DNA from: Candidatus Cloacimonas sp.
Lineage (GTDB): Bacteria > Cloacimonadota > Cloacimonadia > Cloacimonadales > Cloacimonadaceae
Direction of reading: 5' to 3'
Length of the DNA stretch: 64,000 nucleotides
NCBI GenBank assembly: GCA_039680785.1
Contig: JBDKSF010000025.1
Coordinates: 1-64,000, forward strand
Of the stretch, positions 1 to 64,000 are shown in pieces. Every line of letters begins with the position of its first letter. Position 1 is the first letter of the stretch. Position numbers and translations under genes: made by a program. The notes under the pieces are model-generated. The model worked only from the letters and a program-made list of their open reading frames with translations. It was not told the DNA's origin and did not search any database.

Positions 1-135
1 GATATTAACCAGGCGGCAAAATACAGGAGGGTTGACGTCCTCGTCAACCACAACAAATAAACTTTCAAGCTATCATAAAATAAGGCGGAAACTTGATAAC
101 TCAGCTGTAAGGGGAACGACGGGGACGCCGTTCTT
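1..135 (+). repeat. Composite two-hairpin intergenic repeat, copy 1
   Basis: This stretch matches the dispersed element also found near 31.3 and 63.1 kb and, inverted, at 15.8-16.9 kb. Hairpin 1 (30-49) has a perfect 8-bp stem, GGTTGACG with CGTCAACC, around a TCCT loop. Hairpin 2 (114-133) has the stem GAACGACG with CGCCGTTC (one mismatch) around GGGA. An ACAACAAATAAACT segment and a GGCGGAAAC segment lie between them, as in the other copies. A 70-codon open frame crosses the element, but it follows the repeat and shows no protein character. Confidence 0.75.
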
Positions 136-144
136 GGTACAGGC

Positions 145-372
145 GGACGCTGTTCCGCCTTATTTATTCAGCGCTACAGCGAGGGCCGGTACTCTCACAG
201 ATGACACAGATTTAGTTTTTAGAAACGAGGATTTTGATGCGTAGATTGAGGACGCTGTTCCGCCTTATTTATTCGGCGCTACAGCGAGCGCCGGTACTCT
301 CACAGATTACGCAGATTTAGTTTTTAGAAACGGGGATTTTGATGTGTAGATTGAGGACGCTGTTCCTCCGCA
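145..372. repeat. 105-bp tandem repeat, about 2.1 copies
   Basis: Units begin at 145, 250 and 355 (the last one partial) with GGACGCTGTTCC. Each contains a short hairpin (GGCGCTACAGCGAGCGCC-like), a CTCTCACAGAT motif shared with the composite hairpin repeats, and a TTTAGTTTTTAGAAACG block. The first unit is preceded by AGGCGGA, which pairs with TCCGCCT to form a hairpin at 142-160. No gene is evident. Confidence 0.75.
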
Positions 373-490
373 AACATAATAATTAAAAGTATGCGGAGCT
401 TCAGCGAGCTCCGGCTACACAAAATGCAGAGCTCCGGCTACACAATAACTTATGACTTTTATAATCTATCAATCTTACGATGTTTACCCT

Positions 491-592
491 GGGTTTCACT
501 TTTTCACTTTTCCACTTTTCCACCTTCCACTTTTCCACCTTTCCACTTTTCCACCTTTCCACTTTTCCACTTTTCCACTTTTCCACTTTCCA
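491..592. repeat. Pyrimidine-rich minisatellite (TTTTCCAC/TTTCCACC), array 1
   Basis: About 100 bp of imperfect 5-10 bp units built from CTTTTCCAC and CCTTTCCAC lie on the plus strand. The array is introduced by CCTGGGTTTCAC, the same leader that precedes the array at 8158. It lies beyond the 3' end of the minus-strand SNF2 gene. Reading frames across it give low-complexity Phe/His/Pro/Ser strings that are not credible proteins. Confidence 0.85.
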
Positions 593-631
593 ACAAAAAG
601 ATAACTCACTGAACCTGTAGTTTCACAATCA

Positions 632-3600
632 TTATTCAGAATAGCTGAAAAGCGATTTTATATCTTCCTTGGTCATTGTCTTCAGCACATTTTGTCCGCC
701 TTCAATAACGGTATCAAAAAGTTCGCGTTTACTTTCCTGCAGTTGCAAAATCTTTTCTTCCACAGTGCCTTTGGTGATCAAACGAAAGACCTGAACTTTT
801 TGGGTTTGGCCAATTCTATGAGTTCTATCGATTGCTTGATTTTCCACCATTGGATTCCACCAAGGGTCATATAAAATAACTGTATCGGCGGCGGTTAAAT
901 TTAGCCCTGTTCCTCCCGTTTTTAAGGAAATTAAGAAAAGCTTGATATCGGGATTGGTCTCAAAGCGTTTTACGGGAGTGACTCTATCTTTGGTTTGTCC
1001 ATCCAGATAACAATAGGATAAAGAATTGGCATCAAAAACTTTACGAATAATGGTTAGCATTTGGACAAACTGACTGAAAACCAAGACCTTATGTCCTGCA
1101 GATGTTGCTTCGATAGCCAATTCCAAAAGTTGTTCCAATTTGGAAGATGCCTCCAGTTCTGGCAGTATGTCGCTATTGGCAAGATGGGGGTGATTACATA
1201 CTTGGCGCAGTTTTGTAAGTGCCGCTAAAATATGAAGATAATTTGGCATTGCATTGCCTTCGGGCAGAAGCTTTTTATGCACCATATCCAAGATTTGCAA
1301 GTAAAGTTTTTCTTGGAGAGGATTTAGTTTGCACCATGAAATTTGTTCTTGTTTATCGGGAAGTTCAAGCAGGACATCTTTTTTCACTCTTCTCAGTAAA
1401 AAAGGAGCAGCCATCCTTTGCAAAGAAAGGCGAGCATTATTTTCTCCTTCAGCGGGAAGGAAGTTTTGTTTAAATTTGTTTAGTGTTCCCAAATAGCCAG
1501 GGTTTAAAAAATCAAAGATAGACCAAAGTTCGGTTAAATTATTCTCAATGGGGGTTCCAGTTAAAGCCAAGCGGTGTTTGCTGTTCAGTTTTTTTATGGC
1601 GAAAGTGCGCTGGGCGGATACATTCTTGATGTTTTGTGCCTCATCCAGAACAATCCATTCAAAGTCCAAATTTTTCAGATAGGCAATATCTCCCAAAACC
1701 ATAGAATAACTCATAATAAAGAGCCGAACATTCGGATTGGAAAGAATTTCAATGCGGGTATTCTTGTTACCTTCTACAATAGTATAAGGGATATTTGTGT
1801 GAAATTTGTCAATTTCGGCAGCCCAGTTGTAAAGTAATGTTTTAGGGCAAATTACCAGTGATATCTGTCCCGTTGTTGTAGAAATGATGGCAGAAAGTGC
1901 TTGAATGGTTTTTCCCAGACCCATTTCATCGGCAAGAATACCATTTAAGTGATAATGCGCCAACATTTTAATCCAGGCAACCCCGCCTTTTTGATAGCCA
2001 CGCAAAACGGTCTGAAGATAAAGAGGCAAGGATTCAATGCTTTCTAAGCGTCTTTTGATTAAGGCATCATAAAGACCTTCCAACCATTCATCTCCCTGCA
2101 TTCTAAATGCCGGATTTGCTTCCCGCAAGCGTAAATAATAGGGTAGATTCATCAGGCGGGAACGATATACTTGATCTGCTTTTTGTTCACTGCGAGAAAT
2201 GAGTTCTTCCACTTCATAAAAGACCTGCGGATTGCTGATAAAGATAAGGTGTCCATCAGCCGTATGTAAAAATTCTTCTTTGCTGCGGAAGAAATGTTTA
2301 AGTTCGTCATAAGTAAAACTAAGATCCCGATAATGATAGCGAACTTCATAAGTAAACCAATCAATATCAATATCTTTGCGAGCTATAATTTCCACCTGTA
2401 GAGGAATTTTGGCAATGAAATAATCTTGTAACTCCGGCTCAATTTGAATATCCCAGTCCTCGTCACTAAGGTTAAAAAGGGCGGATTTTAATTGGGCAAT
2501 TCTTTCTTCTCCGCTGAAAACCAGTTCCGCAAATTGTTCCAAACGGTTCATTTCGGGTTCAGGGAGTTTTGTTAGCAATTCCTTGGTTTTGGCAAAAAGG
2601 TCATAAGTAAGATGAAACCAGGCATCTCCTTCATTACCCTCAGAAGTATAATGGGAATGAACCAAGGGTTTTTGAAAACGAAGAACCGAAAGCGGTATTT
2701 CTCTTTCCCTGGAAAATACCAAAGTGCCGCCAACCAATATTTTATCACCCAATTTTTTGATATGTAAACGCTTCAGGGGTTTTTCATCTATGATCTCCGG
2801 CAGGATAATGCTTTCGTCAAAATCAAGATAAATACCCTGCTCACTAAGTTCGCGATGAACGATGCAACGGAAATAAATCAAATCTCGGGCAGAGAGAATT
2901 TCGCCGCTGCTAAAAATATTATCGATCAAATTATGCCGAAACGGAAGATTTACGTTGTAAACCCGGTTGCGAAAAAACAACCACACAGGGTATCCTGCAA
3001 ACCAGGCAGAAAGTTCATCTACAATTACTGCTTTTAAAGCATAATTCTTAGTTCCAGCTGGCTCAATTCTTAAAGATAGGGGATAGGGCTGGGGCTGAAA
3101 AATTAGCTCCTCGCCGGTTTCTTTGATAATAAAATGCGTGTGACAATTTTGCATAATCAATAGGGCTTCGGCAAAGTCATTTTTATAGATAGACCAGAAT
3201 TTGTTTTTTTGACTGTAAGCAGCTCTATTTTTATTTAAATGGCAGAAAAGATGTCTGTCTTCATCTGAAAAAGCGCCTAAATTGGCAAGATAATATTCTG
3301 CTTGTTTTAATTGTGCTTCATCCAGTTCATTGTTTTTATACAAATTTCCGATTAAAACAGGGTCCAAAGGATCAAAAGCATTATGATAAAAACGAATTTT
3401 ATCGGTCTCCGGATTATAAATGCCTTCTACATATATTTTGGCATTACGGGCGATATTTAGCCATAATTCATTGCCAGCCAAAGCAGTTCCATCACAGGTC
3501 TCAATTGTGTCCTCCTCAAAAATACGCGTGCTTAAATAAAGATAAGCATAGCGTAAAATGGAAAGATAATGACGACAGGAATCATAAGTTCCACATTCAG

Positions 3601-3829
3601 AACAAGTATGCGCAACAATCAGTTCGGTTTCGGGGTTAAAAACAATATCTACAAATTCGGCAAAATACTCCTTTTTATCAGGAGCAGGAAAAAAGCGAAT
3701 TTGATAGTTTCCATCTTCATTGCGGGTTTTCCAAAACCATAAATCATCTTTTTCCAAAACAATGATTGCTTGATTGAAATACCAGCTATCAGATTGGCTA
3801 TGATAATCCTTGGCAAAGAGGCGAGCCAT
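632..3829 (-). CDS. SNF2/SWI2-family DEAD-like helicase with N-terminal SWIM-type zinc finger
   Basis: The 1065-residue product is a dsDNA-translocating ATPase of the SNF2/RapA type. An N-terminal SWIM-like zinc motif (CSEC then CRH, about residues 74-86) is followed by a long poorly conserved region. The helicase core begins near residue 600: Walker A DEMGLGKT (about 633), DEAQ Walker B (about 727), TGTP (about 755), and QAIDRTHRIGQ motif VI (about 1000). The SWIM spacing C-x2-C departs slightly from the canonical CxC. The ATG at 3829 has AAAGGA about 11 nt upstream. The gene stands alone; no DISARM or other defence partner is next to it. The family acts in chromatin/nucleoid remodelling or transcription recycling, but the exact role in bacteria with SWIM-SNF2 proteins is not settled. 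Confidence 0.93.
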   Translation of the reverse strand: MARLFAKDYHSQSDSWYFNQAIIVLEKDDLWFWKTRNEDGNYQIRFFPAPDKKEYFAEFVDIVFNPETELIVAHTCSECGTYDSCRHYLSILRYAYLYLSTRIFEEDTIETCDGTALAGNELWLNIARNAKIYVEGIYNPETDKIRFYHNAFDPLDPVLIGNLYKNNELDEAQLKQAEYYLANLGAFSDEDRHLFCHLNKNRAAYSQKNKFWSIYKNDFAEALLIMQNCHTHFIIKETGEELIFQPQPYPLSLRIEPAGTKNYALKAVIVDELSAWFAGYPVWLFFRNRVYNVNLPFRHNLIDNIFSSGEILSARDLIYFRCIVHRELSEQGIYLDFDESIILPEIIDEKPLKRLHIKKLGDKILVGGTLVFSREREIPLSVLRFQKPLVHSHYTSEGNEGDAWFHLTYDLFAKTKELLTKLPEPEMNRLEQFAELVFSGEERIAQLKSALFNLSDEDWDIQIEPELQDYFIAKIPLQVEIIARKDIDIDWFTYEVRYHYRDLSFTYDELKHFFRSKEEFLHTADGHLIFISNPQVFYEVEELISRSEQKADQVYRSRLMNLPYYLRLREANPAFRMQGDEWLEGLYDALIKRRLESIESLPLYLQTVLRGYQKGGVAWIKMLAHYHLNGILADEMGLGKTIQALSAIISTTTGQISLVICPKTLLYNWAAEIDKFHTNIPYTIVEGNKNTRIEILSNPNVRLFIMSYSMVLGDIAYLKNLDFEWIVLDEAQNIKNVSAQRTFAIKKLNSKHRLALTGTPIENNLTELWSIFDFLNPGYLGTLNKFKQNFLPAEGENNARLSLQRMAAPFLLRRVKKDVLLELPDKQEQISWCKLNPLQEKLYLQILDMVHKKLLPEGNAMPNYLHILAALTKLRQVCNHPHLANSDILPELEASSKLEQLLELAIEATSAGHKVLVFSQFVQMLTIIRKVFDANSLSYCYLDGQTKDRVTPVKRFETNPDIKLFLISLKTGGTGLNLTAADTVILYDPWWNPMVENQAIDRTHRIGQTQKVQVFRLITKGTVEEKILQLQESKRELFDTVIEGGQNVLKTMTKEDIKSLFSYSE

Positions 3830-4208
3830 CTATTGTATAGTCCTTTTATAGTTAATCGGTTCATTTAGATAAAAGAGAGTAAATCTGTCAATTGAAAAAG
3901 CTGTAAATAGGGCTGAAGTTTGCCAAAGATGGGTTTTTAAAGGAAGATAGGCAGTTGCATCAGTTTCTTGTTTGCTGAGTTATGGAGTTCCTATATTACC
4001 TTTTAGCAACTTCCTAAATATTTTTGATTATGGAAAAAGGAATCAACTCTTCCGAACTTCCATAAATTTGATTTGACAAAAAAAAGCATTATCAGAAAAG
4101 GGCTTATATAACAAAATCACATTGGACTATATTTGCAATGCCATATTACAGCTGATTCAAGGCAAGCGAAGTTCAAAATAAATTATCTGATATATAGTGA
4201 GGAAGTAA
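3830..4208. other. Divergent intergenic region, helicase to carboxyltransferase operon
   Basis: This 379-bp AT-rich spacer must hold the promoters of two divergent genes. TTGACA occurs at the start of an A-run near 4075 on the plus strand, but no -10 hexamer stands at a convincing distance. TATATTTG near 4128, resembling the Bacteroidetes-type -7 box, is another weak candidate. No gene, strong hairpin or repeat was seen. Confidence 0.4.
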
Positions 4209-5762
4209 ATGCAATCAACCAAAGAAGCAATCCAGAAATTACTGGAAAAAGAAGAAAAAATTCTCCAAATGGGTGGCGAAAAGGCAGTTGCCAAGCAAAA
4301 ACAAGGCGGAAAATTAACAGCCAGGGAACGCATAAACTTGCTTTTTGATGAAGGCACTTTTCGGGAACTGGATATGTTTGTTGCACACCGTTGTGACAAT
4401 TTTGGTATGGAAAAAATTGAAATCCCTTCCGACGGAGTTATAACTGGTCACGGTTTAGTTGATGGTCGTCCGGTTTTTGCCTTCAGTCAAGATTTTACTT
4501 CTCGCGGGGGTTCTTTGGGCGAAATGCATGCTGCCAAAATTTGTAAAGTTATGGATATGGCATTAAAAAGTGGAGTCCCTTTAGTGGGTATTCAGGACTC
4601 TGGTGGAGCCCGTATTCAAGAAGGAGTTGATGCTCTAAAAGGTTATGGAGATATCTTTTTCCGTAATTCGCGTGCCAGTGGTGTAATTCCTCAATTAACG
4701 GCAATTATGGGTCCCTGTGCAGGGGGAGCCGTTTATTCTCCTGCAATGACGGACTTTGTGTTTATGGTGAAAAATACCAGCTTTATGTTCATTACCGGTC
4801 CTGATGTAATTCGAACTGTAACTGGCGAAGATACAAATCAGGAAGATTTGGGGGGTGCAATGGCTCACAACAGCAAAAGTGGAAATGCCCATTTTGCGTG
4901 TGAAAGCGATGCCGATGCCATTGAACAGATAAAAGTGCTGCTGTCCTATTTGCCTTCTAATAATATGGAAGAGCCACCCCGGATAAAAACAAATGATGAT
5001 CCCTGGCGTTTGTGCCTGGAGCTGGATTCCATTATTCCAGACGATCCTAAAATGAGTTATGATATGCGAGATGTGATTCATAGCGTAGTTGATGATGGCA
5101 TCTTTTTTGAGCCCCACTATTATTATGCCCAAAATGTGATTATTGGTTTTAGTCATTTAAATGGAAGGACAATTGGCATCATAGCCAGTCAGCCAGCTTT
5201 TTTAGCCGGTTGTTTGGATATTGACGCTTCCGATAAATCAACGCGTTTTGTGCGGTTTTGTGATGCTTTCAATATTCCGTTAATCACTTTTGTGGATGTG
5301 CCAGGTTACCTTCCGGGAACGCATCAAGAATGGAATGGCATTATTCGTCACGGAGCCAAGCTTTTATGGTGTTATTCCGAAGCTACGGTTCCTAAATTGA
5401 CAGTGGTTACCAGAAAAGACTATGGGGGAAGCTATATAGCTATGAGTAGCAGACATTTAGGGGCAGATATGGTTTTTGCTTGGCCCACTGCTGAAATTGC
5501 CGTTATGGGCGCTCAAGGTGCAGCAAATATTATTTTCCGGAAAGAAATCGCTTCTGCTGAAGATCAAGAAGCCAAAAGGCAGGAAATGATCAAGATTTAT
5601 GAAGAGCAGTTCAACAATCCTTATGTTGCTGCTTCGCGTGGTTATGTGGATGCGGTCATCGTTCCTTCGGAAACTCGTAAACGCTTAATAGACGCTTTGG
5701 AAATACTTTGCACCAAGAGTGAAAGTTTGCCTCCCAAAAAGCATGGTAACATTCCTCTCTAA
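4209..5762 (+). CDS. mmdA: Acyl-CoA carboxyltransferase subunit (methylmalonyl-CoA decarboxylase/transcarboxylase 12S type)
   Basis: The 517-residue protein belongs to the PccB/MmdA carboxyltransferase family, which moves CO2 between biotin and propionyl-/methylmalonyl-CoA. Two crotonase-like halves are visible. The N-terminal half has DSGGARIQEG and GPCAGGAVYSPA, forming the acyl-CoA oxyanion hole. The C-terminal half has DVPGYLPG, HGAKLLW, YGGSYIAM and MGAQGAANI. The KHGN ending is typical of the 12S/MmdA branch. The start is an ATG with GAGGAA upstream. It is the first gene of a three-gene operon with a small subunit and a pyruvate-carboxyltransferase/biotin fusion protein. That makes a methylmalonyl-CoA:pyruvate transcarboxylase the most likely role. 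A propionyl-CoA carboxylase or sodium-pumping decarboxylase is less likely, because no biotin carboxylase or membrane subunit lies nearby. Confidence 0.93.
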   Translation: MQSTKEAIQKLLEKEEKILQMGGEKAVAKQKQGGKLTARERINLLFDEGTFRELDMFVAHRCDNFGMEKIEIPSDGVITGHGLVDGRPVFAFSQDFTSRGGSLGEMHAAKICKVMDMALKSGVPLVGIQDSGGARIQEGVDALKGYGDIFFRNSRASGVIPQLTAIMGPCAGGAVYSPAMTDFVFMVKNTSFMFITGPDVIRTVTGEDTNQEDLGGAMAHNSKSGNAHFACESDADAIEQIKVLLSYLPSNNMEEPPRIKTNDDPWRLCLELDSIIPDDPKMSYDMRDVIHSVVDDGIFFEPHYYYAQNVIIGFSHLNGRTIGIIASQPAFLAGCLDIDASDKSTRFVRFCDAFNIPLITFVDVPGYLPGTHQEWNGIIRHGAKLLWCYSEATVPKLTVVTRKDYGGSYIAMSSRHLGADMVFAWPTAEIAVMGAQGAANIIFRKEIASAEDQEAKRQEMIKIYEEQFNNPYVAASRGYVDAVIVPSETRKRLIDALEILCTKSESLPPKKHGNIPL

Positions 5763-5783
5763 ACATAACAAGGAAACAGGATT

Positions 5784-5972
5784 ATGAAAGATAAAAAAGA
5801 AATTGCTGCCATTGGAGCAGTTTTAACCCTAATTCAAAGTGAAGAGACATTTGAACAATATAAGGAACCGGTTAGGGGAATTCCCAGCCAACCCTATACT
5901 GCTTATGGCAGACAGTTAACTATGCAATACCGTGATTTAACTCAACGCAGAGTAATTAAAAGAAGCAGATAA
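5784..5972 (+). CDS. Small carboxyltransferase-operon protein (62 aa)
   Basis: This small basic protein is encoded 21 bp after the 12S-type subunit and 12 bp before the biotin-containing subunit. Its start has AAGGAAACAGG upstream. The N-terminus KKEIAAIGAVLTLI resembles the short helix that opens small linker subunits (OadG/MmdD-like C-terminal parts or epsilon-like proteins) of biotin-dependent decarboxylases. There is no membrane segment, so it is not a complete OadG. An assembly or linker role is inferred from position and this weak resemblance. It is probably a real gene, given its tight spacing and ribosome-binding sites on both sides. Confidence 0.7.
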   Translation: MKDKKEIAAIGAVLTLIQSEETFEQYKEPVRGIPSQPYTAYGRQLTMQYRDLTQRRVIKRSR

Positions 5973-5984
5973 AAGGAGATATAA

Positions 5985-7970
5985 ATGGATCAACATAGTT
6001 GCGTAAATATCACTACTATGCATTATGAATCAGACCGTCCGAAAGCGGCAAATCCTGTTAAAGTTCAGGATTTAACTTTTAGGGATGGACATCAGTCACT
6101 TTTTGCTACTCGGGGCAGAACTGAAGATATGCTAAATGTGGCAGAATTGATGGATCAGGTTGGTTTTTATTCTATGGAGGTTTGGGGCGGAGCAACCTTT
6201 GATACGATGCATCGTTATTTGGGAGAAGACCCTTGGGAGCGCATTAGAGTTCTGAAAAAGCATATAACCAAAACTCCCTTTTCTATGTTGCTTAGAGGTC
6301 AAAATCTGGTTGGTTACCAAAATTACGCAGATGATGTAGTGGAAGCATTTGTTCAGCGCTGTTGCGATAATGGCATAGATATTTTCCGGGTGTTTGACGC
6401 TTTAAACGATTTTCGCAATTTCCAAACAGCCGTTAAAATTATAAAAAAGAATAAAAAGCTCTTTGAAGGCGCCATTTGCTATTCCTTAACCGAACAGCGG
6501 ATGGGCGGAGATATTTATAATATTGACTATTATGTTAAAAAAGCTAAGCAGTTGGAAGAAATGGGTGCAGATACAATTTGCATTAAAGATATGGCTGGAA
6601 TTGTTGCACCTTACGATGCTTATGATCTTATAAAAGCACTGAAAGAAAATGTGAAAGTTCCAGTGCATTTGCATACTCACTTCACCTCCGGAATGGGAGA
6701 TTTGGCTTTGCTAAAGGCAATTGAAGCCGGAGTAGATATTATTGATACTTGTGTAGGGCCCTATGCTTATCGAACTTCGCATCCAGCCATTGAGCCATTG
6801 GTGATAACCCTTTTGGGAACTAATCGCGATACCGGTTTTGATATTAAGTTGCTGAATAAAATCGGTAAAGCAATGGAGAAAGATATTCCCAAGTATATGG
6901 AATTTGCAGATACTACCAAGTTCTCCATAATTGATACCGATGTGATTATTCATCAGACCCCGGGAGGAATGCTTTCCAATTTGGTAAATCAGCTAAGGGA
7001 AATGGACGCATTGGATAAATTGGAAGATGTGTTTAAAGAAATTCCTAAAGTGCGAAAAGACCTGGGACAGATTCCTTTAGTTACTCCCACCAGTCAAATT
7101 GTTGGTATCCAGGCAGTTAACAATGCTTTATTTGATACTTATGAAGGTGAATATGCACGCATAACGGAACAAGTGAAAGACCTTTGCTATGGTTTATATG
7201 GAAAAACTACTCTGCCGATCAATCCGGAAGTGCAAAAGAAAGCACTGAAAGGTTATCCTAAAGGTGAAACTCCCATTACCTGCCGTCCGGGAGATGTAAT
7301 TCCCCCCGCGATGGAGAAAGTTCATAAAGAATGTGAGGGCTTGGCTAAAAACATAGACGATGAACTGATTGTTGCCCTCTATAATATTACAGGCAAGAAA
7401 TTCTTACGCATAAAATATGGCTTGGAGCCAATGCCGGAAGAAATGAAACCCAAAACTCTGGAAGATATAAAAAAGGAAGAAGAATTGATTAATAAAGCTA
7501 AAGCTGGAAAACTGATAGAAAAAACCGAACCTAAAGAAAAACCGCAAGATCTGCGTCAATTTGATGTTTATGTTGATGATACTTATTACTTGGTAGAGGT
7601 CTCTGAGAAAGGGGGAGCTCCTAAAATTATAAGTTCGCGTCCTGCAATGCGAAATTCGGACCCGGTTGTTAAACCAGTTAATAACCCTACTCCCCAAGTA
7701 AGAGCTTCAAATCCTGCTCCGGAACATAAATCAGCGCCTGTAGCTTCTATAGAAGGTGGCACCAAAATAACTTCACCGATGCCAGGAATGTTTGTCCGCT
7801 ATGAGAAAAAGATTGGTGACCCTATTAAACAGGGAGAAACAGTTTTAGTTTTGGAAGCAATGAAAATGTATAATAATATTCCCTCTCCAGTTGATGGTGT
7901 GCTGGTTGATGCACCCTTTTCCGGAGGAGCGAATGTTGCTAAAGGGGATGTGTTAGCGGTTGTGAAGTAA
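5985..7970 (+). CDS. Pyruvate/oxaloacetate carboxyltransferase with C-terminal biotinyl domain (transcarboxylase 5S+1.3S fusion)
   Basis: The 661-residue protein combines three parts. Residues about 25-300 are an HMGL-like TIM barrel with the metal-site motifs RDGHQS, KDMAG (the lysine expected to be carbamylated) and HLHTH. Residues about 310-500 are a PYC/OADA conserved domain. After a Pro/Ala-rich linker, residues about 590-661 are a biotinyl-lipoyl domain with EAMKM, Lys627 being the predicted biotinylation site. This is the OadA / pyruvate carboxylase subunit B architecture. Paired with the 12S-type protein upstream, it supplies the pyruvate half-reaction and the biotin carrier of a transcarboxylase. 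The start has AAAGGAGATATAA immediately upstream. No oxaloacetate decarboxylase membrane beta subunit is present here. The gene ends directly against a purine-rich minisatellite. Confidence 0.92.
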   Translation: MDQHSCVNITTMHYESDRPKAANPVKVQDLTFRDGHQSLFATRGRTEDMLNVAELMDQVGFYSMEVWGGATFDTMHRYLGEDPWERIRVLKKHITKTPFSMLLRGQNLVGYQNYADDVVEAFVQRCCDNGIDIFRVFDALNDFRNFQTAVKIIKKNKKLFEGAICYSLTEQRMGGDIYNIDYYVKKAKQLEEMGADTICIKDMAGIVAPYDAYDLIKALKENVKVPVHLHTHFTSGMGDLALLKAIEAGVDIIDTCVGPYAYRTSHPAIEPLVITLLGTNRDTGFDIKLLNKIGKAMEKDIPKYMEFADTTKFSIIDTDVIIHQTPGGMLSNLVNQLREMDALDKLEDVFKEIPKVRKDLGQIPLVTPTSQIVGIQAVNNALFDTYEGEYARITEQVKDLCYGLYGKTTLPINPEVQKKALKGYPKGETPITCRPGDVIPPAMEKVHKECEGLAKNIDDELIVALYNITGKKFLRIKYGLEPMPEEMKPKTLEDIKKEEELINKAKAGKLIEKTEPKEKPQDLRQFDVYVDDTYYLVEVSEKGGAPKIISSRPAMRNSDPVVKPVNNPTPQVRASNPAPEHKSAPVASIEGGTKITSPMPGMFVRYEKKIGDPIKQGETVLVLEAMKMYNNIPSPVDGVLVDAPFSGGANVAKGDVLAVVK

Positions 7971-8006
7971 AAAAAGTGGAAAAGTGGAAAGGTGGAAAAG
8001 TGAAAC
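7971..8006. repeat. Purine-rich minisatellite, inverted array 2
   Basis: AAAAAGTGGAAAAGTGGAAAGG-like units begin one base after the transcarboxylase gene stop and end in GTGAAAC. This is the reverse complement of the arrays at 491 and 8158, including the GTTTCAC leader. It is short, about 35 bp. No terminator hairpin separates it from the gene. Confidence 0.8.
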
Positions 8007-8091
8007 ATAGGAATAAATTGAGTTGCAGTCCTGTTTTATGTTGACAGGGGATAGATGATTCTCTTAAAAAATATAAGAAAAGGCAGATGAG

Positions 8092-8130
8092 ATGTATAAT
8101 TACAAAGATATGCAGGTTTGGCAAGTGATA
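8092..8130 (+). pseudogene. Remnant of a four-helix-bundle (23S rRNA IVS / S23-type) protein gene
   Basis: The frame from ATG 8092 reads MYNYKDMQVWQ, the characteristic opening of the four-helix-bundle S23 family (M.NYKDL.VWQ). After about 12 codons the similarity stops, and the sequence runs into the CCTGGGTTTCAC leader and the pyrimidine minisatellite. It is therefore a truncated relic. The remaining open frame (to 8385) translates only the repeat. Identification rests on this short N-terminal signature. Confidence 0.55.
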
Positions 8131-8157
8131 CTGTCTCATTCTTTACTATGTTCAACC

Positions 8158-8360
8158 TGGGTTTCACTTTTCCACCTTTTCACCTTTCCACCCTTCCACT
8201 TTTTCACCCTTTCACTTTTCCACCCTTTCACCTTTCCACCTTTCCACTTTTTCACCCTTCCACCCTTCCACCTTTCCACTTTTCCACCTTTTCACCTTTC
8301 CACTTTTTCACCTTTCCACTTTTCCACCCTTCCACCCTTCCACCCTTTCACCCTTTCACC
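8158..8360. repeat. Pyrimidine-rich minisatellite, array 3, directly before pyrR
   Basis: About 200 bp consist of imperfect CTTTCCACC, CTTTTCACC and CCCTTCCACC units on the plus strand, preceded by the CTGGGTTTCAC leader. The array ends about 26 bp before the pyrR start codon; only CACACCACTTGTAGTT and the AGGAGG ribosome-binding site intervene. Length variation is likely, and it would change the pyrR leader. Open frames through it are low-complexity and rejected as genes. Confidence 0.9.
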
Positions 8361-8386
8361 CACACCACTTGTAGTTAGGAGGTAAA

Positions 8387-8923
8387 ATGCAAGTAAAAAG
8401 TCAAATTATGGACAAAGACCAAATGGAGCGTTCTTTACAAAGAATGGCTCACGAAATTATTGAACAAAACCGCGGACTGGAAAAAATTCGCCTGGTGGGT
8501 ATTCGTTCCAGAGGAGTTCCTTTAGCAGAACGACTTTCCAGTTACTTAAAACTGATAACAAATCAGGAAATTCCGGTTGGAATTTTGGATATTACTCTTT
8601 ACCGTGACGATCTTTCCACAATCAGTCATCAACCCATCATAAAAGGTTCTGCCATCGATTTTGAAATTGAGGACGCGGTAATTGTGTTAGTGGATGATGT
8701 TCTTTATACAGGCAGAACAGTTCGCGCTGCCATTGATGCCTTGATGGATTTTGGCAGACCGAAACAAATTCAATTGGCTGTCTTAATTGATCGCGGGCAT
8801 CGTGAACTGCCTATTAAAGCGGATTATGTAGGTAAAAATGTTCCTACTTCCAAAGAGGAAATTATCAAGGTCTCGCTGGAAGATTTAGATGGGGAAGATA
8901 GTGTCAAAATCGTTTTGGTCTAA
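8387..8923 (+). CDS. pyrR: PyrR bifunctional pyrimidine regulator / uracil phosphoribosyltransferase
   Basis: The 178-residue protein matches PyrR in length. The PRPP-binding loop [11 protein letters not shown] lies at residues 101-111; the early [10 protein letters not shown] and the DITLYRDD segment are also family features. PyrR converts uracil and PRPP to UMP, and in many bacteria it binds pyr mRNA to promote termination. The start has AGGAGGTAAA upstream. No PyrR-binding anti-antiterminator loop was recognised in the leader, which instead holds a pyrimidine minisatellite; RNA regulation is therefore not demonstrated. It overlaps pyrF by up to 35 bp, indicating one transcript. Confidence 0.94.
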
Positions 8924-9689
8924 ATATCAGGAACGCTATAGAAATACAAAATCTGTTCTTTGCGTAGGCCTGGATTCAGATTTTAGCCAGCTTCCTAAAG
9001 AGGTGAAAAATGCCCAAAACCCTATTTGGGAATTCAATAAAGCCATAATTGAAGCAACTTTGGATTATGCTTGTGCCTATAAACCCAATTTAGCTTTCTA
9101 TTTGGCAGACGGATTACGCGGTTTGGATGCTTTATACAAAACAGTAGATTTTGTTCCGGATAATATTCCTGTTATATTGGATGTAAAAGTGGGCGATATT
9201 GGCAACACAATGAATTCCTATCTAACGGCATTTTTTAAGGACCTCAAAGTTGATGCCATTACTCTTAACCCGCTTATGGGAAAAGATGTAATGCAACCAG
9301 TTTTGGATAAGAACGGTTTTGCCTTTGTTTTATGCTTAACTTCCAATCCGGGAGCATCCGATTTTTTGAAAAATGGTATGGCAGAGAAAATAGCTAACTG
9401 GCTGCAAAATTATCCCAAAGAGAATTTTGGAGCTGTAGTGGGAGCAACCCAAAGCGCGGACTTGAAAAAGATGCGTAATTTATTACAGGATCGGATATTA
9501 CTTATTCCTGGCATTGGAGCTCAAGGGGGAGACCTAAAAACAGTTTTACAGCAGGCAAAATATAGTGAAGCAACACCTAATATCTTAGTTAATAGCTCAC
9601 GGGGAATCATTTTTGCCTCCCAGGATCATAATTTTGCCTCTGCTGCCAGAGAGGAAGCAAGAAAAATAGCGGAAAGCGAAGATTTATAA
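8889..9689 (+). CDS. pyrF: Orotidine 5'-phosphate decarboxylase (type 2 family)
   Basis: The 266-residue enzyme decarboxylates OMP to UMP. The active-site signature [10 protein letters not shown] (Lys100) and AYKPN (Lys65) are present. The length and the late PGIGAQGGD phosphate-binding segment fit the longer PyrF type found in mycobacteria, Bacteroidetes and relatives. The ATG at 8889 lies inside pyrR. A GTG at 8901, with GGGGAAG just upstream, is an alternative start that still overlaps pyrR. It is translationally coupled to pyrR, so both serve UMP supply. Confidence 0.94.
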
Positions 9690-9875
9690 GGATCATAGAG
9701 AGTATTGAATCTCCCTGTTCCTTGGTTAAAATAATCGCCAAAGGGATTTTCTGCTCTCCATCTTAATATATTTGAACAGATATTGATCTTAAGAGCATTA
9801 TCCCAATTGGATTCCGAATCGTTTTTTTTAAGCGGATAAGACCAAAGTGAATCTTCTGGAAATTAAGGAGAACCA

Positions 9876-10216
9876 ATGCCAGGAATAAATTGTCTGATTA
9901 ATGCCAAGGGCATCACTCCACAGAATCAAAATATTTTTTACCGCACAATGGTTAACCAGACCCGTAAAATTCGCTTAAAAGATAGAAGCCATAAGGCAGC
10001 AATCAGTCATCAGCAAAGTTTTGCGGAACAGGATTATATAATAAAGTGGATTTTGGAGCAGAGCCAGAAATCCATTGTAAAGGAAATTATGCCGGGGGCA
10101 AAATCATTTCTCAATTTACAGAATTTGAAAAATCTATCATCCAGTCAATTGGGGACATTGTTCACCAGTATTTCCGTGATGACGGGAAGCGCGATGTCAC
10201 CACAAAAGTAAATTAA
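9876..10216 (+). pseudogene. Probable frameshifted fragment of unknown protein
   Basis: An open frame of 111 codons (9876-10211) starts after a good AAGGAG site and begins MPGINCLINAKG. That is vaguely like the MPGI openings of some glutamine-amidotransferase/asparagine-synthase-like proteins. Its second half reads poorly. A different frame, open from 9995 to the stop at 10214-10216, ends in a more protein-like segment (SIIQSIGDIVHQYFRDDG, then KRDVTTKVN). The simplest reading is a gene whose N-terminus and C-terminus now lie in different frames. A short intact orphan protein cannot be excluded. No function is assigned. Confidence 0.4.
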
Positions 10217-10313
10217 TCTTGTGCTGCCTGATAATTTGCTTTTTCTTGTTTTTCGCTTAGTTTATATAGAAAGTTGATATTCTGAACTCATTTTTCTGGA
10301 AGAGGAGGAAGAT

Positions 10314-11555
10314 ATGAGGAAGATTTTTATTCTTATGCTATTTAGTTGGTCAGTTCTCTGTTCCGCATTCCAAGTTGATGTATTTGGTCCTGAGGCAGAT
10401 GATTTTAATTGTGCCAATTTAGACCAAGAGCCCGCCAGTTTTGGAACGCGGATAAATGAGCAAGAAAAACTTTGTCTTTGGGAAAATGGTGAATGGAATA
10501 GCTATTCCTATTATGTTAATGGTTTACCTGTTAGAAGTACTTGTATGTTGAATGCAGACACAATGTTGGTTGCTATGGGGGAAATGACATTCAGTGATGG
10601 AATTTACAACTTTGACATTCACACGCATACCTGGCAATTGAATGATTGGTTTATGCTTCCTAATTTCGTTAAATATAACCCCAATAGTCAATTATATTAT
10701 GTGGGAGAGCGTGATGGTTTGTATCGTTCAACGAATGGATATAACTGGTCACGGATTAATTCTCTCGGTTTAAATGAGTGCAGTTCTCTTGCTTGGTATG
10801 GTAACAATATCGTAACGAATAATGGCTCAATAGCTTACTATACTAATGATAATGGACTAAACTGGCATCAGTCATCAATTAGTAATCTCAGTAGTTTCAG
10901 GTTTGACGACAATGGCATTCTATATGCCATTATGGATGTAACAAGTGATTCGGACGGACTTTGGCGTTCCAATGATTTTGGCGCAAACTGGGAAAATATT
11001 CTTTATACTTCCGCCCTTGCTTGCATAGGCCCTATTTTCAATAACAATGTAACCCTTGGCTGGAGAGAATGTTATGAGGATAGTTCCTATGTGGGAATGT
11101 TTCGCTCCAATGGAACCGTATCTCTCTTTAATCATCCTTACATTAATAAACCAGTTAAGCAGATGGGTATTTTTCCCTATATCAATACCCTTTCCTTTTA
11201 TGTGTTAAATTCCGATGGGTGCTTTTATTTAACCAGTTTTTTGGTAGGAATAGAAGATCCCGTAAATCCGCCAATACCTATGGCAAAAATATCTGCCTAT
11301 CCCAATCCAGCCACGGCTTATGCTAATATTGCCATTTGTAAAGATAGCCCTGAGCCGGCAGAACTGAATATTTACAACCTGAAAGGTCAATTGGTGAGAA
11401 GTATGGAAATTTCGGGAGTTACGAAAGAGAGCACCTTAAACTGGGATTTAAACAGTTTTAATTCCACTAAAGTAGCGGCAGGGATTTATCTATTGGTTTT
11501 ACGGGACAAAGCCGGAAAACCTTTGGCAAGCAATAAACTGGCAGTAGTTAAATAA
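10314..11555 (+). CDS. Secreted BNR/sialidase-like repeat protein with T9SS-type C-terminal sorting domain
   Basis: The 413-residue precursor has a signal peptide (MRKIFILMLFSWSVLCSA). Its central repeats contain GLYRSTNGYNW and GLWRSNDFGANW, the Asp-box/BNR signature of sialidase-like or photosystem-stability beta-propellers. The last ~85 residues form a sorting domain: AYPNPATAY, IYNLKGQLV, AGIYLLVL and a terminal VVK. This domain type directs export and surface anchoring by type IX-like secretion in the Bacteroidetes neighbourhood. The start has AGAGGAGGAAG upstream. It converges with the PP2C gene, only 4 bp away. The substrate is unknown; a surface or extracellular location is well supported. 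Confidence 0.85.
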   Translation: MRKIFILMLFSWSVLCSAFQVDVFGPEADDFNCANLDQEPASFGTRINEQEKLCLWENGEWNSYSYYVNGLPVRSTCMLNADTMLVAMGEMTFSDGIYNFDIHTHTWQLNDWFMLPNFVKYNPNSQLYYVGERDGLYRSTNGYNWSRINSLGLNECSSLAWYGNNIVTNNGSIAYYTNDNGLNWHQSSISNLSSFRFDDNGILYAIMDVTSDSDGLWRSNDFGANWENILYTSALACIGPIFNNNVTLGWRECYEDSSYVGMFRSNGTVSLFNHPYINKPVKQMGIFPYINTLSFYVLNSDGCFYLTSFLVGIEDPVNPPIPMAKISAYPNPATAYANIAICKDSPEPAELNIYNLKGQLVRSMEISGVTKESTLNWDLNSFNSTKVAAGIYLLVLRDKAGKPLASNKLAVVK

Positions 11556-11559
11556 CGGG

Positions 11560-12285
11560 CTATGCGTCCTTTTTCACCTGAATGAAGATGGCTCCCAGAT
11601 TGTCAGGATTATCCTGAGTTGAGAGCTGAAAAAACAGATTATTGATCTTTTGCCTAAGCGGCGCTTTTTCTTCCAAAGTTTGCATCAGTTCCTTTTTGCT
11701 AATTGCTTTCAGCAGACCGTCTGTGGTAACCACTAAATTATCACCTGGCAAAAGAGTGGATACCTTGGTGCTAAAATCAATATACATATGGGGTAGAGTA
11801 GAACCAAAATAGTTTATAATAGGACTATTGGGGATGTGTTCATATTCTAAATGCGGTCTGGTTATGCGAAGCAAATCTTTATTCCGGTAAAGCCATATTT
11901 CTGAATCGCCTACATTCATTGGAATGAAAACTCGGTCACGATAGATAAGCCCGCAAAGAGTTGTGGCTGATTCAGCAAATTTTCCCGCTTCCCGATTCAT
12001 TTGTACCAGTTTTAGGTTAGCATTTTGCAAAAATGACTCGATTAAATCATACCAGTCAAGTCCAGGAATCAACCGTAGATAATCAATCTGCTCCAAAACA
12101 TACTGAGCGGCATTCTCGCTGTTTTGCAAACAACCAACTCCATCTGCTACAAAACAAAAAAGCGCAGCGACATTTTCCAGATGTTTTACTCCGCAGGATA
12201 CAATATCTCCGTTTACAATAACTCTGTCCTGGTTTTTTATTGCACTATTACCATAATGGCAGAAATACGAGACATCAAATCTCAT
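11560..12285 (-). CDS. PP2C-family serine/threonine phosphatase
   Basis: The 241-residue stand-alone phosphatase of the PPM/PP2C fold is expected to bind two metal ions. The acidic motifs are IKNQDR near residue 20, FVADGVG near residue 48, VGDSEIWLY in mid-protein and VTTDGL further on. There is no membrane segment, so it is cytoplasmic. I chose the ATG at 12285, because AGGAG lies about 7 nt upstream; a TTG one codon earlier is a poorer choice. No Ser/Thr kinase or forkhead protein is adjacent, so its substrates cannot be inferred. Confidence 0.88.
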   Translation of the reverse strand: MRFDVSYFCHYGNSAIKNQDRVIVNGDIVSCGVKHLENVAALFCFVADGVGCLQNSENAAQYVLEQIDYLRLIPGLDWYDLIESFLQNANLKLVQMNREAGKFAESATTLCGLIYRDRVFIPMNVGDSEIWLYRNKDLLRITRPHLEYEHIPNSPIINYFGSTLPHMYIDFSTKVSTLLPGDNLVVTTDGLLKAISKKELMQTLEEKAPLRQKINNLFFQLSTQDNPDNLGAIFIQVKKDA

Positions 12286-13094
12286 CAAAATTCTCCTAAG
12301 GCAGTTTTTGTACCTAAAAAAAAGATCAATCTCGTCTGGGGGTTAGAATTATTTAACCTCTTTTCTTGGCAAGAACTATTTTCATAGGTTGAATTTTTTT
12401 ATTTTACATCCCGAATGATAAATTTATGAAAATATAGAGTGCTTTATAATTATCATCACATCCGTTAGTTATGCTATGATGACTAAACTGCACTGCAGTA
12501 GTAACTTATCCTATGCAAACCTTTGCATATTAGCCATAGTCATAATGTTGTAAATGACGCAGTTTTCCACCAATTTGTAACTGTATTAGCTGAGTTAAGT
12601 CCGTTAGTGAATTTCAGTTTTGTTGCCAAGAAAGGATTGGTTCGCCCATTTTTCCTGAACTGTAAAACTTTAGGTCGCTATTATGTCTTATCTTCTTGTG
12701 TTTATCTACCCTAAGGTATTTGCCACATTAATGGACAGCATATCGGAAACCAGCTCCGCTTTTCTCTCTTGCTTCAAGGCGTCAATCAAGTGTTTATCAC
12801 TCCTTAATCAAGCGTTAATTGTTAACGCTTGATTAAGGGTTGTTGAACGCTAAATTAAAGTCCTCAAGCAACTAAGATAGAAGACAAAATTATGGGAATT
12901 TTATTTAAAAAGTGATTGATAAACTGGAAGAATGTCGCCCTGCAAAAGTTAGGGCGTGTCCCTTAAATTTGTTATAACATAATGACAGAGCATTGTCCTC
13001 AGTTTTATATGCAATAATCTTAGCTAATGTTCTTGTCACGAATGGCTCAATGGTCTGGCAATTATTAGCAGGAGATAGGACTTTAATCTTTTTC
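12286..13094. other. Gene-free spacer with inverted repeats
   Basis: About 800 bp separate the mprF 3' end from the PP2C start, both on the minus strand. A 63-codon frame (12523-12714) looks non-coding. Clear structures are the 17-bp perfect hairpin at 12802-12838 and a smaller hairpin (CGCCCT with AGGGCG, 12936-12956). Neither is followed by a T-run on either strand, so neither is a standard terminator. The promoter of the phosphatase gene must lie near 12300-12400, but none was clear. Confidence 0.5.
12802..12838. repeat. Perfect 17-bp inverted repeat with 3-nt loop
   Basis: CCTTAATCAAGCGTTAA (12802-12818) is separated by TTG from its exact reverse complement (12822-12838). The motif ATCAAG also occurs just upstream at about 12785. 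There is no poly-T on either side. It could be a protein-binding palindrome, an RNA-processing hairpin or a mobile-element end. Confidence 0.9.
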
Positions 13095-15641
13095 CTATTT
13101 TAGATTATGACGATATCCCTTAGAAATTAAGTTAGTTATATTAATCAAAATTTCTGGAAGGACAATTCCTTGAGGAGAAGCAACATAAACAGATTCCCAA
13201 ACAGGTTTAAATTTTTCCTTAAATTGCCTTAATCCCTGCAAACCATAATAAGAACTTCCCAAACGAAAAATTAGAGAGCCAACTCTATGCCAGAGAGGAG
13301 CTATCGATCTATCCTGCAAACCTGATAAAGTAACATTTCCCAGATCAAACCATTGATATTGATTTTCTTTTGCCCACAGCATAAGTTTCAAAAAAATATA
13401 TTCCATAACTCCATTAACTTTATCTGGATTGTAACGCATCAAATCTACAGAAAACATTTCTTTATTTTCGGTAGTCCAAATGTTAGCAAAGGCAACAATT
13501 TCATTTTCCTTTTTAACTAAAATTATAGGAAATTCAGAGATATATTCTTCAGAAAAGAAACCTAAGGAGAATCCTTTTTCTTTTTTGTGTTTCAATTTAA
13601 GCCAGCTATCAGATATTTCTCTTAGCTTGGGTAAAATATCAGGGATTTGTTCGGGAAGTAATATTTCGGTTGAACATCCGGTTTCTTCCACTTTTCTAAT
13701 TGTTCTGCGTTGTCTTTTAAATTCTGGATCTGATAAATTGAAAGATTTTAAATCTACTTTTGCTCTTTCTCCAATCTTAAAAGGAATTAATCCCATATCC
13801 AAAAAAAGATTAAGAGTTTGAGGACGAATTTGATAAAAAACTGGAATTCCACCATTTTTATCGCAATATTCTCTAAACTGCCAAGCGAGTTCTGAAACGG
13901 CTTCTGGAAATCCAACAGGTTCACCCATGGCAATCCAACATCTTCCTTCTATGGCATACATAATAAAAGCAGTTTTAGCTTGATTAAAAAAGAAAAGTTT
14001 GTCTCCCAAAAAGGCAAGATTTACATTGGAGTCATCAGAATATTTCACCAGTTTCCTTATGGCATCCATATCCTGATTAATTTCTTTGGTTGGAGCAGGA
14101 TGCCGTAAAAGTTGGACAATTCCCAAAATTAGCAGAAAAGAAGTTACTCCAACTGTCGCTCTTAAAAATCTGGGAGCATCTCCATGCAAACTAAAAGTCC
14201 ACCACAATTCATTGGAATAAGTTATATGCTTATAAGAAAAGAATCCGAGCCAAAATGCAGAGATTATGACCATTAGAATGGAAAATATCCAGGAAGGAGT
14301 AAAAGGTTGATTAATTAATGAGGATTTCCTATAAAAGTGATTCTTGCTTGGAATTAGGAGAAGTAACATTATAGTTAAGATGATGGCTTCTTCGTAATCA
14401 AATCCTTTTAATAACGAAACAAGGATGCCAGCAATTAGCATTAAAATTGTCAGCCAATAAGCGGAATTAATTCTCTTTTGTAAACCCCTTGATACAAATA
14501 AAAGGGCAATTCCTATAATACTACAGATAAAATGGGAAAGTTCAATTATCGGTATAGGAATGAATTTGTAAAGCAAAAGTACTCTGCCATAAACTGAAGG
14601 AGTAACTGTAGAAAATAATAAAATAATACCGGCTAAGAAAGTTAGAATAGCATAAACTTGGGGCGCAAAAGGGGAGATTATTCTATCATACATACTTAAG
14701 GCATATTTTATCTGTTTTCGCTGCAATAATAATTCTTTTCCGGTGAAAATGACGGCACCTAATCCTAAAGGAACAAGATAATAAATTACTCTATAGGTAA
14801 GCAGAACTCCCATAATTTTTAAAGGGGAGATAAAATTTCCCAGGATAATCAACATTACCGATTCAAAAACACCTATCCCTCCAGGAACCTGACTAACAAT
14901 TGCAATTGCCATAGCTACAAGATAATATCCTAAAAAGTTAAAATATCCGATATTTATTTCAGCAGGCAATAAAATGTACAATATAGAACCGGCAAGCAAC
15001 CAATCAATTACAGATACCAATAATTGAGGAAATACTATGTTCAAGGGCGGAAAAGTAATGCTTCCCTTTTTGAATTTTATATTTATCTTGCCGGAAGCAG
15101 AACTTACAATGTATATTAAGATTAAACTTAAAAGCAATATGCCTAATATACGCTTGGAAACGATAGTGAAAGGAAAATTTACGGGAAGGGTTACTGTGGT
15201 AAAAGTGAATAAAGAACCAATTAATAAGATAAAACCTAACCAAATTGTATAAGAACAAAATACAATTACTTTGATAATATCTACTGCATTCAAACCCCAT
15301 CCGGAATATATCCTATATCTTACTGTTCCGGTAATTAAAGGATGTCCTAAACTATTGCTAAAGGAATAACTGATGAATGAAGAGAGAGTAATCTTAGGAT
15401 AGGATAATTTGAAATTTACATACTTTAACGCTAAGTAATCATATAAAGTCATAACCAGATAGCTGAAACAAGTGAATACAAAAGCTAAAAAAATCTTTGA
15501 CTGAGGAATACTATGCAAAGATTGAATAATTTGATGGTAGCTGTATGCCTGTAATTTATTATGGATTATCCAATAAGCGAATATCAGGAAACCTAAGCTA
15601 ATGAACAAGCTTAATAAATTAGTATATTTCTTCTTTGCCAT
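13095..15641 (-). CDS. mprF: MprF-like phosphatidylglycerol lysyltransferase (flippase + DUF2156 synthase)
   Basis: The 848-residue membrane protein adds an aminoacyl group from tRNA to phosphatidylglycerol and moves the product across the inner membrane. This lowers surface charge and protects against cationic peptides. Residues 1-~510 contain many hydrophobic segments, with a UPF0104-type flippase motif (QVPGGIGVFESV). The C-terminal ~320 residues are the soluble DUF2156 GNAT-like synthase (CWIAMGEPVG, RRTIRKVE, FDLGNVTLSG). I chose ATG 15641, with GGAAAGGAA upstream; an ATG 12 codons earlier has no ribosome-binding site. It is a single gene, flanked by long intergenic regions. Whether lysine or another amino acid is transferred cannot be told from the sequence. 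Confidence 0.9.
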   Translation of the reverse strand: MAKKKYTNLLSLFISLGFLIFAYWIIHNKLQAYSYHQIIQSLHSIPQSKIFLAFVFTCFSYLVMTLYDYLALKYVNFKLSYPKITLSSFISYSFSNSLGHPLITGTVRYRIYSGWGLNAVDIIKVIVFCSYTIWLGFILLIGSLFTFTTVTLPVNFPFTIVSKRILGILLLSLILIYIVSSASGKINIKFKKGSITFPPLNIVFPQLLVSVIDWLLAGSILYILLPAEINIGYFNFLGYYLVAMAIAIVSQVPGGIGVFESVMLIILGNFISPLKIMGVLLTYRVIYYLVPLGLGAVIFTGKELLLQRKQIKYALSMYDRIISPFAPQVYAILTFLAGIILLFSTVTPSVYGRVLLLYKFIPIPIIELSHFICSIIGIALLFVSRGLQKRINSAYWLTILMLIAGILVSLLKGFDYEEAIILTIMLLLLIPSKNHFYRKSSLINQPFTPSWIFSILMVIISAFWLGFFSYKHITYSNELWWTFSLHGDAPRFLRATVGVTSFLLILGIVQLLRHPAPTKEINQDMDAIRKLVKYSDDSNVNLAFLGDKLFFFNQAKTAFIMYAIEGRCWIAMGEPVGFPEAVSELAWQFREYCDKNGGIPVFYQIRPQTLNLFLDMGLIPFKIGERAKVDLKSFNLSDPEFKRQRRTIRKVEETGCSTEILLPEQIPDILPKLREISDSWLKLKHKKEKGFSLGFFSEEYISEFPIILVKKENEIVAFANIWTTENKEMFSVDLMRYNPDKVNGVMEYIFLKLMLWAKENQYQWFDLGNVTLSGLQDRSIAPLWHRVGSLIFRLGSSYYGLQGLRQFKEKFKPVWESVYVASPQGIVLPEILINITNLISKGYRHNLK

Positions 15642-15774
15642 AAAGTTTATTCCTTTCCTTTTTCGCTTTTCCCTCATTAGTTAAAGCTTCTAACTATGAA
15701 GCAAATAATTTGTCAATTTATTTGTTTTAAATTGTGGAATAAACTTTTTAGGAAGAATGATAGGGTTTCGTTCT

Positions 15775-16860
15775 CCTGATAGCCAAGTTATCAAGTTCCC
15801 TATAACTTATAGGTAACTGCATAAATATCTTGTTGTGGTTGACCAGGAGGTCAACCCTCCATTATTTCTATGCCGGATTAAAAACCCCATCGCTCAAATC
15901 TGTCGGCCTTTGAGTTAAAATCGGTTTTGTTTGTGATCTTCCCCATAATTTCATTCTTTTTTCCCATCTTTGAACAATGTCACTAATAATTCATAGAAAA
16001 GGCCGATTTTGACTTAAAGCCGACGAATCGTCAATTATAAAATACAATCCTTCTAATCCTAAAATCTTTGTTTCTAACATTTAATCTGTGAGAGAATATA
16101 TGAAGGAAGAACGACGGCCTCGTCGTTCACCTTACAACCAAATTATACAGTTTCCGCGAAAATTTATAATAGCTTGATAGTTTGTTTGTTGTGGTTGACC
16201 AGGAGGTCAACCCTCCATTATTTCTACGCCGGATTAAAAACTCGTCGTTCAAATCTGTAGGCCTTTGAGTTAAAATCGGTTTTGTTTGTGATCTTCCACA
16301 TAATATCATTCTTTTTTTCTATCTTTGAACAATGTCACTAATTATCTCATAGAAAAGGCCGATTTTGACCTAAAGCCGACGAATCGTCAGTTATAAAATA
16401 CAATCCTCTTAAAATCCTAAAATCCTTGTTTCTACTGATTAATCTATGAGAGAATATATAAAGGAAGAACCACTTCCTCGTCGTTCCCCTTACAACCAAA
16501 TTATCAAGTTTTCCATAACTTATAGGTAATTGCAAAAATATCTTGTTGTGGTTGACCAGGAGGTCAACCCTCCATTATTTCTACGCTGGGTTAAAACTCG
16601 TCGCTCAAATCTGTCGGCCTTTGAGTTAAAATCGGTTTTGTTTGTGATCTACCACATAATTTCATTCTTTTTTCTCATCTTTGAACAATGTCACTAATAA
16701 TCTCATAGAAAAGGCCGATTTTGACTTAAAGCTGACGAATAAAGGAAGAACGACGTCCTCGTCGTTCCCCTGACAACCGAGTTATCAAGTTTCCACTTAA
16801 TTATAGGTAGCAGTATAAATATCTTGTTGTGGTTGACGAGGACGTCAACACTCCATTATT
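15775..16860 (-). repeat. Tandem array of composite hairpin repeats, about 3.5 copies, inverted
   Basis: Units of about 357 bp carry hairpin 1 (GGTTGACC, loop AGGA, GGTCAACC) at 15837-15856, 16193-16212 and 16550-16569. The fourth at 16831-16850 has changed to GTTGACG/CGTCAAC. Hairpin 2 (GAACGACG/CGTCGTTC with a 4-nt loop) lies at 16109-16128 and 16748-16767; at 16467-16486 it is degenerate. Each full unit also holds a long imperfect inverted pair: TCGGCCTTTGAGTTAAAATC and, about 100 bp on, GGCCGATTTTGACTTAAAGC. The third unit lacks about 75 bp. Compared with the copies at 1, 31.3 and 63.1 kb, the array is in opposite orientation. No gene is present. Confidence 0.85.
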
Positions 16861-16863
16861 TCA

Positions 16864-16945
16864 ACGGGTTAAAACCCGTCGCTCAAATCTGTCGTCCCGC
16901 TGGGACTAAATTATTTGTTCTTCTTTTCAACGGGTTAAAACCCGT
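16864..16945. repeat. Two copies of the palindrome ACGGGTTAAAACCCGT
   Basis: A 16-bp perfect palindrome occurs at 16864-16879 and again at 16930-16945, both preceded by TTTCA and followed by CG. A small TCCCGCTGGGA hairpin lies between them; CCGTCCCGCTGGGA recurs near 59465. A degenerate form of the palindrome follows hairpin 1 in the array upstream. Confidence 0.8.
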
Positions 16946-16998
16946 CGTTAGTATGTATCGTTCCTAACGGAACTATTTTCATTATATGTCTTTCTTTT

Positions 16999-17245
16999 CG
17001 AGGGGCTTACGCCACCATCGCTATCATTGTGTCGCCCTGAGGGGCTTTTTTGGAAGACGAGAGATAGAATAGTATTATCGTATCTTTCTCTTTTCGAGGG
17101 GCTTACGCCACCATCGCTATCATTGTGTCGCCCAGAGGGGCTTATTTTGAAGGCGAGAGTTAGAATAGTATTATCGTATCTTTCTCTTTTCGAGGGGCTT
17201 ACGCCACCATCGCTATCATTGTGTCGCCCTGAGGGGCTTATATTG
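16999..17245. repeat. 96-bp tandem repeat, about 2.6 copies
   Basis: Units start at 16999, 17095 and 17191 with CGAGGGGCTTACGCC. They contain ACCATCGCTATCATTGTG and end in a second GAGGGGCTT. Because 96 is 32 codons, a 103-codon minus-strand frame (16948-17259) stays open through it, with a repeating SPSGRHNDSDGGVSPSKR peptide. There is no ribosome-binding site or flanking unique domain, so I treat it as a structural repeat rather than a gene. Confidence 0.85.
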
Positions 17246-17276
17246 TCTGTATAATTCAATCCTGTAAATCCCTTTC

Positions 17277-17440
17277 ATCTTGTTCATCCCATACCTATTA
17301 TTTTTTAATCTGTGCAATCAGTATAATCTGTGAGAGTTATTATGTTTTTCGGTGCTCTCGGTCTCTTCGGTGATTTCGGTGTAAAATTATCCCCAGAATC
17401 CCCAGAAATCTTGTTCATCCCATACCTATTCTTTTTTTAA
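17277..17440. repeat. Degenerate direct repeats between the 96-bp array and the nucleotidase gene
   Basis: ATCTTGTTCATCCCATACC, followed by TATT and a T-run and then AATC(T/C)G(T/C)G, occurs at about 17278 and again at about 17410. Between them are short echoes of AATCTGTG and of the CGGTG...TTCGGTG type. The block sits just past the stop codon of the minus-strand nucleotidase gene. No rho-independent terminator was recognised. Confidence 0.6.
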
Positions 17441-17463
17441 TCCGCGAAATCTGCGTGAAAAAA

Positions 17464-19122
17464 TTACTGTAGCATTTCTGCGGACGGTTTAGCATTATCG
17501 TTTCTTGTCCAGCGATCATCAATTCTGGTCGTAATCGGGCTATTTTTTTGGAAATAATGCACAATAGCATCCCGCAAGTTGATTTGGTGATTAGTGATAT
17601 TTTCTTGCGGAACTTGAATCAGCATTGTGAGTCCGGCATTACCTTGCATAATGAAATCTGTAGTTGCTACAGTATATATCTTCTTGGGATCAAGCGGTTT
17701 GCCTCCAATCTCAAAATGAGTTACGCGGTCAAAATTTTCCCGTTTTTTGGAATAGACAATTTTGCCGCCGGAGACGATTAATCCATGCCGGGAGCCCTCC
17801 ACGCGGGTTTCGATAATCTTGCGTAAAAATTCGCCAGAACAACGAAAAGAAACTACCATATTATCGAAAGGCATAACTTCAAAAATATCGCGATAAGTAA
17901 CGGGTCCCGCTTTTATATCAGCTCGCACTCCGCCCAAATTTAAAAAGGCAAAATCGGCATTAACTTCGGCGCGCATAGCATCTACAATCGTATTGCCAAT
18001 TAAGGATTGGGCATCCACATTAGTTCTGGAAAGATAAACCCCGGCGTAGCCAACAACTTCATCCATTCCTTTTTCTGCAATGGCAACTTGTTCAGCTATC
18101 ATTTGTCCCAATTCCTCATCGGGAATAAATTCATCTTCAAAAAGAGTTACCATACTGCCTTCGCGTAGGGCAGGGACTTCATAACCGCTAACAGATTTAG
18201 TTTTAGGATCAATTTTAAGTGTTATCCAACCCAGATTGGAACCGTAAGCATAACCTTGGATGACCATTGTATGTGTGTAAGGATCAATCCAGGGAGTGGG
18301 AATTCCTTTATGCATATGCCCACCGATAAAAATATCTATGCCTTCAACTTCTCTGGCTATTTCTTGAGCATCATATCCCCAAACGGCAGTTCTTTCACTA
18401 AATAAAGGATTACCCATAGCATCATAACGCGAAAGATAGGTAGGAACGATATCATAAGGAAGTCCAGAATGTCCCAAAACAATGACGATATCCACTTTTT
18501 CCTGATTGCGGAGGATTTTCACATACTTATCTATGGTTTCCTTTTCGGAAAGGAATTTCACATTTTTGATGTTTTCCGGAAAACTCATTTTTTCGGTATC
18601 GGTAGTAGTGAAACCTAAAATGCCGATTTTGAGCCCTAAGCGTTCTACCACAATATAGGGCTTGGCATAGCTGGGAATTTGACCGGTTTTTTTATCAATC
18701 AGGTTGCAGGAAAGAATCGGAAATTTAGCTAATTGTAAGGTCTCTTTTAGTTTTGCTTCCGGAATATCAAATTCGTGATTGCCAATGGTCATTGCATCGT
18801 AACCGATGGCATTCATAAATTCCACAACTGCCTTCCCGTTGGTTACAGTTCCCACGGGACGACCCTGAAAAATATCTCCCGCATCCAAAAGTAAGTTATC
18901 TCTATCTGCATCCGCCAAAGAACGAATATGCTTAATTAGAGTGGCTGAAGAACCTCCCCCTCCCAACAGAGGTGGAAAATCTGGATTCATAAAAGTTGCC
19001 TCGGAACGGTCTATGCCACCATGCACATCATTGGAAAATATAAGGTCTAAACGCAGGTCTTCCGCTTTGGCGATAGAGCAAAATAAAGTTAAGGCAACAA
19101 GTATAATTAAAGCTCGTTTCAT
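17464..19122 (-). CDS. Exported 5'-nucleotidase / UshA-CpdB family metallophosphoesterase
   Basis: The 552-residue protein has a signal peptide (cleavage near residue 20). Its N-terminal calcineurin-like phosphoesterase domain carries NDVHGG (31-36), DAGDIFQG (80-87), GNHEFD (114-119), GHSG and GGHMH, the two-metal site. The C-terminal 5'-nucleotidase domain contains NTIVDAMR, NLGGVRADI and VATTDFIMQGNAG. It is expected to hydrolyse nucleotides, or a related phosphoester, in the periplasm or at the surface. It is the last gene of an operon with two outer-membrane proteins; the gap to the upstream gene is 5 bp. UshA, CpdB and SoxB-like relatives share the architecture, so the substrate is uncertain. 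Confidence 0.9.
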   Translation of the reverse strand: MKRALIILVALTLFCSIAKAEDLRLDLIFSNDVHGGIDRSEATFMNPDFPPLLGGGGSSATLIKHIRSLADADRDNLLLDAGDIFQGRPVGTVTNGKAVVEFMNAIGYDAMTIGNHEFDIPEAKLKETLQLAKFPILSCNLIDKKTGQIPSYAKPYIVVERLGLKIGILGFTTTDTEKMSFPENIKNVKFLSEKETIDKYVKILRNQEKVDIVIVLGHSGLPYDIVPTYLSRYDAMGNPLFSERTAVWGYDAQEIAREVEGIDIFIGGHMHKGIPTPWIDPYTHTMVIQGYAYGSNLGWITLKIDPKTKSVSGYEVPALREGSMVTLFEDEFIPDEELGQMIAEQVAIAEKGMDEVVGYAGVYLSRTNVDAQSLIGNTIVDAMRAEVNADFAFLNLGGVRADIKAGPVTYRDIFEVMPFDNMVVSFRCSGEFLRKIIETRVEGSRHGLIVSGGKIVYSKKRENFDRVTHFEIGGKPLDPKKIYTVATTDFIMQGNAGLTMLIQVPQENITNHQINLRDAIVHYFQKNSPITTRIDDRWTRNDNAKPSAEMLQ

Positions 19123-19127
19123 AGTTA

Positions 19128-20555
19128 TTACCAGGTAAAATTAAGGCCGGCATTAAGGGAGATATTATTCTCACGCACTTTATCAGGATTTTCCCAACCG
19201 CGATTTTGTAAAGTAATATGCGAATTTGGCCACAAGACATAAGTGGAAGAGCCGGTATAGGTTTTATCGTTATAATAGGCATCACCGAACATATCCACAG
19301 CTTCATATTCACGCCAAGAATAGCCAAAACCGAGATCAATTTTCAAATTATCCATCAGTTTGATACTGCTGCCACCGGTAATCATAGGGGTAACAATTTT
19401 GTTGGCATGATATAAAGTTACAGGAAGGTTATTTTCATCCGTGCCTTCTTCAGTTGTGACATACCAGTTATTAACTGCCTGAAAACCAAGCCGTAAAGGC
19501 ATAAAATTCACTACCTGATGTTCTACTCCAGCATAAAAATTGACCACATCATCATAGCGTTTATGAATTTCGCTGTAGGCAACATATTCTATATCCATAT
19601 TGAATTCGGTGCGAACAACATTACGAGGGGTATAAACAAAGCCGAAACGAATTTGAGTGGGAAGCTTGTAATCCTCTTTGATAGCTGTATTGACACTATC
19701 TACGGCAGTATTCCGATAGGCATCTCTTTTGTAATAATAGCTCCCTTTTTTATCTAAAGTGGTTCCGGTAGTGAAAGTTGCCGCCAAACCAATACGATTA
19801 CTTAAAAGAGCTGAAGCGCCAATTTTAAATTGGTCTCCGCTTAATTCATAATCTTCAATCTCAGTTAATTCCGGTAGATGATATGTCCCTACCTGAGTTA
19901 TCGCCCAATCGGTCCAGCGAATGGATTTTTCGCGTTTTACATCCCCGGCTAAAATACCATATTCAAAACCTAAATTCAGGTCTATCAGATCGCTTAAACC
20001 ATAAGCGCCAGAAACAACTATGCCAGTTTTATTGAGGGTGCCTTCACTTTCTATGGCGTTGATGGCTATTTTTTCAGGATATACATCATTATCGGTATTG
20101 CGATTGTTCCGAACCTCTTCATAATAATTGGCATCAAAACTGGAAACCGGTTTATAATAAGCACCCAAACCAACGCCCCATTTATTAAAACGGTGCGCAT
20201 AAAAACCAGCTGGTGCATAATCATCAAAAGTATTGATATTGGAGGAATAGACGGAATCGTCAATATAGTTATCAAAGGAATTATACAAGGGAATACTGCG
20301 ATTATCCTCATTGCGATTCAGATAAGTATTGGCAGAAACTCCTAAGGTCTTTTTCATCAAAGTAAGGTTGGCAGGATTGTCGGCTATTCCGAAAGCACCC
20401 TTGCTATTAAATAAACCAGCTCCTCCCATTGCAAAACTGCGGGCATCAAAAGTGGAATAAGGATTGCCGAAATAGGTATCGGTGATGCTCCAGGCAGAAA
20501 GAACTGAAGCAAATATTAAGAGAGTTAAAAGTATGATTGTTTTATGAGATAACAT
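19128..20555 (-). CDS. Outer-membrane beta-barrel protein, FadL/PorV-like
   Basis: The 475-residue protein has a signal peptide (MLSHKTIILLTLLIFASVLSA). Near the mature N-terminus, SFAMGGAGLFNSKGAFGIADNPANL matches the 'MGGAG...NPA' hallmark shared by FadL/OmpP1-type transporters and PorV/PorQ-type proteins (only part quoted: SFAMGGAG, then IADNPANL). The rest alternates aromatic and polar residues as in a beta-barrel, and it ends in LNFTW with a terminal aromatic residue typical for BAM recognition. It lies 12 bp after the helix-hairpin-helix protein gene and 5 bp before the nucleotidase gene. A hydrophobic-substrate or nucleoside channel is possible; this is inference. Confidence 0.8.
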   Translation of the reverse strand: MLSHKTIILLTLLIFASVLSAWSITDTYFGNPYSTFDARSFAMGGAGLFNSKGAFGIADNPANLTLMKKTLGVSANTYLNRNEDNRSIPLYNSFDNYIDDSVYSSNINTFDDYAPAGFYAHRFNKWGVGLGAYYKPVSSFDANYYEEVRNNRNTDNDVYPEKIAINAIESEGTLNKTGIVVSGAYGLSDLIDLNLGFEYGILAGDVKREKSIRWTDWAITQVGTYHLPELTEIEDYELSGDQFKIGASALLSNRIGLAATFTTGTTLDKKGSYYYKRDAYRNTAVDSVNTAIKEDYKLPTQIRFGFVYTPRNVVRTEFNMDIEYVAYSEIHKRYDDVVNFYAGVEHQVVNFMPLRLGFQAVNNWYVTTEEGTDENNLPVTLYHANKIVTPMITGGSSIKLMDNLKIDLGFGYSWREYEAVDMFGDAYYNDKTYTGSSTYVLWPNSHITLQNRGWENPDKVRENNISLNAGLNFTW

Positions 20556-20567
20556 TATTCCTCCACA

Positions 20568-23330
20568 TTAGTAACGGTAGTCAATGCTTAAGCGAATAGT
20601 ATTTTCGCTATGTTCAACTCTTTGAAAATAAACGGGATCATCCAGCAAAGTAGGATCATCCGCAAGATTATAATTACGGATATTTATTTCTTTATCCTGA
20701 TAGGTCTTATTTTTAAACTTCAGGTTCAGATACATATTTGGGGAAATGCGACTGGTGAAGGCAACCCATGCTTTGGAACCTTTCTCACCCATAAAATCAA
20801 TTTCCAGATCTTCCCAATCCCAATGCGAAATTCCATGCCCAAACCAATATAGGAAAGAACCTTGCATTTCTAATGCTTTATTAAAATAGTGAGTATAATT
20901 AACCGCTATGTAGTCACCAATCATCAATGTCTGAGCCGCTGCCATAGAATTTTCGCCTTCCGTGGCAGGATAAGTTAAAGATGTATAGGGTGGATTCCAA
21001 ACCGTGTTATAACGATATTCAAATTCCAAGAAGTCACGATTGGAAAGGAAAGACCGAACTGCTAATGTATATTCGTTGGTCTTGGAAACACCGCGTTCAG
21101 CATCATCGTCATAACGATTAACTTGATTTTTATAACGCAACCGCAAACCCAGTTGATAGATAGGGCGAAATTCCAGTTCACTTTGAAATCTGGCGCTTCT
21201 GCGTCCGTCGGTTAATCGCTCCCAGAGGTCTAAATAGCTTCTGCCAATGGTGAAATAGCGATTGAATTTGTAGCGGGTTTCAAAATATACACCGCGTTCA
21301 GGTTGGGACTGATTTGAGTTTTGATATAGGTCTGCAATTGTAGGATTGGTTAAAGCATAAACATTTTTTTCCAAAATTGTATCTTCAAAACGCTGATGTT
21401 CCGAAAAGCTGTTGCTGTAAGGATTATCAAAATCCACATCAATATTGCGGAACAAAGTAATGAAATAGAGGTTTTCAAACAGCGTATGCGCAGACACCAG
21501 ATATGCCTTGGGGTCATCTCCCAATTTGAGGTCATCGCCTTCTACGGAAAGTTCTGCATATTCACCCTGGATGGAAGTGTTGCCAATCACGGTTTGACCA
21601 TCGAAACCAATCACTCTTCTATAATCTCGAGTGTAGCTATCCGTTTGAGTGCTATAGAGATTACTGATTTCCGCATTCATATTCTTTACCAACTTGGCAT
21701 AGTAATACGAATCCCTCAATACAGTAGGTAACAAATAATTATAACCGGGAACCACAAAATGGGCATCGTCATAAATGGATGTATAGGTTGTAAAACCAAG
21801 CTTTGTACCTAAAAAAGGATTTACCTGCAGATGCGTTCCCCACAATTTTTCCTGCAAAACATCTTTGCGGGTGGCAAGATTAATATAGTTCATTGCATAG
21901 GGGACGCCTGCAGAAATTTCATCATTAAACCATTCTTCTGCTTCCAGCATTGTGTCATCATCATAACGCAAAGTAGGATTAATAAGTGCGAAGACCTTGG
22001 TTTTATCTCCCTGAACAGCAGTTCCATCTTCATAATTATAGATATGCTGTCCGTTATCATTAAGATAATATTGCCTGCCATAAAAAGCGGAAGTTGTATC
22101 CCTATCAGTATAAATATCGTTACCGAGTTCATCTCTTTTAACTGCATAGCCATCGCTATCAATGTAAGTGAGAGCATCTTTATCGTCAACGGATACAAAA
22201 GCTGTAACTCCAAACAAGGGAGTAGTATATTCTACGGCTCCCCCTTTCAAGGAATTTTCTTGAGTTCTGGAAAGGTCTGGAGTGATGCCCAAAATTCTTT
22301 TGCTGAAGCCAAAACCGGTTTTGCGGGCACTGTAATAATCCGTATTTTCCATCACTAACCCTTCTCCAAAAGTGGCACGATAATTTCCGGCATAAACCTT
22401 CAAACGCGAGTTATATAAACCAGGCATTTCGTTATTTTCATAGCCGACATACCATTTGGAATCGGCTAAAAAGTCCTCTGCTTTTGTGTTGAGCAAGTCC
22501 TCTTCGCCTTTTGCGGAATAATGCATCAAACCCAGCTTATAGTTATTTCCATAGCGCATTCTAAGCTTTAACATAAGATCGGGATCAAGTTCATCCAAAC
22601 CAAAATAACCCCAGTAAGAATTGGTTTTTAAGTGCGGAACCACCACATTGGAAGCATTGTAGTCATTACGCAAAAAACTTTCATGCAACATATCATACTG
22701 CCCTTCTTCAAAATAGCGAGTATAATATAATAACGACGCATCACACATCAAACGGTTTTTTACCGGCGGTTCATTGTAATATACATAACTGCGCAAGTTC
22801 GTATAACCATAATAAGAAAGACCTTGAGTATTGCGTAAATCCCTTGTATCGGCAATAGTATCACCTTGAGCAACTCTTTTCAAAATGGCAACTGCATCAA
22901 TGCCAGAAACATTGGGCAAGCTCATAAAATCATCCAAGTGCATTTTGTTGACATTTTGAGGCGTCATTAAATAATCTTCCCAAACATCTGCCATTCCTTC
23001 AGAAGCGCCTTCATTACTATCCAGACGTTCCAGTAAATCTCTGATTTCATCTCTGCGAATGGCTGCTTCATCGGTTTCCACATATATGGAAACAGCTACT
23101 AAGGGTTTTAGCCGATCGAGCGTCGCTTGATCTATGGAAGGGATTTCTTTTAGCTCATAGATATTATCAAAGACCTTCACAAACTGCCGGTAGTCATAGA
23201 TATCCTGTGCTTGCTTTTCCGTTATGGGCAATTGATTTAAATCTGCCAAAGAAGCTGTGTTTAAATCTACCTTGGCAAATAAAAACGCTGCACCAAACAG
23301 AACGAAGAGCATTACTACAAATTTCTTCAT
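20568..23330 (-). CDS. Exported helix-hairpin-helix protein with large C-terminal beta-barrel-like region
   Basis: The 920-residue protein has a signal peptide ending near FAKVDLN. Residues 22-80 (VDLNTASLADLNQLP, then AQDIYDYRQ and LKEIPSI) form a ComEA-like helix-hairpin-helix DNA-binding module. A second hairpin region follows at about 130-180 (LDDFMSLPNVSGIDA). The remaining ~700 residues are rich in Tyr/Asn/Asp with alternating strands, and the protein ends in LSIDYRY with a C-terminal aromatic residue, as expected of an outer-membrane barrel. It is the first gene of a three-gene operon with a FadL/PorV-like barrel and a 5'-nucleotidase. Similar HhH-barrel proteins occur in Bacteroidetes-related genomes, but I know of no established function. 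DNA binding at the cell surface is inferred. Confidence 0.8.
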   Translation of the reverse strand: MKKFVVMLFVLFGAAFLFAKVDLNTASLADLNQLPITEKQAQDIYDYRQFVKVFDNIYELKEIPSIDQATLDRLKPLVAVSIYVETDEAAIRRDEIRDLLERLDSNEGASEGMADVWEDYLMTPQNVNKMHLDDFMSLPNVSGIDAVAILKRVAQGDTIADTRDLRNTQGLSYYGYTNLRSYVYYNEPPVKNRLMCDASLLYYTRYFEEGQYDMLHESFLRNDYNASNVVVPHLKTNSYWGYFGLDELDPDLMLKLRMRYGNNYKLGLMHYSAKGEEDLLNTKAEDFLADSKWYVGYENNEMPGLYNSRLKVYAGNYRATFGEGLVMENTDYYSARKTGFGFSKRILGITPDLSRTQENSLKGGAVEYTTPLFGVTAFVSVDDKDALTYIDSDGYAVKRDELGNDIYTDRDTTSAFYGRQYYLNDNGQHIYNYEDGTAVQGDKTKVFALINPTLRYDDDTMLEAEEWFNDEISAGVPYAMNYINLATRKDVLQEKLWGTHLQVNPFLGTKLGFTTYTSIYDDAHFVVPGYNYLLPTVLRDSYYYAKLVKNMNAEISNLYSTQTDSYTRDYRRVIGFDGQTVIGNTSIQGEYAELSVEGDDLKLGDDPKAYLVSAHTLFENLYFITLFRNIDVDFDNPYSNSFSEHQRFEDTILEKNVYALTNPTIADLYQNSNQSQPERGVYFETRYKFNRYFTIGRSYLDLWERLTDGRRSARFQSELEFRPIYQLGLRLRYKNQVNRYDDDAERGVSKTNEYTLAVRSFLSNRDFLEFEYRYNTVWNPPYTSLTYPATEGENSMAAAQTLMIGDYIAVNYTHYFNKALEMQGSFLYWFGHGISHWDWEDLEIDFMGEKGSKAWVAFTSRISPNMYLNLKFKNKTYQDKEINIRNYNLADDPTLLDDPVYFQRVEHSENTIRLSIDYRY

Positions 23331-23455
23331 CGCTTTTCCTTAAAGTGCTTTATACTTTGTTCCTTTATAATATAACCACTAATTGACATTCTGCAAGTAT
23401 CGATAAATCTGTCCAGTTTTTTCTTTGATTTTGGTAGCCATTGCGATTTAGTTTT

Positions 23456-24545
23456 GTTTTAACTCTAAACCAATTCTTTTTTTACTGCAACGAGATACAG
23501 ATAGCAACAGGTAATTTTGTTCTTGTTTCGATACTGACAAAGCTGAAGCCCTTGTTTGTTTTGACTCTAAACCGATTCTTTCTTCTACTGCAACGAGATT
23601 CAGATAGCAACAAGTAATTTTGTTCTTGTTTCGATACTGACAAAGCTGAAGCTCTCGTTTGTTTTGACTCTAAACCGATTCTTTCTTCTATTGCAACGAG
23701 ATACAGATAGCAACAAGTAATTTTGTTCTTGTTTCGATACTGACAAAGCTGAAGCTCGGTTTAGAGTTAAAATAAAACTTCTATTCCCTCTCTGAGTAGT
23801 TTTTGAACAGTTCATAATTTGGCTGACTGAAAATGAATTCTTGTTTTAACTCTAAACCGATTCTTCCTTCGGCTGCAACGAGATACAGATAGCAACAAGT
23901 AATTTTGTTCGTAGTTTGATTCTGACAACGCTGAAGCCCTCGTTTGTTTTGACTCTAAACCGATTCTTCCTTCGGCTGCAACGAGATACAGATAGCAACA
24001 AGTAATTTTGTTCTTGTTTCGATACTGACAAAGCTGAAGCTCGGTTTAGAGTTAAAATAAAACTTCTATTCCCTCTCTGAGTAGTTTTTGGACAGTTCGT
24101 AATTTGGCTGACTGAAAATGAATTCTTGTTTTAACTCTCAATTTTGAAATCTTAATACCAGCAAAAGTTTGACTCTTTAACCTGTAATTTTAGGGAAGTG
24201 GTTTTTTTGATGCCTTCGCAAAATTGAAAGTCAAAAGCAAGCATTTTGTTTTGACTCTAAACCGATTCTTTTTTTACTGCAACGAGATACAGATAGCAAC
24301 AAGTAATTTTGTTCTTGTTTCGATACTGACAAAGCTGAAGCTCGGTTTAGAGTTAAAATAAAACTTCTACTCCATCACAGCGTATTTTTTGAACAGGTTA
24401 TAATTTGGCTGACTGAAAATGAATTCTTGTTTTAACTCTCAATTTTGAAATCTTAATACCAGCAAAAGTTTGACTCTTTAACCTATAATTTTAGGGAAGT
24501 GGTTTTTTTGATGCCTTCGCAAAATTGAAAGTCAAAACAAGCTGT
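23456..24545. repeat. Mosaic of ~102-bp repeat units and two spacer modules
   Basis: Unit A (about 102 bp) starts GTTTT(G/A)ACTCTAAACCGA and includes GCAACGAGATACAGATAGC, AACAAGTAATTTTGTTCTTG (a small hairpin) and GATACTGACAAAGCTGAAGC. Copies begin at 23456, 23558, 23661, 23843, 23945 and 24248. After copies 3, 5 and 6 comes module B, opening CTCGGTTTAGAGTTAAAA, which is the reverse complement of the unit A start, so the last A of each group is closed by a 17-18 bp inverted repeat. Module C (AATTTTGAAATCTTAATACC to CAAAATTGAAAGTCAAAA) follows twice, near 24137 and 24437. It is not CRISPR: the spacers are also repeated. The region is otherwise gene-free. Confidence 0.85.
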
Positions 24546-24875
24546 CTGTATCGGTAAAAATGGAGAAGGAAAACCTTTCTTTCTATATTGATGTAGGGAT
24601 AACTCCAATAGTAAAAAAAAATTATTGGCAATGTGGACAAAAATCAACAGATAAAATTAGCTTAAGAGCATAAAAAATCTCTGTAAATTTGCTATCCAAT
24701 GTCAATGTTAATTTCCGATGTGGTTTTGTAAGTGCTTCCTAATCAAACTAATAGCAATATGGTCAGTAAACGGCAAATAAAATATTCGCTAAATATCTCC
24801 CTATTTTTATTCTGCACTCTATCTAATATTTCAAAAATATGATAATTTCTTTACTCCCATTTTTCAGTTTTTTGC

Positions 24876-24904
24876 TTGACAGAGTTCTTGCTTTTTGATT
24901 AAAG
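24876..24904 (+). promoter_or_regulatory. Possible sigma-70 promoter for the secreted fibronectin-type protein
   Basis: TTGACA (24876-24881) is followed after 17 bp by TTAAAG (or after 18 by TAAAGA), about 90 bp upstream of the start codon. The -35 is perfect; the -10 is weak. It is the best candidate in this AT-rich leader. Confidence 0.35.
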
Positions 24905-24996
24905 AGAATTAGTATTTATAGGGACTCTGAAATGAACTTCGGTTAAGAATAAAAAAAATTTGAAATATAAGAAGAAGTATATCCAAGGAGGATATG

Positions 24997-27900
24997 ATGT
25001 ATAAGAAACTATTGATCTTATCAGTCATTTTATTGTGGGCTATAGTGTTAGTAGGAGCAACAATAACTTTGAATTATGTGGGAATTAAAGGACCGAGTAG
25101 TAATCCTGTAATTCCCGGGCAAACTGTCTATATAAAAGTAGAATATACTCTCAGTGGTTTTAATTCAGAATTTGGGATAGTAAATGGTGTTTGTGCCTCT
25201 ACTTCAGGTCCTTATGATAAAGCACGAATTTATTGGTATTCAAGTTCGGATGGAACTGGAAGTTATTTATCTTTCACTGATGTTACTGCAACTCAAATAA
25301 ACAGAACTGGAATAACAGATAATGCTTACACAGATGAAGTGCAAATTACTTTACCGACATATACAGGAGCTAATAGTTTTAAAATCAGGGTTAGAGTGTA
25401 TGGTGATGATGGAGAGGGAAATACTATAACATCCGGTTTAGTAATATCTACCGGCCATTTTACCGGTTATAGTGCCTATCTTCAAATAAATACAAATACT
25501 GCACCTTATGCTACAAATGTTATAATTACTAATCCGTTATATGCTAAGGTGGGGCAAACTATTTATGGCGATTATGATTATAATGATGACACATTTAATG
25601 AAGAAAGCGGAACCATTTTGCATTGGTTAAGAAGTGACAGTCAATCAGGAACTTATACTGAGATAGATGGAGCAACAAGTAAAACCTATACAGTTGTTCA
25701 AGATGATTTAGGAAAATATCTAAAATTTGAGGTTACTCCTAAAAATGGAGTAGAACCAGGAACCGGGGCTACTGTTCTAAGTGATCCGACAGGTCCGGTT
25801 ACTGGAACTCCGAGAATAGAATTCAATGCATCCTATAAAACAATAACAGAAACTACAGACAACGATGGATCTGTTAGTTCTGATACATACCTTAGGATAG
25901 ATGCTGTTAATACTTCTTTTAATACAGGAATTTCTGTCTCAGATATTATATCAGTGCAAAATCTGCCAGAGGGTCTTCACATAGCAAGTTTAGTTTGTGA
26001 AAATGTTTCATATATTGATGTTTATCTTTCTGGAAGAGCCACTTATCACGAATATGCAGCCATTGTAAGTAATTTTAAAATTACTGTTGATGATGCGAAA
26101 TTAGTTGGAGTTAGTGGAGATAAACAAACGACTAACAGTTGTACTATTAATTTTACCAACAATCCTCCTAAAAATTTAGCTTTAAATAGTGTAGGCAATA
26201 ACTATGTTAAAATAACCTGGGTAAAGCCGGATGGTTTGAAGAGTTCGGGAAGTGGTCTGCGGAATTTTTATATCTATCGTAATAATTCCTATTGGACGAG
26301 TGTTAGTCCTACTACTTATAGCTATACTGATAATAGTGTTTCTAATGGGACACAATATACATATAAGGTTATGGCAGAATATATTAACGGGACAGACGAG
26401 ACCACAGAAGATATAATTTTAGCAACACCACTGGCGATTACTGCATTTTCTTTCAGTTCTCCTTCTGCAACGGGGACAATTGATCATATCAATAAAACCA
26501 TCAAGGTAGTTGTCCCGAATGACACTAATGTTACTAACTTAGTTGCTAATTTTACAGCTCCCGGGGCAACTGTAAAGGTTGGAACAGCAACTCAGACCAG
26601 TGGCACAACTGCAAATAATTTCACTAATCCTGTAACCTATATTTTAACGACCAGTAGTGATGCTTCCACTTGTTCTTATGTAGTGACAGTTTATAAGATG
26701 TTAGCAACTCCTACAACACAAGATGGAAATATAACCACTTCCAGCATTCAAGCAAAGTGGGGTTCGGTTTCAGGTGTCTCAAATTATTTACTGGATGTTT
26801 CCACTAACAGCGGTTTTTCCAGTTTCCTTCCCGGTTATCACGATACGAGTATAACTTCTACTTCTTGCACTATTAATGGCCTGAACTATAATACAACCTA
26901 TTATTATCGGGTAAAGGCAGTTGCCAGTGATCCGGACTTGAATAGTAATTATTCTACTACTAAATCAGTTACAACTAACAATGTTTCCGCAGGCACAGGT
27001 AGCACAGAAATCAATAGCAGTGAGGAAACCACAATAAATGTAGGGGATTATGTTTCCGGGCACGGAACTGTTACTCCTACTGTGAAAGTGCATCCTACCA
27101 GTTTTAGTCCTTCTGACAATGATATCATTAATGTTTCAATGGGTTATGGAACAGTTGTCCCTCAAGGTTTAATCTATACACTTGCCTTTGCTAACCATAC
27201 TATTGGCAACGGAACTTTTACTCTTTCCTATTCTGGATTGTATTATGACCCTAAAGATATTGGTTATATCTTAGATGACGGAGAATTGCATTCAATAGGC
27301 GTGTTAGGTGTTAATACCACAAATAAGACCATTACTTTTACTATGAGCGGATTAACCAAAGGTAGCAAATCCGCACATACACTAAAAATAATTACCAATG
27401 ATGGCAGCGATCAGACCCTTCCCGTTGTTCTTTCCTCTTTTACAGCCACTTTAATGGTTCAGGGTAAAGTGCGTCTGGATTGGGTAACTCAATCGGCATC
27501 AGGTTTAACTGGCTTTAGAGTTTTGCGCAATACTGTGGCTGAAGTTTCTTCTGCCGTAGTGGTAAGTTCTTTAATTGAGGCAAATAATACTTCCACAGCT
27601 GTTTCCTATTCCTTTATTGATAATGAAATTCCCTGCAACGGCACTTATTATTACTGGCTACAGATTGAGGAGCAAGATGGCTATGTATCTTATTCTGCCT
27701 CTGCTGCAGTGGAAGTGACCAATGGCGATAATCCCGATATCCCAATTCCGCTCATCACGGCTTTAAATAAACCTTTCCCCAATCCTTTCAATCCTTCTTT
27801 GACCATTCCTTTTGATCTTAGCAAGGATGGCAGGGTAACGATTAAAATTTACAATTTGAAAGGTCAGCTGATTAAGAACCTGGTAGATGAAGATAAGAAG

Positions 27901-28029
27901 GCATCTAACTATCGCATTGTTTGGGATGGAAAAGACAATAGCGGGCACATTGTTTCTGCCGGAACTTATCTTGTGCGGATGAATGCCACCGATTATCAGT
28001 CCTCTTGTAAAATTGTAATGGTTAAATAA
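24997..28029 (+). CDS. Large secreted fibronectin type III protein with FlgD/T9SS-like C-terminal sorting domain
   Basis: The ~1010-residue surface or extracellular protein has an N-terminal signal peptide (KKLLILSVILLWAIVLVGA). Ig-like and fibronectin type III modules are recognisable at about residues 385-475 (KNLALNSVGNNYVKITWVKP) and 565-660 (IQAKWGSVSGVSNYLLDVS). A later module near residue 810 opens LPVVLSSFTA. The last ~85 residues are a FlgD-Ig-like sorting domain: PFPNPFNPS, IYNLKGQLI, VWDGKDNSG, SAGTYLVRM. I prefer the second of two adjacent ATGs (24997; the first is 24994), because GGAGG lies only 2 nt from the first. No catalytic domain was recognised. Adhesion or matrix function is inferred. 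Confidence 0.85.
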   Translation: MYKKLLILSVILLWAIVLVGATITLNYVGIKGPSSNPVIPGQTVYIKVEYTLSGFNSEFGIVNGVCASTSGPYDKARIYWYSSSDGTGSYLSFTDVTATQINRTGITDNAYTDEVQITLPTYTGANSFKIRVRVYGDDGEGNTITSGLVISTGHFTGYSAYLQINTNTAPYATNVIITNPLYAKVGQTIYGDYDYNDDTFNEESGTILHWLRSDSQSGTYTEIDGATSKTYTVVQDDLGKYLKFEVTPKNGVEPGTGATVLSDPTGPVTGTPRIEFNASYKTITETTDNDGSVSSDTYLRIDAVNTSFNTGISVSDIISVQNLPEGLHIASLVCENVSYIDVYLSGRATYHEYAAIVSNFKITVDDAKLVGVSGDKQTTNSCTINFTNNPPKNLALNSVGNNYVKITWVKPDGLKSSGSGLRNFYIYRNNSYWTSVSPTTYSYTDNSVSNGTQYTYKVMAEYINGTDETTEDIILATPLAITAFSFSSPSATGTIDHINKTIKVVVPNDTNVTNLVANFTAPGATVKVGTATQTSGTTANNFTNPVTYILTTSSDASTCSYVVTVYKMLATPTTQDGNITTSSIQAKWGSVSGVSNYLLDVSTNSGFSSFLPGYHDTSITSTSCTINGLNYNTTYYYRVKAVASDPDLNSNYSTTKSVTTNNVSAGTGSTEINSSEETTINVGDYVSGHGTVTPTVKVHPTSFSPSDNDIINVSMGYGTVVPQGLIYTLAFANHTIGNGTFTLSYSGLYYDPKDIGYILDDGELHSIGVLGVNTTNKTITFTMSGLTKGSKSAHTLKIITNDGSDQTLPVVLSSFTATLMVQGKVRLDWVTQSASGLTGFRVLRNTVAEVSSAVVVSSLIEANNTSTAVSYSFIDNEIPCNGTYYYWLQIEEQDGYVSYSASAAVEVTNGDNPDIPIPLITALNKPFPNPFNPSLTIPFDLSKDGRVTIKIYNLKGQLIKNLVDEDKKASNYRIVWDGKDNSGHIVSAGTYLVRMNATDYQSSCKIVMVK

Positions 28030-28100
28030 CTAAACGCTTTAGCGATATTGCAGGTGAGTTTTTTGCTCTTCTGCAGAATGCAAGCGTTAAAAAATAAAAT

Positions 28101-28145
28101 GCCGAAAGGTGATACAATGCAAAATATCCCCTTTCGGCTATTTTG
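28101..28145 (+). terminator. Likely terminator of the fibronectin-type gene
   Basis: GCCGAAAGG (28101-28109) pairs with CCTTTCGGC (28130-28138) around a 20-nt AT-rich loop, followed by TATTTTGTT. It lies 70 bp after the stop codon. The T-tract is interrupted, so strength is uncertain. Confidence 0.55.
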
Positions 28146-28260
28146 TTAATTAGCTGCCAATTAGGTTAAATGTCCTTCTTCTCTTTTTTACTAAATACAA
28201 TGCCATAAAGGGTAGGATGTCTTTTCCTGCTTACTCTTTCTGCGTGTGCAGCTGGTGATT

Positions 28261-28304
28261 ATCCCGAATCCTTCCCGTGTCGCGATACGGGTTGGATACG
28301 GGAT
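28261..28304. repeat. 44-bp imperfect hairpin
   Basis: ATCCCGAATCC (28261-28271) pairs with GGATACGGGAT (28294-28304) with one mismatch. It encloses a second hairpin, CCCGT...ACGGG around TCGCGA. The following sequence contains ACCAAGCAAGAA, which recurs inverted near 59390. There is no T-run, so it is not a simple terminator. It is probably a structured intergenic repeat. Confidence 0.65.
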
Positions 28305-28394
28305 GCTGTTTGGCGGGATAGGGTTACCAAGCAAGAAGGGAGCGAGCGAAGCCAAGCAAAATCATTTTCTATAACGGCGTATGCAAAAAAGCCA

Positions 28395-28423
28395 TTGACA
28401 GATTTGGCATAGATAAGTTTATG
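28395..28423 (+). promoter_or_regulatory. Weak promoter candidate for ppdK
   Basis: A perfect TTGACA (28395-28400) is followed by a 17-bp spacer and TTTATG (28418-28423), a poor -10. It lies about 45 bp before the start codon. Other -10-like AT-rich stretches follow. Confidence 0.3.
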
Positions 28424-28469
28424 ACTAAATATAAAGTATTTTATATAAAGATAAAGCTATGGAGGATAA

Positions 28470-31193
28470 ATGAATACGAGTAAACGACTTTACCTTTTCG
28501 GAAATGGAAAAGCCGAAGGTAGTGCAGAAATGAAAAATCTTTTAGGTGGAAAAGGTGCCAACCTTGCAGAAATGAATCTGATTGGGGTTCCTGTTCCTCC
28601 CGGATTTACTATCACTACTGAGGTCTGCTCAGAATATAATCAGCTGGGTTCTGCCAAATTACGAGAAATTTTATTGAGCGATGTTCAGGCGGCTGTTCAG
28701 CATATAGAAAACATTATGAAAATGCAATTCGGCTCGGCTGAAAATCCACTTTTGGTTTCAGTTCGCTCCGGTGCCCGGGCTTCAATGCCTGGAATGATGG
28801 ATACAATCTTAAATCTGGGGTTGAATGACACTACAATTCAGGGCTTAATTCAAAAAACCAACAACGAAAGATTTGCCTGGGATAGTTATCGTCGGTTTGT
28901 GCAAATGTATTCGGATGTGGTTTTAGGCCTAAAACCTGCCAGCAAAGAAGAACATGATCCCTTTGAAGTGATCATAGACAAAGTTAAGAAAGAAAAAGGC
29001 ATAAATAGCGATCTGGAACTGACTGCAGAAGATCTGAAGCGTTTGGTGGTTCTTTTCAAAGAGGCAGTGCAGGAAAAAACCGGCAAAAAATTCCCCGATG
29101 ATCCCTGGGAACAGCTTTGGGGTGCAATTTTTGCCGTTTTTGACAGTTGGAATAATGACCGTGCCATATTCTATCGTAAACTGAATAACATACCCGATGA
29201 ATGGGGAACTGCCGTAACGGTTCAGGCAATGGTTTTTGGTAATATGGGCTTTACCAGTGCCACAGGTGTCGCTTTTACGCGAGATGCCGCTACGGGTGAA
29301 AATATGTTCAATGGCGAATATTTGATCAATGCTCAGGGTGAAGATGTGGTTGCCGGAATTAGAACTCCGCAACAAATCACCAAAATTGGCTCCCAACGCT
29401 GGGCAAAACTTGCTGGAATCAGTGAAGAAGAACGCCAAAATAAATATCCTTCTCTGGAAGAAACAATGCCAGAGACCTATTTGGAGCTGTTTGAAGTGCA
29501 GAGGAAGTTGGAAAATCACTATCGCGATATGCAGGATATGGAATTTACTATTCAGGAAGGAAAACTCTGGTTGTTGCAAACCCGAAACGGGAAAAGAACC
29601 GGAGCTGCGATGGTTAAAATCTCAATGGATATGCTGCGCGAAGCGATGATTGATGAAAAAACCGCTCTTAACCGCATAGAACCTGCCAAACTTGATGAAC
29701 TATTGCATCCAGTTTTTACTAAAGAAGGTTTGGCAAAAGCAAAAGTGATTGCCAATGGTTTACCTGCTTCTCCAGGCGCGGCTACCGGACAAATTGTCTT
29801 TTTTGCCGATGATGCTGAATCTTGGGCTGCCAATAACAAAAAAGTTATCCTTGTGCGTTTGGAGACCTCTCCTGAGGATTTACGCGGGATGAATGTGGCT
29901 CAGGGTATTCTTACTGCCCGAGGTGGAATGACTTCTCACGCTGCAGTCGTAGCCAGAGGAATGGGAAAATGCTGTGTTGCTGGAGCGGGTGCGCTGCAAA
30001 TTGATTATAAAAATAGAACGATGACGGTGAAAGGCATTGCTTATAAAGAAGGAGATTGGATTTCTTTAAACGGTTCTACCGGCCAGGTTTTGGAAGGTAA
30101 AATTGACACACAAGACCCTGAACTTAGCGGTGATTTTGGCGCTATTATGCAACTTGCCGATAAATATACCAGAATGAAAGTTCGCACTAATGCTGATACT
30201 CCCAAAGATGCTTCCGTAGCCAGAAATTTTGGTGCGCAGGGAATTGGTCTTTGCAGAACGGAACATATGTTCTTTGAGGGCGATAGAATTAAAGCAATGC
30301 GGGAAATGATTTTAGCGGAAGACGAAGCTGGACGCCGCAAAGCATTGGGAAAACTGTTACCTATGCAAAGATCTGATTTTGAAGGTATCTTTACGGCAAT
30401 GAACGGATTTCCCGTTACTATCCGTCTTTTAGACCCCCCCTTGCATGAATTTGTACCTCAAGAGGAATCCGCTCAAAAAGAAATTGCGGACGAATTGGGA
30501 ATGCCTCTCGAAAAAGTTAAGACGCGTGTTACTTCTTTGCATGAAGTTAATCCGATGCTTGGTCACAGAGGATGCCGCTTAGGGAATACTTATCCTGAAA
30601 TTACGGAAATGCAAACTCGGGCTATAATTGAAGCGGCGTTAGCAGTAAAAGGCAGAGGAATTACGGTTTTACCTGAAATTATGGTGCCCTTAACCAGTAC
30701 CGCGGCAGAATTTGAAATGCAGGAAAATATTATCCGGGCAACGGCGGAAAAAGTATTTGCCGAAAAGCAGGATAGAGTGGAATTTTTAGTGGGAACTATG
30801 ATTGAAATACCGCGTGCCGCTTTAACTGCTGATAAAATTGCGGAGAGAGCAGAGTTTTTCAGTTTTGGAACCAACGATTTAACTCAGATGACCTTTGGTT
30901 TTTCTCGCGATGATGCCGGTGTGTTTTTGCCCATCTACTTGGAAAAGAATTTGTTAAAACAAGATCCCTTCCAGATTCTGGATAGAGAAGGCGTTGGTCA
31001 ATTGGTAAAAATGGGAACTGAACGCGGTAGAAAAACCCGTCCTAATTTGAAAGTGGGAATATGCGGTGAGCATGGTGGCGAACCCAGTAGTGTGGAATTT
31101 TGCCATTTAGTTGGTATGAACTATGTTAGCTGCTCTCCATATAGAGTTCCTATTGCCCGCGTGGCTGCTGCCAGAGCTGCTTTAAACGATTAA
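28470..31193 (+). CDS. ppdK: Pyruvate, phosphate dikinase
   Basis: The 907-residue, full-length PPDK reversibly converts pyruvate, ATP and phosphate to PEP, AMP and PPi in the cytoplasm. The N-terminal nucleotide-binding domain opens with LLGGKGANLAEM, followed by PVPPGFTI. The phosphohistidine domain has GGMTSHAAVVARG (His490). The C-terminal PEP/pyruvate TIM barrel has LDPPLHEF, FGTNDLTQMTFGFSRDD and GICGEHGG (catalytic Cys865). The start has GGAGGATAA upstream. A strong terminator follows. In an anaerobe that interconverts pyruvate and dicarboxylates it would give a PPi-linked glycolytic/gluconeogenic step. Confidence 0.97.
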   Translation: MNTSKRLYLFGNGKAEGSAEMKNLLGGKGANLAEMNLIGVPVPPGFTITTEVCSEYNQLGSAKLREILLSDVQAAVQHIENIMKMQFGSAENPLLVSVRSGARASMPGMMDTILNLGLNDTTIQGLIQKTNNERFAWDSYRRFVQMYSDVVLGLKPASKEEHDPFEVIIDKVKKEKGINSDLELTAEDLKRLVVLFKEAVQEKTGKKFPDDPWEQLWGAIFAVFDSWNNDRAIFYRKLNNIPDEWGTAVTVQAMVFGNMGFTSATGVAFTRDAATGENMFNGEYLINAQGEDVVAGIRTPQQITKIGSQRWAKLAGISEEERQNKYPSLEETMPETYLELFEVQRKLENHYRDMQDMEFTIQEGKLWLLQTRNGKRTGAAMVKISMDMLREAMIDEKTALNRIEPAKLDELLHPVFTKEGLAKAKVIANGLPASPGAATGQIVFFADDAESWAANNKKVILVRLETSPEDLRGMNVAQGILTARGGMTSHAAVVARGMGKCCVAGAGALQIDYKNRTMTVKGIAYKEGDWISLNGSTGQVLEGKIDTQDPELSGDFGAIMQLADKYTRMKVRTNADTPKDASVARNFGAQGIGLCRTEHMFFEGDRIKAMREMILAEDEAGRRKALGKLLPMQRSDFEGIFTAMNGFPVTIRLLDPPLHEFVPQEESAQKEIADELGMPLEKVKTRVTSLHEVNPMLGHRGCRLGNTYPEITEMQTRAIIEAALAVKGRGITVLPEIMVPLTSTAAEFEMQENIIRATAEKVFAEKQDRVEFLVGTMIEIPRAALTADKIAERAEFFSFGTNDLTQMTFGFSRDDAGVFLPIYLEKNLLKQDPFQILDREGVGQLVKMGTERGRKTRPNLKVGICGEHGGEPSSVEFCHLVGMNYVSCSPYRVPIARVAAARAALND

Positions 31194-31212
31194 AAGATAA
31201 ATAAGTTAATAT

Positions 31213-31243
31213 AGCCGGAAGATGCCATTCTTCCGGCTTTTTT
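31213..31243 (+). terminator. Rho-independent terminator of ppdK
   Basis: A perfect 10-bp stem, AGCCGGAAGA with TCTTCCGGCT, and a 6-nt loop are followed by six T (31238-31243, overlapping the stem end). It starts 20 bp after the stop codon. Confidence 0.92.
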
Positions 31244-31283
31244 GTTTGTGCGATATTTTTAAGCACACAAGCAAAATAATTAC

Positions 31284-31457
31284 ATAGACAGTTGCCTAAA
31301 TAAAGGAGGGTTGACCTCCTGGTCAACCCACAACAAATAAACTATCAGGTAATCCCAAAATAAAGCGGAAACAGTAAAACTCGGTTGTCAGGTGAACGAC
31401 GAGGACATCGTTCTTTCTTGAATACTCTCTCACAGATTTATTTTCAATGGCTTCTTA
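31284..31457 (+). repeat. Composite two-hairpin intergenic repeat, copy at 31.3 kb
   Basis: This 174-bp copy differs from the one at 63133-63306 at only a handful of positions. Hairpin 1 (31309-31328) is GGTTGACC, TCCT, GGTCAACC, perfect. Hairpin 2 (31394-31413) is GAACGACG, AGGA, CATCGTTC, with one mismatch. It ends with ACTCTCTCACAGATTTA, shared in inverse orientation with the 15.8-16.9 kb array. It sits between the converging ppdK and pilC terminators. Confidence 0.85.
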
Positions 31458-31487
31458 CAGTGGGGGCAGAATGCTTTTTGGCAGAGA

Positions 31488-31517
31488 TAAAAAAAAGGAG
31501 GAATTAAATCCTCCTTT
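31488..31517 (-). terminator. Rho-independent terminator of the pilus operon
   Basis: Read on the minus strand, AAAGGAGGA, a 6-nt loop and TCCTCCTTT are followed by a run of T (plus-strand A-run 31489-31496). It lies about 25 bp after the pilC stop codon and closes the 14-kb pilus cluster. Confidence 0.9.
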
Positions 31518-31541
31518 AATATTTGCAGTATTATGCTTTTC

Positions 31542-32795
31542 TTATCTTAGGCCTTGGGACATTGCTTCTCCCAGATCAAAGATAGGAAGATAGATTACGA
31601 CGATTATGCTACCAACAATCACAGCCATAAAGATAATTAACAATGGTTCTATGAGTGAGGTTAAACGGTCAATAACCGAATCTACCAGTTTCTCATAAAA
31701 TTCCGCTGCTTTGGATAACAATTTATCCATATCTCCTGTTTCTTCACCAGTAGAAATCATTTGCAGCAAAGTGGGAGGAAACATCCCAGTTCTTCTGAAA
31801 GCATTGGCAACTCCGTAGCCCTCTTTAACCAAAACTCTTGCTCTGCGGACGGCACCTTCTATAACTGCATTCTGGACAACATTTTCCGTCAATTCCATAG
31901 TATCCATTATGGGAACTCCTGCTGCCATTAAGATACTGAAAGTGCGGGAGAACTTACTCATAATAGAATTGGTTAAAACTTTACCAATCACTGGAATTTT
32001 CAGCTTAATACTATCAAAAACATATCTTCCTCTGTCCGTTAAATTAACCAGGAAAAAGACGAATACAATAAGAATTATAAGCAATATCGTTACGAAGAGA
32101 TTATCGGTGATAAAATTACTGATATTGATAGCTATCGTAGTTGGGGCAGGAAGATTGGCATGGAAATTTGCATACACATCCGCAAACATTGGAATAATGT
32201 AATAAAACATACCCCACACGACAAATGCTAAAAATACAACTATGAAACAGGGATATGCTAATGCACTATATACCTTACGCCGAGTATCTTCCATTTTTTC
32301 CAGGTAATCAGCCAATTCATCTAAAACAGTGTGCAATGTTCCTGAAACTTCACCCGCAGTCACTAAAGCCACATAAAGAGGGTTAAACACACCGGGATGC
32401 TGTTGCATTGCTTCCGAAAGAGAATATCCTTTGCGGATATCATCCGATAGTTTTCGCAAGACCTTGGCGAATTTTTTGCTTTTTTCTTCCTTTTCCAGGT
32501 CTGAAATTGCTTTTTCGATAGTAAGACCCGCAGAAAACATAGTGGAAAGCTGACGCGTAAAGAAAACAAGGGTCTTTAAGCTGACACCCGTTCTCCATTT
32601 ATAAAAAGCGAGCATAACTTTGTCAAAAAGAGATAGTTTGCCCTTAAAAGCACCTTCTGCAGCTGCTTTTACACTGATGATTGTGCTGCCTTCTTTAGCC
32701 AGCTTGTCAACTGCCATATCAAGGGTTTCGGCTTTAATCATACCCTCAACTCTGGCTCCTTTGGCATCCTTAATAATGTAAGCGAAATTTGGCAT
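31542..32795 (-). CDS. pilC: Type IV pilus inner-membrane platform protein PilC (GspF family)
   Basis: The 417-residue polytopic protein anchors the assembly ATPases to the inner membrane. Two GspF domains are visible. The first (about residues 80-205) contains FFTRQLSTMFSAGL and ends in a long hydrophobic segment; the second (about 285-405) contains FSRTFSILMAAGVP and a final membrane segment. GEVSGTL and GEETGDM mark the conserved 'GE.sG.L' element of each repeat. It is the last gene of the cluster, 20 bp after pilB, and is followed by a strong terminator. Confidence 0.95.
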   Translation of the reverse strand: MPNFAYIIKDAKGARVEGMIKAETLDMAVDKLAKEGSTIISVKAAAEGAFKGKLSLFDKVMLAFYKWRTGVSLKTLVFFTRQLSTMFSAGLTIEKAISDLEKEEKSKKFAKVLRKLSDDIRKGYSLSEAMQQHPGVFNPLYVALVTAGEVSGTLHTVLDELADYLEKMEDTRRKVYSALAYPCFIVVFLAFVVWGMFYYIIPMFADVYANFHANLPAPTTIAINISNFITDNLFVTILLIILIVFVFFLVNLTDRGRYVFDSIKLKIPVIGKVLTNSIMSKFSRTFSILMAAGVPIMDTMELTENVVQNAVIEGAVRRARVLVKEGYGVANAFRRTGMFPPTLLQMISTGEETGDMDKLLSKAAEFYEKLVDSVIDRLTSLIEPLLIIFMAVIVGSIIVVIYLPIFDLGEAMSQGLR

Positions 32796-32815
32796 TGCGA
32801 TTTACCTTCCTAAAA

Positions 32816-34525
32816 TTATTCAACTACGGTCATTTTGATGACTTCACGGATAGTAGTTATCCCTTTCTTCATTTTGTTGATAGCTGCATCATGCAAAGTG
32901 CGCATCCCGTTTCTTAAAGCTGCTTCTCTGATTAAATCTTGATTGCCGCCTTCATAGATAATCTTGCGGACTTCCGGATTTATCGTAAGTAGCTCAAATA
33001 TTCCTTCTCTGCCAGAAAAGCCGGTATTATCACAATGGACACAACCCGCGCCAATCTTGAAATTGATTTTAGAAGCTTCTTCAGGGGTTAAGCCAGCATC
33101 CTTGATTTCTTGTTCAGAAGGAGTATAATCCTTGATGCAGTGTTTGCATATTTTGCGCACTAAACGCTGAGCCATCACTAATGATAATGAAGAACCAACC
33201 AGATAGGGTTTGATGCCGATATCTATCAAACGCGTAATAGTAGCCGGTGCATCATTGGCATGCAGTGTGGTAAAAACCAAATGACCGGTTAGAGAAAATT
33301 TGATGGCTATATCTGCCGTTTCTTCATCACGAATTTCTCCGATGAGGACAATATCGGGGTCTTGACGCAAGACCGAACGCAAAGCAGAACCGAAAGTTAG
33401 CCCTATTTGTTCTTTTGTTTCAATTTGGGTAACACCTTCCAAACGATATTCAACCGGGTCTTCCACCGTTATGATATTGGATTCTATATCTTGAATCTCT
33501 TTTAAGGAAGCGTGCAAAGTAGTGGATTTTCCGCTTCCGGTTGGTCCAGAAACAATAATTATTCCATAAGGTCTGCGAATGACCTTTTTGAAAATAACCA
33601 TATCTTCGGCTTCAAAACCCAAAGTAGTTAGTTTGAACCCGAATTCGCCTTTATCCAAAAGACGCATCACAACTTTTTCACCCAAGACCGTAGGCGTAAT
33701 TGAAACACGCACATCCACGCTTTTTAGCGTTGTCTTTAAAGCAATGTGACCATCCTGAGGTAATCTGCGTTCTGCTATGTTTAATTTACTCATCACTTTT
33801 ACGAGGGATATTAAACTGGCATGCATACCAATGGGTGGAGTCATAACTTCTCGTAAAGCACCATCTACTCTGAAACGAATGCGTGATACTTTTAATAACG
33901 GTTCAATATGAATGTCGGTAGCTCCTGCTTTAATTGCTTCGTTGATAATAAGATTGATCAGTTTTACTACCGGCGCATCTACATCTTCTGTAGCTGCCGC
34001 GATTGTAATTTCGTTCTCCTCATCATCAACGGCTACAAATTCAAAACCGCCTACTGCATCTTCCACTTGAGAAGTTGTGCGAATACTTTTATAATATTTC
34101 TCTATGGCATCGTGCAAACTTGATTCACTGATGAGAATTGGCTTAACTCGTTTACCTAAAAGCTTTTGTAAACTATCCAGAACATTCAAATTTTCCGGAT
34201 CAGCCATTGCAACAACGATACCATCGCCTTCTTCACGTAAAGCTATTACTCTATTTTCGGTTGCATATAGCTCCGGAATTAAACTTACAATTTCTATATC
34301 AAGGTCCATCAGCTCCTTATCTTGTGCAATCTCGTATCCCAGTTGCTGATGTAAGGCAGTAAGTAGTTCATTTTCGGTTATATACCCAAGCTTGATTAGG
34401 GTCTCACCAATTTTCAAACCGAAATTACTTTGCTTTACCAATGCCTCTTTTACTTGATCTTCTGTTAAATATGCCTCGTGAACAAGGATTTCTCCCAGAC
34501 GGGCAAATTGGGGATTATAAACCAT
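32816..34525 (-). CDS. pilB: Type IV pilus extension ATPase PilB (GspE family) with MshEN domain
   Basis: The 569-residue cytoplasmic hexameric ATPase powers pilus polymerisation. The N-terminal MshEN/T2SSE_N domain carries the repeat LGEILVHEAYLTEDQV...ALVKQ (about residues 10-32), a form that binds cyclic di-GMP in some homologues. The GspE core has Walker A GPTGSGKST (about 328-336), Asp-box IITVEDPVEY, LRQDPD and GEIRDEETADIA. A tetracysteine zinc site (CKHC and CVHC) lies in the C-terminal part. It is separated from the upstream invasin-like gene by 88 bp containing a hairpin. Confidence 0.96.
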   Translation of the reverse strand: MVYNPQFARLGEILVHEAYLTEDQVKEALVKQSNFGLKIGETLIKLGYITENELLTALHQQLGYEIAQDKELMDLDIEIVSLIPELYATENRVIALREEGDGIVVAMADPENLNVLDSLQKLLGKRVKPILISESSLHDAIEKYYKSIRTTSQVEDAVGGFEFVAVDDEENEITIAAATEDVDAPVVKLINLIINEAIKAGATDIHIEPLLKVSRIRFRVDGALREVMTPPIGMHASLISLVKVMSKLNIAERRLPQDGHIALKTTLKSVDVRVSITPTVLGEKVVMRLLDKGEFGFKLTTLGFEAEDMVIFKKVIRRPYGIIIVSGPTGSGKSTTLHASLKEIQDIESNIITVEDPVEYRLEGVTQIETKEQIGLTFGSALRSVLRQDPDIVLIGEIRDEETADIAIKFSLTGHLVFTTLHANDAPATITRLIDIGIKPYLVGSSLSLVMAQRLVRKICKHCIKDYTPSEQEIKDAGLTPEEASKINFKIGAGCVHCDNTGFSGREGIFELLTINPEVRKIIYEGGNQDLIREAALRNGMRTLHDAAINKMKKGITTIREVIKMTVVE

Positions 34526-34565
34526 TACTTTATCCTTCTTTGACTATAAAACATATTTTTTAATC

Positions 34566-34590
34566 AGCGGGTTGGAAAATCCAACCCGCT
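34566..34590 (-). promoter_or_regulatory. Strong hairpin between the invasin-like gene and pilB
   Basis: A perfect 11-bp stem, AGCGGGTTGGA with TCCAACCCGCT, and a 3-nt loop form the only substantial structure inside the pilus cluster. On the minus strand it is followed by GATTAAAAAATATG rather than a T-run. It may therefore be an RNA-processing or stability hairpin, or a partial attenuator setting the ratio of pilB/pilC to upstream genes. Confidence 0.65.
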
Positions 34591-34613
34591 AACCAGATTT
34601 CATTATTATATTT

Positions 34614-36866
34614 TTACCAAGGCGCTTGTCCAGGGTAGAGTATCAAAGTAACAGATACTTCCCTGTTCAGTAATGCCTCCAGTAATGTTCCTCTGATTCC
34701 TTTAGGGGTAGGAACGGGAACACCCTGAGCCGGAGGATTGCATTCATCTGCTTTATAGGCAACTCTACCCAGTGCACATCCATCATCATTAGTTAGTAGT
34801 AACCACCATTCGTTAACCGGTAAACTGGGATCATATAACCCATTTGGATTTTGAATACAATGTCCTCCATCAGTTGGCAGGAGCATAACCTTAGCATTAT
34901 GAACAGGGCTACCCTGTCCATCCGTAACATAGAAATATACATTGGTATATTCGTAGCTCGTCTGTCCAGCATCGAACATCAAAACGCGCGGTTGGGCTTC
35001 TATCATAGCTTCCGGTGCGTTTAACGGAAGGATACAATCTGTATCTCCAAAAACAGCATTACCATCGGGATCTTCTCCACAATTGGCTCTGATGGTTATA
35101 ATATCATAAGTCATAGTTCCAGGGTAAGTTATGTAAGTATATGCTACACCTTCTGTGGAATCACCATCGGCATTAACATTGCCTACATAGGACTGTGCTA
35201 TAATTTGACACCCAGGATTATTTACAATGGAGAACCAGACGGAAGTTCTATAATCAACGGGGTTATTATATCTATCTTTCACGATGGCTCCGCATTGAAC
35301 ACGCCATAAACCACCCCCGTAATCATCTCCGGAATCAAATCCGCTGACGAAGGAAATAATTCCCCCCAAAACTGGTGGACCTGCGTGAATGACAATATTT
35401 GATTTTAGAGAATAGATATACCGATTATGATCGCTGCTTACCCAAGAAGCTCGAATTGTAACAATACCGGAATCTATTCCGCTATTTATGGAGACCTGTG
35501 CTTCGCCTCCATTGGAAATAACCTCCACGGAATCCTGTTGCGGATACCCATTAAGATTGGCACCTTCGGGAGCATTTGTATTGGATATCCTGAAATAGAC
35601 CTTCTGGGGGACATCAATCAAATTACCATTAATATCCCTTAATTTCACCCTTAATATGGCTGATTGTAAACCGCCTGTATTGGCAACATTCAGATTTATT
35701 TGCTCCGTTTGAGTAAAATCCAAGGAATATAATTCACTGGAAGTAATCATAAAGATCGTAATTACCTGTAAAGTATCACTATTAGCGGTTGCTTTAATTG
35801 TAGCGGCACCTGCTGATAAGCCAGGTGTAAATCTTACTGAAGCAACACCATCTGTTTGTGTATTCTGAGTCACTGTTTGAGTTGTATTCAAGAATGAACC
35901 TAAATCAGTAGAGAATTTGACCGGCTGAGAAGCACAAGCATTACTGTAAATATCAGTTAAAGTAGCTCGTGCAAAAATCCAATTAGGACTATTAACCGAA
36001 CTTGTATCTGCGTGAATAAGTTCATTATTAACTTGAACATATGTTTTCAAATCAATATTTGCCGGTCGTCCGGGTCTAATTTCAACCTCTTTGGACTCAG
36101 ATACACCTCCTATAGTTGCCGATATAACAGCGTTTTCTGAATCCGAAGCAGTTGTGGCATCTGTCCAAGAGTTATATCGTATTGATGCTCGCCCATTTAC
36201 AGTAGCAACAACTACGCTCGCTCCTATTTCATTATCTTGGCTATCTACAAAACGACCCTTAGTGCAGGCGAAAGTAACCATTGTATTGTCTGGAACCTGA
36301 TCACCTTCCTCATTGACGGGGAAAGCCATTACATTAATGGATTGCATTACTATCATAGGGAAGGGTTGAACTAAGCTGGGAAGGCGTAAATTTACCGTTT
36401 CTATAGGGGGAATGGGTCTGATTTCTATATTGATGGAAGTGGAATCCTGCCAGATTAGTGAATCTCCCTCTGTATTGTAGTTTCGGACAATTGCTGAAAT
36501 GGTTGCCATCCCTACATCCAGATCATCATAAAAAGTAGTTTTGGCGACACCGCTGCTATCTGTAGCTACATCGGTTAAAACCCTACCCAGATTGGTCTTG
36601 AATTTAATCATCTGGTTAGAAACGCCGAAACCTTCTCCATCTTTCACTTCTACGGAGATAATAGAATAGGTAATATTATTATCGGCATAGATAACTGTAG
36701 GATTGGCAGTAACTCTGGTTATATGTCTTTCCTCAGAAGGAGAGGGAGGAATTACTTCCGGTGCTAAAACTGGAGGTGGATTCCTTTTATCGCAGCTGGC
36801 GCTGAAACCGATTAAAATGATCATTAGTAAGGTGAGAATAGACATTAGAGAGCTATTATTCTTCAT
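34614..36866 (-). CDS. Lipoprotein with invasin/intimin-type Ig-like (Big_1) domains, in the pilus operon
   Basis: The 750-residue protein starts with a lipoprotein-type signal (IILIGFSASC, Cys25), then a proline-rich stretch. It is followed by repeated bacterial Ig-like domains with the Big_1 pattern. The first is ITRVTANPTVIYADN...VEVKDGEGFGVSNQMIKF, then GVAKTTFY; later copies contain VKDRYNNPVDYR and VTDGQGSPVHNAKV. Its start codon overlaps the pilQ stop by 4 bp, and pilB follows. Such Ig chains normally extend adhesins from the outer membrane. The placement between secretin and ATPase suggests a pilus-linked surface or periplasmic role, but the function is not known. A Cys-x-x-Arg residue pattern directly after the lipobox favours lipidation. 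Confidence 0.8.
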   Translation of the reverse strand: MKNNSSLMSILTLLMIILIGFSASCDKRNPPPVLAPEVIPPSPSEERHITRVTANPTVIYADNNITYSIISVEVKDGEGFGVSNQMIKFKTNLGRVLTDVATDSSGVAKTTFYDDLDVGMATISAIVRNYNTEGDSLIWQDSTSINIEIRPIPPIETVNLRLPSLVQPFPMIVMQSINVMAFPVNEEGDQVPDNTMVTFACTKGRFVDSQDNEIGASVVVATVNGRASIRYNSWTDATTASDSENAVISATIGGVSESKEVEIRPGRPANIDLKTYVQVNNELIHADTSSVNSPNWIFARATLTDIYSNACASQPVKFSTDLGSFLNTTQTVTQNTQTDGVASVRFTPGLSAGAATIKATANSDTLQVITIFMITSSELYSLDFTQTEQINLNVANTGGLQSAILRVKLRDINGNLIDVPQKVYFRISNTNAPEGANLNGYPQQDSVEVISNGGEAQVSINSGIDSGIVTIRASWVSSDHNRYIYSLKSNIVIHAGPPVLGGIISFVSGFDSGDDYGGGLWRVQCGAIVKDRYNNPVDYRTSVWFSIVNNPGCQIIAQSYVGNVNADGDSTEGVAYTYITYPGTMTYDIITIRANCGEDPDGNAVFGDTDCILPLNAPEAMIEAQPRVLMFDAGQTSYEYTNVYFYVTDGQGSPVHNAKVMLLPTDGGHCIQNPNGLYDPSLPVNEWWLLLTNDDGCALGRVAYKADECNPPAQGVPVPTPKGIRGTLLEALLNREVSVTLILYPGQAPW

Positions 36867-38281
36867 TCTTGTTTCTCCTCTTCTTGTGCTTCGTCTTCGT
36901 ACTGAATTAAAGTACGAGTTAACCTTTTGTCCACTTTAGGGGTTGGACTGATTTCTTGCATAGAGACAAGTCGGGGGGTAATTTCTATAATCAAGTCAGT
37001 ATTTTCCACTGTTTCATAGCGATGCTGGAATACTTTTCCAATAAGAGGCAGATCACCTAAAAGCGGTAACTTGTTGATTTTCTGAGAGATGTTGGAATTT
37101 AACAATCCACCCACAATGATCTTATGTTCATTTGGTACCGTAACTGTGGAAGATACTCTGCGAACCTTAGTCCGAGGGACATATCCACCTACAAGCTCTG
37201 TAACTGAACTTACTTCCGGATTGATGTTCATAGTGATGTTACCATCTTTATTAACTTTGGGAGTAACATTCAGGATGATACCTGTTTCCGAACGTTCTAC
37301 CTGAAGTTGATTTTCGTTATCGGTAACTACAAAAGGAACAACTTCTCCAATATGCATAGTTGCCTGTTCACCGCTTAATGCTGTTACTCTCGTATCAGTA
37401 AGTAATTGAGCGGCATTATTTTCCAGCAGCCAATCAATAGTTACATCAAAAGCAGTCAACTGGCGGCTGAAATGTCCGATATCATCTAAACCATTAATTC
37501 TTTGGAAGTATTGTTCATCGGGAACAACTCCAAAATCCGTTGGATTACCATGAGGTAAATAACCAGTTTCATCAGAGTAGTTATAAGGTAAGCCAGTTCC
37601 GTACTGATTTACGGGGTCCTCGGCTAAAATAGTGGTTAAATGATCTAATTTACTCCAGTCAACCCCTATTTGTTGAGCTTCATTGAGATGAACTTCAATT
37701 AAGCGGACTCTGATTTCTACTTGCTGTTGTTGTGTGTCTATTGATTTTACAAGCTGTTCTACTTCTTTAAAAGTATCAGAATTACCGTAAACCATTATGG
37801 CATTCTGCCCTTCTAAAGGCGTAATCTTTCCGGTTGTATTCTGTAAGGCATCACTAACTTTCTTGGCGTCCAGATTGTTTAAATAGATTATATCACTCCG
37901 TTCACCAATTTCTTCCATAATGTTTTGTTTTTGTCCCACTAAAAAAGTATTGGAACCAACAACACGATAGGAAAGGCCTGCAGAACTTGCAACCAAAGCG
38001 ACAGCCGTTTCGATAGGAACTTCTTTGATGTTAATGGTAACTCTTTTTTCATCCTTCTCTGCCGTTCCTGTTTGTTCAATTGCCAGAACAATATTAGTTT
38101 TGCTCAGGTTGGAGAGTGCCTTGAATACCGAAGAAAGAGTTGCATCATCAGCGTTAAAAGTCACTTTTGTATCCAATATGGGGTCTCTCTTGATCTGTGC
38201 GCTTAAAACAGATACACAGGCAAGAAAAGCAATCATAAGGATAATTACATATTGACTTTTGAAATGTTTAATGTGTTTCAT
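36863..38281 (-). CDS. pilQ: Type IV pilus secretin PilQ
   Basis: The protein is about 472 residues, shorter than classical PilQ (about 700), because the N-terminal AMIN domains are missing. A signal peptide is followed by an STN-like/N0 domain (VTFNADDATLSSVFKALS), a second N-domain (IIYLNNLDAKKV) and the secretin core: VRLIEVHLNEAQQIGVDW, ETGIILNVTPKV and VGGLLNSNI...LPLLGDLPLIGKVF. It forms the outer-membrane gate for the pilus. I placed the start at ATG 38281 (MKHIKHF), which has GGGAGTAAAT upstream; an upstream ATG at 38314 would overlap pilP and lacks such a site. Confidence 0.93.
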   Translation of the reverse strand: MKHIKHFKSQYVIILMIAFLACVSVLSAQIKRDPILDTKVTFNADDATLSSVFKALSNLSKTNIVLAIEQTGTAEKDEKRVTINIKEVPIETAVALVASSAGLSYRVVGSNTFLVGQKQNIMEEIGERSDIIYLNNLDAKKVSDALQNTTGKITPLEGQNAIMVYGNSDTFKEVEQLVKSIDTQQQQVEIRVRLIEVHLNEAQQIGVDWSKLDHLTTILAEDPVNQYGTGLPYNYSDETGYLPHGNPTDFGVVPDEQYFQRINGLDDIGHFSRQLTAFDVTIDWLLENNAAQLLTDTRVTALSGEQATMHIGEVVPFVVTDNENQLQVERSETGIILNVTPKVNKDGNITMNINPEVSSVTELVGGYVPRTKVRRVSSTVTVPNEHKIIVGGLLNSNISQKINKLPLLGDLPLIGKVFQHRYETVENTDLIIEITPRLVSMQEISPTPKVDKRLTRTLIQYEDEAQEEEKQE

Positions 38282-38307
38282 ATTTACTCCCAGTATCATT
38301 ATATATA

Positions 38308-38850
38308 TTACCAATTCCCACTTGTACCAGCCCCGAAAGTTGTTGTCTGTTCAACTGGTTTGGGGGGACGGGGTGCTAATTCAGTAGTATTAATAGTGCC
38401 ATTATAACTGTAACGGATATTTCTATCCTGTATATCCAAGATATGGCGTCCTTCAACATAATCGCCTACATGGGCTTCATACAATTTACCCTGATATTCT
38501 ATATAGGCAATTTTATTACCATTCTCATCTCTCGCGGTAGTAGCTAAGCGAAATGTATTCTTCAGCATATTTTCATATTCTTTTTCTCTGTCCACTTTAT
38601 CCTTAATGATATTACCCTGCCGTAAGGGATCTTTATTGGAATTGAAGACAAACATTTTTCTGTCTTGAATGGAATTCTCAATGGATTTAATTTTTACGAG
38701 CAGTGTATCGGAAACGGATTCTTTTGTATGTATTGACTTTTCTGGTATCTTATTCAATGTGCTGTATAAGCTTAAAAGATGAATTCCCATTGCAAAGAGA
38801 GAGATCACGATTAGGGCTATTGCCAGGTCTTTAATAAATCTCAGCTGCAT
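38308..38850 (-). CDS. pilP: PilP-like type IV pilus alignment protein
   Basis: This 180-residue protein has one N-terminal membrane segment (about residues 8-28), a charged linker and a small C-terminal beta-domain (IAYIEYQGKLYEAHVGDYVEGRHI). The latter resembles the PilP/GspC fold that contacts the secretin. Position between pilO and pilQ supports the call. Unlike canonical PilP it has a membrane anchor rather than a lipobox. It is separated from pilO by 1 bp. Confidence 0.75.
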   Translation of the reverse strand: MQLRFIKDLAIALIVISLFAMGIHLLSLYSTLNKIPEKSIHTKESVSDTLLVKIKSIENSIQDRKMFVFNSNKDPLRQGNIIKDKVDREKEYENMLKNTFRLATTARDENGNKIAYIEYQGKLYEAHVGDYVEGRHILDIQDRNIRYSYNGTINTTELAPRPPKPVEQTTTFGAGTSGNW

Positions 38851-38851
38851 C

Positions 38852-39403
38852 TTATGCCTCCCTCTTCACTTTGAATACAGAAAGCTCCAAAGAAACCCTG
38901 TAACGATTGGGTCCATTTTCAGCAGCTACATCTTTTTCAGAAGCTGCCAATGGGCTTATATCCAAAGAATGAATTTTGATAATATTATCCATTGATTCCA
39001 GGTCGGAGATAAACTGTCCAATTTGAACATAACTTGCTTCCAGTTCCATAGTATAAGTAGTTTCTACCAGACCTTGAAGAGTAAATTTGTTGCTGTCTGA
39101 AAGTTTATTTATGGCGATATTTCTTTGATCAGCCATCTTACCGATTGTGGTTTTAAAAGCATTGATCTCGTCAAAACTAAAACTCGGTTCCCTGGTTAAG
39201 CTGTTGTCTATTATCATAGAAAACTGGCTAAGCTGTTGATTCATTATGCGAGCGCTGTTCAATTGTTCCTGAGCTGTTTTGATTTTACTATCCAATTCCT
39301 TAATTTTGGAGCGATTTGCATTTACATTGTTGATAGTAAACACAAAGAACAGGATCGTAATCAGCAAAATGCACAGAACGAAGATCAGGTATTTATTCCT
39401 CAT
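38852..39403 (-). CDS. pilO: PilO-like type IV pilus inner-membrane protein
   Basis: The 183-residue bitopic protein has a membrane helix at residues 5-25, a coiled-coil stretch (SKIKELDSKIKTAQEQLNSA) and a small ferredoxin-like periplasmic domain (YTMELEASYVQIGQFISDLE) typical of PilO. It pairs with PilN to link the cytoplasmic PilM ring with PilP/PilQ. Its start overlaps the pilN stop by 4 bp. Confidence 0.85.
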   Translation of the reverse strand: MRNKYLIFVLCILLITILFFVFTINNVNANRSKIKELDSKIKTAQEQLNSARIMNQQLSQFSMIIDNSLTREPSFSFDEINAFKTTIGKMADQRNIAINKLSDSNKFTLQGLVETTYTMELEASYVQIGQFISDLESMDNIIKIHSLDISPLAASEKDVAAENGPNRYRVSLELSVFKVKREA

Positions 39404-39993
39404 CTTGCTCCTCCCTCATTTGCTTCTCTGCTGTAACATTCAATCACGAATTCCAAGATAGCAGTATCTTTTACGATTTGTTTTGTTATGGAACCTGATT
39501 TGATCCTGGGGAAATCATTACTAATTTCTTGATTAGCTTTTAAACGATCTATGAAGGACTGGATTAAATCTAATTCTCTCACATTTTTGTCCACTTCGGT
39601 AATGCCATTTAAAGTAAGAATTCCGTTGGCATAAGAAAATTTGCGAATTGCCAGCTTTTGATCTATCGCGTTACTTAGGGCTATCATTTTCTTTGCCCAG
39701 AAGATTCTGTTGTTAAATGTTTGGGCGAGTTTATCCAGGTCTTTGCTGGATAAAAAGTCCTTGCTTGTCTCATAACTTGCCAGTTCTTTTTGTAACTCGT
39801 TCAAATATTTTTGGCGGTTTTCTACTCTAACCTTTACCATTCCATTAATATAAAACCAAGCTGCAAGCATAATGATCAATATCAGCGTATAGGTAACTAT
39901 CGAATTGATAAAAACCTTCTTCTCACGCTCTGCTTGCAGACGCATTTCTCCGAATTTATTAAGGTTTATTTTGAAATAAAATGTATTTTCCAT
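39400..39993 (-). CDS. pilN: PilN-like type IV pilus inner-membrane protein
   Basis: The 197-residue bitopic protein begins FYFKINLNKFGEMR, the N-terminal PilM-binding peptide region of PilN (INL motif). A membrane helix (about 30-48), a coiled coil (NRQKYLNELQKELASYE) and a periplasmic domain follow. It lies 15 bp after pilM and overlaps pilO by 4 bp. Confidence 0.88.
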   Translation of the reverse strand: MENTFYFKINLNKFGEMRLQAEREKKVFINSIVTYTLILIIMLAAWFYINGMVKVRVENRQKYLNELQKELASYETSKDFLSSKDLDKLAQTFNNRIFWAKKMIALSNAIDQKLAIRKFSYANGILTLNGITEVDKNVRELDLIQSFIDRLKANQEISNDFPRIKSGSITKQIVKDTAILEFVIECYSREANEGGAR

Positions 39994-40008
39994 CAGCGAA
40001 ATCCTCCC

Positions 40009-41079
40009 CTATTCCAGTCGCATTGCCAAGCCGATGGCTAAAGCAAGTTGCGGGTCTTTTTTATCTTGGAATTTTTCAGGCATTTCCACATTAATAAAAG
40101 GCATAAAGATTTCTGTTGGAATTGCTACTTTCTCTTCGACAAATTCTCGTAATCCCTTCAGTTTGGCAGTTCCACCCATAAGATAGATCTTACGAAAATC
40201 ACTATTTCCTGCTTCTTTAACATAGAAACGCAAGGAGCGACGAACTTCTTCCACAATATTTTCTTCCGTGGATTTTTCCGATATATCAAGCATACTAACG
40301 GTTTGAACATTATTAGCATCAGGATTATCTTCCAAACCAAATTCCAGTTTATGCCGCTCTGCTTGGTCCCATTCCATTTGGCGTTTTCGCATTATATCAC
40401 GCGTAAAATTGTATCCCCCGAAAGGTATATCACGGGCAAACATTTTGGCTTGAGGTCCCCAGATAACCATATTCGTTCTATGCGCTCCCAAATTCAATAA
40501 TATGTAAACCCCTTCTTCCACGAAAGTATTCAAGATGAAACTGTTAGCAATTGCCAAAGAATCGATATCTATTATGTTTGGTGATAAACCAACATTCATT
40601 AGAACATTGGTGTGCTCATTCAATACCTCTTTGGAAGTGGCAGCCAAGAGAATGTTCATATTATTGGTCTTTTCTTCCAGATTAATAACCTGATAATCCA
40701 AAATCATATCTGTTCCACTGATAGGAATATGTTTCTTTGCTTCAAAGAAGAGAGCCGATTCCAGTTCTTCATCAGGAAGAAAGATGGTTTTAATCTGTTT
40801 GATGCTTGTGTTATCTCCCCCAATGGATGTAACTAAATGCTTTATATGCTTCGGGCTTATTTTTAGCGTATTCAGCATTTCACTTAGCACGGGTCCATAC
40901 CTATCCGGCCGTAAGTCACTGGGAATATATTCAGTTCCCGTTGGAACAGTAGGGCTTATTTCATAATTCAAGAGCTTGAACCCTTCGTGCAATTTTTTCA
41001 AGTGAACAATTTTAATACTGTGAGTTCCAATATCTATACCCACAGTTTCTTTAAATCGAACTTGTTTTTTCTTCTTCAT
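40009..41079 (-). CDS. pilM: Type IV pilus actin-like protein PilM
   Basis: This 356-residue cytoplasmic protein has the FtsA/actin fold. Phosphate-1 GIDIGTHSIKIV (about residues 14-25), the phosphate-2 region LLNLGAHRTNMVI and an adenosine-binding motif LMGGTAKLKG near residue 300 are visible. It binds the N-terminal tail of PilN and connects to the ATPases. The start has AGAGGAAGA directly upstream. Confidence 0.94.
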   Translation of the reverse strand: MKKKKQVRFKETVGIDIGTHSIKIVHLKKLHEGFKLLNYEISPTVPTGTEYIPSDLRPDRYGPVLSEMLNTLKISPKHIKHLVTSIGGDNTSIKQIKTIFLPDEELESALFFEAKKHIPISGTDMILDYQVINLEEKTNNMNILLAATSKEVLNEHTNVLMNVGLSPNIIDIDSLAIANSFILNTFVEEGVYILLNLGAHRTNMVIWGPQAKMFARDIPFGGYNFTRDIMRKRQMEWDQAERHKLEFGLEDNPDANNVQTVSMLDISEKSTEENIVEEVRRSLRFYVKEAGNSDFRKIYLMGGTAKLKGLREFVEEKVAIPTEIFMPFINVEMPEKFQDKKDPQLALAIGLAMRLE

Positions 41080-41118
41080 TCTTCCTCTTTATTTATCATA
41101 TTATTTCACAATAGTATT

Positions 41119-43065
41119 CTATATTAAGTTTCGAGGCGGCTTTTTCAAAAACCAGCTTCCTTGCGCTAAAGGAAGACGTTCTCCTTGCCGCTTGAAATAT
41201 GGCCAACAAGGTGGTTTTCTGTTATACATTCGAGTATCATAGTTGTAATTTTTCTTATACCCAACTCCCGTACCAGCAGCTCCGTCATAATGTCTGGTAT
41301 TTAAAGTTACTACTACATTAGGATTTTGGTATAATTGGACATTAGTAACTATTGTAGGCGAACTGCTATTTCCGCAATAATCTATGGGAGGATTCCATGC
41401 ACCTCCGGAAGGATATTCGTTATCGTAATAATTTCGGTGCACAAAACCACGCCGGCGTTGATTAACTCCACCCCAGATATTAATGGTTCCTCTCTCACAA
41501 TAGGGATGAAGTTCAGGCCAAATAGGATTATACCACGGAAAATCAAGCCAGCCGGGCCAAGGATGGGATGAGGATTGAGGCCAATAGTTTCGATGGATAT
41601 CAATCCAATCAAACAATATCATACCGGCATCGGGAGTATCATTAGCAGGATTAAATTTTACTGCCGGGATAGAACCATGCGGATGCTGATATTCAAAAGT
41701 AAAAACACCGTCTTCATGGCAATTTGTTCCTCGTCCTAAAGCTGCCATAGCGGCGTAAATCCAGATTCCATTATCTACAGCAGAATCGGCTCCCATATTA
41801 GTATGGTAACGAACTGAATCTGCCTGTCCCCTGTAAGCATATTTTATAATAATGGATTTTTCGGAAACTAATCCTAACATATCATAATCGTTATCAAGCG
41901 GAGAATCTCCTATGCTCGTATGCTGATAGAGTAAATCATCAACTAACCACATTGTATCAGTAGAAGCCCAAGTTTGAAAGCCAGAAATAGTTCCTCCTAT
42001 CCAAAGCTTGCATTCTGCATAATAAGCTCCTCCGTTACGAGCGCTGGTTGAATATGGTGACCAGATTGTATCTGCAACAGGGAAATAGTTTATCGTAGTT
42101 TCCGAACCGGGAGCATACGGATAGCCCATAGGGTAAGTAGGATACATAGGCAATTGTTTCCGAGAGGGAATGATTTGACCCTGCCACCCGTCTGCCTGAT
42201 ATCCATCTAAAGTGAGCATCAAGATTTGATCTTCACCCCATGCTGATCCAACTCTATCTCCAAGAGACCTAATTTCAACCATATTTTCAGGGAAATCATA
42301 TTCATCGTAATGTTCAATTAGTCCACCTCTAAATATGGTGTCGCGGGGATATGTGGCAGGAGTTGAAACAACTTCACCTGATGTAGTTACGATTGCCAAA
42401 AAGGTAGGCCATCCATTATTATTACCGCCTCCTGCCTGTTTGATCTGGATATCGGTATTACTGTGAACTGGTCCGTTTATAACATCATAGCCATAGAAAT
42501 ATACATTAGTGTCATTGGGTGATAAATCACTATCAGTAAAATACATAAATACAGGCCCTGTATCTTGGACTAAGGAAAGTTCACCATATTTGCGAGTAAG
42601 AGATAAGTTTTTTCTTCCATAATAAACATCCGAGGAACCTGTTCTTCCTTCAACTAAAGAACTTATTTGATAATAAGTAGAGCTTTCGCCTGTAAAACTG
42701 CCTTGCATAACGCCCCCTACTTCTACAACATTTTCCTCAGATTCCTTATAGACCTTTTTGGCAACTGATTGCATAGTGTATGTTTTTAGGTAATGGCTGC
42801 CACTGACGGAAACCTTCCTTACGGGAGTTCTAATTCCACCCATAATTTCAGGATCTCTTTTTGCTGCTACTTCCAGATATGCCTGGCCTCTACCTGCTTC
42901 AGATCTTAATAAATGAGTGCTCTGAACATCTTCCAGTTCAGAATTAGTAGCTATAACATCTCGCATAGCCAAGCTGGACATAGTAAGTCCGCTCATAGCA
43001 CCAATAACCACAAGTAACATAGCAATGGCGACATTACCGCTTTGATTTTTAAGGATGTTCTTCAT
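41119..43065 (-). CDS. Large pilus-operon protein with one N-terminal membrane segment (PilX/DUF4900-like)
   Basis: The 648-residue protein opens NQSGNVAIAMLLVVIGAMSGLTMS, a class of hydrophobic N-terminus seen in PilX-type pilus-associated proteins. It lacks a clear G/FTLIE prepilin site. The long periplasmic part includes NGPVHSNTDIQIK, which resembles DUF4900-like proteins that accompany pilin genes. Many Trp/Tyr/Pro residues follow. It is encoded between the minor prepilin at 43083 and pilM, with gaps of 17 and 39 bp. A tip or minor-pseudopilin complex role is inferred from position only. Confidence 0.7.
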   Translation of the reverse strand: MKNILKNQSGNVAIAMLLVVIGAMSGLTMSSLAMRDVIATNSELEDVQSTHLLRSEAGRGQAYLEVAAKRDPEIMGGIRTPVRKVSVSGSHYLKTYTMQSVAKKVYKESEENVVEVGGVMQGSFTGESSTYYQISSLVEGRTGSSDVYYGRKNLSLTRKYGELSLVQDTGPVFMYFTDSDLSPNDTNVYFYGYDVINGPVHSNTDIQIKQAGGGNNNGWPTFLAIVTTSGEVVSTPATYPRDTIFRGGLIEHYDEYDFPENMVEIRSLGDRVGSAWGEDQILMLTLDGYQADGWQGQIIPSRKQLPMYPTYPMGYPYAPGSETTINYFPVADTIWSPYSTSARNGGAYYAECKLWIGGTISGFQTWASTDTMWLVDDLLYQHTSIGDSPLDNDYDMLGLVSEKSIIIKYAYRGQADSVRYHTNMGADSAVDNGIWIYAAMAALGRGTNCHEDGVFTFEYQHPHGSIPAVKFNPANDTPDAGMILFDWIDIHRNYWPQSSSHPWPGWLDFPWYNPIWPELHPYCERGTINIWGGVNQRRRGFVHRNYYDNEYPSGGAWNPPIDYCGNSSSPTIVTNVQLYQNPNVVVTLNTRHYDGAAGTGVGYKKNYNYDTRMYNRKPPCWPYFKRQGERLPLAQGSWFLKKPPRNLI

Positions 43066-43082
43066 AATTAACCTCCTTGGGT

Positions 43083-43727
43083 TTACGGCGACGACGGCCT
43101 TTCCATATTTTTCATAGCCATCGTAGTTTTAAAATGGACACTTCGGAACTCATTCTCCCGAATTTGCACCTTAGTTTTAAGCTCAACATTGATTACACAG
43201 AGATTCTCATTTGTCATATATTGAAAAATTGCATTATTGGCATTAGCATCACTAATTAAAAAATCTTCAATAATTACTTTATCTTTCGAACCCGCTTGGG
43301 GAAAGATAGTTATGGCGGAAGGAGAATCTGTACCATGGTGCCTGTAATCCATTTTGATTACACCATCATGCAAATAGTACTTTACATAATCATCCGGATA
43401 TTGATTGGTAAGAGGCGGAGTAATTTGAATACCTTTGCTCACTCCTGGAATTGTAGTCATATTTATTAAAGTGAGTTGCTTGGCACTTGTAACTCCTTCA
43501 AATTCAATATCTGATGAACGAGATCCAATATGATAACCGTATTTCAGTATATTTAGGAAGGCAGCTGAATCTTTTTGTAAATCTACATAAGCGTTCAGTT
43601 CTTGATATTTTCGGAAAAATATACCTATTCCCATTGTTGCCACTACCATCAATATAGTGGAAATAACGATAACAGCTATCGTTTCAAAGAGGGTAAACCC
43701 TTTTTCATTGAGTAAAGAGCATTTCAT
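43083..43727 (-). CDS. Minor prepilin (type IV pilin-like, PilW/PulJ position)
   Basis: The 214-residue protein has a prepilin leader LLNEKG followed by FTLFETIAVIVISTILMVVA; the processing site is after Gly10 and Glu5 of the mature protein is present. The C-terminal domain is beta-rich. Its position after another minor prepilin and before the large PilX-like protein fits a minor pilin that primes assembly. Confidence 0.85.
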   Translation of the reverse strand: MKCSLLNEKGFTLFETIAVIVISTILMVVATMGIGIFFRKYQELNAYVDLQKDSAAFLNILKYGYHIGSRSSDIEFEGVTSAKQLTLINMTTIPGVSKGIQITPPLTNQYPDDYVKYYLHDGVIKMDYRHHGTDSPSAITIFPQAGSKDKVIIEDFLISDANANNAIFQYMTNENLCVINVELKTKVQIRENEFRSVHFKTTMAMKNMERPSSP

Positions 43728-43735
43728 ATTATACT

Positions 43736-44212
43736 CTAATTATAAAAATCTTCGCGCATACGCACATAATGTTCTTTCTCGGTAACTGGATCCACCCAAC
43801 GGACTTCTCCGATTACATAATAAAATCCATAAGTATTATTCAAATAATACTCTTCTTCCTTTTGGGCAGTCACATACATTCTACCAGTTATTGTCATCTC
43901 TTTTGTCTGATCTATTATTACAGGAACATCTTTGAAGGTATGGAAAGTACCTTCTTTCATATAGAGTGTATATTGCTTTTCCAGCTCTCCCGTCAATATA
44001 AAAGTAGCTATTCTTTGTCTGTAGTCACGCGTAATTTGTTTCTCAGCGAATTCTATTCCTATATAGATAGTAAGAACCATAACCGCTATAACGATTGCCA
44101 CAATCAGAAGTTCAGCCAAACTATACCCTTCCTGAGAACGCAGAACGCTGAATAAAGGTTTTGTCCTTTTCGTTTTTTTGTCCTCAGGTAGGGTATGAAT
44201 ATCTTTCTTCAT
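43736..44212 (-). CDS. Minor prepilin-like protein
   Basis: This 158-residue protein carries SQEG followed by YSLAELLIVAIVIAVMVLT, a type III prepilin signal with an unusually long (~29-residue) basic cytoplasmic leader. Tyr replaces the usual Phe at +1, and Glu+5 is kept. It begins 2 bp after pilT and ends 8 bp before the next prepilin gene. Confidence 0.82.
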   Translation of the reverse strand: MKKDIHTLPEDKKTKRTKPLFSVLRSQEGYSLAELLIVAIVIAVMVLTIYIGIEFAEKQITRDYRQRIATFILTGELEKQYTLYMKEGTFHTFKDVPVIIDQTKEMTITGRMYVTAQKEEEYYLNNTYGFYYVIGEVRWVDPVTEKEHYVRMREDFYN

Positions 44213-44214
44213 TC

Positions 44215-45270
44215 CTAAAAACCTGCTCCGGTAGCAAATTGTTTAGGATTATCAGCAAATTCTTCCGCAATTGTCCGTTCGATCAAATTGTTCATTACCA
44301 AGTTATACAAGGACTGATCTCTGGTTTGCATACCTTCCTTTGTACTTGCTTGAATAACGGAGGGAATCTGATAGGTCTTTTCTTCTCGAATCAAATTGCG
44401 AACTGCAGCGTTAGCTATCATTATTTCCACGGAAGGAACACGACCTTTACCATCTTTTGTAGGTAAAAGAGTTTGAGCGATAACCGCTTCGAGCGATTCA
44501 GAAAGCATAGACCGAACCTGTTGTTGTTGTTCTTTAGGAAACATATCTATGATACGGTCAATGGATTTCGTACAACTTCCAGTATGCAATGTGGCAAAAA
44601 CCAGATGACCTGTTTCGGCAGCTGTCAACGCCAAAGACACCGTTTCCAAATCACGCATTTCACCAACCAAAATTACATCCGGATCTTCACGCAGAGCACT
44701 ACGCAAAGCAGCAGTAAAGCTCCAAGTATCATGTCCCAGTTCGCGCTGATTTATTAAACTGTTTTTACTGCGATGCACAAATTCAATCGGGTCTTCAACG
44801 GTTATAATATGGCAATTACGGCTGTCGTTAATGGAATCAATCATCGTAGCCAAAGTTGTAGATTTTCCGCTGCCCGTAGGTCCCGTAACCAAAATAAGCC
44901 CTTTTTCCTTCATTGTTAACCGTTTTAGAATATCGGGCAGGTGCAATTCATCGTAAGTTTTAATTTCGTTTGGAATTACACGAAAGGCACAGGATACACC
45001 ATTAATTTGATGGAAAGCATTAACCCTGAATCGGACATCGTTACTTAGTTTTGTAGAAAAGTCAATCTCCAAATTCTTTTTAAAGAGTGCTTGTTGTGAT
45101 TCATTCATCACTCCATAAACAAGGGTTTCTACCTCTTCCGGGCTTTGGATGGGAAGATTTAATTTTTTCATACGGCCATTAACACGCACCATAGGATGTG
45201 CGCCAGAGGCAATATGAAGATCTGATGCTCCAGCTTCTGCTGTAAAGCGTAATAATTCATGAATTGTCAA
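44215..45270 (-). CDS. pilT: Type IV pilus retraction ATPase PilT
   Basis: The 351-residue hexameric ATPase drives pilus depolymerisation and hence twitching or DNA uptake. It has an N-terminal PAS-like region with GASDLHI, Walker A GPTGSGKST (130-138), IITVEDPIEF, LREDPDVILVGEMRD and the His-box TGHLVFATLHT. The PilT signature helix AVRNLIRE is near residue 270. It sits 19 bp after pilA. Confidence 0.96.
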   Translation of the reverse strand: MTIHELLRFTAEAGASDLHIASGAHPMVRVNGRMKKLNLPIQSPEEVETLVYGVMNESQQALFKKNLEIDFSTKLSNDVRFRVNAFHQINGVSCAFRVIPNEIKTYDELHLPDILKRLTMKEKGLILVTGPTGSGKSTTLATMIDSINDSRNCHIITVEDPIEFVHRSKNSLINQRELGHDTWSFTAALRSALREDPDVILVGEMRDLETVSLALTAAETGHLVFATLHTGSCTKSIDRIIDMFPKEQQQQVRSMLSESLEAVIAQTLLPTKDGKGRVPSVEIMIANAAVRNLIREEKTYQIPSVIQASTKEGMQTRDQSLYNLVMNNLIERTIAEEFADNPKQFATGAGF

Positions 45271-45289
45271 TTTAATATCCTCCCGATAA

Positions 45290-45727
45290 TTAGTCGGTCT
45301 CCATTCCTCCGGTGTCTGGATTAGTCCATGTATCTATACCATAACCATGGAATTTGGCATCTTCAACATCATACCAAACCTGCTTTCCTTCACCGCCTGC
45401 AAAGTCCTGAGTAGAAGTGGCAATATACTTCTTGGGGGGATTACCGACAACTTCAAATTTCCAATTTTTAATAGTGCTTTCACCCAGATTAGCTTCTTTC
45501 AGAGCCAGCTCAATCGTGAATCCTTCAGTTGTTCCATTGGTTTGCATATAAATATCGTAGGTCTTGCGAATAGTGTTTATAGCAGTTTGAGCTTCCGTGC
45601 TACGAGATTTTTCCACATATCGTAAATAACGAGGAACGGCTAAAGCCGCCAGAATGGCTACAATAATAACCACCACTAAGATTTCAATCAGGGTAAAACC
45701 CTTTTGGTTTTTCAGTTTCCTGAGCAT
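45290..45727 (-). CDS. pilA: Major type IV prepilin
   Basis: The 145-residue prepilin has a short basic leader and cleavage after Gly10 in QKGFTLIEILVVV. Glu+5 and the long N-terminal helix, including VPRYLRYVEKSRSTEAQTA, are present, and a small C-terminal domain lacks the classical disulphide pair. It is first in the cluster, with TAGGAGG upstream and a sigma-54 promoter 45 bp before the start, as expected for a highly expressed major pilin. Confidence 0.92.
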   Translation of the reverse strand: MLRKLKNQKGFTLIEILVVVIIVAILAALAVPRYLRYVEKSRSTEAQTAINTIRKTYDIYMQTNGTTEGFTIELALKEANLGESTIKNWKFEVVGNPPKKYIATSTQDFAGGEGKQVWYDVEDAKFHGYGIDTWTNPDTGGMETD

Positions 45728-45771
45728 TTTTGTATCCTCCTACAGGATTGATTTTTTTATTTGATTATATA

Positions 45772-45787
45772 TGCACAATGCGTGCCA
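45772..45787 (-). promoter_or_regulatory. Sigma-54 (RpoN) promoter of pilA
   Basis: On the minus strand the sequence is TGGCACGCATTGTGCA, matching TGGCACG-N4-TTGCA except for one base; the invariant GG and GC are exactly 10 bp apart. Transcription would start near 45761, giving a leader of about 34 nt with the AGGAGG site. A PilR-like activator would be needed; none is in the window. Confidence 0.72.
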
Positions 45788-46176
45788 AAATCTCAGCTAA
45801 AAATAAAAATAATCGAGTTTGGGGAGAATAAAAACGCATAATGAATAGCGAAAACTCTCCGTAACTTGTAGATACTTATGCAGTTATAAAAATGCAGGGC
45901 TATTGATAAAATAGTTTGGGTTTTCTTCTTAGTCCACCATCATACTTGCATTATAATTTGAAATTTCCAGATTGTTACTTAATACACAATGTAATAAAGT
46001 GCATTTGGGTTAATTCAATGCCTTATTTATACCGGGAGGATTAGTTATCCTATCAGTAATTTTTTCTCACTGTAGCGTCAGCGCCGTATGTAAACGATAA
46101 ATCACTTGACCTAATCACCAGTTTCATTTTTTTGTCTTTTAATCAAAATCACAAGTTCAGAATTAAGGAGCATAAA
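45788..46176. other. Divergent intergenic region between pilA and the foldase gene
   Basis: This region of about 390 bp is AT-rich. It should contain activator sites for the sigma-54 promoter and the promoter of the plus-strand foldase gene. TTGACC near 46106 is a weak -35 candidate. No repeat family, hairpin terminator or gene was seen. Confidence 0.4.
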
Positions 46177-48219
46177 ATGTCCCATCCTTTACATTTTTGC
46201 CTTGGGCTGTTATTGCTAATAAGTAGTTTTCTGTTATTAGCAGCTGAAAATGTACCTGTTTCTGTCAATAGTGACAGGCGTATTAATGATTCCGACATTC
46301 TTGCCGAATATGACGGGGGAGTTATCACCCGCAAAGATTTAAATGACAAAATATCCAGTTTACCTCCACAATATCAAGCAAGGTATAAAACAGTTGAAGG
46401 TCAGACAGAGGTCTTGAATGCAATGGCAATGGAAGAGGTATTTTTCAAGAAAGCTCAGCAAATGGGTTTGGAAAATGATCCTACTGTTTTGGAACGCATT
46501 GCCGGCATTGAAAAGCGTTTTTATGTGCAGGAATATTATAAACGCAATGTATCTGATTTAATTGTTCTTACGGATGAAGACCTGCGTGCCTATTACGATC
46601 AGAATTTGGCGCAATTTTATCAAAATCCCAATATTACTATTGATTATATTCAAGCTGAAAATGAAACGGAAGCACGCAAGGCATTAGCGGAACTTAAAAA
46701 GGGCGCTTCTTTTGCCGCGATTTCAGATAAATACAACCAAAATACTTATGCCAAGGGTTTGAAAGGCAGAATTAAGAACATTCGTTTGAATGGAAATATT
46801 CCTGGCGTCGGTAATGATGCAGAATTGGAAAATTTAATTCGCAACGCTACAGTGGATACTCTTTCTTTTATCGGTCCCATCAATACAACAAATGGTTGGC
46901 ATATTTTCCGCATTGTGGATAGGGTGGAAGGATATCAAAAAGATTTTACAGAAGTAAAACCTGAAATTGAACAGCGTTTGCGTCCCCTGAAAGAGAAGGA
47001 ATTGTTAAATTCCATAACGGAAAATTTGAAAGCGAAATATGCGGTTGTCATCGACACCACTACCGTAAATGCCATCGTTTTAGCACCTGAAAAGCGCAAC
47101 AACAATAATGCCTTAATGGATAAAATAGTAGTAAATGCCGCGCGACCCGATTTACAAATTACCGTGAAACAATTACTACAGATATACGACAAACTTTCTC
47201 CTCAAGAACAGATGTTCGTAACTAAGGGGGGAGGCATCAATTTACTCATTTCTCAGGAACTGATGCAAGACCTTATGTTCATTGAAGCAAAATCTTTGGG
47301 CTATGAAAAATATTTTGCGGATAATGCTGATTTCATTCAAGCAAAGCGCTCTTATATTTTGCGCGGGGCATTTGAAAAACTTGTTGCCGACGCTATCGAA
47401 GTTAGTGACGACGAGATTGCCCAACGCTATGAACAAGATAAAGAACAATATGCCACTCCCGAATATCGCACCCTTGAAGTTCTCTTTTTTGATAATAAAA
47501 AAGTAGCGGACAAGGTATGGAAAAAATACAAAAAGGCATATAAGAAAAATAATGAAAAGGCAATGCAGGATTTAATCAAGAAATATTCCCTCAAGCCGGC
47601 TAACGCCATTTTGGATTATCAATATAAAAACGGCATCATTACCGGTATTGGACAGGATGCTGATTTCTCCAATATGGTTTGGAATAATCCCGTTGGTTAT
47701 CTTAGCCCCGTTTTTAAATCTGCCAGAGGAGATATTGTCTTTTTCCGCACCATCAAGGAAACCCCCAAGGTCTATAAAAGTAAACAGGAAGCGGGACCTC
47801 GTATTTATGGACTGATTAAATCCGAGAAAAGTAAAACGAAACAAGGGGAAGTCACCGATTCATTATTTAAGGAATTTCATCTGAAAAAATACCCTGAGCG
47901 TCTCACTCTTACAATGAGTGCGGAAGAACTATTCGATCAAGCTGATAATGCAGCCAGACAACGCAATTTCAAAGATGCCATTACTTATTATGACCAAATT
48001 ATAAAGTATTATAATAATAAGACCGATGATTATAAAGCATCTTTTATGAAAGCATTTCTCATTGCCGAAGAAATGAAACAAACAGACCTGGCTCTGCAGC
48101 TTTTCAAAGATTTTTTGCAGAAATATCCTACCGGCGATTTAAATGAATCGGCTCAGTTTATGATTGATAGTTTAGAAGGCAAAGTTCCAGAAGATTTTGA
48201 GCCGCAAGAAGAAAAATAA
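46177..48219 (+). CDS. SurA/PpiD-like periplasmic peptidyl-prolyl isomerase with C-terminal TPR
   Basis: The 680-residue exported protein has a signal peptide ending LLLAAEN. A SurA_N-like region (ILAEYDGGVITRKDLNDKI...ALNAMAMEEVFFKKA pattern) and a parvulin rotamase domain (about residues 160-265; NGWHIFRIVDRVEG) follow. A second chaperone-like half comes next, and a C-terminal TPR/YbgF-like repeat (about 595-670; FKDAITYYDQIIKYY). It would assist folding of outer-membrane proteins, which are abundant in this genome. I used ATG 46177, with AAGGAG upstream; a possible ATG at 46132 has no site. It stands alone. Confidence 0.88.
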   Translation: MSHPLHFCLGLLLLISSFLLLAAENVPVSVNSDRRINDSDILAEYDGGVITRKDLNDKISSLPPQYQARYKTVEGQTEVLNAMAMEEVFFKKAQQMGLENDPTVLERIAGIEKRFYVQEYYKRNVSDLIVLTDEDLRAYYDQNLAQFYQNPNITIDYIQAENETEARKALAELKKGASFAAISDKYNQNTYAKGLKGRIKNIRLNGNIPGVGNDAELENLIRNATVDTLSFIGPINTTNGWHIFRIVDRVEGYQKDFTEVKPEIEQRLRPLKEKELLNSITENLKAKYAVVIDTTTVNAIVLAPEKRNNNNALMDKIVVNAARPDLQITVKQLLQIYDKLSPQEQMFVTKGGGINLLISQELMQDLMFIEAKSLGYEKYFADNADFIQAKRSYILRGAFEKLVADAIEVSDDEIAQRYEQDKEQYATPEYRTLEVLFFDNKKVADKVWKKYKKAYKKNNEKAMQDLIKKYSLKPANAILDYQYKNGIITGIGQDADFSNMVWNNPVGYLSPVFKSARGDIVFFRTIKETPKVYKSKQEAGPRIYGLIKSEKSKTKQGEVTDSLFKEFHLKKYPERLTLTMSAEELFDQADNAARQRNFKDAITYYDQIIKYYNNKTDDYKASFMKAFLIAEEMKQTDLALQLFKDFLQKYPTGDLNESAQFMIDSLEGKVPEDFEPQEEK

Positions 48220-48322
48220 CCATTAGATATGCTTTCCGGCTAAGCTCAACCGTATGTTTACATAGTTTCTAAACCTATGTGAGCGGTGGTTTTAGAGCTT
48301 ATTGTGCCTGCAATAAGAGAAG

Positions 48323-48375
48323 TTGTAAGTGAGAAGCCCCTACCTCTAAAGGGCTTTCTTGCTTACAATTTTTTT
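48323..48375 (+). terminator. Hairpin with T-run; possible IS200/IS605-type end relic
   Basis: TTGTAAG (48323-48329) pairs with CTTACAA (48362-48368). An inner GAAGCCC pairs with GGGCTTTC, and seven T follow. It would terminate transcription from the foldase gene, about 100 bp away. The segment GTGAGAAGCCCCTACCTCT also resembles the conserved right-end/guide-RNA scaffold of IS200/IS605 tnpB elements, but no transposase is nearby. Confidence 0.55.
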
Positions 48376-48623
48376 ATTATTGCAGAGAAATTACCCAGAC
48401 AAGAGAGAATTTTGTTTCCACCCATTGGCTGCAAATTTACTGTAGCTTGCCTACATACCTATCGTGGGGTTGTGGTGGGGCTAATGGGGAAAATGCCAAG
48501 CAGCGGCACGGTAACTCTATCACAGGTAATTAAGCGAGAATTGGGCATAGTGTCTTGGATTGGGCGTATTTCACGGCAAAAGTAATTGCGCTGGCAAGCT
48601 GAGCATTTTTGGGAAAATATTCT
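48376..48623. other. Intergenic spacer between converging genes
   Basis: A 99-codon plus-strand frame (48286-48585) crosses the terminator-like hairpin and lacks a ribosome-binding site; I do not call it a gene. Nothing else is recognisable before the BatE stop codon at 48624. Confidence 0.4.
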
Positions 48624-49445
48624 TCAGATAACCGTTTTGAGGGCGTCTTTTTTAAGGCGACCCAACTGACCGTTTGGCAGATGAACTAAAAAATGGTTGT
48701 TTTCACTTTGCACCAGTTTTACAATTAAACCTGAATGAACCGTCTGAATAATATTATTGCTCGTAGGTGAAAGAAGTTCGGTTTGATTAACGATTACCAC
48801 TGCATTGGGGTTATGCTTCTGATATTGCAGTTTAATTCCCAGAGAAATATAAGAGGCAAGGCAGATAATTCCGCACAAAGCTAAAGTTAAGATGGGCAAA
48901 GCTCTTTCTTTTTTGGGATTATAAAAAAGCAGCCAACAAAGCGCAATTGCCGAAAGCAACAAAAAAACAAGCCCCATAATAGCCAGGCGATTCACGGAAA
49001 AGAAATTGATCACTTTATAAAGAACCTGCACCAAAAAAAGGCGTTCAGGATATAATTTGGCGTCCGGACTATAATGAATGGAAAGCTCCAGATTAGCTCT
49101 TGCCTGGGGGTGGGCGGAATTAATGTTTAATGCCTTTAAAAAGTATAGATTAGCCATTCCGATTTCTCCGCGGGAAAAGAAGTCCACTCCCAAATTATAA
49201 AATAGATCGGCATTCTTTTTTTGTTCCGCTTCTTTCATTGCTTTATCCAAGGAATCTGGCAATTGAGATAGCGTTCCGGAATTGGTTAATTTCCCTGTTT
49301 GCAATGAATCGGTTTGGGCATATCCAATCTGGCAAAAGATAACTATAGCTAAGATACAGAGCAGTTGTAATTTACCAAAATTATGTTTATGCCTATCAAT
49401 ATCTTGGCGGAAGGAAAGTATTCTCCGATGAACTTGTTCAAACAT
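48624..49445 (-). CDS. batE: BatE-like TPR/SH3 membrane protein
   Basis: The 273-residue protein has a signal-like helix (LCILAIVIFCQIGYA), a tetratricopeptide pair (NADLFYNLGVDFFSRGEIGMA, only part conserved) and two membrane helices near residues 155-205. A C-terminal SH3-like domain ends LVHLPNGQLGRLKKDAL. This matches BatE of the Bacteroides aerotolerance operon. It overlaps batD by 8 bp and is the last gene of the operon. Confidence 0.8.
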   Translation of the reverse strand: MFEQVHRRILSFRQDIDRHKHNFGKLQLLCILAIVIFCQIGYAQTDSLQTGKLTNSGTLSQLPDSLDKAMKEAEQKKNADLFYNLGVDFFSRGEIGMANLYFLKALNINSAHPQARANLELSIHYSPDAKLYPERLFLVQVLYKVINFFSVNRLAIMGLVFLLLSAIALCWLLFYNPKKERALPILTLALCGIICLASYISLGIKLQYQKHNPNAVVIVNQTELLSPTSNNIIQTVHSGLIVKLVQSENNHFLVHLPNGQLGRLKKDALKTVI

Positions 49446-51222
49446 TTCTTTTCCTATTATTGTTAAATTTGCCCAGGCGACTGAAACCCGTAAAAATCTG
49501 GCGAATGCGAGTGAGATCTTCTGCCAAATTTTCCACTCTATCTGTCTCTGGCATAAATCTGGCTGCCTGGCTATGTTCCAAAAATAGTTGAACTTCTTGC
49601 AGCAACCAGTCCGGAATATTTTTCTCGCTTAACGCTTGCAATTTTTCGCTGTTGGAAAGGCGATTGGAGAGTTTATATTTGGAAGCAAGATATTCAAATA
49701 ATGCCTTTTCCGCCAAAAGATAAAAATCCGTAGAATTATTACGGGCAGCTTCCGTGGCTGGTTTCAAATATCGTAAAAGAACTTTTTCCGCTTTTAAAGA
49801 AGCATAGCGTTCAGGATTGTCTCTTTTCATTTTATGTTCCAAGGCAAAAAAAGCCATAAACATTGTGGAGCCGATTATTAAAAACGCCAAAACCCAATAC
49901 CATAAGCGTTGAACATAAGGAATGTATGCCGGATAAGTGGGGCGGATTACTTTGGGCAGCATCGATTTGGGACTGAGCGATTGCTTAAAACGGCTGAAAT
50001 AATTTAGCACATTGGCGGAAGAGACCTCTATTTTTTCTCTGGGACTGTGATATACTTTATAAACGCCACGCTCATTATCTAACCAAGCAAAAGTTAAATC
50101 AGGAAGTTCATAAACCCCTTTATCCTGAGGAATCAAAGTGTAATAATAGGTTCTGATGCCTTCAATGCCGGCTTTCAAATTGTCAATGACCATCGGACTG
50201 GAAACCTGAAAACCTTTTCCGGAAACAAATTGAGGTGCGGAAAACTGATTAAAATTACCCCTGCCCTCAATTTTTAAAGTGAAGGTGATGGTTTCCCCCA
50301 AAGATAATTTTTGGCGAGAAAGAGAATGGCTAAGGTTAAAATTGCCTACCGCTCCCCCAAAAGCTGATGGAACATTGTTTGCCGGTAAAGGCAGAACATT
50401 TAGGATGCCTCCCTCACTACGCAGGTTTTTATTTAAGTAGCCAAAACTGTAAAGACGAGCTGAACCCTCTAAAATAGGTGCTTGTAACCTACCTTCTTTA
50501 TTGGGAATGATAGCCAATTTTTTTATTAAAGCGCGTTTATACTTTTTGCCATTCCAGCTTACATCTTCATAATTTAGTGCCGTGGGTTGTTCATAAGTGC
50601 TTTTGCCATAGCCATCGGAATCAATTTCATTCTCCAAATTGAAAGAGCTAACCATTTCATCGGTATAAAGATAGTAAGAAACGATGGCGGGAAAACCACG
50701 ATAAATGGTTTGGCTTTGTGGTAAAGCAACCAAAAAAGTATTGCCAGACCATTCATCTCTGTCATCCCAATAATCTGGTTCATCAAAACCAAAAGAACCA
50801 AAACCCTGAACGGGAGGTGAACTTTGGCTGGGCTGTTTGGCAATTCCTTTAATAACTTCAACGCCAATTTCCCGGGTGGAATAATAGCGTCCATCTACTT
50901 TTACTTTAAATGCAGGTATGGTAGTTTTTCCTGTTTTGAGCGGAATATAGATAAAGCGAAAGGTCTCTGAAAAGTCAGAAATTAATTTGGTGCCTTCCAA
51001 AACTACGGAACTATTGGAAGAACTTGTTACATTGCGAAAACTGAAAAGTGGAATGGAAGGAGGAGTTGGTTCCACAACTTTAATTCTGTTATTATCTGAT
51101 ATCTTTAAAGTTAGCTCCAATTGCTCGCCTGTAGTGATTACATTTTTATTCACCGCTACATCAACTTTCAAAGCATTTAAAAGAAGCGGAAGGAACATAA
51201 ACAACAATATTATTTTTTTCAA
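49438..51222 (-). CDS. batD: BatD-like oxygen-tolerance protein
   Basis: The 594-residue protein has a signal peptide, then beta-sandwich domains (VAVNKNVITTGEQLELTLKI; HSLSRQKLSLGETITFTLKI). A single membrane helix lies near residues 438-462, and a cytoplasmic helical tail follows. This is the BatD (DUF11-like/CARDB) architecture. It is anchored in the inner membrane facing the periplasm. The gap to batC is 1 bp. Its exact activity is unknown; loss of Bat proteins lowers aerotolerance or virulence in some bacteria. Confidence 0.88.
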   Translation of the reverse strand: MKKIILLFMFLPLLLNALKVDVAVNKNVITTGEQLELTLKISDNNRIKVVEPTPPSIPLFSFRNVTSSSNSSVVLEGTKLISDFSETFRFIYIPLKTGKTTIPAFKVKVDGRYYSTREIGVEVIKGIAKQPSQSSPPVQGFGSFGFDEPDYWDDRDEWSGNTFLVALPQSQTIYRGFPAIVSYYLYTDEMVSSFNLENEIDSDGYGKSTYEQPTALNYEDVSWNGKKYKRALIKKLAIIPNKEGRLQAPILEGSARLYSFGYLNKNLRSEGGILNVLPLPANNVPSAFGGAVGNFNLSHSLSRQKLSLGETITFTLKIEGRGNFNQFSAPQFVSGKGFQVSSPMVIDNLKAGIEGIRTYYYTLIPQDKGVYELPDLTFAWLDNERGVYKVYHSPREKIEVSSANVLNYFSRFKQSLSPKSMLPKVIRPTYPAYIPYVQRLWYWVLAFLIIGSTMFMAFFALEHKMKRDNPERYASLKAEKVLLRYLKPATEAARNNSTDFYLLAEKALFEYLASKYKLSNRLSNSEKLQALSEKNIPDWLLQEVQLFLEHSQAARFMPETDRVENLAEDLTRIRQIFTGFSRLGKFNNNRKRNV

Positions 51223-51223
51223 A

Positions 51224-51808
51224 TTACCACCATTTATCGGTTTTGGAGCTTTGATTGGATTTTTGTTGCTGTCTATCCGTGCTTTCTTTATTATCCAGAC
51301 CTTTTAGAATATTGCGGATTTCTTCTTCTTTCTGATTGTTTTTATTTTGGGTTACTTGCGGTTGAGGAGTGGGTTGTTTTTGTATTTTGCGTAAAGTTAG
51401 TTCATAATTTGCCCGCAAATCCTCATCATTGGGATTTAAAAGCAGTGCCTCTTTATAGTCGTCCAATGCTTTTTGATATTCTTTTTGTTGAAAAGCAGTG
51501 TTTCCACGATCGTAAAGTAGGTCTTTTTTATTCTTTGTTTTCTCCAAAGCCAGAGAAATGGCAGAGTCCGCTTCCGGATATTGGTTTTGCTTATAAAGAC
51601 ATTTACCTAAGTTAGAAAAAGCGGTGGCGTCGTTTTTTATGGTATTTTTGCGTAATAACTTCTCTGCTTGTTTATAATTTTTGGCTTTATAAAAGGTATC
51701 GGCAAAGGTCTGACGCAGTGCTTTGGGTTGTAATAAAATTTCCAATAACAGTAATAAGACAATGATTGCCACAGCGAGTAAAATTATCCGGCGCAATTTA
51801 TTAGTCAT
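51224..51808 (-). CDS. batC: BatC-like TPR protein
   Basis: The 194-residue protein has an N-terminal membrane anchor (IILLAVAIIVLLLLLEIL). Two to three TPR motifs follow (NDATAFSNLGKCLYKQNQYPEA; YDRGNTAFQQKEYQKALDDY), then a Gln/Lys/Asn-rich tail. It is encoded between BatB and BatD, in the usual Bat gene order. Confidence 0.85.
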   Translation of the reverse strand: MTNKLRRIILLAVAIIVLLLLLEILLQPKALRQTFADTFYKAKNYKQAEKLLRKNTIKNDATAFSNLGKCLYKQNQYPEADSAISLALEKTKNKKDLLYDRGNTAFQQKEYQKALDDYKEALLLNPNDEDLRANYELTLRKIQKQPTPQPQVTQNKNNQKEEEIRNILKGLDNKESTDRQQQKSNQSSKTDKWW

Positions 51809-51873
51809 TGTTCTATGCCTCTGTCGTTAATTTCATTATTTTTGTGCCGACTGGGCATTTTCCGGCTATAAAA

Positions 51874-52866
51874 TCATTCATTACTATGCTCCGCTGCCAG
51901 CAAGCCCTTTTTTCTTTTTCCTGGGTTTATCAGTGTTTCAATTTCCAGAAAAATGAGAGCTAAGATTCCAAAAAGATAATACTGTGCTTTAAGTAGGGAT
52001 ACTTTTCTGCCTCTGCGTGAACTTTCGCTTTCATAGATGCGTTTTAAAATCAGCTGAATTTCTTCACCCCCAGGAGTAACGCGATAATATTCTCCATCGG
52101 TTATGCGGGCGATTTCTTGTAAGGTCTTTTCATCTAATTTACTTTGCACTTCTTCTCCCGTTTCCGGATTACGAATAAGGGTGCCTTCAGGGCTTCCAAC
52201 TCCCATTGTGTAAACTCTTATGCCTTTGGTTTTAAGTTCTTTGGCTTTGCGTAAAGCAGAATTTTCAAGGTCTTCGCCATCCGAAATCAAAATCAAAGTA
52301 TTGGATTTTGAGCCCTCAGGAAAAGCGGTGGCAGCCATATTTAGTGCGCTGCCAATATTGGTTCCCGGAATTTCTACGCTGTTACTGTTCAAACCATTTA
52401 GCACAATTTTGACCGCCTCGTAATCATCAGTTAAAGGACATTCTAAAGTTGCCGTTCCAGCAAAGGCAATAATGCCAATTCTATCTGTTTTGATCTGCTC
52501 CAAAAAGCTGCCAATCTGTAAAATGGCTCTTAGTAATCTACTTGGCATCATATCCGTGGCATCCATACTTTTAGAAACATCTATAGCAAAGATAATGTCC
52601 ATTCCACTACTTTGCAAGTCCTTTTTTTCATAATCCCACTCTGGTCTTGCCAAAGCTACAATTACGGATGCCAAAGCCAGAATGACCAAAAATAACTTGA
52701 AACCAATCCAGAAGGGAGATTGAGAATTATAGTAATGCTCCCTCAAATGTGCTTCTGCATATTTATTAAAGCGGCGTTGTAAATATCTTTCCCTTCTAAA
52801 CAAGAGAATAAAAAAGATCAGGCAGATTACCGATAGAACTAAGAAATAGGGATTGGCGATATTCAT
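51874..52866 (-). CDS. batB: BatB von Willebrand factor A membrane protein
   Basis: This 330-residue protein has two N-terminal membrane helices (about 5-25 and 55-75), a VWA domain with an intact MIDAS (DVSKS, residues 96-100) and a C-terminal helix (about 295-313). It shares its layout with the BatA protein just upstream, overlapping it by 4 bp. The likely role is metal-dependent protein interaction with the MoxR ATPase complex. Confidence 0.92.
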   Translation of the reverse strand: MNIANPYFLVLSVICLIFFILLFRRERYLQRRFNKYAEAHLREHYYNSQSPFWIGFKLFLVILALASVIVALARPEWDYEKKDLQSSGMDIIFAIDVSKSMDATDMMPSRLLRAILQIGSFLEQIKTDRIGIIAFAGTATLECPLTDDYEAVKIVLNGLNSNSVEIPGTNIGSALNMAATAFPEGSKSNTLILISDGEDLENSALRKAKELKTKGIRVYTMGVGSPEGTLIRNPETGEEVQSKLDEKTLQEIARITDGEYYRVTPGGEEIQLILKRIYESESSRRGRKVSLLKAQYYLFGILALIFLEIETLINPGKRKKGLLAAEHSNE

Positions 52867-53864
52867 AATTGATCCGGTAAAACAGGTAAAATAACTATTT
52901 TAAGCAATAGTTCAATAATCAGAAAAGCAAACGCCAGCCATAAAAAAGGCATAAATTGCTCACTATAATTATAACGGAATTGAGTTGTAAAGCGGGTTTT
53001 CTCCAGGCGATCAATTTTATCCATAATATCGGTAAGACCCTTGGCATCAGTGGCTAAAGCCGCTTTTCCCGTTCCTGTGGTGGAGGCAATTTTATTTAGA
53101 GTATCCATATCCAGATCAATGATAGTTTTTATGTAGCGGTTTCCAAAGATAGGATCAGAATAGGGAAAAGGCACTAAACCCTTACTTCCTACACCTATGG
53201 GATATACTTTTATGCCCAATTCCTTAGCCATTTCAGCTGCCGTTAAAGGATCAATTTCGCCTGTATTGCTAACTCCATCCGTGATTAAAATAATCACTCT
53301 ACTTTTGGCGGTGCTATTTTTTAAGCGGGCAACTGCTTTTGCCAAACCCATCCCAAGTGCCGTTGCCGACGCTTCTTCATTAACTTTCAAATTATTTAGC
53401 GAATTCAGCATAGCCAGATGGTCAAAAGTAAGCGGAACCTGTGTTAAAGCATATTCAGAAAAAGCTACCAAACCAAATCTATCATTGGGACGCCTTTTTA
53501 CAAAGTCCTCAGCTACGCTTACCGCTGCACTTAAACGATTCTGAGGGGCAAAATCCATAGCTAACATTGATCCGCTAATATCAATTGCCATAACGATATC
53601 CACACCCTTGTTACTTAAATCACGAGATTTTGTTCCCCAACGGGGTTCAGCAATGGCAATGATTAAAAAAAACAAAATAAGAGAACGCAAAACGGGAAAC
53701 AGATAACGATAGGGAAATTGTTTGTGCGCTAAAATCTTTAGTTGCTTCACTCTCGAATGAGGAAGATAGTTTCTGCGTCTGTTATTACAGATTAACTCCC
53801 AAATTAGATATAAAGGAATGAGAAAGAGCAGAAAAAGCAACCAGGGATGACCGAATTTAAGCAT
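52863..53864 (-). CDS. batA: BatA von Willebrand factor A membrane protein
   Basis: The 333-residue protein has N-terminal membrane helices, a VWA domain with MIDAS DISGS (residues 95-99) and TDG later, and a C-terminal helix. It pairs with BatB. It overlaps the upstream gene by 8 bp and batB by 4 bp. Confidence 0.92.
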   Translation of the reverse strand: MLKFGHPWLLFLLFLIPLYLIWELICNNRRRNYLPHSRVKQLKILAHKQFPYRYLFPVLRSLILFFLIIAIAEPRWGTKSRDLSNKGVDIVMAIDISGSMLAMDFAPQNRLSAAVSVAEDFVKRRPNDRFGLVAFSEYALTQVPLTFDHLAMLNSLNNLKVNEEASATALGMGLAKAVARLKNSTAKSRVIILITDGVSNTGEIDPLTAAEMAKELGIKVYPIGVGSKGLVPFPYSDPIFGNRYIKTIIDLDMDTLNKIASTTGTGKAALATDAKGLTDIMDKIDRLEKTRFTTQFRYNYSEQFMPFLWLAFAFLIIELLLKIVILPVLPDQL

Positions 53865-54747
53865 TCTTTTCCTCTTGCGTTTTGCCTACAAAACTGATCA
53901 GGTAATTTTTCAGCCACAGGGTTTTTTCTTCCATTTCCGCCGTAGAGGGTTCTCGCTTGGCAAATTTTACCAGATCACTATAATTTAAAAAATTCCTTAT
54001 CTCTTTAGCAGAAGGTATGTTATATTTATTTAGAATATTGGCGATTTCATTTCCGGTCATTTCCAAAGCAGGGATATGATAATTTTCTTCCAAAAAGGAT
54101 CGCAAAATATTGGAGAGGCGAAAATGGTATAAAACCACCTCTCCCTTGGTAGGCAAATCCTCTTTAATTAGTTCATCCAGTGCCTTTAGTGCTTTTTGCC
54201 AAGCGGGCAAAACCGGTTGTTTAGTTTCTGTTTGGGCAATATATTCTCGTTTAGGTTTTCGGGGCCTCTTCAGCCAAAGATAAAAAGCCAGAATCAAAGC
54301 TACAATAAGTAATGCAATATAAACCCAAAGCGGTAACTGAAGAGGATATTTTTGCATTGGCTTGATATCGCGTAAAAGAGTATCACCTTCTGCTAAAACA
54401 GAAAGAACATAGACCCTGAAACCATCAGTGTAAACAGAGGTTACACTACTGTCAACGGGGTTAATTGCTATGGGTGGAAAGGAAAGAGCGCCTGTTTTTA
54501 AGGGAGCGATTTTTATTTTCCAAATGTTGCTGTTATTTTTATCCCGTTTGCTATCCAGAATAGCAAAGTCATCTAAAGTATCTGGGATGGATACATTCTT
54601 AATGGCAAAATCGGAAGTTATTTGAAACAGAAAAGGAGTGCCAACTTTTAAGCTATCGGCTCCCTGCAATTCTTGCTGTAAAATACTCCAGGTCAAAACG
54701 GGAAATAGACAGAAAAGCAGCAAAGTGAAAATTATGCTTCTGTTCAT
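53857..54747 (-). CDS. Bat-operon membrane protein (DUF4381-like)
   Basis: The 296-residue protein has a signal peptide (RSIIFTLLLFCLFPVLTWS) and a periplasmic beta-domain. One membrane helix lies near residue 150-172 (LPLWVYIALLIVALILAFYL), and the cytoplasmic tail includes a NILRSFLEENY segment. This fits the protein commonly encoded between the DUF58 and BatA genes. The start ATG at 54747 forms an ATGA overlap with the DUF58 stop; a longer frame starting at 54828 would lie inside that gene and is rejected. Confidence 0.85.
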   Translation of the reverse strand: MNRSIIFTLLLFCLFPVLTWSILQQELQGADSLKVGTPFLFQITSDFAIKNVSIPDTLDDFAILDSKRDKNNSNIWKIKIAPLKTGALSFPPIAINPVDSSVTSVYTDGFRVYVLSVLAEGDTLLRDIKPMQKYPLQLPLWVYIALLIVALILAFYLWLKRPRKPKREYIAQTETKQPVLPAWQKALKALDELIKEDLPTKGEVVLYHFRLSNILRSFLEENYHIPALEMTGNEIANILNKYNIPSAKEIRNFLNYSDLVKFAKREPSTAEMEEKTLWLKNYLISFVGKTQEEKNA

Positions 54748-55628
54748 CTTTTCTTTTCCCTTAGGGCGAAGAATTTCCTTAAAGAAGTGATATAGGAGTC
54801 CGAAGTCCGAATTAACTGATAATCGCACTTACATTTGCGAAAATATTCCTCTAAATCGTTTTGCTCTTTTTTCACCACTTCTTCGTAGGCCTTAACTAAT
54901 TTGGGGTCGGAACTATTGATCCAGACCTCTTCTCCCGTTTCCGGATCCTTTAAGGATAAAATGCCTGCAGTGGGTAATTTTAGCTCACTATCATCCAGAA
55001 TTCTGAGTGCGATTACATCATTCTTGGTTGCCAAAATTTTGAGTGAGTGTTCATAACCTGAATCAATCCAATCGGATATGATAAAAATGATACAGCGTTT
55101 TTTGAGCATTTTATGAGCATATTCGCAGGCAGATTGGATAGATGTCTTTTTGCTTTTCGGCTCATAATAGAGAACTTCTCTTAATATCTCCAAAGCATTA
55201 TTATGCCCTTTGCGAGGAGGCAAAAAATGTTCTACATTGTCCGAAAAAAGAATCAGACCTGCCAAATCCTGATTGGCAACTGCCGAAAAAGCCAAAGCGG
55301 CAACCAATTCAGCTATGCGTTCTCTTTTTATCATACTGCGAGTGCCAAATTCTTGGGAGGCACTTATATCCACCAAAAAAACCACTCTCAGTTCTCTGGT
55401 TTCGGTGTATTTTTTAGTATAAAGCTGACCCAAACGCGCAGAAACATTCCAGTCAATATCTCTATAATTATCGCCGGGTTGATATTCTCGCACTTCCGAA
55501 AATTCCAAACCCTGACCCTTAAACCTACTGTGATATTCTCCTCTGAACATTTCGGCAACGGGATTTCGCGTCCGAATTTCGATCCTGCGAATCTTTTTCA
55601 GGATATCGGAAACACTTTGGGTAAACAT
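54744..55628 (-). CDS. DUF58 domain protein (Bat operon)
   Basis: This 294-residue cytoplasmic protein has the DUF58 signature REYQPGDNYRDIDWNVSAR (about residues 46-64) and a VWA-like start FLVDISASQEFG (about 87-98). It is the normal partner of MoxR ATPases. It lies 15 bp after moxR. The ribosome-binding site is weak, suggesting coupling. Confidence 0.92.
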   Translation of the reverse strand: MFTQSVSDILKKIRRIEIRTRNPVAEMFRGEYHSRFKGQGLEFSEVREYQPGDNYRDIDWNVSARLGQLYTKKYTETRELRVVFLVDISASQEFGTRSMIKRERIAELVAALAFSAVANQDLAGLILFSDNVEHFLPPRKGHNNALEILREVLYYEPKSKKTSIQSACEYAHKMLKKRCIIFIISDWIDSGYEHSLKILATKNDVIALRILDDSELKLPTAGILSLKDPETGEEVWINSSDPKLVKAYEEVVKKEQNDLEEYFRKCKCDYQLIRTSDSYITSLRKFFALREKKR

Positions 55629-55643
55629 AAGCAGATTATATCT

Positions 55644-56630
55644 TTATGGGACTTCTATTTCATCCAAAATTCGGTTGATTATATCTTCGGTAGTCAGTTC
55701 TTCGGCTTCTGCCTCATAAGAAAGAATTATCCGATGCCTTAAAACATCTCTGGCAATAGCTTTTATATCGTCAGGGATAACATAAGCCCGACCAGATATA
55801 TAAGCATTGGCTTTCGCCGCTCTTGCCAAATAAATTGTTGCTCTGGGTGATGCGCCAAATTCTATTAATCCCTTCAAATCATTCAAGCGAGGATAGCGTT
55901 CAGGATGACGAGTGGCATTTATCAAGTGCAATACATAGTCCTTCAATTTTTCTTCCATATAAACTATGGACATCACATTACGCATATTTTCAATATCAGA
56001 AGGGCTTAGCACTTTATTAAGAAGAATTGGTTGTTCATTCACCATTCTATCCAAAATTTGCTTTTCTTCGTCGTAATTTGGATACTTTATTTTCAGCTTC
56101 ATAAAAAATCTATCTATCTGAGCTTCCGGAAGAGGATAAGTTCCCTCTTGTTCAATCGGATTTTGGGTTGCCATCACAAAAAAGGGATTGGGTAAAGAAA
56201 AAGTGTTGTCACCCAAGGTAACTTGCCTTTCCTGCATTGCTTCCAACAGGGCAGATTGAACTTTAGAAGGAGCACGGTTAATTTCATCAGCCAAAATAAA
56301 ATTGGCAAATATGGGACCTTTCTTTACGCTGAATTCACTGCTTTTAGGATTGTAAATCATTGTGCCTGTTATATCTGCGGGTAACAAATCAGGTGTAAAT
56401 TGAATGCGAGAATAAGTGGCATCAAAAACTGAAGCCAAGGATGATATAATAAGCGTCTTTGCCAAACCGGGAACACCTTCAATTAAAATGTGACCATTGG
56501 CAAGAATTCCGATCAGCAAACGGTTTAAAATTTCCTGCTGACCAACTATCACTTTGGCAATTTCGGAGCGGACATTTTCCAGCACCGCGGAGCTTTGTTC
56601 AACTTGGCTTTGAATTGCCTCAATTAACAT
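55644..56630 (-). CDS. moxR: MoxR-family AAA+ ATPase
   Basis: The 328-residue AAA+ chaperone-like ATPase has Walker A GVPGLAKT (52-59), Walker B LADEINRAP (about 112-120), sensor-1 ATQNPIEQEGTYPLPEAQ and a sensor-2 region with GASPRA. It is the first gene of an eight-gene minus-strand operon with DUF58 and BatA-E proteins. TATAAT at 56652-56657 (minus strand) is a promoter candidate just after the rpmB terminator. Confidence 0.95.
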   Translation of the reverse strand: MLIEAIQSQVEQSSAVLENVRSEIAKVIVGQQEILNRLLIGILANGHILIEGVPGLAKTLIISSLASVFDATYSRIQFTPDLLPADITGTMIYNPKSSEFSVKKGPIFANFILADEINRAPSKVQSALLEAMQERQVTLGDNTFSLPNPFFVMATQNPIEQEGTYPLPEAQIDRFFMKLKIKYPNYDEEKQILDRMVNEQPILLNKVLSPSDIENMRNVMSIVYMEEKLKDYVLHLINATRHPERYPRLNDLKGLIEFGASPRATIYLARAAKANAYISGRAYVIPDDIKAIARDVLRHRIILSYEAEAEELTTEDIINRILDEIEVP

Positions 56631-56660
56631 ATATCCCCCATTTTATCAATCATTATAAGT

Positions 56661-56694
56661 AAAAAAACGGGAATCCTGAAAACCAAAATTCCCG
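56661..56694 (-). terminator. Terminator of rpmB
   Basis: On the minus strand CGGGAAT, a 13-nt loop and ATTCCCG are followed by seven T (56667-56661). A T-run also precedes the stem, so it could act in both directions. It lies 62 bp after the rpmB stop. Confidence 0.85.
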
Positions 56695-56756
56695 AAAAAA
56701 GATTTATTTTTTATCTTCACAGTTCCTGGCTGCAAAACCGAAAGAACTATTTACGC

Positions 56757-56948
56757 TTATATGGCTTTTCTCACTTTGTTCGCTTTCAAACAGGAACTGC
56801 ATATTTTAACGAATTTAGTTCCATTTTCAATTTCTATCCGAACCTTATGCAAATTTGGATAGAATCTACGCTTAGTGGCATTCAAGGCATGGCTGCGATG
56901 ATTACCTACCTGAGCTGTTTTTCCACATATATCACACACTTTTGACAT
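56757..56948 (-). CDS. rpmB: 50S ribosomal protein L28
   Basis: This 63-residue ribosomal protein has the family pattern CDICGKTAQVGNHRSHA near the N-terminus and FVKICSSCLKANKV at the end. Both CxxC pairs of the zinc-binding form are present. It is followed by its own terminator and preceded, 63 bp away, by the histidine-kinase gene on the same strand. Confidence 0.96.
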   Translation of the reverse strand: MSKVCDICGKTAQVGNHRSHALNATKRRFYPNLHKVRIEIENGTKFVKICSSCLKANKVRKAI

Positions 56949-57011
56949 ATTTCACTTCCCGATATTTATGTTTTTTAACCAAAAAATATATAGCTGCTTT
57001 TTTGACAAGCA

Positions 57012-58121
57012 TTATTTGGCATTTTGCGGAATCCGCACATCAAATCTACTTCCATGTGGTTCCACCGGAATATATTCTAAGCGACCTTTATGTTCTTGCA
57101 CCAATTTTTTACAAATTGCCAAGCCCAAACCAGTTCCATGGCTTTTCCCAGCCGTGATGAACGGTTGAAAGAGTTCTTCCTGCACTTTTTTGGAAACACC
57201 GGGTCCGTTATCTATCACAGAAATTTGTAACCAACTGGACGAAATGCTGCAAGTGATTTTAATTTCTCCTTCTCCCGTAATCGCTTCGGAGGCATTTTTG
57301 ATTAAGTTTATCAACACTCGGCGAATTTTTCCCTCGTCAAAATGCACAAAACCTTGAACTTTATTTTCTATCACCAAGCTAATGTTGCGTCCTCTTAAAG
57401 ACGGCAAAAACATTTCTTGAAACTCCAGCAAAAAAGCATCCAGGTCTATATTTTGAACCAAAGGCGGCGTTTCAGTCCCTCTGGCAAAATCCAAAATTTC
57501 ATGGACCAGTTGTTCTATAAGTTTGGTCTGTTTAACTATATTTTCGGTAAATTCTCCCCCTTCGGGAAAAATACTTTCCAAAACCTGGGCAGTTAACACG
57601 ATGACCGTTAAAGGCGTTTTTATATCGTGAATAATTTTGCTGGCAGCTAAACCGATTGCCATTAGACGGTTCTTTTGAATCATCTCATCCATCATTTCCA
57701 CAAACCGCTCATTGGTATTGCGTAAACGACCGGAAATTGTTCTAACCAAATTCAACATCATCACGGGATAAGAAAAGAGCATATTGTTGAATGTTTCGCG
57801 CGGGATAACCATTAATTCTACATCTTCCAGAGCCACCACGCTTGCAGAGCGAGGGCTGTCTTCAATAATACCCATTTCACCAAAAAATTCACCCGCTTGC
57901 AAAATTGAGAGTTGAGCAAAAGGTGTTTCGGGATTATTCAAGCCCTTATTTATTTCTACTTTGCCTTGGCAAATAAAAAAGAGATTATCTCCCCAGGAGT
58001 GTTCAGTGATGATTGCCTTGCCTTTTTTAAATTTTATTCTTTCCAGATTTTGGGTTAATTCATCCACCGTCTCATCCGAGAGACCTCTAAAAATTCCTAT
58101 GCTTTTTTCTTCATTCTGCAT
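57012..58121 (-). CDS. Soluble histidine kinase with N-terminal cyclic-nucleotide-binding domain
   Basis: The 369-residue protein has no membrane segment. Residues 10-125 form a cNMP/Crp-like sensor fold (GEFFGEMGIIEDSPRSASV; Arg91 in the phosphate-binding cassette). The HisKA domain has SKIIHDIKTPLT (His165), and the HATPase domain has NLIKNASEAI (N-box), DNGPGVS (G1) and GTGLGLAI (G2). I took ATG 58121, with GAGG upstream; a longer frame to 58175 lacks a site and would overlap the upstream gene's end. It lies about 50 bp after an outer-membrane protein gene. No response regulator is adjacent. Confidence 0.92.
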   Translation of the reverse strand: MQNEEKSIGIFRGLSDETVDELTQNLERIKFKKGKAIITEHSWGDNLFFICQGKVEINKGLNNPETPFAQLSILQAGEFFGEMGIIEDSPRSASVVALEDVELMVIPRETFNNMLFSYPVMMLNLVRTISGRLRNTNERFVEMMDEMIQKNRLMAIGLAASKIIHDIKTPLTVIVLTAQVLESIFPEGGEFTENIVKQTKLIEQLVHEILDFARGTETPPLVQNIDLDAFLLEFQEMFLPSLRGRNISLVIENKVQGFVHFDEGKIRRVLINLIKNASEAITGEGEIKITCSISSSWLQISVIDNGPGVSKKVQEELFQPFITAGKSHGTGLGLAICKKLVQEHKGRLEYIPVEPHGSRFDVRIPQNAK

Positions 58122-58171
58122 TATATCCTCTTTTCCCCTTAAAGTATTCCTCCATCCAAAGTTACCATCTA

Positions 58172-59026
58172 TCAATAAAACGGGCTTATGCTCAGCTGAA
58201 TGAACATATCGGTTCCATCAGTCAAAAAAACTTTTTTCGGCAGGGATTTATCTATGGTCTGTTCATATTCCCAATCAGTTTCGTAATAAGCATCTCCTGC
58301 CAGCCAATCATCCACTTTATCTTTGCTGAACCATCTGCCTTTCACTTCGGGTGTTTGTCTCACACCCAAAGCCAAAGCTATAAACCAATTGTTATATATT
58401 CTTACACCCAAACGGGCAGATGCCTCAGCGGAAAAATGTATATAGGGCTCGGGTTGATTGATTTTGGTTACCCGATTTGCATAATTATCGGCATCATATT
58501 CGTATTCAATGGATTTAACAAACAAATGTTCCACGCCCAAAGCAGTTAATTTATCAGCGAAAGGAGCATCATAAGTAGCGGCAGCTTTTATGCCAGCATT
58601 AGCATAAGCTCCATAATTTAAGAGGGGAATGGTATAACTTCCCGATAAGGATGCCAGGTCTATAAAATAGGAATTTTTCAGGTCTCCGTTAAAAGAACCC
58701 TGAATCGTAGATACATTGTCCAAAATACCAAAAGTGACCATAGGCAATGCTTTGGGGACAGTTTGGGAAGCAAATTTTGACCAAGAGTAATGTAAAAGGA
58801 CTATAGAAGCAGATTCAATATGGTCAAATCCCTTTTCCGGCGTCAAATATTGGTAATAAGTTCCGGAGGTTAAATATCCACCTCTCATATAGCGGACAAA
58901 AGATTCCTGAGTAGTTGCCGGAACATTCTGCGGGACAAAAAAATCTACAATCTGGGCAATTTGGGCATCAGCAGTTCCGCATAAAACTACCATTAGTATT
59001 ATCAGAAGTATATTCCAGCTTTTCAT
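58172..59026 (-). CDS. Hypothetical exported beta-rich (outer-membrane) protein
   Basis: The 284-residue protein has a signal peptide (NILLIILMVVLCGTADAQ). The mature sequence is rich in aromatic residues and alternating strands. It ends in MFIQLSISPFY, a C-terminal aromatic residue typical of outer-membrane barrels. It resembles DUF6588-like barrels by eye only. It shares direction with the downstream kinase gene, which may sense the envelope state, but the link is inference. Confidence 0.65.
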   Translation of the reverse strand: MKSWNILLIILMVVLCGTADAQIAQIVDFFVPQNVPATTQESFVRYMRGGYLTSGTYYQYLTPEKGFDHIESASIVLLHYSWSKFASQTVPKALPMVTFGILDNVSTIQGSFNGDLKNSYFIDLASLSGSYTIPLLNYGAYANAGIKAAATYDAPFADKLTALGVEHLFVKSIEYEYDADNYANRVTKINQPEPYIHFSAEASARLGVRIYNNWFIALALGVRQTPEVKGRWFSKDKVDDWLAGDAYYETDWEYEQTIDKSLPKKVFLTDGTDMFIQLSISPFY

Positions 59027-59263
59027 AAAGTATCCTAATTTCTTTTGCTTTTATTATTTTTTATTATGCCAATAACTGTCAAGAAAATTTATTCGCTTCT
59101 TCCCTAATTCGCAAACTATCTTGTTTTTTCCCATCCCCATCCGAAGTCCGCATTTCCTATATCTGTTGGGCATAATTAGGTGGCAGAAATAAATTGCCAA
59201 TTTATTGTCTTACATTTCAGATATTAAGCATTGGCTAATTGTTTTAAACACAGTGGCTTCTTT

Positions 59264-59316
59264 AACGACCAAGTAACACTGCCGTAACACTGTCGTTACT
59301 TCGTTACTTGGTCGTT
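59264..59316. repeat. 14-bp inverted repeat with internal GTAAC/GTTAC echoes
   Basis: AACGACCAAGTAAC (59264-59277) pairs exactly with GTTACTTGGTCGTT (59303-59316). The 25-nt interior holds two further copies of the core (CCGTAACACTG and GTCGTTACTTC), and GTTACTGATTTGTTACTG follows. No T-run. Confidence 0.8.
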
Positions 59317-59357
59317 ACTGATTTGTTACTGAAGCATTAGATGATAATGCTGGCTAC

Positions 59358-59395
59358 CCAAGCAAGAGATTCTTCTGCCTTTTATTCTTGCTTGG
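59358..59395. repeat. 10-bp inverted repeat CCAAGCAAGA
   Basis: CCAAGCAAGA (59358-59367) pairs with TCTTGCTTGG (59386-59395). The same ACCAAGCAAGAA motif occurs next to the hairpin at 28.3 kb, suggesting a shared intergenic element. Confidence 0.65.
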
Positions 59396-59583
59396 TACAC
59401 CCTTGGAAACTAAATTTGGCATTATGTAAGTTCTCATTTTGTTAAAATACCGTTATCAATATCCGCCGTCCCGCTGGGAATATAACTCATTGCATTATCC
59501 CTAAAATAAAATCTGCGTTATTGGGGAAAAACATCTTTTCCGTGGACTCGGCGAGAAACCCATATATAATTGTTAGCTACCTT

Positions 59584-62382
59584 TTATTCTGGCAACATAT
59601 ACACGGAGAGGCAGGATTTATCAAAGCCGAAATATTGTTTGGCTGCCTTGGTGATTGCCTGTTTATTCACTTTATCATAAAGAGAAGGATAATTCAGAAA
59701 GCAATCGATGGGCAAGTTATGCGAAATATTCTCACTCATATTACTAATCCAGTATCTATTGGTGCTGATATTTTCCTCGTAGGTCTTATGCAGAGTGGTT
59801 TTGCTGGATTCAATATATTTATCGGTAAAAAGTCCCTTTTTCAAACTATCCAGAGTTGCAAAAGTGGCTGCATTCAATTCCTTGGCTCTTTCGGGATCGC
59901 AACCCATCCAGGTTTGAGTTACAGAACTTAATTTGGGGAGATAATCAAAGCTATTCCAAACAGCGATAACATATACGCCGCTTCTATTTTCGCGGACATT
60001 TTCGCGTAATTTGTCATTTGCCAAAATCATCAACGCATTTGTATTAACAATGTTTTGAGCCGAATAAGATGCTTTGCCGACTGTAACATTGGATACAAAA
60101 CTGCGGTCTGTGCCTTTCTTAAAAATAATTTCCTTTTTACCAGCAAAAGATTTAATGCCAACATCGCGGCGTTTTTCATGGCGTCCTTGGGCAGGTAAAT
60201 TAGCCAGATATGTTTTACAATAGTCCTTTAGCTGGTCTTCTTCAAAATTACCAACCACATAAAAAGTGAAATCGGAATAATCGCCAAACCTCTCGTGAAA
60301 AACATCTTCCACTTGTTTCAGAGTAATTTTATCCAGATCTTCCGGATATAGATTTCTTTTTAAGGGATGATTATTGTATATCAGCACATCCAAAGTATCA
60401 AAGAAAGCATTGGTGGGATCAAGAAAATAATTCTGCGTCCAGGTTTTCATAGTGGCGACGGCAGCCGAAAATGCCTCTTCGTTAAAACGCGGAGACATAT
60501 TATATTGATAGAGCATTTGGAAAAGCAATTCCATATCGCGGGGGGAACAACTGCCTCTCCAACCTTCGGAATAATTGGACAGAGTGGGAAAAACAAAAGC
60601 AATTTTACCTGCCATTGCTTTCTTCAAGGCATTTCCATCAAAGTTTCCAAAGCCAGAAACATCAAAATATTGGGAAAGTAAATCGGCTGCGTGGTAATTT
60701 TCCGGTTTCAATTTTGCTTTTCCACCGGTGCTTTGAGCCAGAATCATCACTTCATCTGCCTTAAAATCGGTCTTTTTGCTGTAAACCGTTATCCCATTGG
60801 AAAGAACCCATTGTTTAATTCCCGATTGAGGGAAAACCTTTTCTTTGGTTATTTTCCCTGGCGTAGGAAGGGTTTCCAAAAGCGGTTCATTTACGGTTAT
60901 ATCTTCCCAGGGTTCAAGATTCTGGGCGACTGCCTGCTGATAAATGTTCAGTAAATCATCTTTAGTGGGATATGTTACGCCTTCTTTCACTGTTCCTGCC
61001 AAGCTTAAAGTAAGATTTTGGGAAGTAATGACTTCATCAACTATTTCATTTACTTCGCTTAAAGCAATCTCATCAATCAGCGCTTTTAACATTTGTTCAT
61101 AGACCTCAGGGCTTAAAAAAGTATTTCCAGAGCTGGTATCATCCAAAATTTCCCAAATTAGGTCTTCGGAATCCCTGGTTTTTTTCTCTGCTATTCTTTG
61201 TTCCGCTTCTCTAATCATAATTTGTTTGGCTCGTTCATATTCGCCAGGTTGAAAACCGTGCTGACGAACCCGAGCCAATTCTGTAATCAAAGTTCTAAAG
61301 GCATCTTCACTTTGACCCTCATTGGCAAACATAATACAATCGGTGGCATTAAAACCTTTCAGCCAGTTCTGATTATAAATATAGGCATAAGAAAAAGGCG
61401 GATTGGGTTGATTGCAAAGTTCATCCAAACGCGCATTTACCATCGTGAAAAACAAATTCTGCCTAAGGTCATTATAGAAAGCGCTTAGATTTGTGATGGG
61501 AGTGGATTTAACTTTCCAAGTGCATCTAAGCATTGTGTAGGGCTGTTCTTTATCCAAAACGGTTACAGCTCGCGGTTCAATATTGTCAGGAACCGTATAA
61601 TTAAGCCGGGGACGCGGATTTTCGCGTTTGGGAATAACCCCAAAATACTGTTTAACAAGCTGTTCAATTTTGTTAGGATCACAATCGCCCACGATGACAA
61701 CTGTCTCTAAATCGGGACGATACCAATCCTGATAATAACGAATTAAGCTCTCGGGTTTAAAGGTCTTAAGATTTTCAATTGTGCCGATGGGATTACGCTC
61801 AGCATAACGCGAACCGGCAAAACGCACTTTATCTATTTGATCCTCAATTCTTTGCTGTGCACTTTGTCCCAATCTCCATTCTTCTTGAATAACCCCTCGC
61901 TCGCGTTCAATTTCACTACGGTCAAAACTTACTTGCCAGGCAATATCGGCAAGAATGGAAATTCCTTTTAGCATTTTAGCTTCGTCATCAGTGGGCAGTT
62001 TAAATTGGTAAACTGTATTATCATAACTGGTTCCACCGTTTAAGCCATTATGATAACCCATTCCAATGGAGGTTAAATAATCTACCATCTCGCTTCTGGG
62101 GAAATTTTTAGTGCCATTAAAAGCCATGTGTTCTACAAAATGAGCCAATCCGCGTTGATCATCATCTTCAACTATGCTGCCGGCATCAATGTAAAGACGA
62201 AGTTCAATCCGCTTTTCAGGTTTGGTATTTGGCATAATGTAATACTTCAATCCATTAGCCAAAGTGCCGGAAATCAGTTCAGTATCCTGTTGTAAAGGAA
62301 TAGCTGCATATTCCGGAGTAAGAATTGCCTCTAAAGAAAAGAGACAAGCAATCAGGATCAAACCAAGGACTATTTTTTTCAT
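59584..62382 (-). CDS. M16-family zinc metallopeptidase (pitrilysin/PqqL-like)
   Basis: The 932-residue exported peptidase has a signal peptide (IVLGLILIACLFSLEA). The inverted zinc motif HFVEH (81-85) and a downstream glutamate in ERERGVIQEEW (about residue 161) complete the HxxEH-E site. A second, inactive M16 half begins near residue 520. PqqL-like enzymes degrade peptides in the periplasm. It starts 12 bp after the lipoprotein gene upstream, so the two are probably co-transcribed. Confidence 0.93.
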   Translation of the reverse strand: MKKIVLGLILIACLFSLEAILTPEYAAIPLQQDTELISGTLANGLKYYIMPNTKPEKRIELRLYIDAGSIVEDDDQRGLAHFVEHMAFNGTKNFPRSEMVDYLTSIGMGYHNGLNGGTSYDNTVYQFKLPTDDEAKMLKGISILADIAWQVSFDRSEIERERGVIQEEWRLGQSAQQRIEDQIDKVRFAGSRYAERNPIGTIENLKTFKPESLIRYYQDWYRPDLETVVIVGDCDPNKIEQLVKQYFGVIPKRENPRPRLNYTVPDNIEPRAVTVLDKEQPYTMLRCTWKVKSTPITNLSAFYNDLRQNLFFTMVNARLDELCNQPNPPFSYAYIYNQNWLKGFNATDCIMFANEGQSEDAFRTLITELARVRQHGFQPGEYERAKQIMIREAEQRIAEKKTRDSEDLIWEILDDTSSGNTFLSPEVYEQMLKALIDEIALSEVNEIVDEVITSQNLTLSLAGTVKEGVTYPTKDDLLNIYQQAVAQNLEPWEDITVNEPLLETLPTPGKITKEKVFPQSGIKQWVLSNGITVYSKKTDFKADEVMILAQSTGGKAKLKPENYHAADLLSQYFDVSGFGNFDGNALKKAMAGKIAFVFPTLSNYSEGWRGSCSPRDMELLFQMLYQYNMSPRFNEEAFSAAVATMKTWTQNYFLDPTNAFFDTLDVLIYNNHPLKRNLYPEDLDKITLKQVEDVFHERFGDYSDFTFYVVGNFEEDQLKDYCKTYLANLPAQGRHEKRRDVGIKSFAGKKEIIFKKGTDRSFVSNVTVGKASYSAQNIVNTNALMILANDKLRENVRENRSGVYVIAVWNSFDYLPKLSSVTQTWMGCDPERAKELNAATFATLDSLKKGLFTDKYIESSKTTLHKTYEENISTNRYWISNMSENISHNLPIDCFLNYPSLYDKVNKQAITKAAKQYFGFDKSCLSVYMLPE

Positions 62383-62394
62383 CTGTGCTCCCTG

Positions 62395-63012
62395 TTAATT
62401 TTTTTCTGATGTATATGTAACTAAAAACTGTTGATCTTTATCTAAAATGGTATTATGGCTACCAAAGGTCTGATGAGTTCCATCGGGAAGATAAAGCTCC
62501 ACTTGGTAATAATAATTTCTTCCATAGTCCACGCGCAAAAATTTGTTTTCGCCAGGCATAATATTTGTTAAAACCCCTACTTGTAAATGGGTTAAATCAC
62601 TATGTTGCCAAATTTCTGCCCGGCTAATAGTTTGCTCCGAGGCATTAATTATTTTCACGCTGGCTCTATTGGGCAAAAGGAAAATTTTATAGGTCTCTCC
62701 CGCTTCAATTTTTACCCAAGCAGAATCAATATAAGCATTTAAGTCCTCATCGTGAATACTATATGTTTCTCCAATTAACCACACCAATAGGTCCTTCTTT
62801 ACTGTGCCGGTAAAAATATTCTGGGTCTTTGTATCTATATTATAAACAATTTCTTCATCTGCGCCAAGTGTCTTTTGCTCGTATCCTTCCACTTTTATAT
62901 AAGCCGGATAAGAACAACGGTTATAAACTTTTAGCTTTCCTCCTGATTCACAAGCGGAAAGCAAAAACAGGATAATTGCTAAACTCGGGATTATATAAAA
63001 TCTCTTTCTCAT
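62395..63012 (-). CDS. Hypothetical lipoprotein
   Basis: The 205-residue protein has a lipoprotein signal with lipobox LLSAC (Cys20). The remainder looks beta-rich (KLKVYNRCSYPAYIKVEGYEQ, only the pattern is noted) with no family that I recognise. It is the first gene of a two-gene unit with the M16 peptidase. It may be an envelope-bound partner or an unrelated neighbour. Confidence 0.75.
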   Translation of the reverse strand: MRKRFYIIPSLAIILFLLSACESGGKLKVYNRCSYPAYIKVEGYEQKTLGADEEIVYNIDTKTQNIFTGTVKKDLLVWLIGETYSIHDEDLNAYIDSAWVKIEAGETYKIFLLPNRASVKIINASEQTISRAEIWQHSDLTHLQVGVLTNIMPGENKFLRVDYGRNYYYQVELYLPDGTHQTFGSHNTILDKDQQFLVTYTSEKN

Positions 63013-63132
63013 TTTTTCCTCCCTTCTAAAAAGTTATCCCTTTTATTAGGCACTGCCTGTGTCAAGTAAATTGTTGTTTGGATTTTGTAAACCCTTTGCC
63101 AGATTTGAAGTTAGCAAAGCTGCGAAAATTAT

Positions 63133-63306
63133 TTAGACAATTGCAAAAATAAAGGAGGGTTGACCTCCTGGTCAACTCACAACAAATAAACTATCAGGCA
63201 ATCCCAAAATAAAGCGGAAACAGTAAAACTCGGTTGTCAGGTGAACGACGAGGACATCGTTCTTCCTTGAATACTCTCTCACAGATTTATTTTCAATGGC
63301 TTCTTA
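63133..63306 (+). repeat. Composite two-hairpin intergenic repeat, copy at 63.1 kb
   Basis: This 174-bp copy is nearly identical to 31284-31457 and in the same orientation. Hairpin 1 (63158-63177) is GGTTGACC, TCCT, GGTCAACT, with the outermost pair lost. Hairpin 2 (63243-63262) is GAACGACG, AGGA, CATCGTTC. It lies upstream of the lipoprotein gene. Confidence 0.85.
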
Positions 63307-63791
63307 TTTTATATACCATAAGAAAATAAAAAATTCAAATGGGATTTGCTATCAATATTCCGCACTTGCATAATTTTGGATGTATTAGCTAAACTAATTT
63401 TGAAGGTGCTATCCAAGGGGGAGGTGAATTTCATTGACAGTATTTAACGCTGGATTTTTATAGGATATATGTAATTTGGGGTAATAGTTTTTTAAAAATG
63501 GCCTATCTGGTTATCCAGTTACACTTCGCTAAAACTACAAATTGCTATATACAGAAAGGTTCTTTGAGCTGAAAGATTTAAAGGAATAGAGAATAAGTAT
63601 GATTCCAAAAGCTCAAAAGAAAAGTCCTGATATAGGAAAAGTAAGTGTCATTAATAAATATGAGTTATAGAATTAGATGAGGTGGAAAACATAAAATAAG
63701 TGTTTATTAGTTTGTCGCTAAAGTAGAAAGGGAATCATACACTTTTCTATTATCACAAAAATATTAGGACTGCACTAGGATTATAAACGAA
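63307..63791. other. Intergenic leader of the edge methyltransferase gene
   Basis: About 480 bp of AT-rich sequence hold no convincing gene. A 23-codon frame from 63599 (MIPKAQKKSPDIG...) follows an AAGGAA but is too short to judge. No promoter stood out. Confidence 0.4.
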
Positions 63792-64000
63792 ATGATAACA
63801 TCGCATAAAATAATTATAGGTGATTCCAGATGGATGAAAGAAGTAAAAGATGAATCTGTTCATCTTATTGTTACTTCTCCACCCTATTGGCAATTAAAAG
63901 ATTATGGCAGTAATAAACAGATTGGTTTTAATGATACTTATGAAGAGTATATTAATAACCTTAATCTGGTTTGGAATGAATGCCAGAGAGTTTTACACAG
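63792..64000 (+). CDS. DNA methyltransferase, N4-cytosine/N6-adenine type, 5' part only
   Basis: The frame from ATG 63792 runs off the window: MITSHKIIIGDSRWMKEV, then HLIVTSPPYWQLKDYG. The TSPPYW tetrad region is catalytic motif IV of SAM-dependent amino-methyltransferases (S/D-PPY), here at the N-terminus followed by a YEEYINNLNLVWNECQRVL helix. This order (motif IV first) is the beta-class arrangement used by many N4-cytosine enzymes and by CcrM/Mod-type proteins. The ribosome-binding site is weak. Whether a restriction endonuclease follows cannot be seen. Confidence 0.85.
   Translation, partial: MITSHKIIIGDSRWMKEVKDESVHLIVTSPPYWQLKDYGSNKQIGFNDTYEEYINNLNLVWNECQRVLH

Follow-up and report, generated by a model that had tools for sequence, protein, structure and literature searches.

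Positions 23456-24545 of the window (the whole stretch of 64,000 nucleotides that was analysed) are flanked by a minus-strand gene of 920 aa (20568-23330) and a plus-strand gene of 1011 aa (24994-28029); this 1.1-kb array is thus intergenic, and the description of it as otherwise empty DNA in the original prediction was correct. It consists of five intact imperfect palindromes, three of type A and two of type C, together with three truncated A copies. The A copies start at 23457, 23559, 23662, 23844, 23947, and 24249 and form groups of three, two, and one, each closed by CTCGGTTTAGAGTTAAAA (at 23755, 24040, and 24341), in agreement with the six units and closing modules that had been predicted. 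Module C, which has terminal inverted repeats, occupies 24129-24236 and 24430-24537; it had been recognised as occurring twice with inverted ends, but its arms (CTTGTTTTAACTCTCAATTTTG / CAAAATTGAAAGTCAAAACAAG) are longer than was then supposed. The features are as follows:

23456..23558, plus strand: truncated A copy 1, a C-type head TTTTAACTC joined to A interior, without 3' arm
23559..23661, plus strand: truncated A copy 2, in tandem with a 103 bp period, without 3' arm
23663..23771, plus strand: complete A element, 109 nt, TTTGACTC...GAGTTAAA, exact signature match
23772..23840, no strand: A-to-C linker, first copy, as compared with the linker at 24057-24129; the C expected after it is absent
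23844..23946, plus strand: truncated A copy 4, with A interior fused to a C-type head (TTTTAACTC)
23948..24056, plus strand: complete A element, 109 nt, exact signature match
24057..24129, no strand: A-to-C linker, 73 nt
24130..24235, minus strand: complete C element, 106 nt, with the same terminal signature on the minus strand as in A
24250..24357, plus strand: complete A element, 108 nt, exact signature match, starting 14 nt past C
24358..24430, no strand: A-to-C linker, 73 nt
24431..24536, minus strand: complete C element, 106 nt, exact signature match

The plan of the unit is A, then 73 nt, then C, with C reversed, and the last two A-C units form a tandem repeat whose period is 301 bp. What had been taken for a separate module, "B", is really made up of the 3' arm of A and the 73-nt linker between A and C, and the C expected after the first A group is absent. 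Complete A hairpins measure 108-109 nt and complete C hairpins 106 nt. Read on the plus strand, A runs from TTTGACTC to GAGTTAAA, and C, read on the minus strand, runs from TTTGACTT to GAGTTAAA; the ends common to A and (on the opposite strand) C can therefore be written 5'-TTTGACTY-stem-loop-stem'-GAGTTAAA-3'. An exact search of the window for TTTGACTY-N-GAGTTAAA gave five matches, which are the five complete elements, with 0.01 expected by chance. A and C are elements of one kind. The last A unit with its "B" did fold far better than shuffled sequences, as predicted (DNA z -3.3, RNA z -4.2); the internal AACAAG/CTTGTT hairpin predicted along with it was missing from a consensus fold derived for 46 A elements in four genomes.

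The signature was counted, with the reversed pattern as control, in 125 genomes of the phylum Cloacimonadota, among which the window's genome is G000. Twelve genomes of the window's family contained about 2-60 exact matches per genome, whereas the reversed pattern gave 0-1 per genome; the remaining families of the phylum gave counts at control level, and in the census the signature was absent from some genomes of the window's family, for example G003. With a gap of 76-106 nt the counts were 60 in G008, 37 in G000, 34 in G001, 17 in G007, and 16 in G073; with a gap of 45-75 nt they were 24 in G016, 15 in G006, 13 in G004, and 9 in G017. Element sizes fell into classes of 71-74 and 103-111 nt, with a few outliers. 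The elements of the array are dispersed: G000 had 36 matches, and there were many in both G001 and G008, so the search of this and related genomes that had been suggested did not find the modules confined to a single place. Nearly all elements (195 of 197) lay outside ORFs of at least 150 aa, and the adjoining genes showed no single arrangement. Neighbouring elements were predominantly arranged 3' to 3', and within some genomes the linker of such a pair was roughly constant in length (44-46 nt in 11 of 11 3'-3' pairs in G016); in the arrays of G008, 5'-to-5' gaps were 18-19 nt in most units.

Two of these genomes gave further observations. In G008 a cluster of approximately 35-40 A and C elements extends over 45 kb around a RAYT gene (loci L015-L017, G008:C1:625767-670504); it lies near genes of large secreted proteins, and the part that is repeated there is the 3' end of A, not its start. 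In G016 element pairs stand beside GTGGG-tagged palindromes resembling canonical REPs (L146 900-1138, and L145), and pairs also adjoin another repeat, about 140-235 bp long, that is present in dozens of copies.

Imperfect inverted repeats roughly 100 nt in length, with unlike interiors and common end boxes and forming long arrays in G008, recall the attC-like sites of an integron cassette array. However, no integron integrase was found, since TIGR02249 gave only Xer-level matches, elsewhere (the best at 87 bits against a cut-off of 265); there were no evident gene cassettes between the units, and the elements occurred in both orientations. The integron reading is largely refuted, and we assign it next to no probability.

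More than 20 stem families were found whose arms are kept complementary, ranging over AAAAAAAGCC/GGCTTTTTTT, ATAATTCTGC/GCAGAATTAT, and TAAACCGACC/GCTCGGTTTA. Among 66 distinct arm pairs, an average of 8.65 of the ten stem positions inside the fixed boxes were paired, as against 5.08 for crossed arms; the pairing total was 571, as against 345±15 for permuted arms with a maximum of 405 in 2000 permutations, these counts being uncorrected for relatedness. Because so many unlike stems were involved, shared descent is an unlikely cause of the pairing. Strong stem covariation, together with a wobble that is compatible with G.U, an intergenic position, and the good folding of the last A unit as RNA, would also be expected of structured RNAs or RNA-level regulatory hairpins (attenuators or mRNA stabilisers) selected for their RNA fold. 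Nothing in Rfam matched at or above the gathering score, however, the only hit being a chance one to mir-3119; elements stand in both orientations within one array, the neighbouring genes follow no single arrangement, and selection at the RNA level leaves unexplained the association with a transposase gene described below. With no Rfam match and elements in both orientations, the structured RNA that had been put forward as one reading of the array is without specific support, and we regard it as improbable; the elements may have taken on a secondary role as RNA after insertion.

The fourth base pair of the basal stem is G.T, and it was kept in at least 96% of copies: in 170 of 172 elements at the loci compared and in 45 of 46 A elements from four genomes. 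When the pattern also admitted G-C and A-T, and genomes carrying each size class were searched with it, 244 of 255 matches genome-wide had the G.T form, in which the right box begins with G. The asymmetry singles out one of the two strands. By analogy with the REPs of E. coli, in which conserved stem mismatches are needed for activity and single-stranded REP is processed while its complement is not (PMC8266576), the wobble may serve to discriminate between strands. As judged by DNA folding energy, the canonical strand folded better in 11 of 12 elements of the short class, a clear difference, and in 9 of 12 A elements, a lesser one; for C elements, which fold weakly as DNA (mean z -1.7), it did not clearly do so.

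Inside the largest element cluster of G008 sits a gene (633297-633875) whose product matched the profiles Y1_Tnp (PF01797, 5.8e-10) and NCBIfam REP_Tyr_transpos (3.6e-16, at 59.4 bits below the 80-bit cut-off), and whose nearest PDB chain was TnpArep 4er8, at an E value of 0.015 only. An AlphaFold model of this RAYT from two sequences had a mean pLDDT of 39.5, so the predicted structure was useless and the assignment rests on sequence, in which the HUH (NHFH) and Y...NP motifs are intact. Relatives of the G008 RAYT were 88% identical in G001, 65% in G015, 62% in G004, 49% in G017, and 94% on contig L198, and in all six contigs signature elements lay among or beside the RAYT gene. In G008, G001, L198, G004, and G017 they lay on both sides of it in inverted orientation; in G015, where each box carries one substitution, they lay on one side because the contig ends. 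The elements in G004 have the boxes of A and C and stems unlike either. The RAYTs that bear the signature form one clade, with support of 100/99, and beside more distant RAYTs the strict signature was found in 0 of 25 cases; the flanking instances are partly non-independent, coming from one clade in one family. Between G008, G001, and L198 the dN/dS of the RAYT was 0.07-0.09, and the gene is under purifying selection. Contig L198 (JAKQKB010000053.1), which carries the 94% identical RAYT with A/C elements, has been assigned to a Bacteroidota MAG, through either mis-binning or transfer.

A RAYT of the signature clade was not found in the assembly of the window's genome, in G016, or in G005, all of which contain elements, and none was seen in G072 or G073, where elements are present too. 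The window's assembly consists of 122 contigs, several of which end inside A elements; the elements of the window are either orphaned or their RAYT was lost in assembly, and because no cognate RAYT was found in this fragmented assembly we infer rather than observe mobilisation in this genome. The only RAYT found there, G000:C77:15886-16167, belongs to another RAYT clade; as a candidate for the cognate enzyme it was rejected, since its flanks carry a different repeat family, GTACCGGCGC. A tandem of a repeat of the GTACCGGCGCTCGC... type occurs in the window at 145-366, and members of this family also flank the same RAYT.

Comparison with related genomes bore on the history of the array. In G008 the homologue of the window's left gene is 83% identical, the next gene is the homologue of the right-hand gene, and no element lies between them; this empty orthologous site gives no exact boundary. 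In G001, where the left gene is 94% identical, an array starts from the matching place but begins with C. The first C of the window is kept as a head only, TTTTAACTCT, fused to A interior, and the fusion is found again at 23844; it is what recombination between shared boxes would leave. Tandem A units join at GAAGCTC/G, a CTCG microhomology, and judging from these joints the tandem A copies look like secondary slippage. A second apparent empty site, in G016 as compared with G022 and G027, was rejected: the flanks match different contigs, and the element pair adjoins other repeats. Neutral local tandem duplication of meaningless sequence would account for the 102/103-bp and 301-bp tandems, which are real, and for the CTCG microhomology at their joints. 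It accounts only for the tandem growth of A, however, and as a full explanation it was refuted by the dispersal of copies in this and related genomes, by the more than 20 paired stem families, and by the conserved ends; we consider it very improbable.

At single elements there was no target-site duplication, direct repeats of at least 5 nt being present in 12 cases with 13.2 expected; a small excess of direct repeats among element pairs may come from tandem arrays. This bears on the possibility that the elements are classical MITEs, whose terminal inverted repeats are cut as duplex by a DDE transposase acting in trans, as their terminal inverted repeats, their size of about 110 bp, and their dispersed intergenic copies might suggest. 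Besides lacking the duplication, the elements have ends that, in at least 96% of copies, differ at one fixed base (G versus A); repeats recognised as duplex would not need such a difference, and the transposase found among the elements is Y1, not DDE. We therefore judge MITEs to be an unlikely explanation.

The array is probably a mosaic of two non-autonomous palindromic families, A and C, of a REP/REPIN/BIME-like kind and moved by a RAYT. The individual elements are imperfect hairpins; their ends are fixed, their G.T is conserved, and their inner stem varies between species but stays complementary. The dispersed copies, the empty orthologous site, and the cognate transposase flanked by elements in other genomes bear out the original suggestion of a non-autonomous mobile element; it is from anatomy that we infer mobilisation. 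We propose that the RAYT, which as an HUH/Y1 enzyme belongs to the IS200/IS605 superfamily, would recognise one folded single strand, that the asymmetric basal stem would tell the strands apart, and that the enzyme would cut and join at the conserved box, so that the pair would spread in trans. Later events would account for the tandem repetition of A at 102 bp and for the absent C copies, namely slippage at CTCG and recombination between the TTTTRACTC boxes that the elements share.

The earlier statement that no standard feature explains the array was too strong, because its layout is that of RAYT-associated palindromes (REP/BIME), although of an atypical class: the RAYT-REP layout is known, and the atypical hairpin class is the unusual part. 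Like the REP/BIME/REPIN systems with their RAYTs (TnpA_REP; the y-z BIMEs of E. coli, Pseudomonas REPINs, and Stenotrophomonas REPs), the elements are multi-copy intergenic imperfect palindromes in pairs and in alternating orientation (PMC2817692, PMC3116915, PMC8266576); in both cases a conserved Y1 RAYT is flanked by its own repeats, one repeat family to each RAYT, the stem has a conserved non-Watson-Crick feature, and mosaic arrays are formed. Also known are REP dimers whose spacers measure 20-100 bp (PMC3733652). In contrast to REPs, the Cloacimonadaceae elements are without the GT[AG]G foot, no constant GTAG or GTGG being present in their flanks or ends, and they are 71-111 nt long, as against approximately 21-65 nt for REPs (PMC6006769); because both foot and size fail, we did not file the A and C elements as canonical REPs. 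They differ further in having a long AT-rich basal stem with a loop of 30-70 nt, an invariant box (TTTGACTY/GAGTTAAA) that lies inside the stem and includes the G.T wobble, and a pair that is a heterodimer of two unlike stem families.

Atypical hairpins flank RAYTs of subclass 2.6, mostly from Bacteroidetes, and of class 3, mostly from Planctomycetes, Acidobacteria, and Proteobacteria, and none were found for subclasses 2.1 and 2.3 (PMC6006769). The present elements resemble those of subclass 2.6 and class 3, compared by description only, in that a RAYT is flanked by multi-copy hairpins without GT[AG]G; the motifs of the Cloacimonadaceae RAYT (NHFH, W(E/Q)YSN, and YIH(A/G)NP) match no row of the published table exactly (PMC6006769). 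In the literature searched, outside which most subscription papers lay, no description of repeats or RAYTs in Cloacimonadota was found. With IS200/IS605 elements (IS608, ISDra2) the system shares the HUH/Y1 superfamily, hairpin-forming ends, and the lack of target duplication; unlike them, it has a transposase that is not present in multiple copies and elements that contain no gene. The BOX elements of Streptococcus pneumoniae are likewise modular repeats with a variable number of an internal unit; we know of no sequence or enzyme that they share with A and C, and take them as look-alikes only.

We rate as about an even chance the broader proposal that these elements represent an undescribed RAYT-repeat class in Cloacimonadaceae, in which a fixed 8-nt box in the basal stem of a long hairpin would be what the transposase recognises, the strand would be chosen by an invariant G.T instead of a GTAG foot, inner stems and loops could diverge, and many coexisting stem families would be moved by one enzyme as 3'-to-3' heterodimers. 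Studies of how a RAYT recognises its repeats, and of whether it really moves them, have been confined almost entirely to REPs of the GTAG type, and both questions are open in the field; many stem families with one fixed box and one wobble constitute a natural experiment, setting what the enzyme needs against what can vary. The signature also provides a simple finder for such elements in other genomes, and in metagenome assemblies of Cloacimonadota contigs break at arrays of this kind.

Other repeats were noted in the window. At 15768-16740 there is a 356-bp tandem of 2.7 copies in which the boxes of A and C are turned inside out (GTCGGCCTTTGAGTTAAAATCGG...CCGATTTTGACTTAAAGCCGAC); its stem recurs in elements of 73-80 nt with the usual box order (G000:C10:26364 and 26534, and two copies on C115), and therefore it may represent a third stem family. 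A 96-bp tandem, GAGGGGCTTACGCCACCATCGCTATCATTGTGTCGCCC, occupies 16993-17245, and a sequence closely similar to it is present immediately upstream of the G008 array (L015 10600-10750). Arrays of 8-bp units (CACTTTTC / AAAAGTGG / CACCTTTC) are present at 497-589, 7972-8002, and 8165-8360, and similar AAAAGTGG arrays adjoin the RAYT on G000:C77 (L067 6580-6670).
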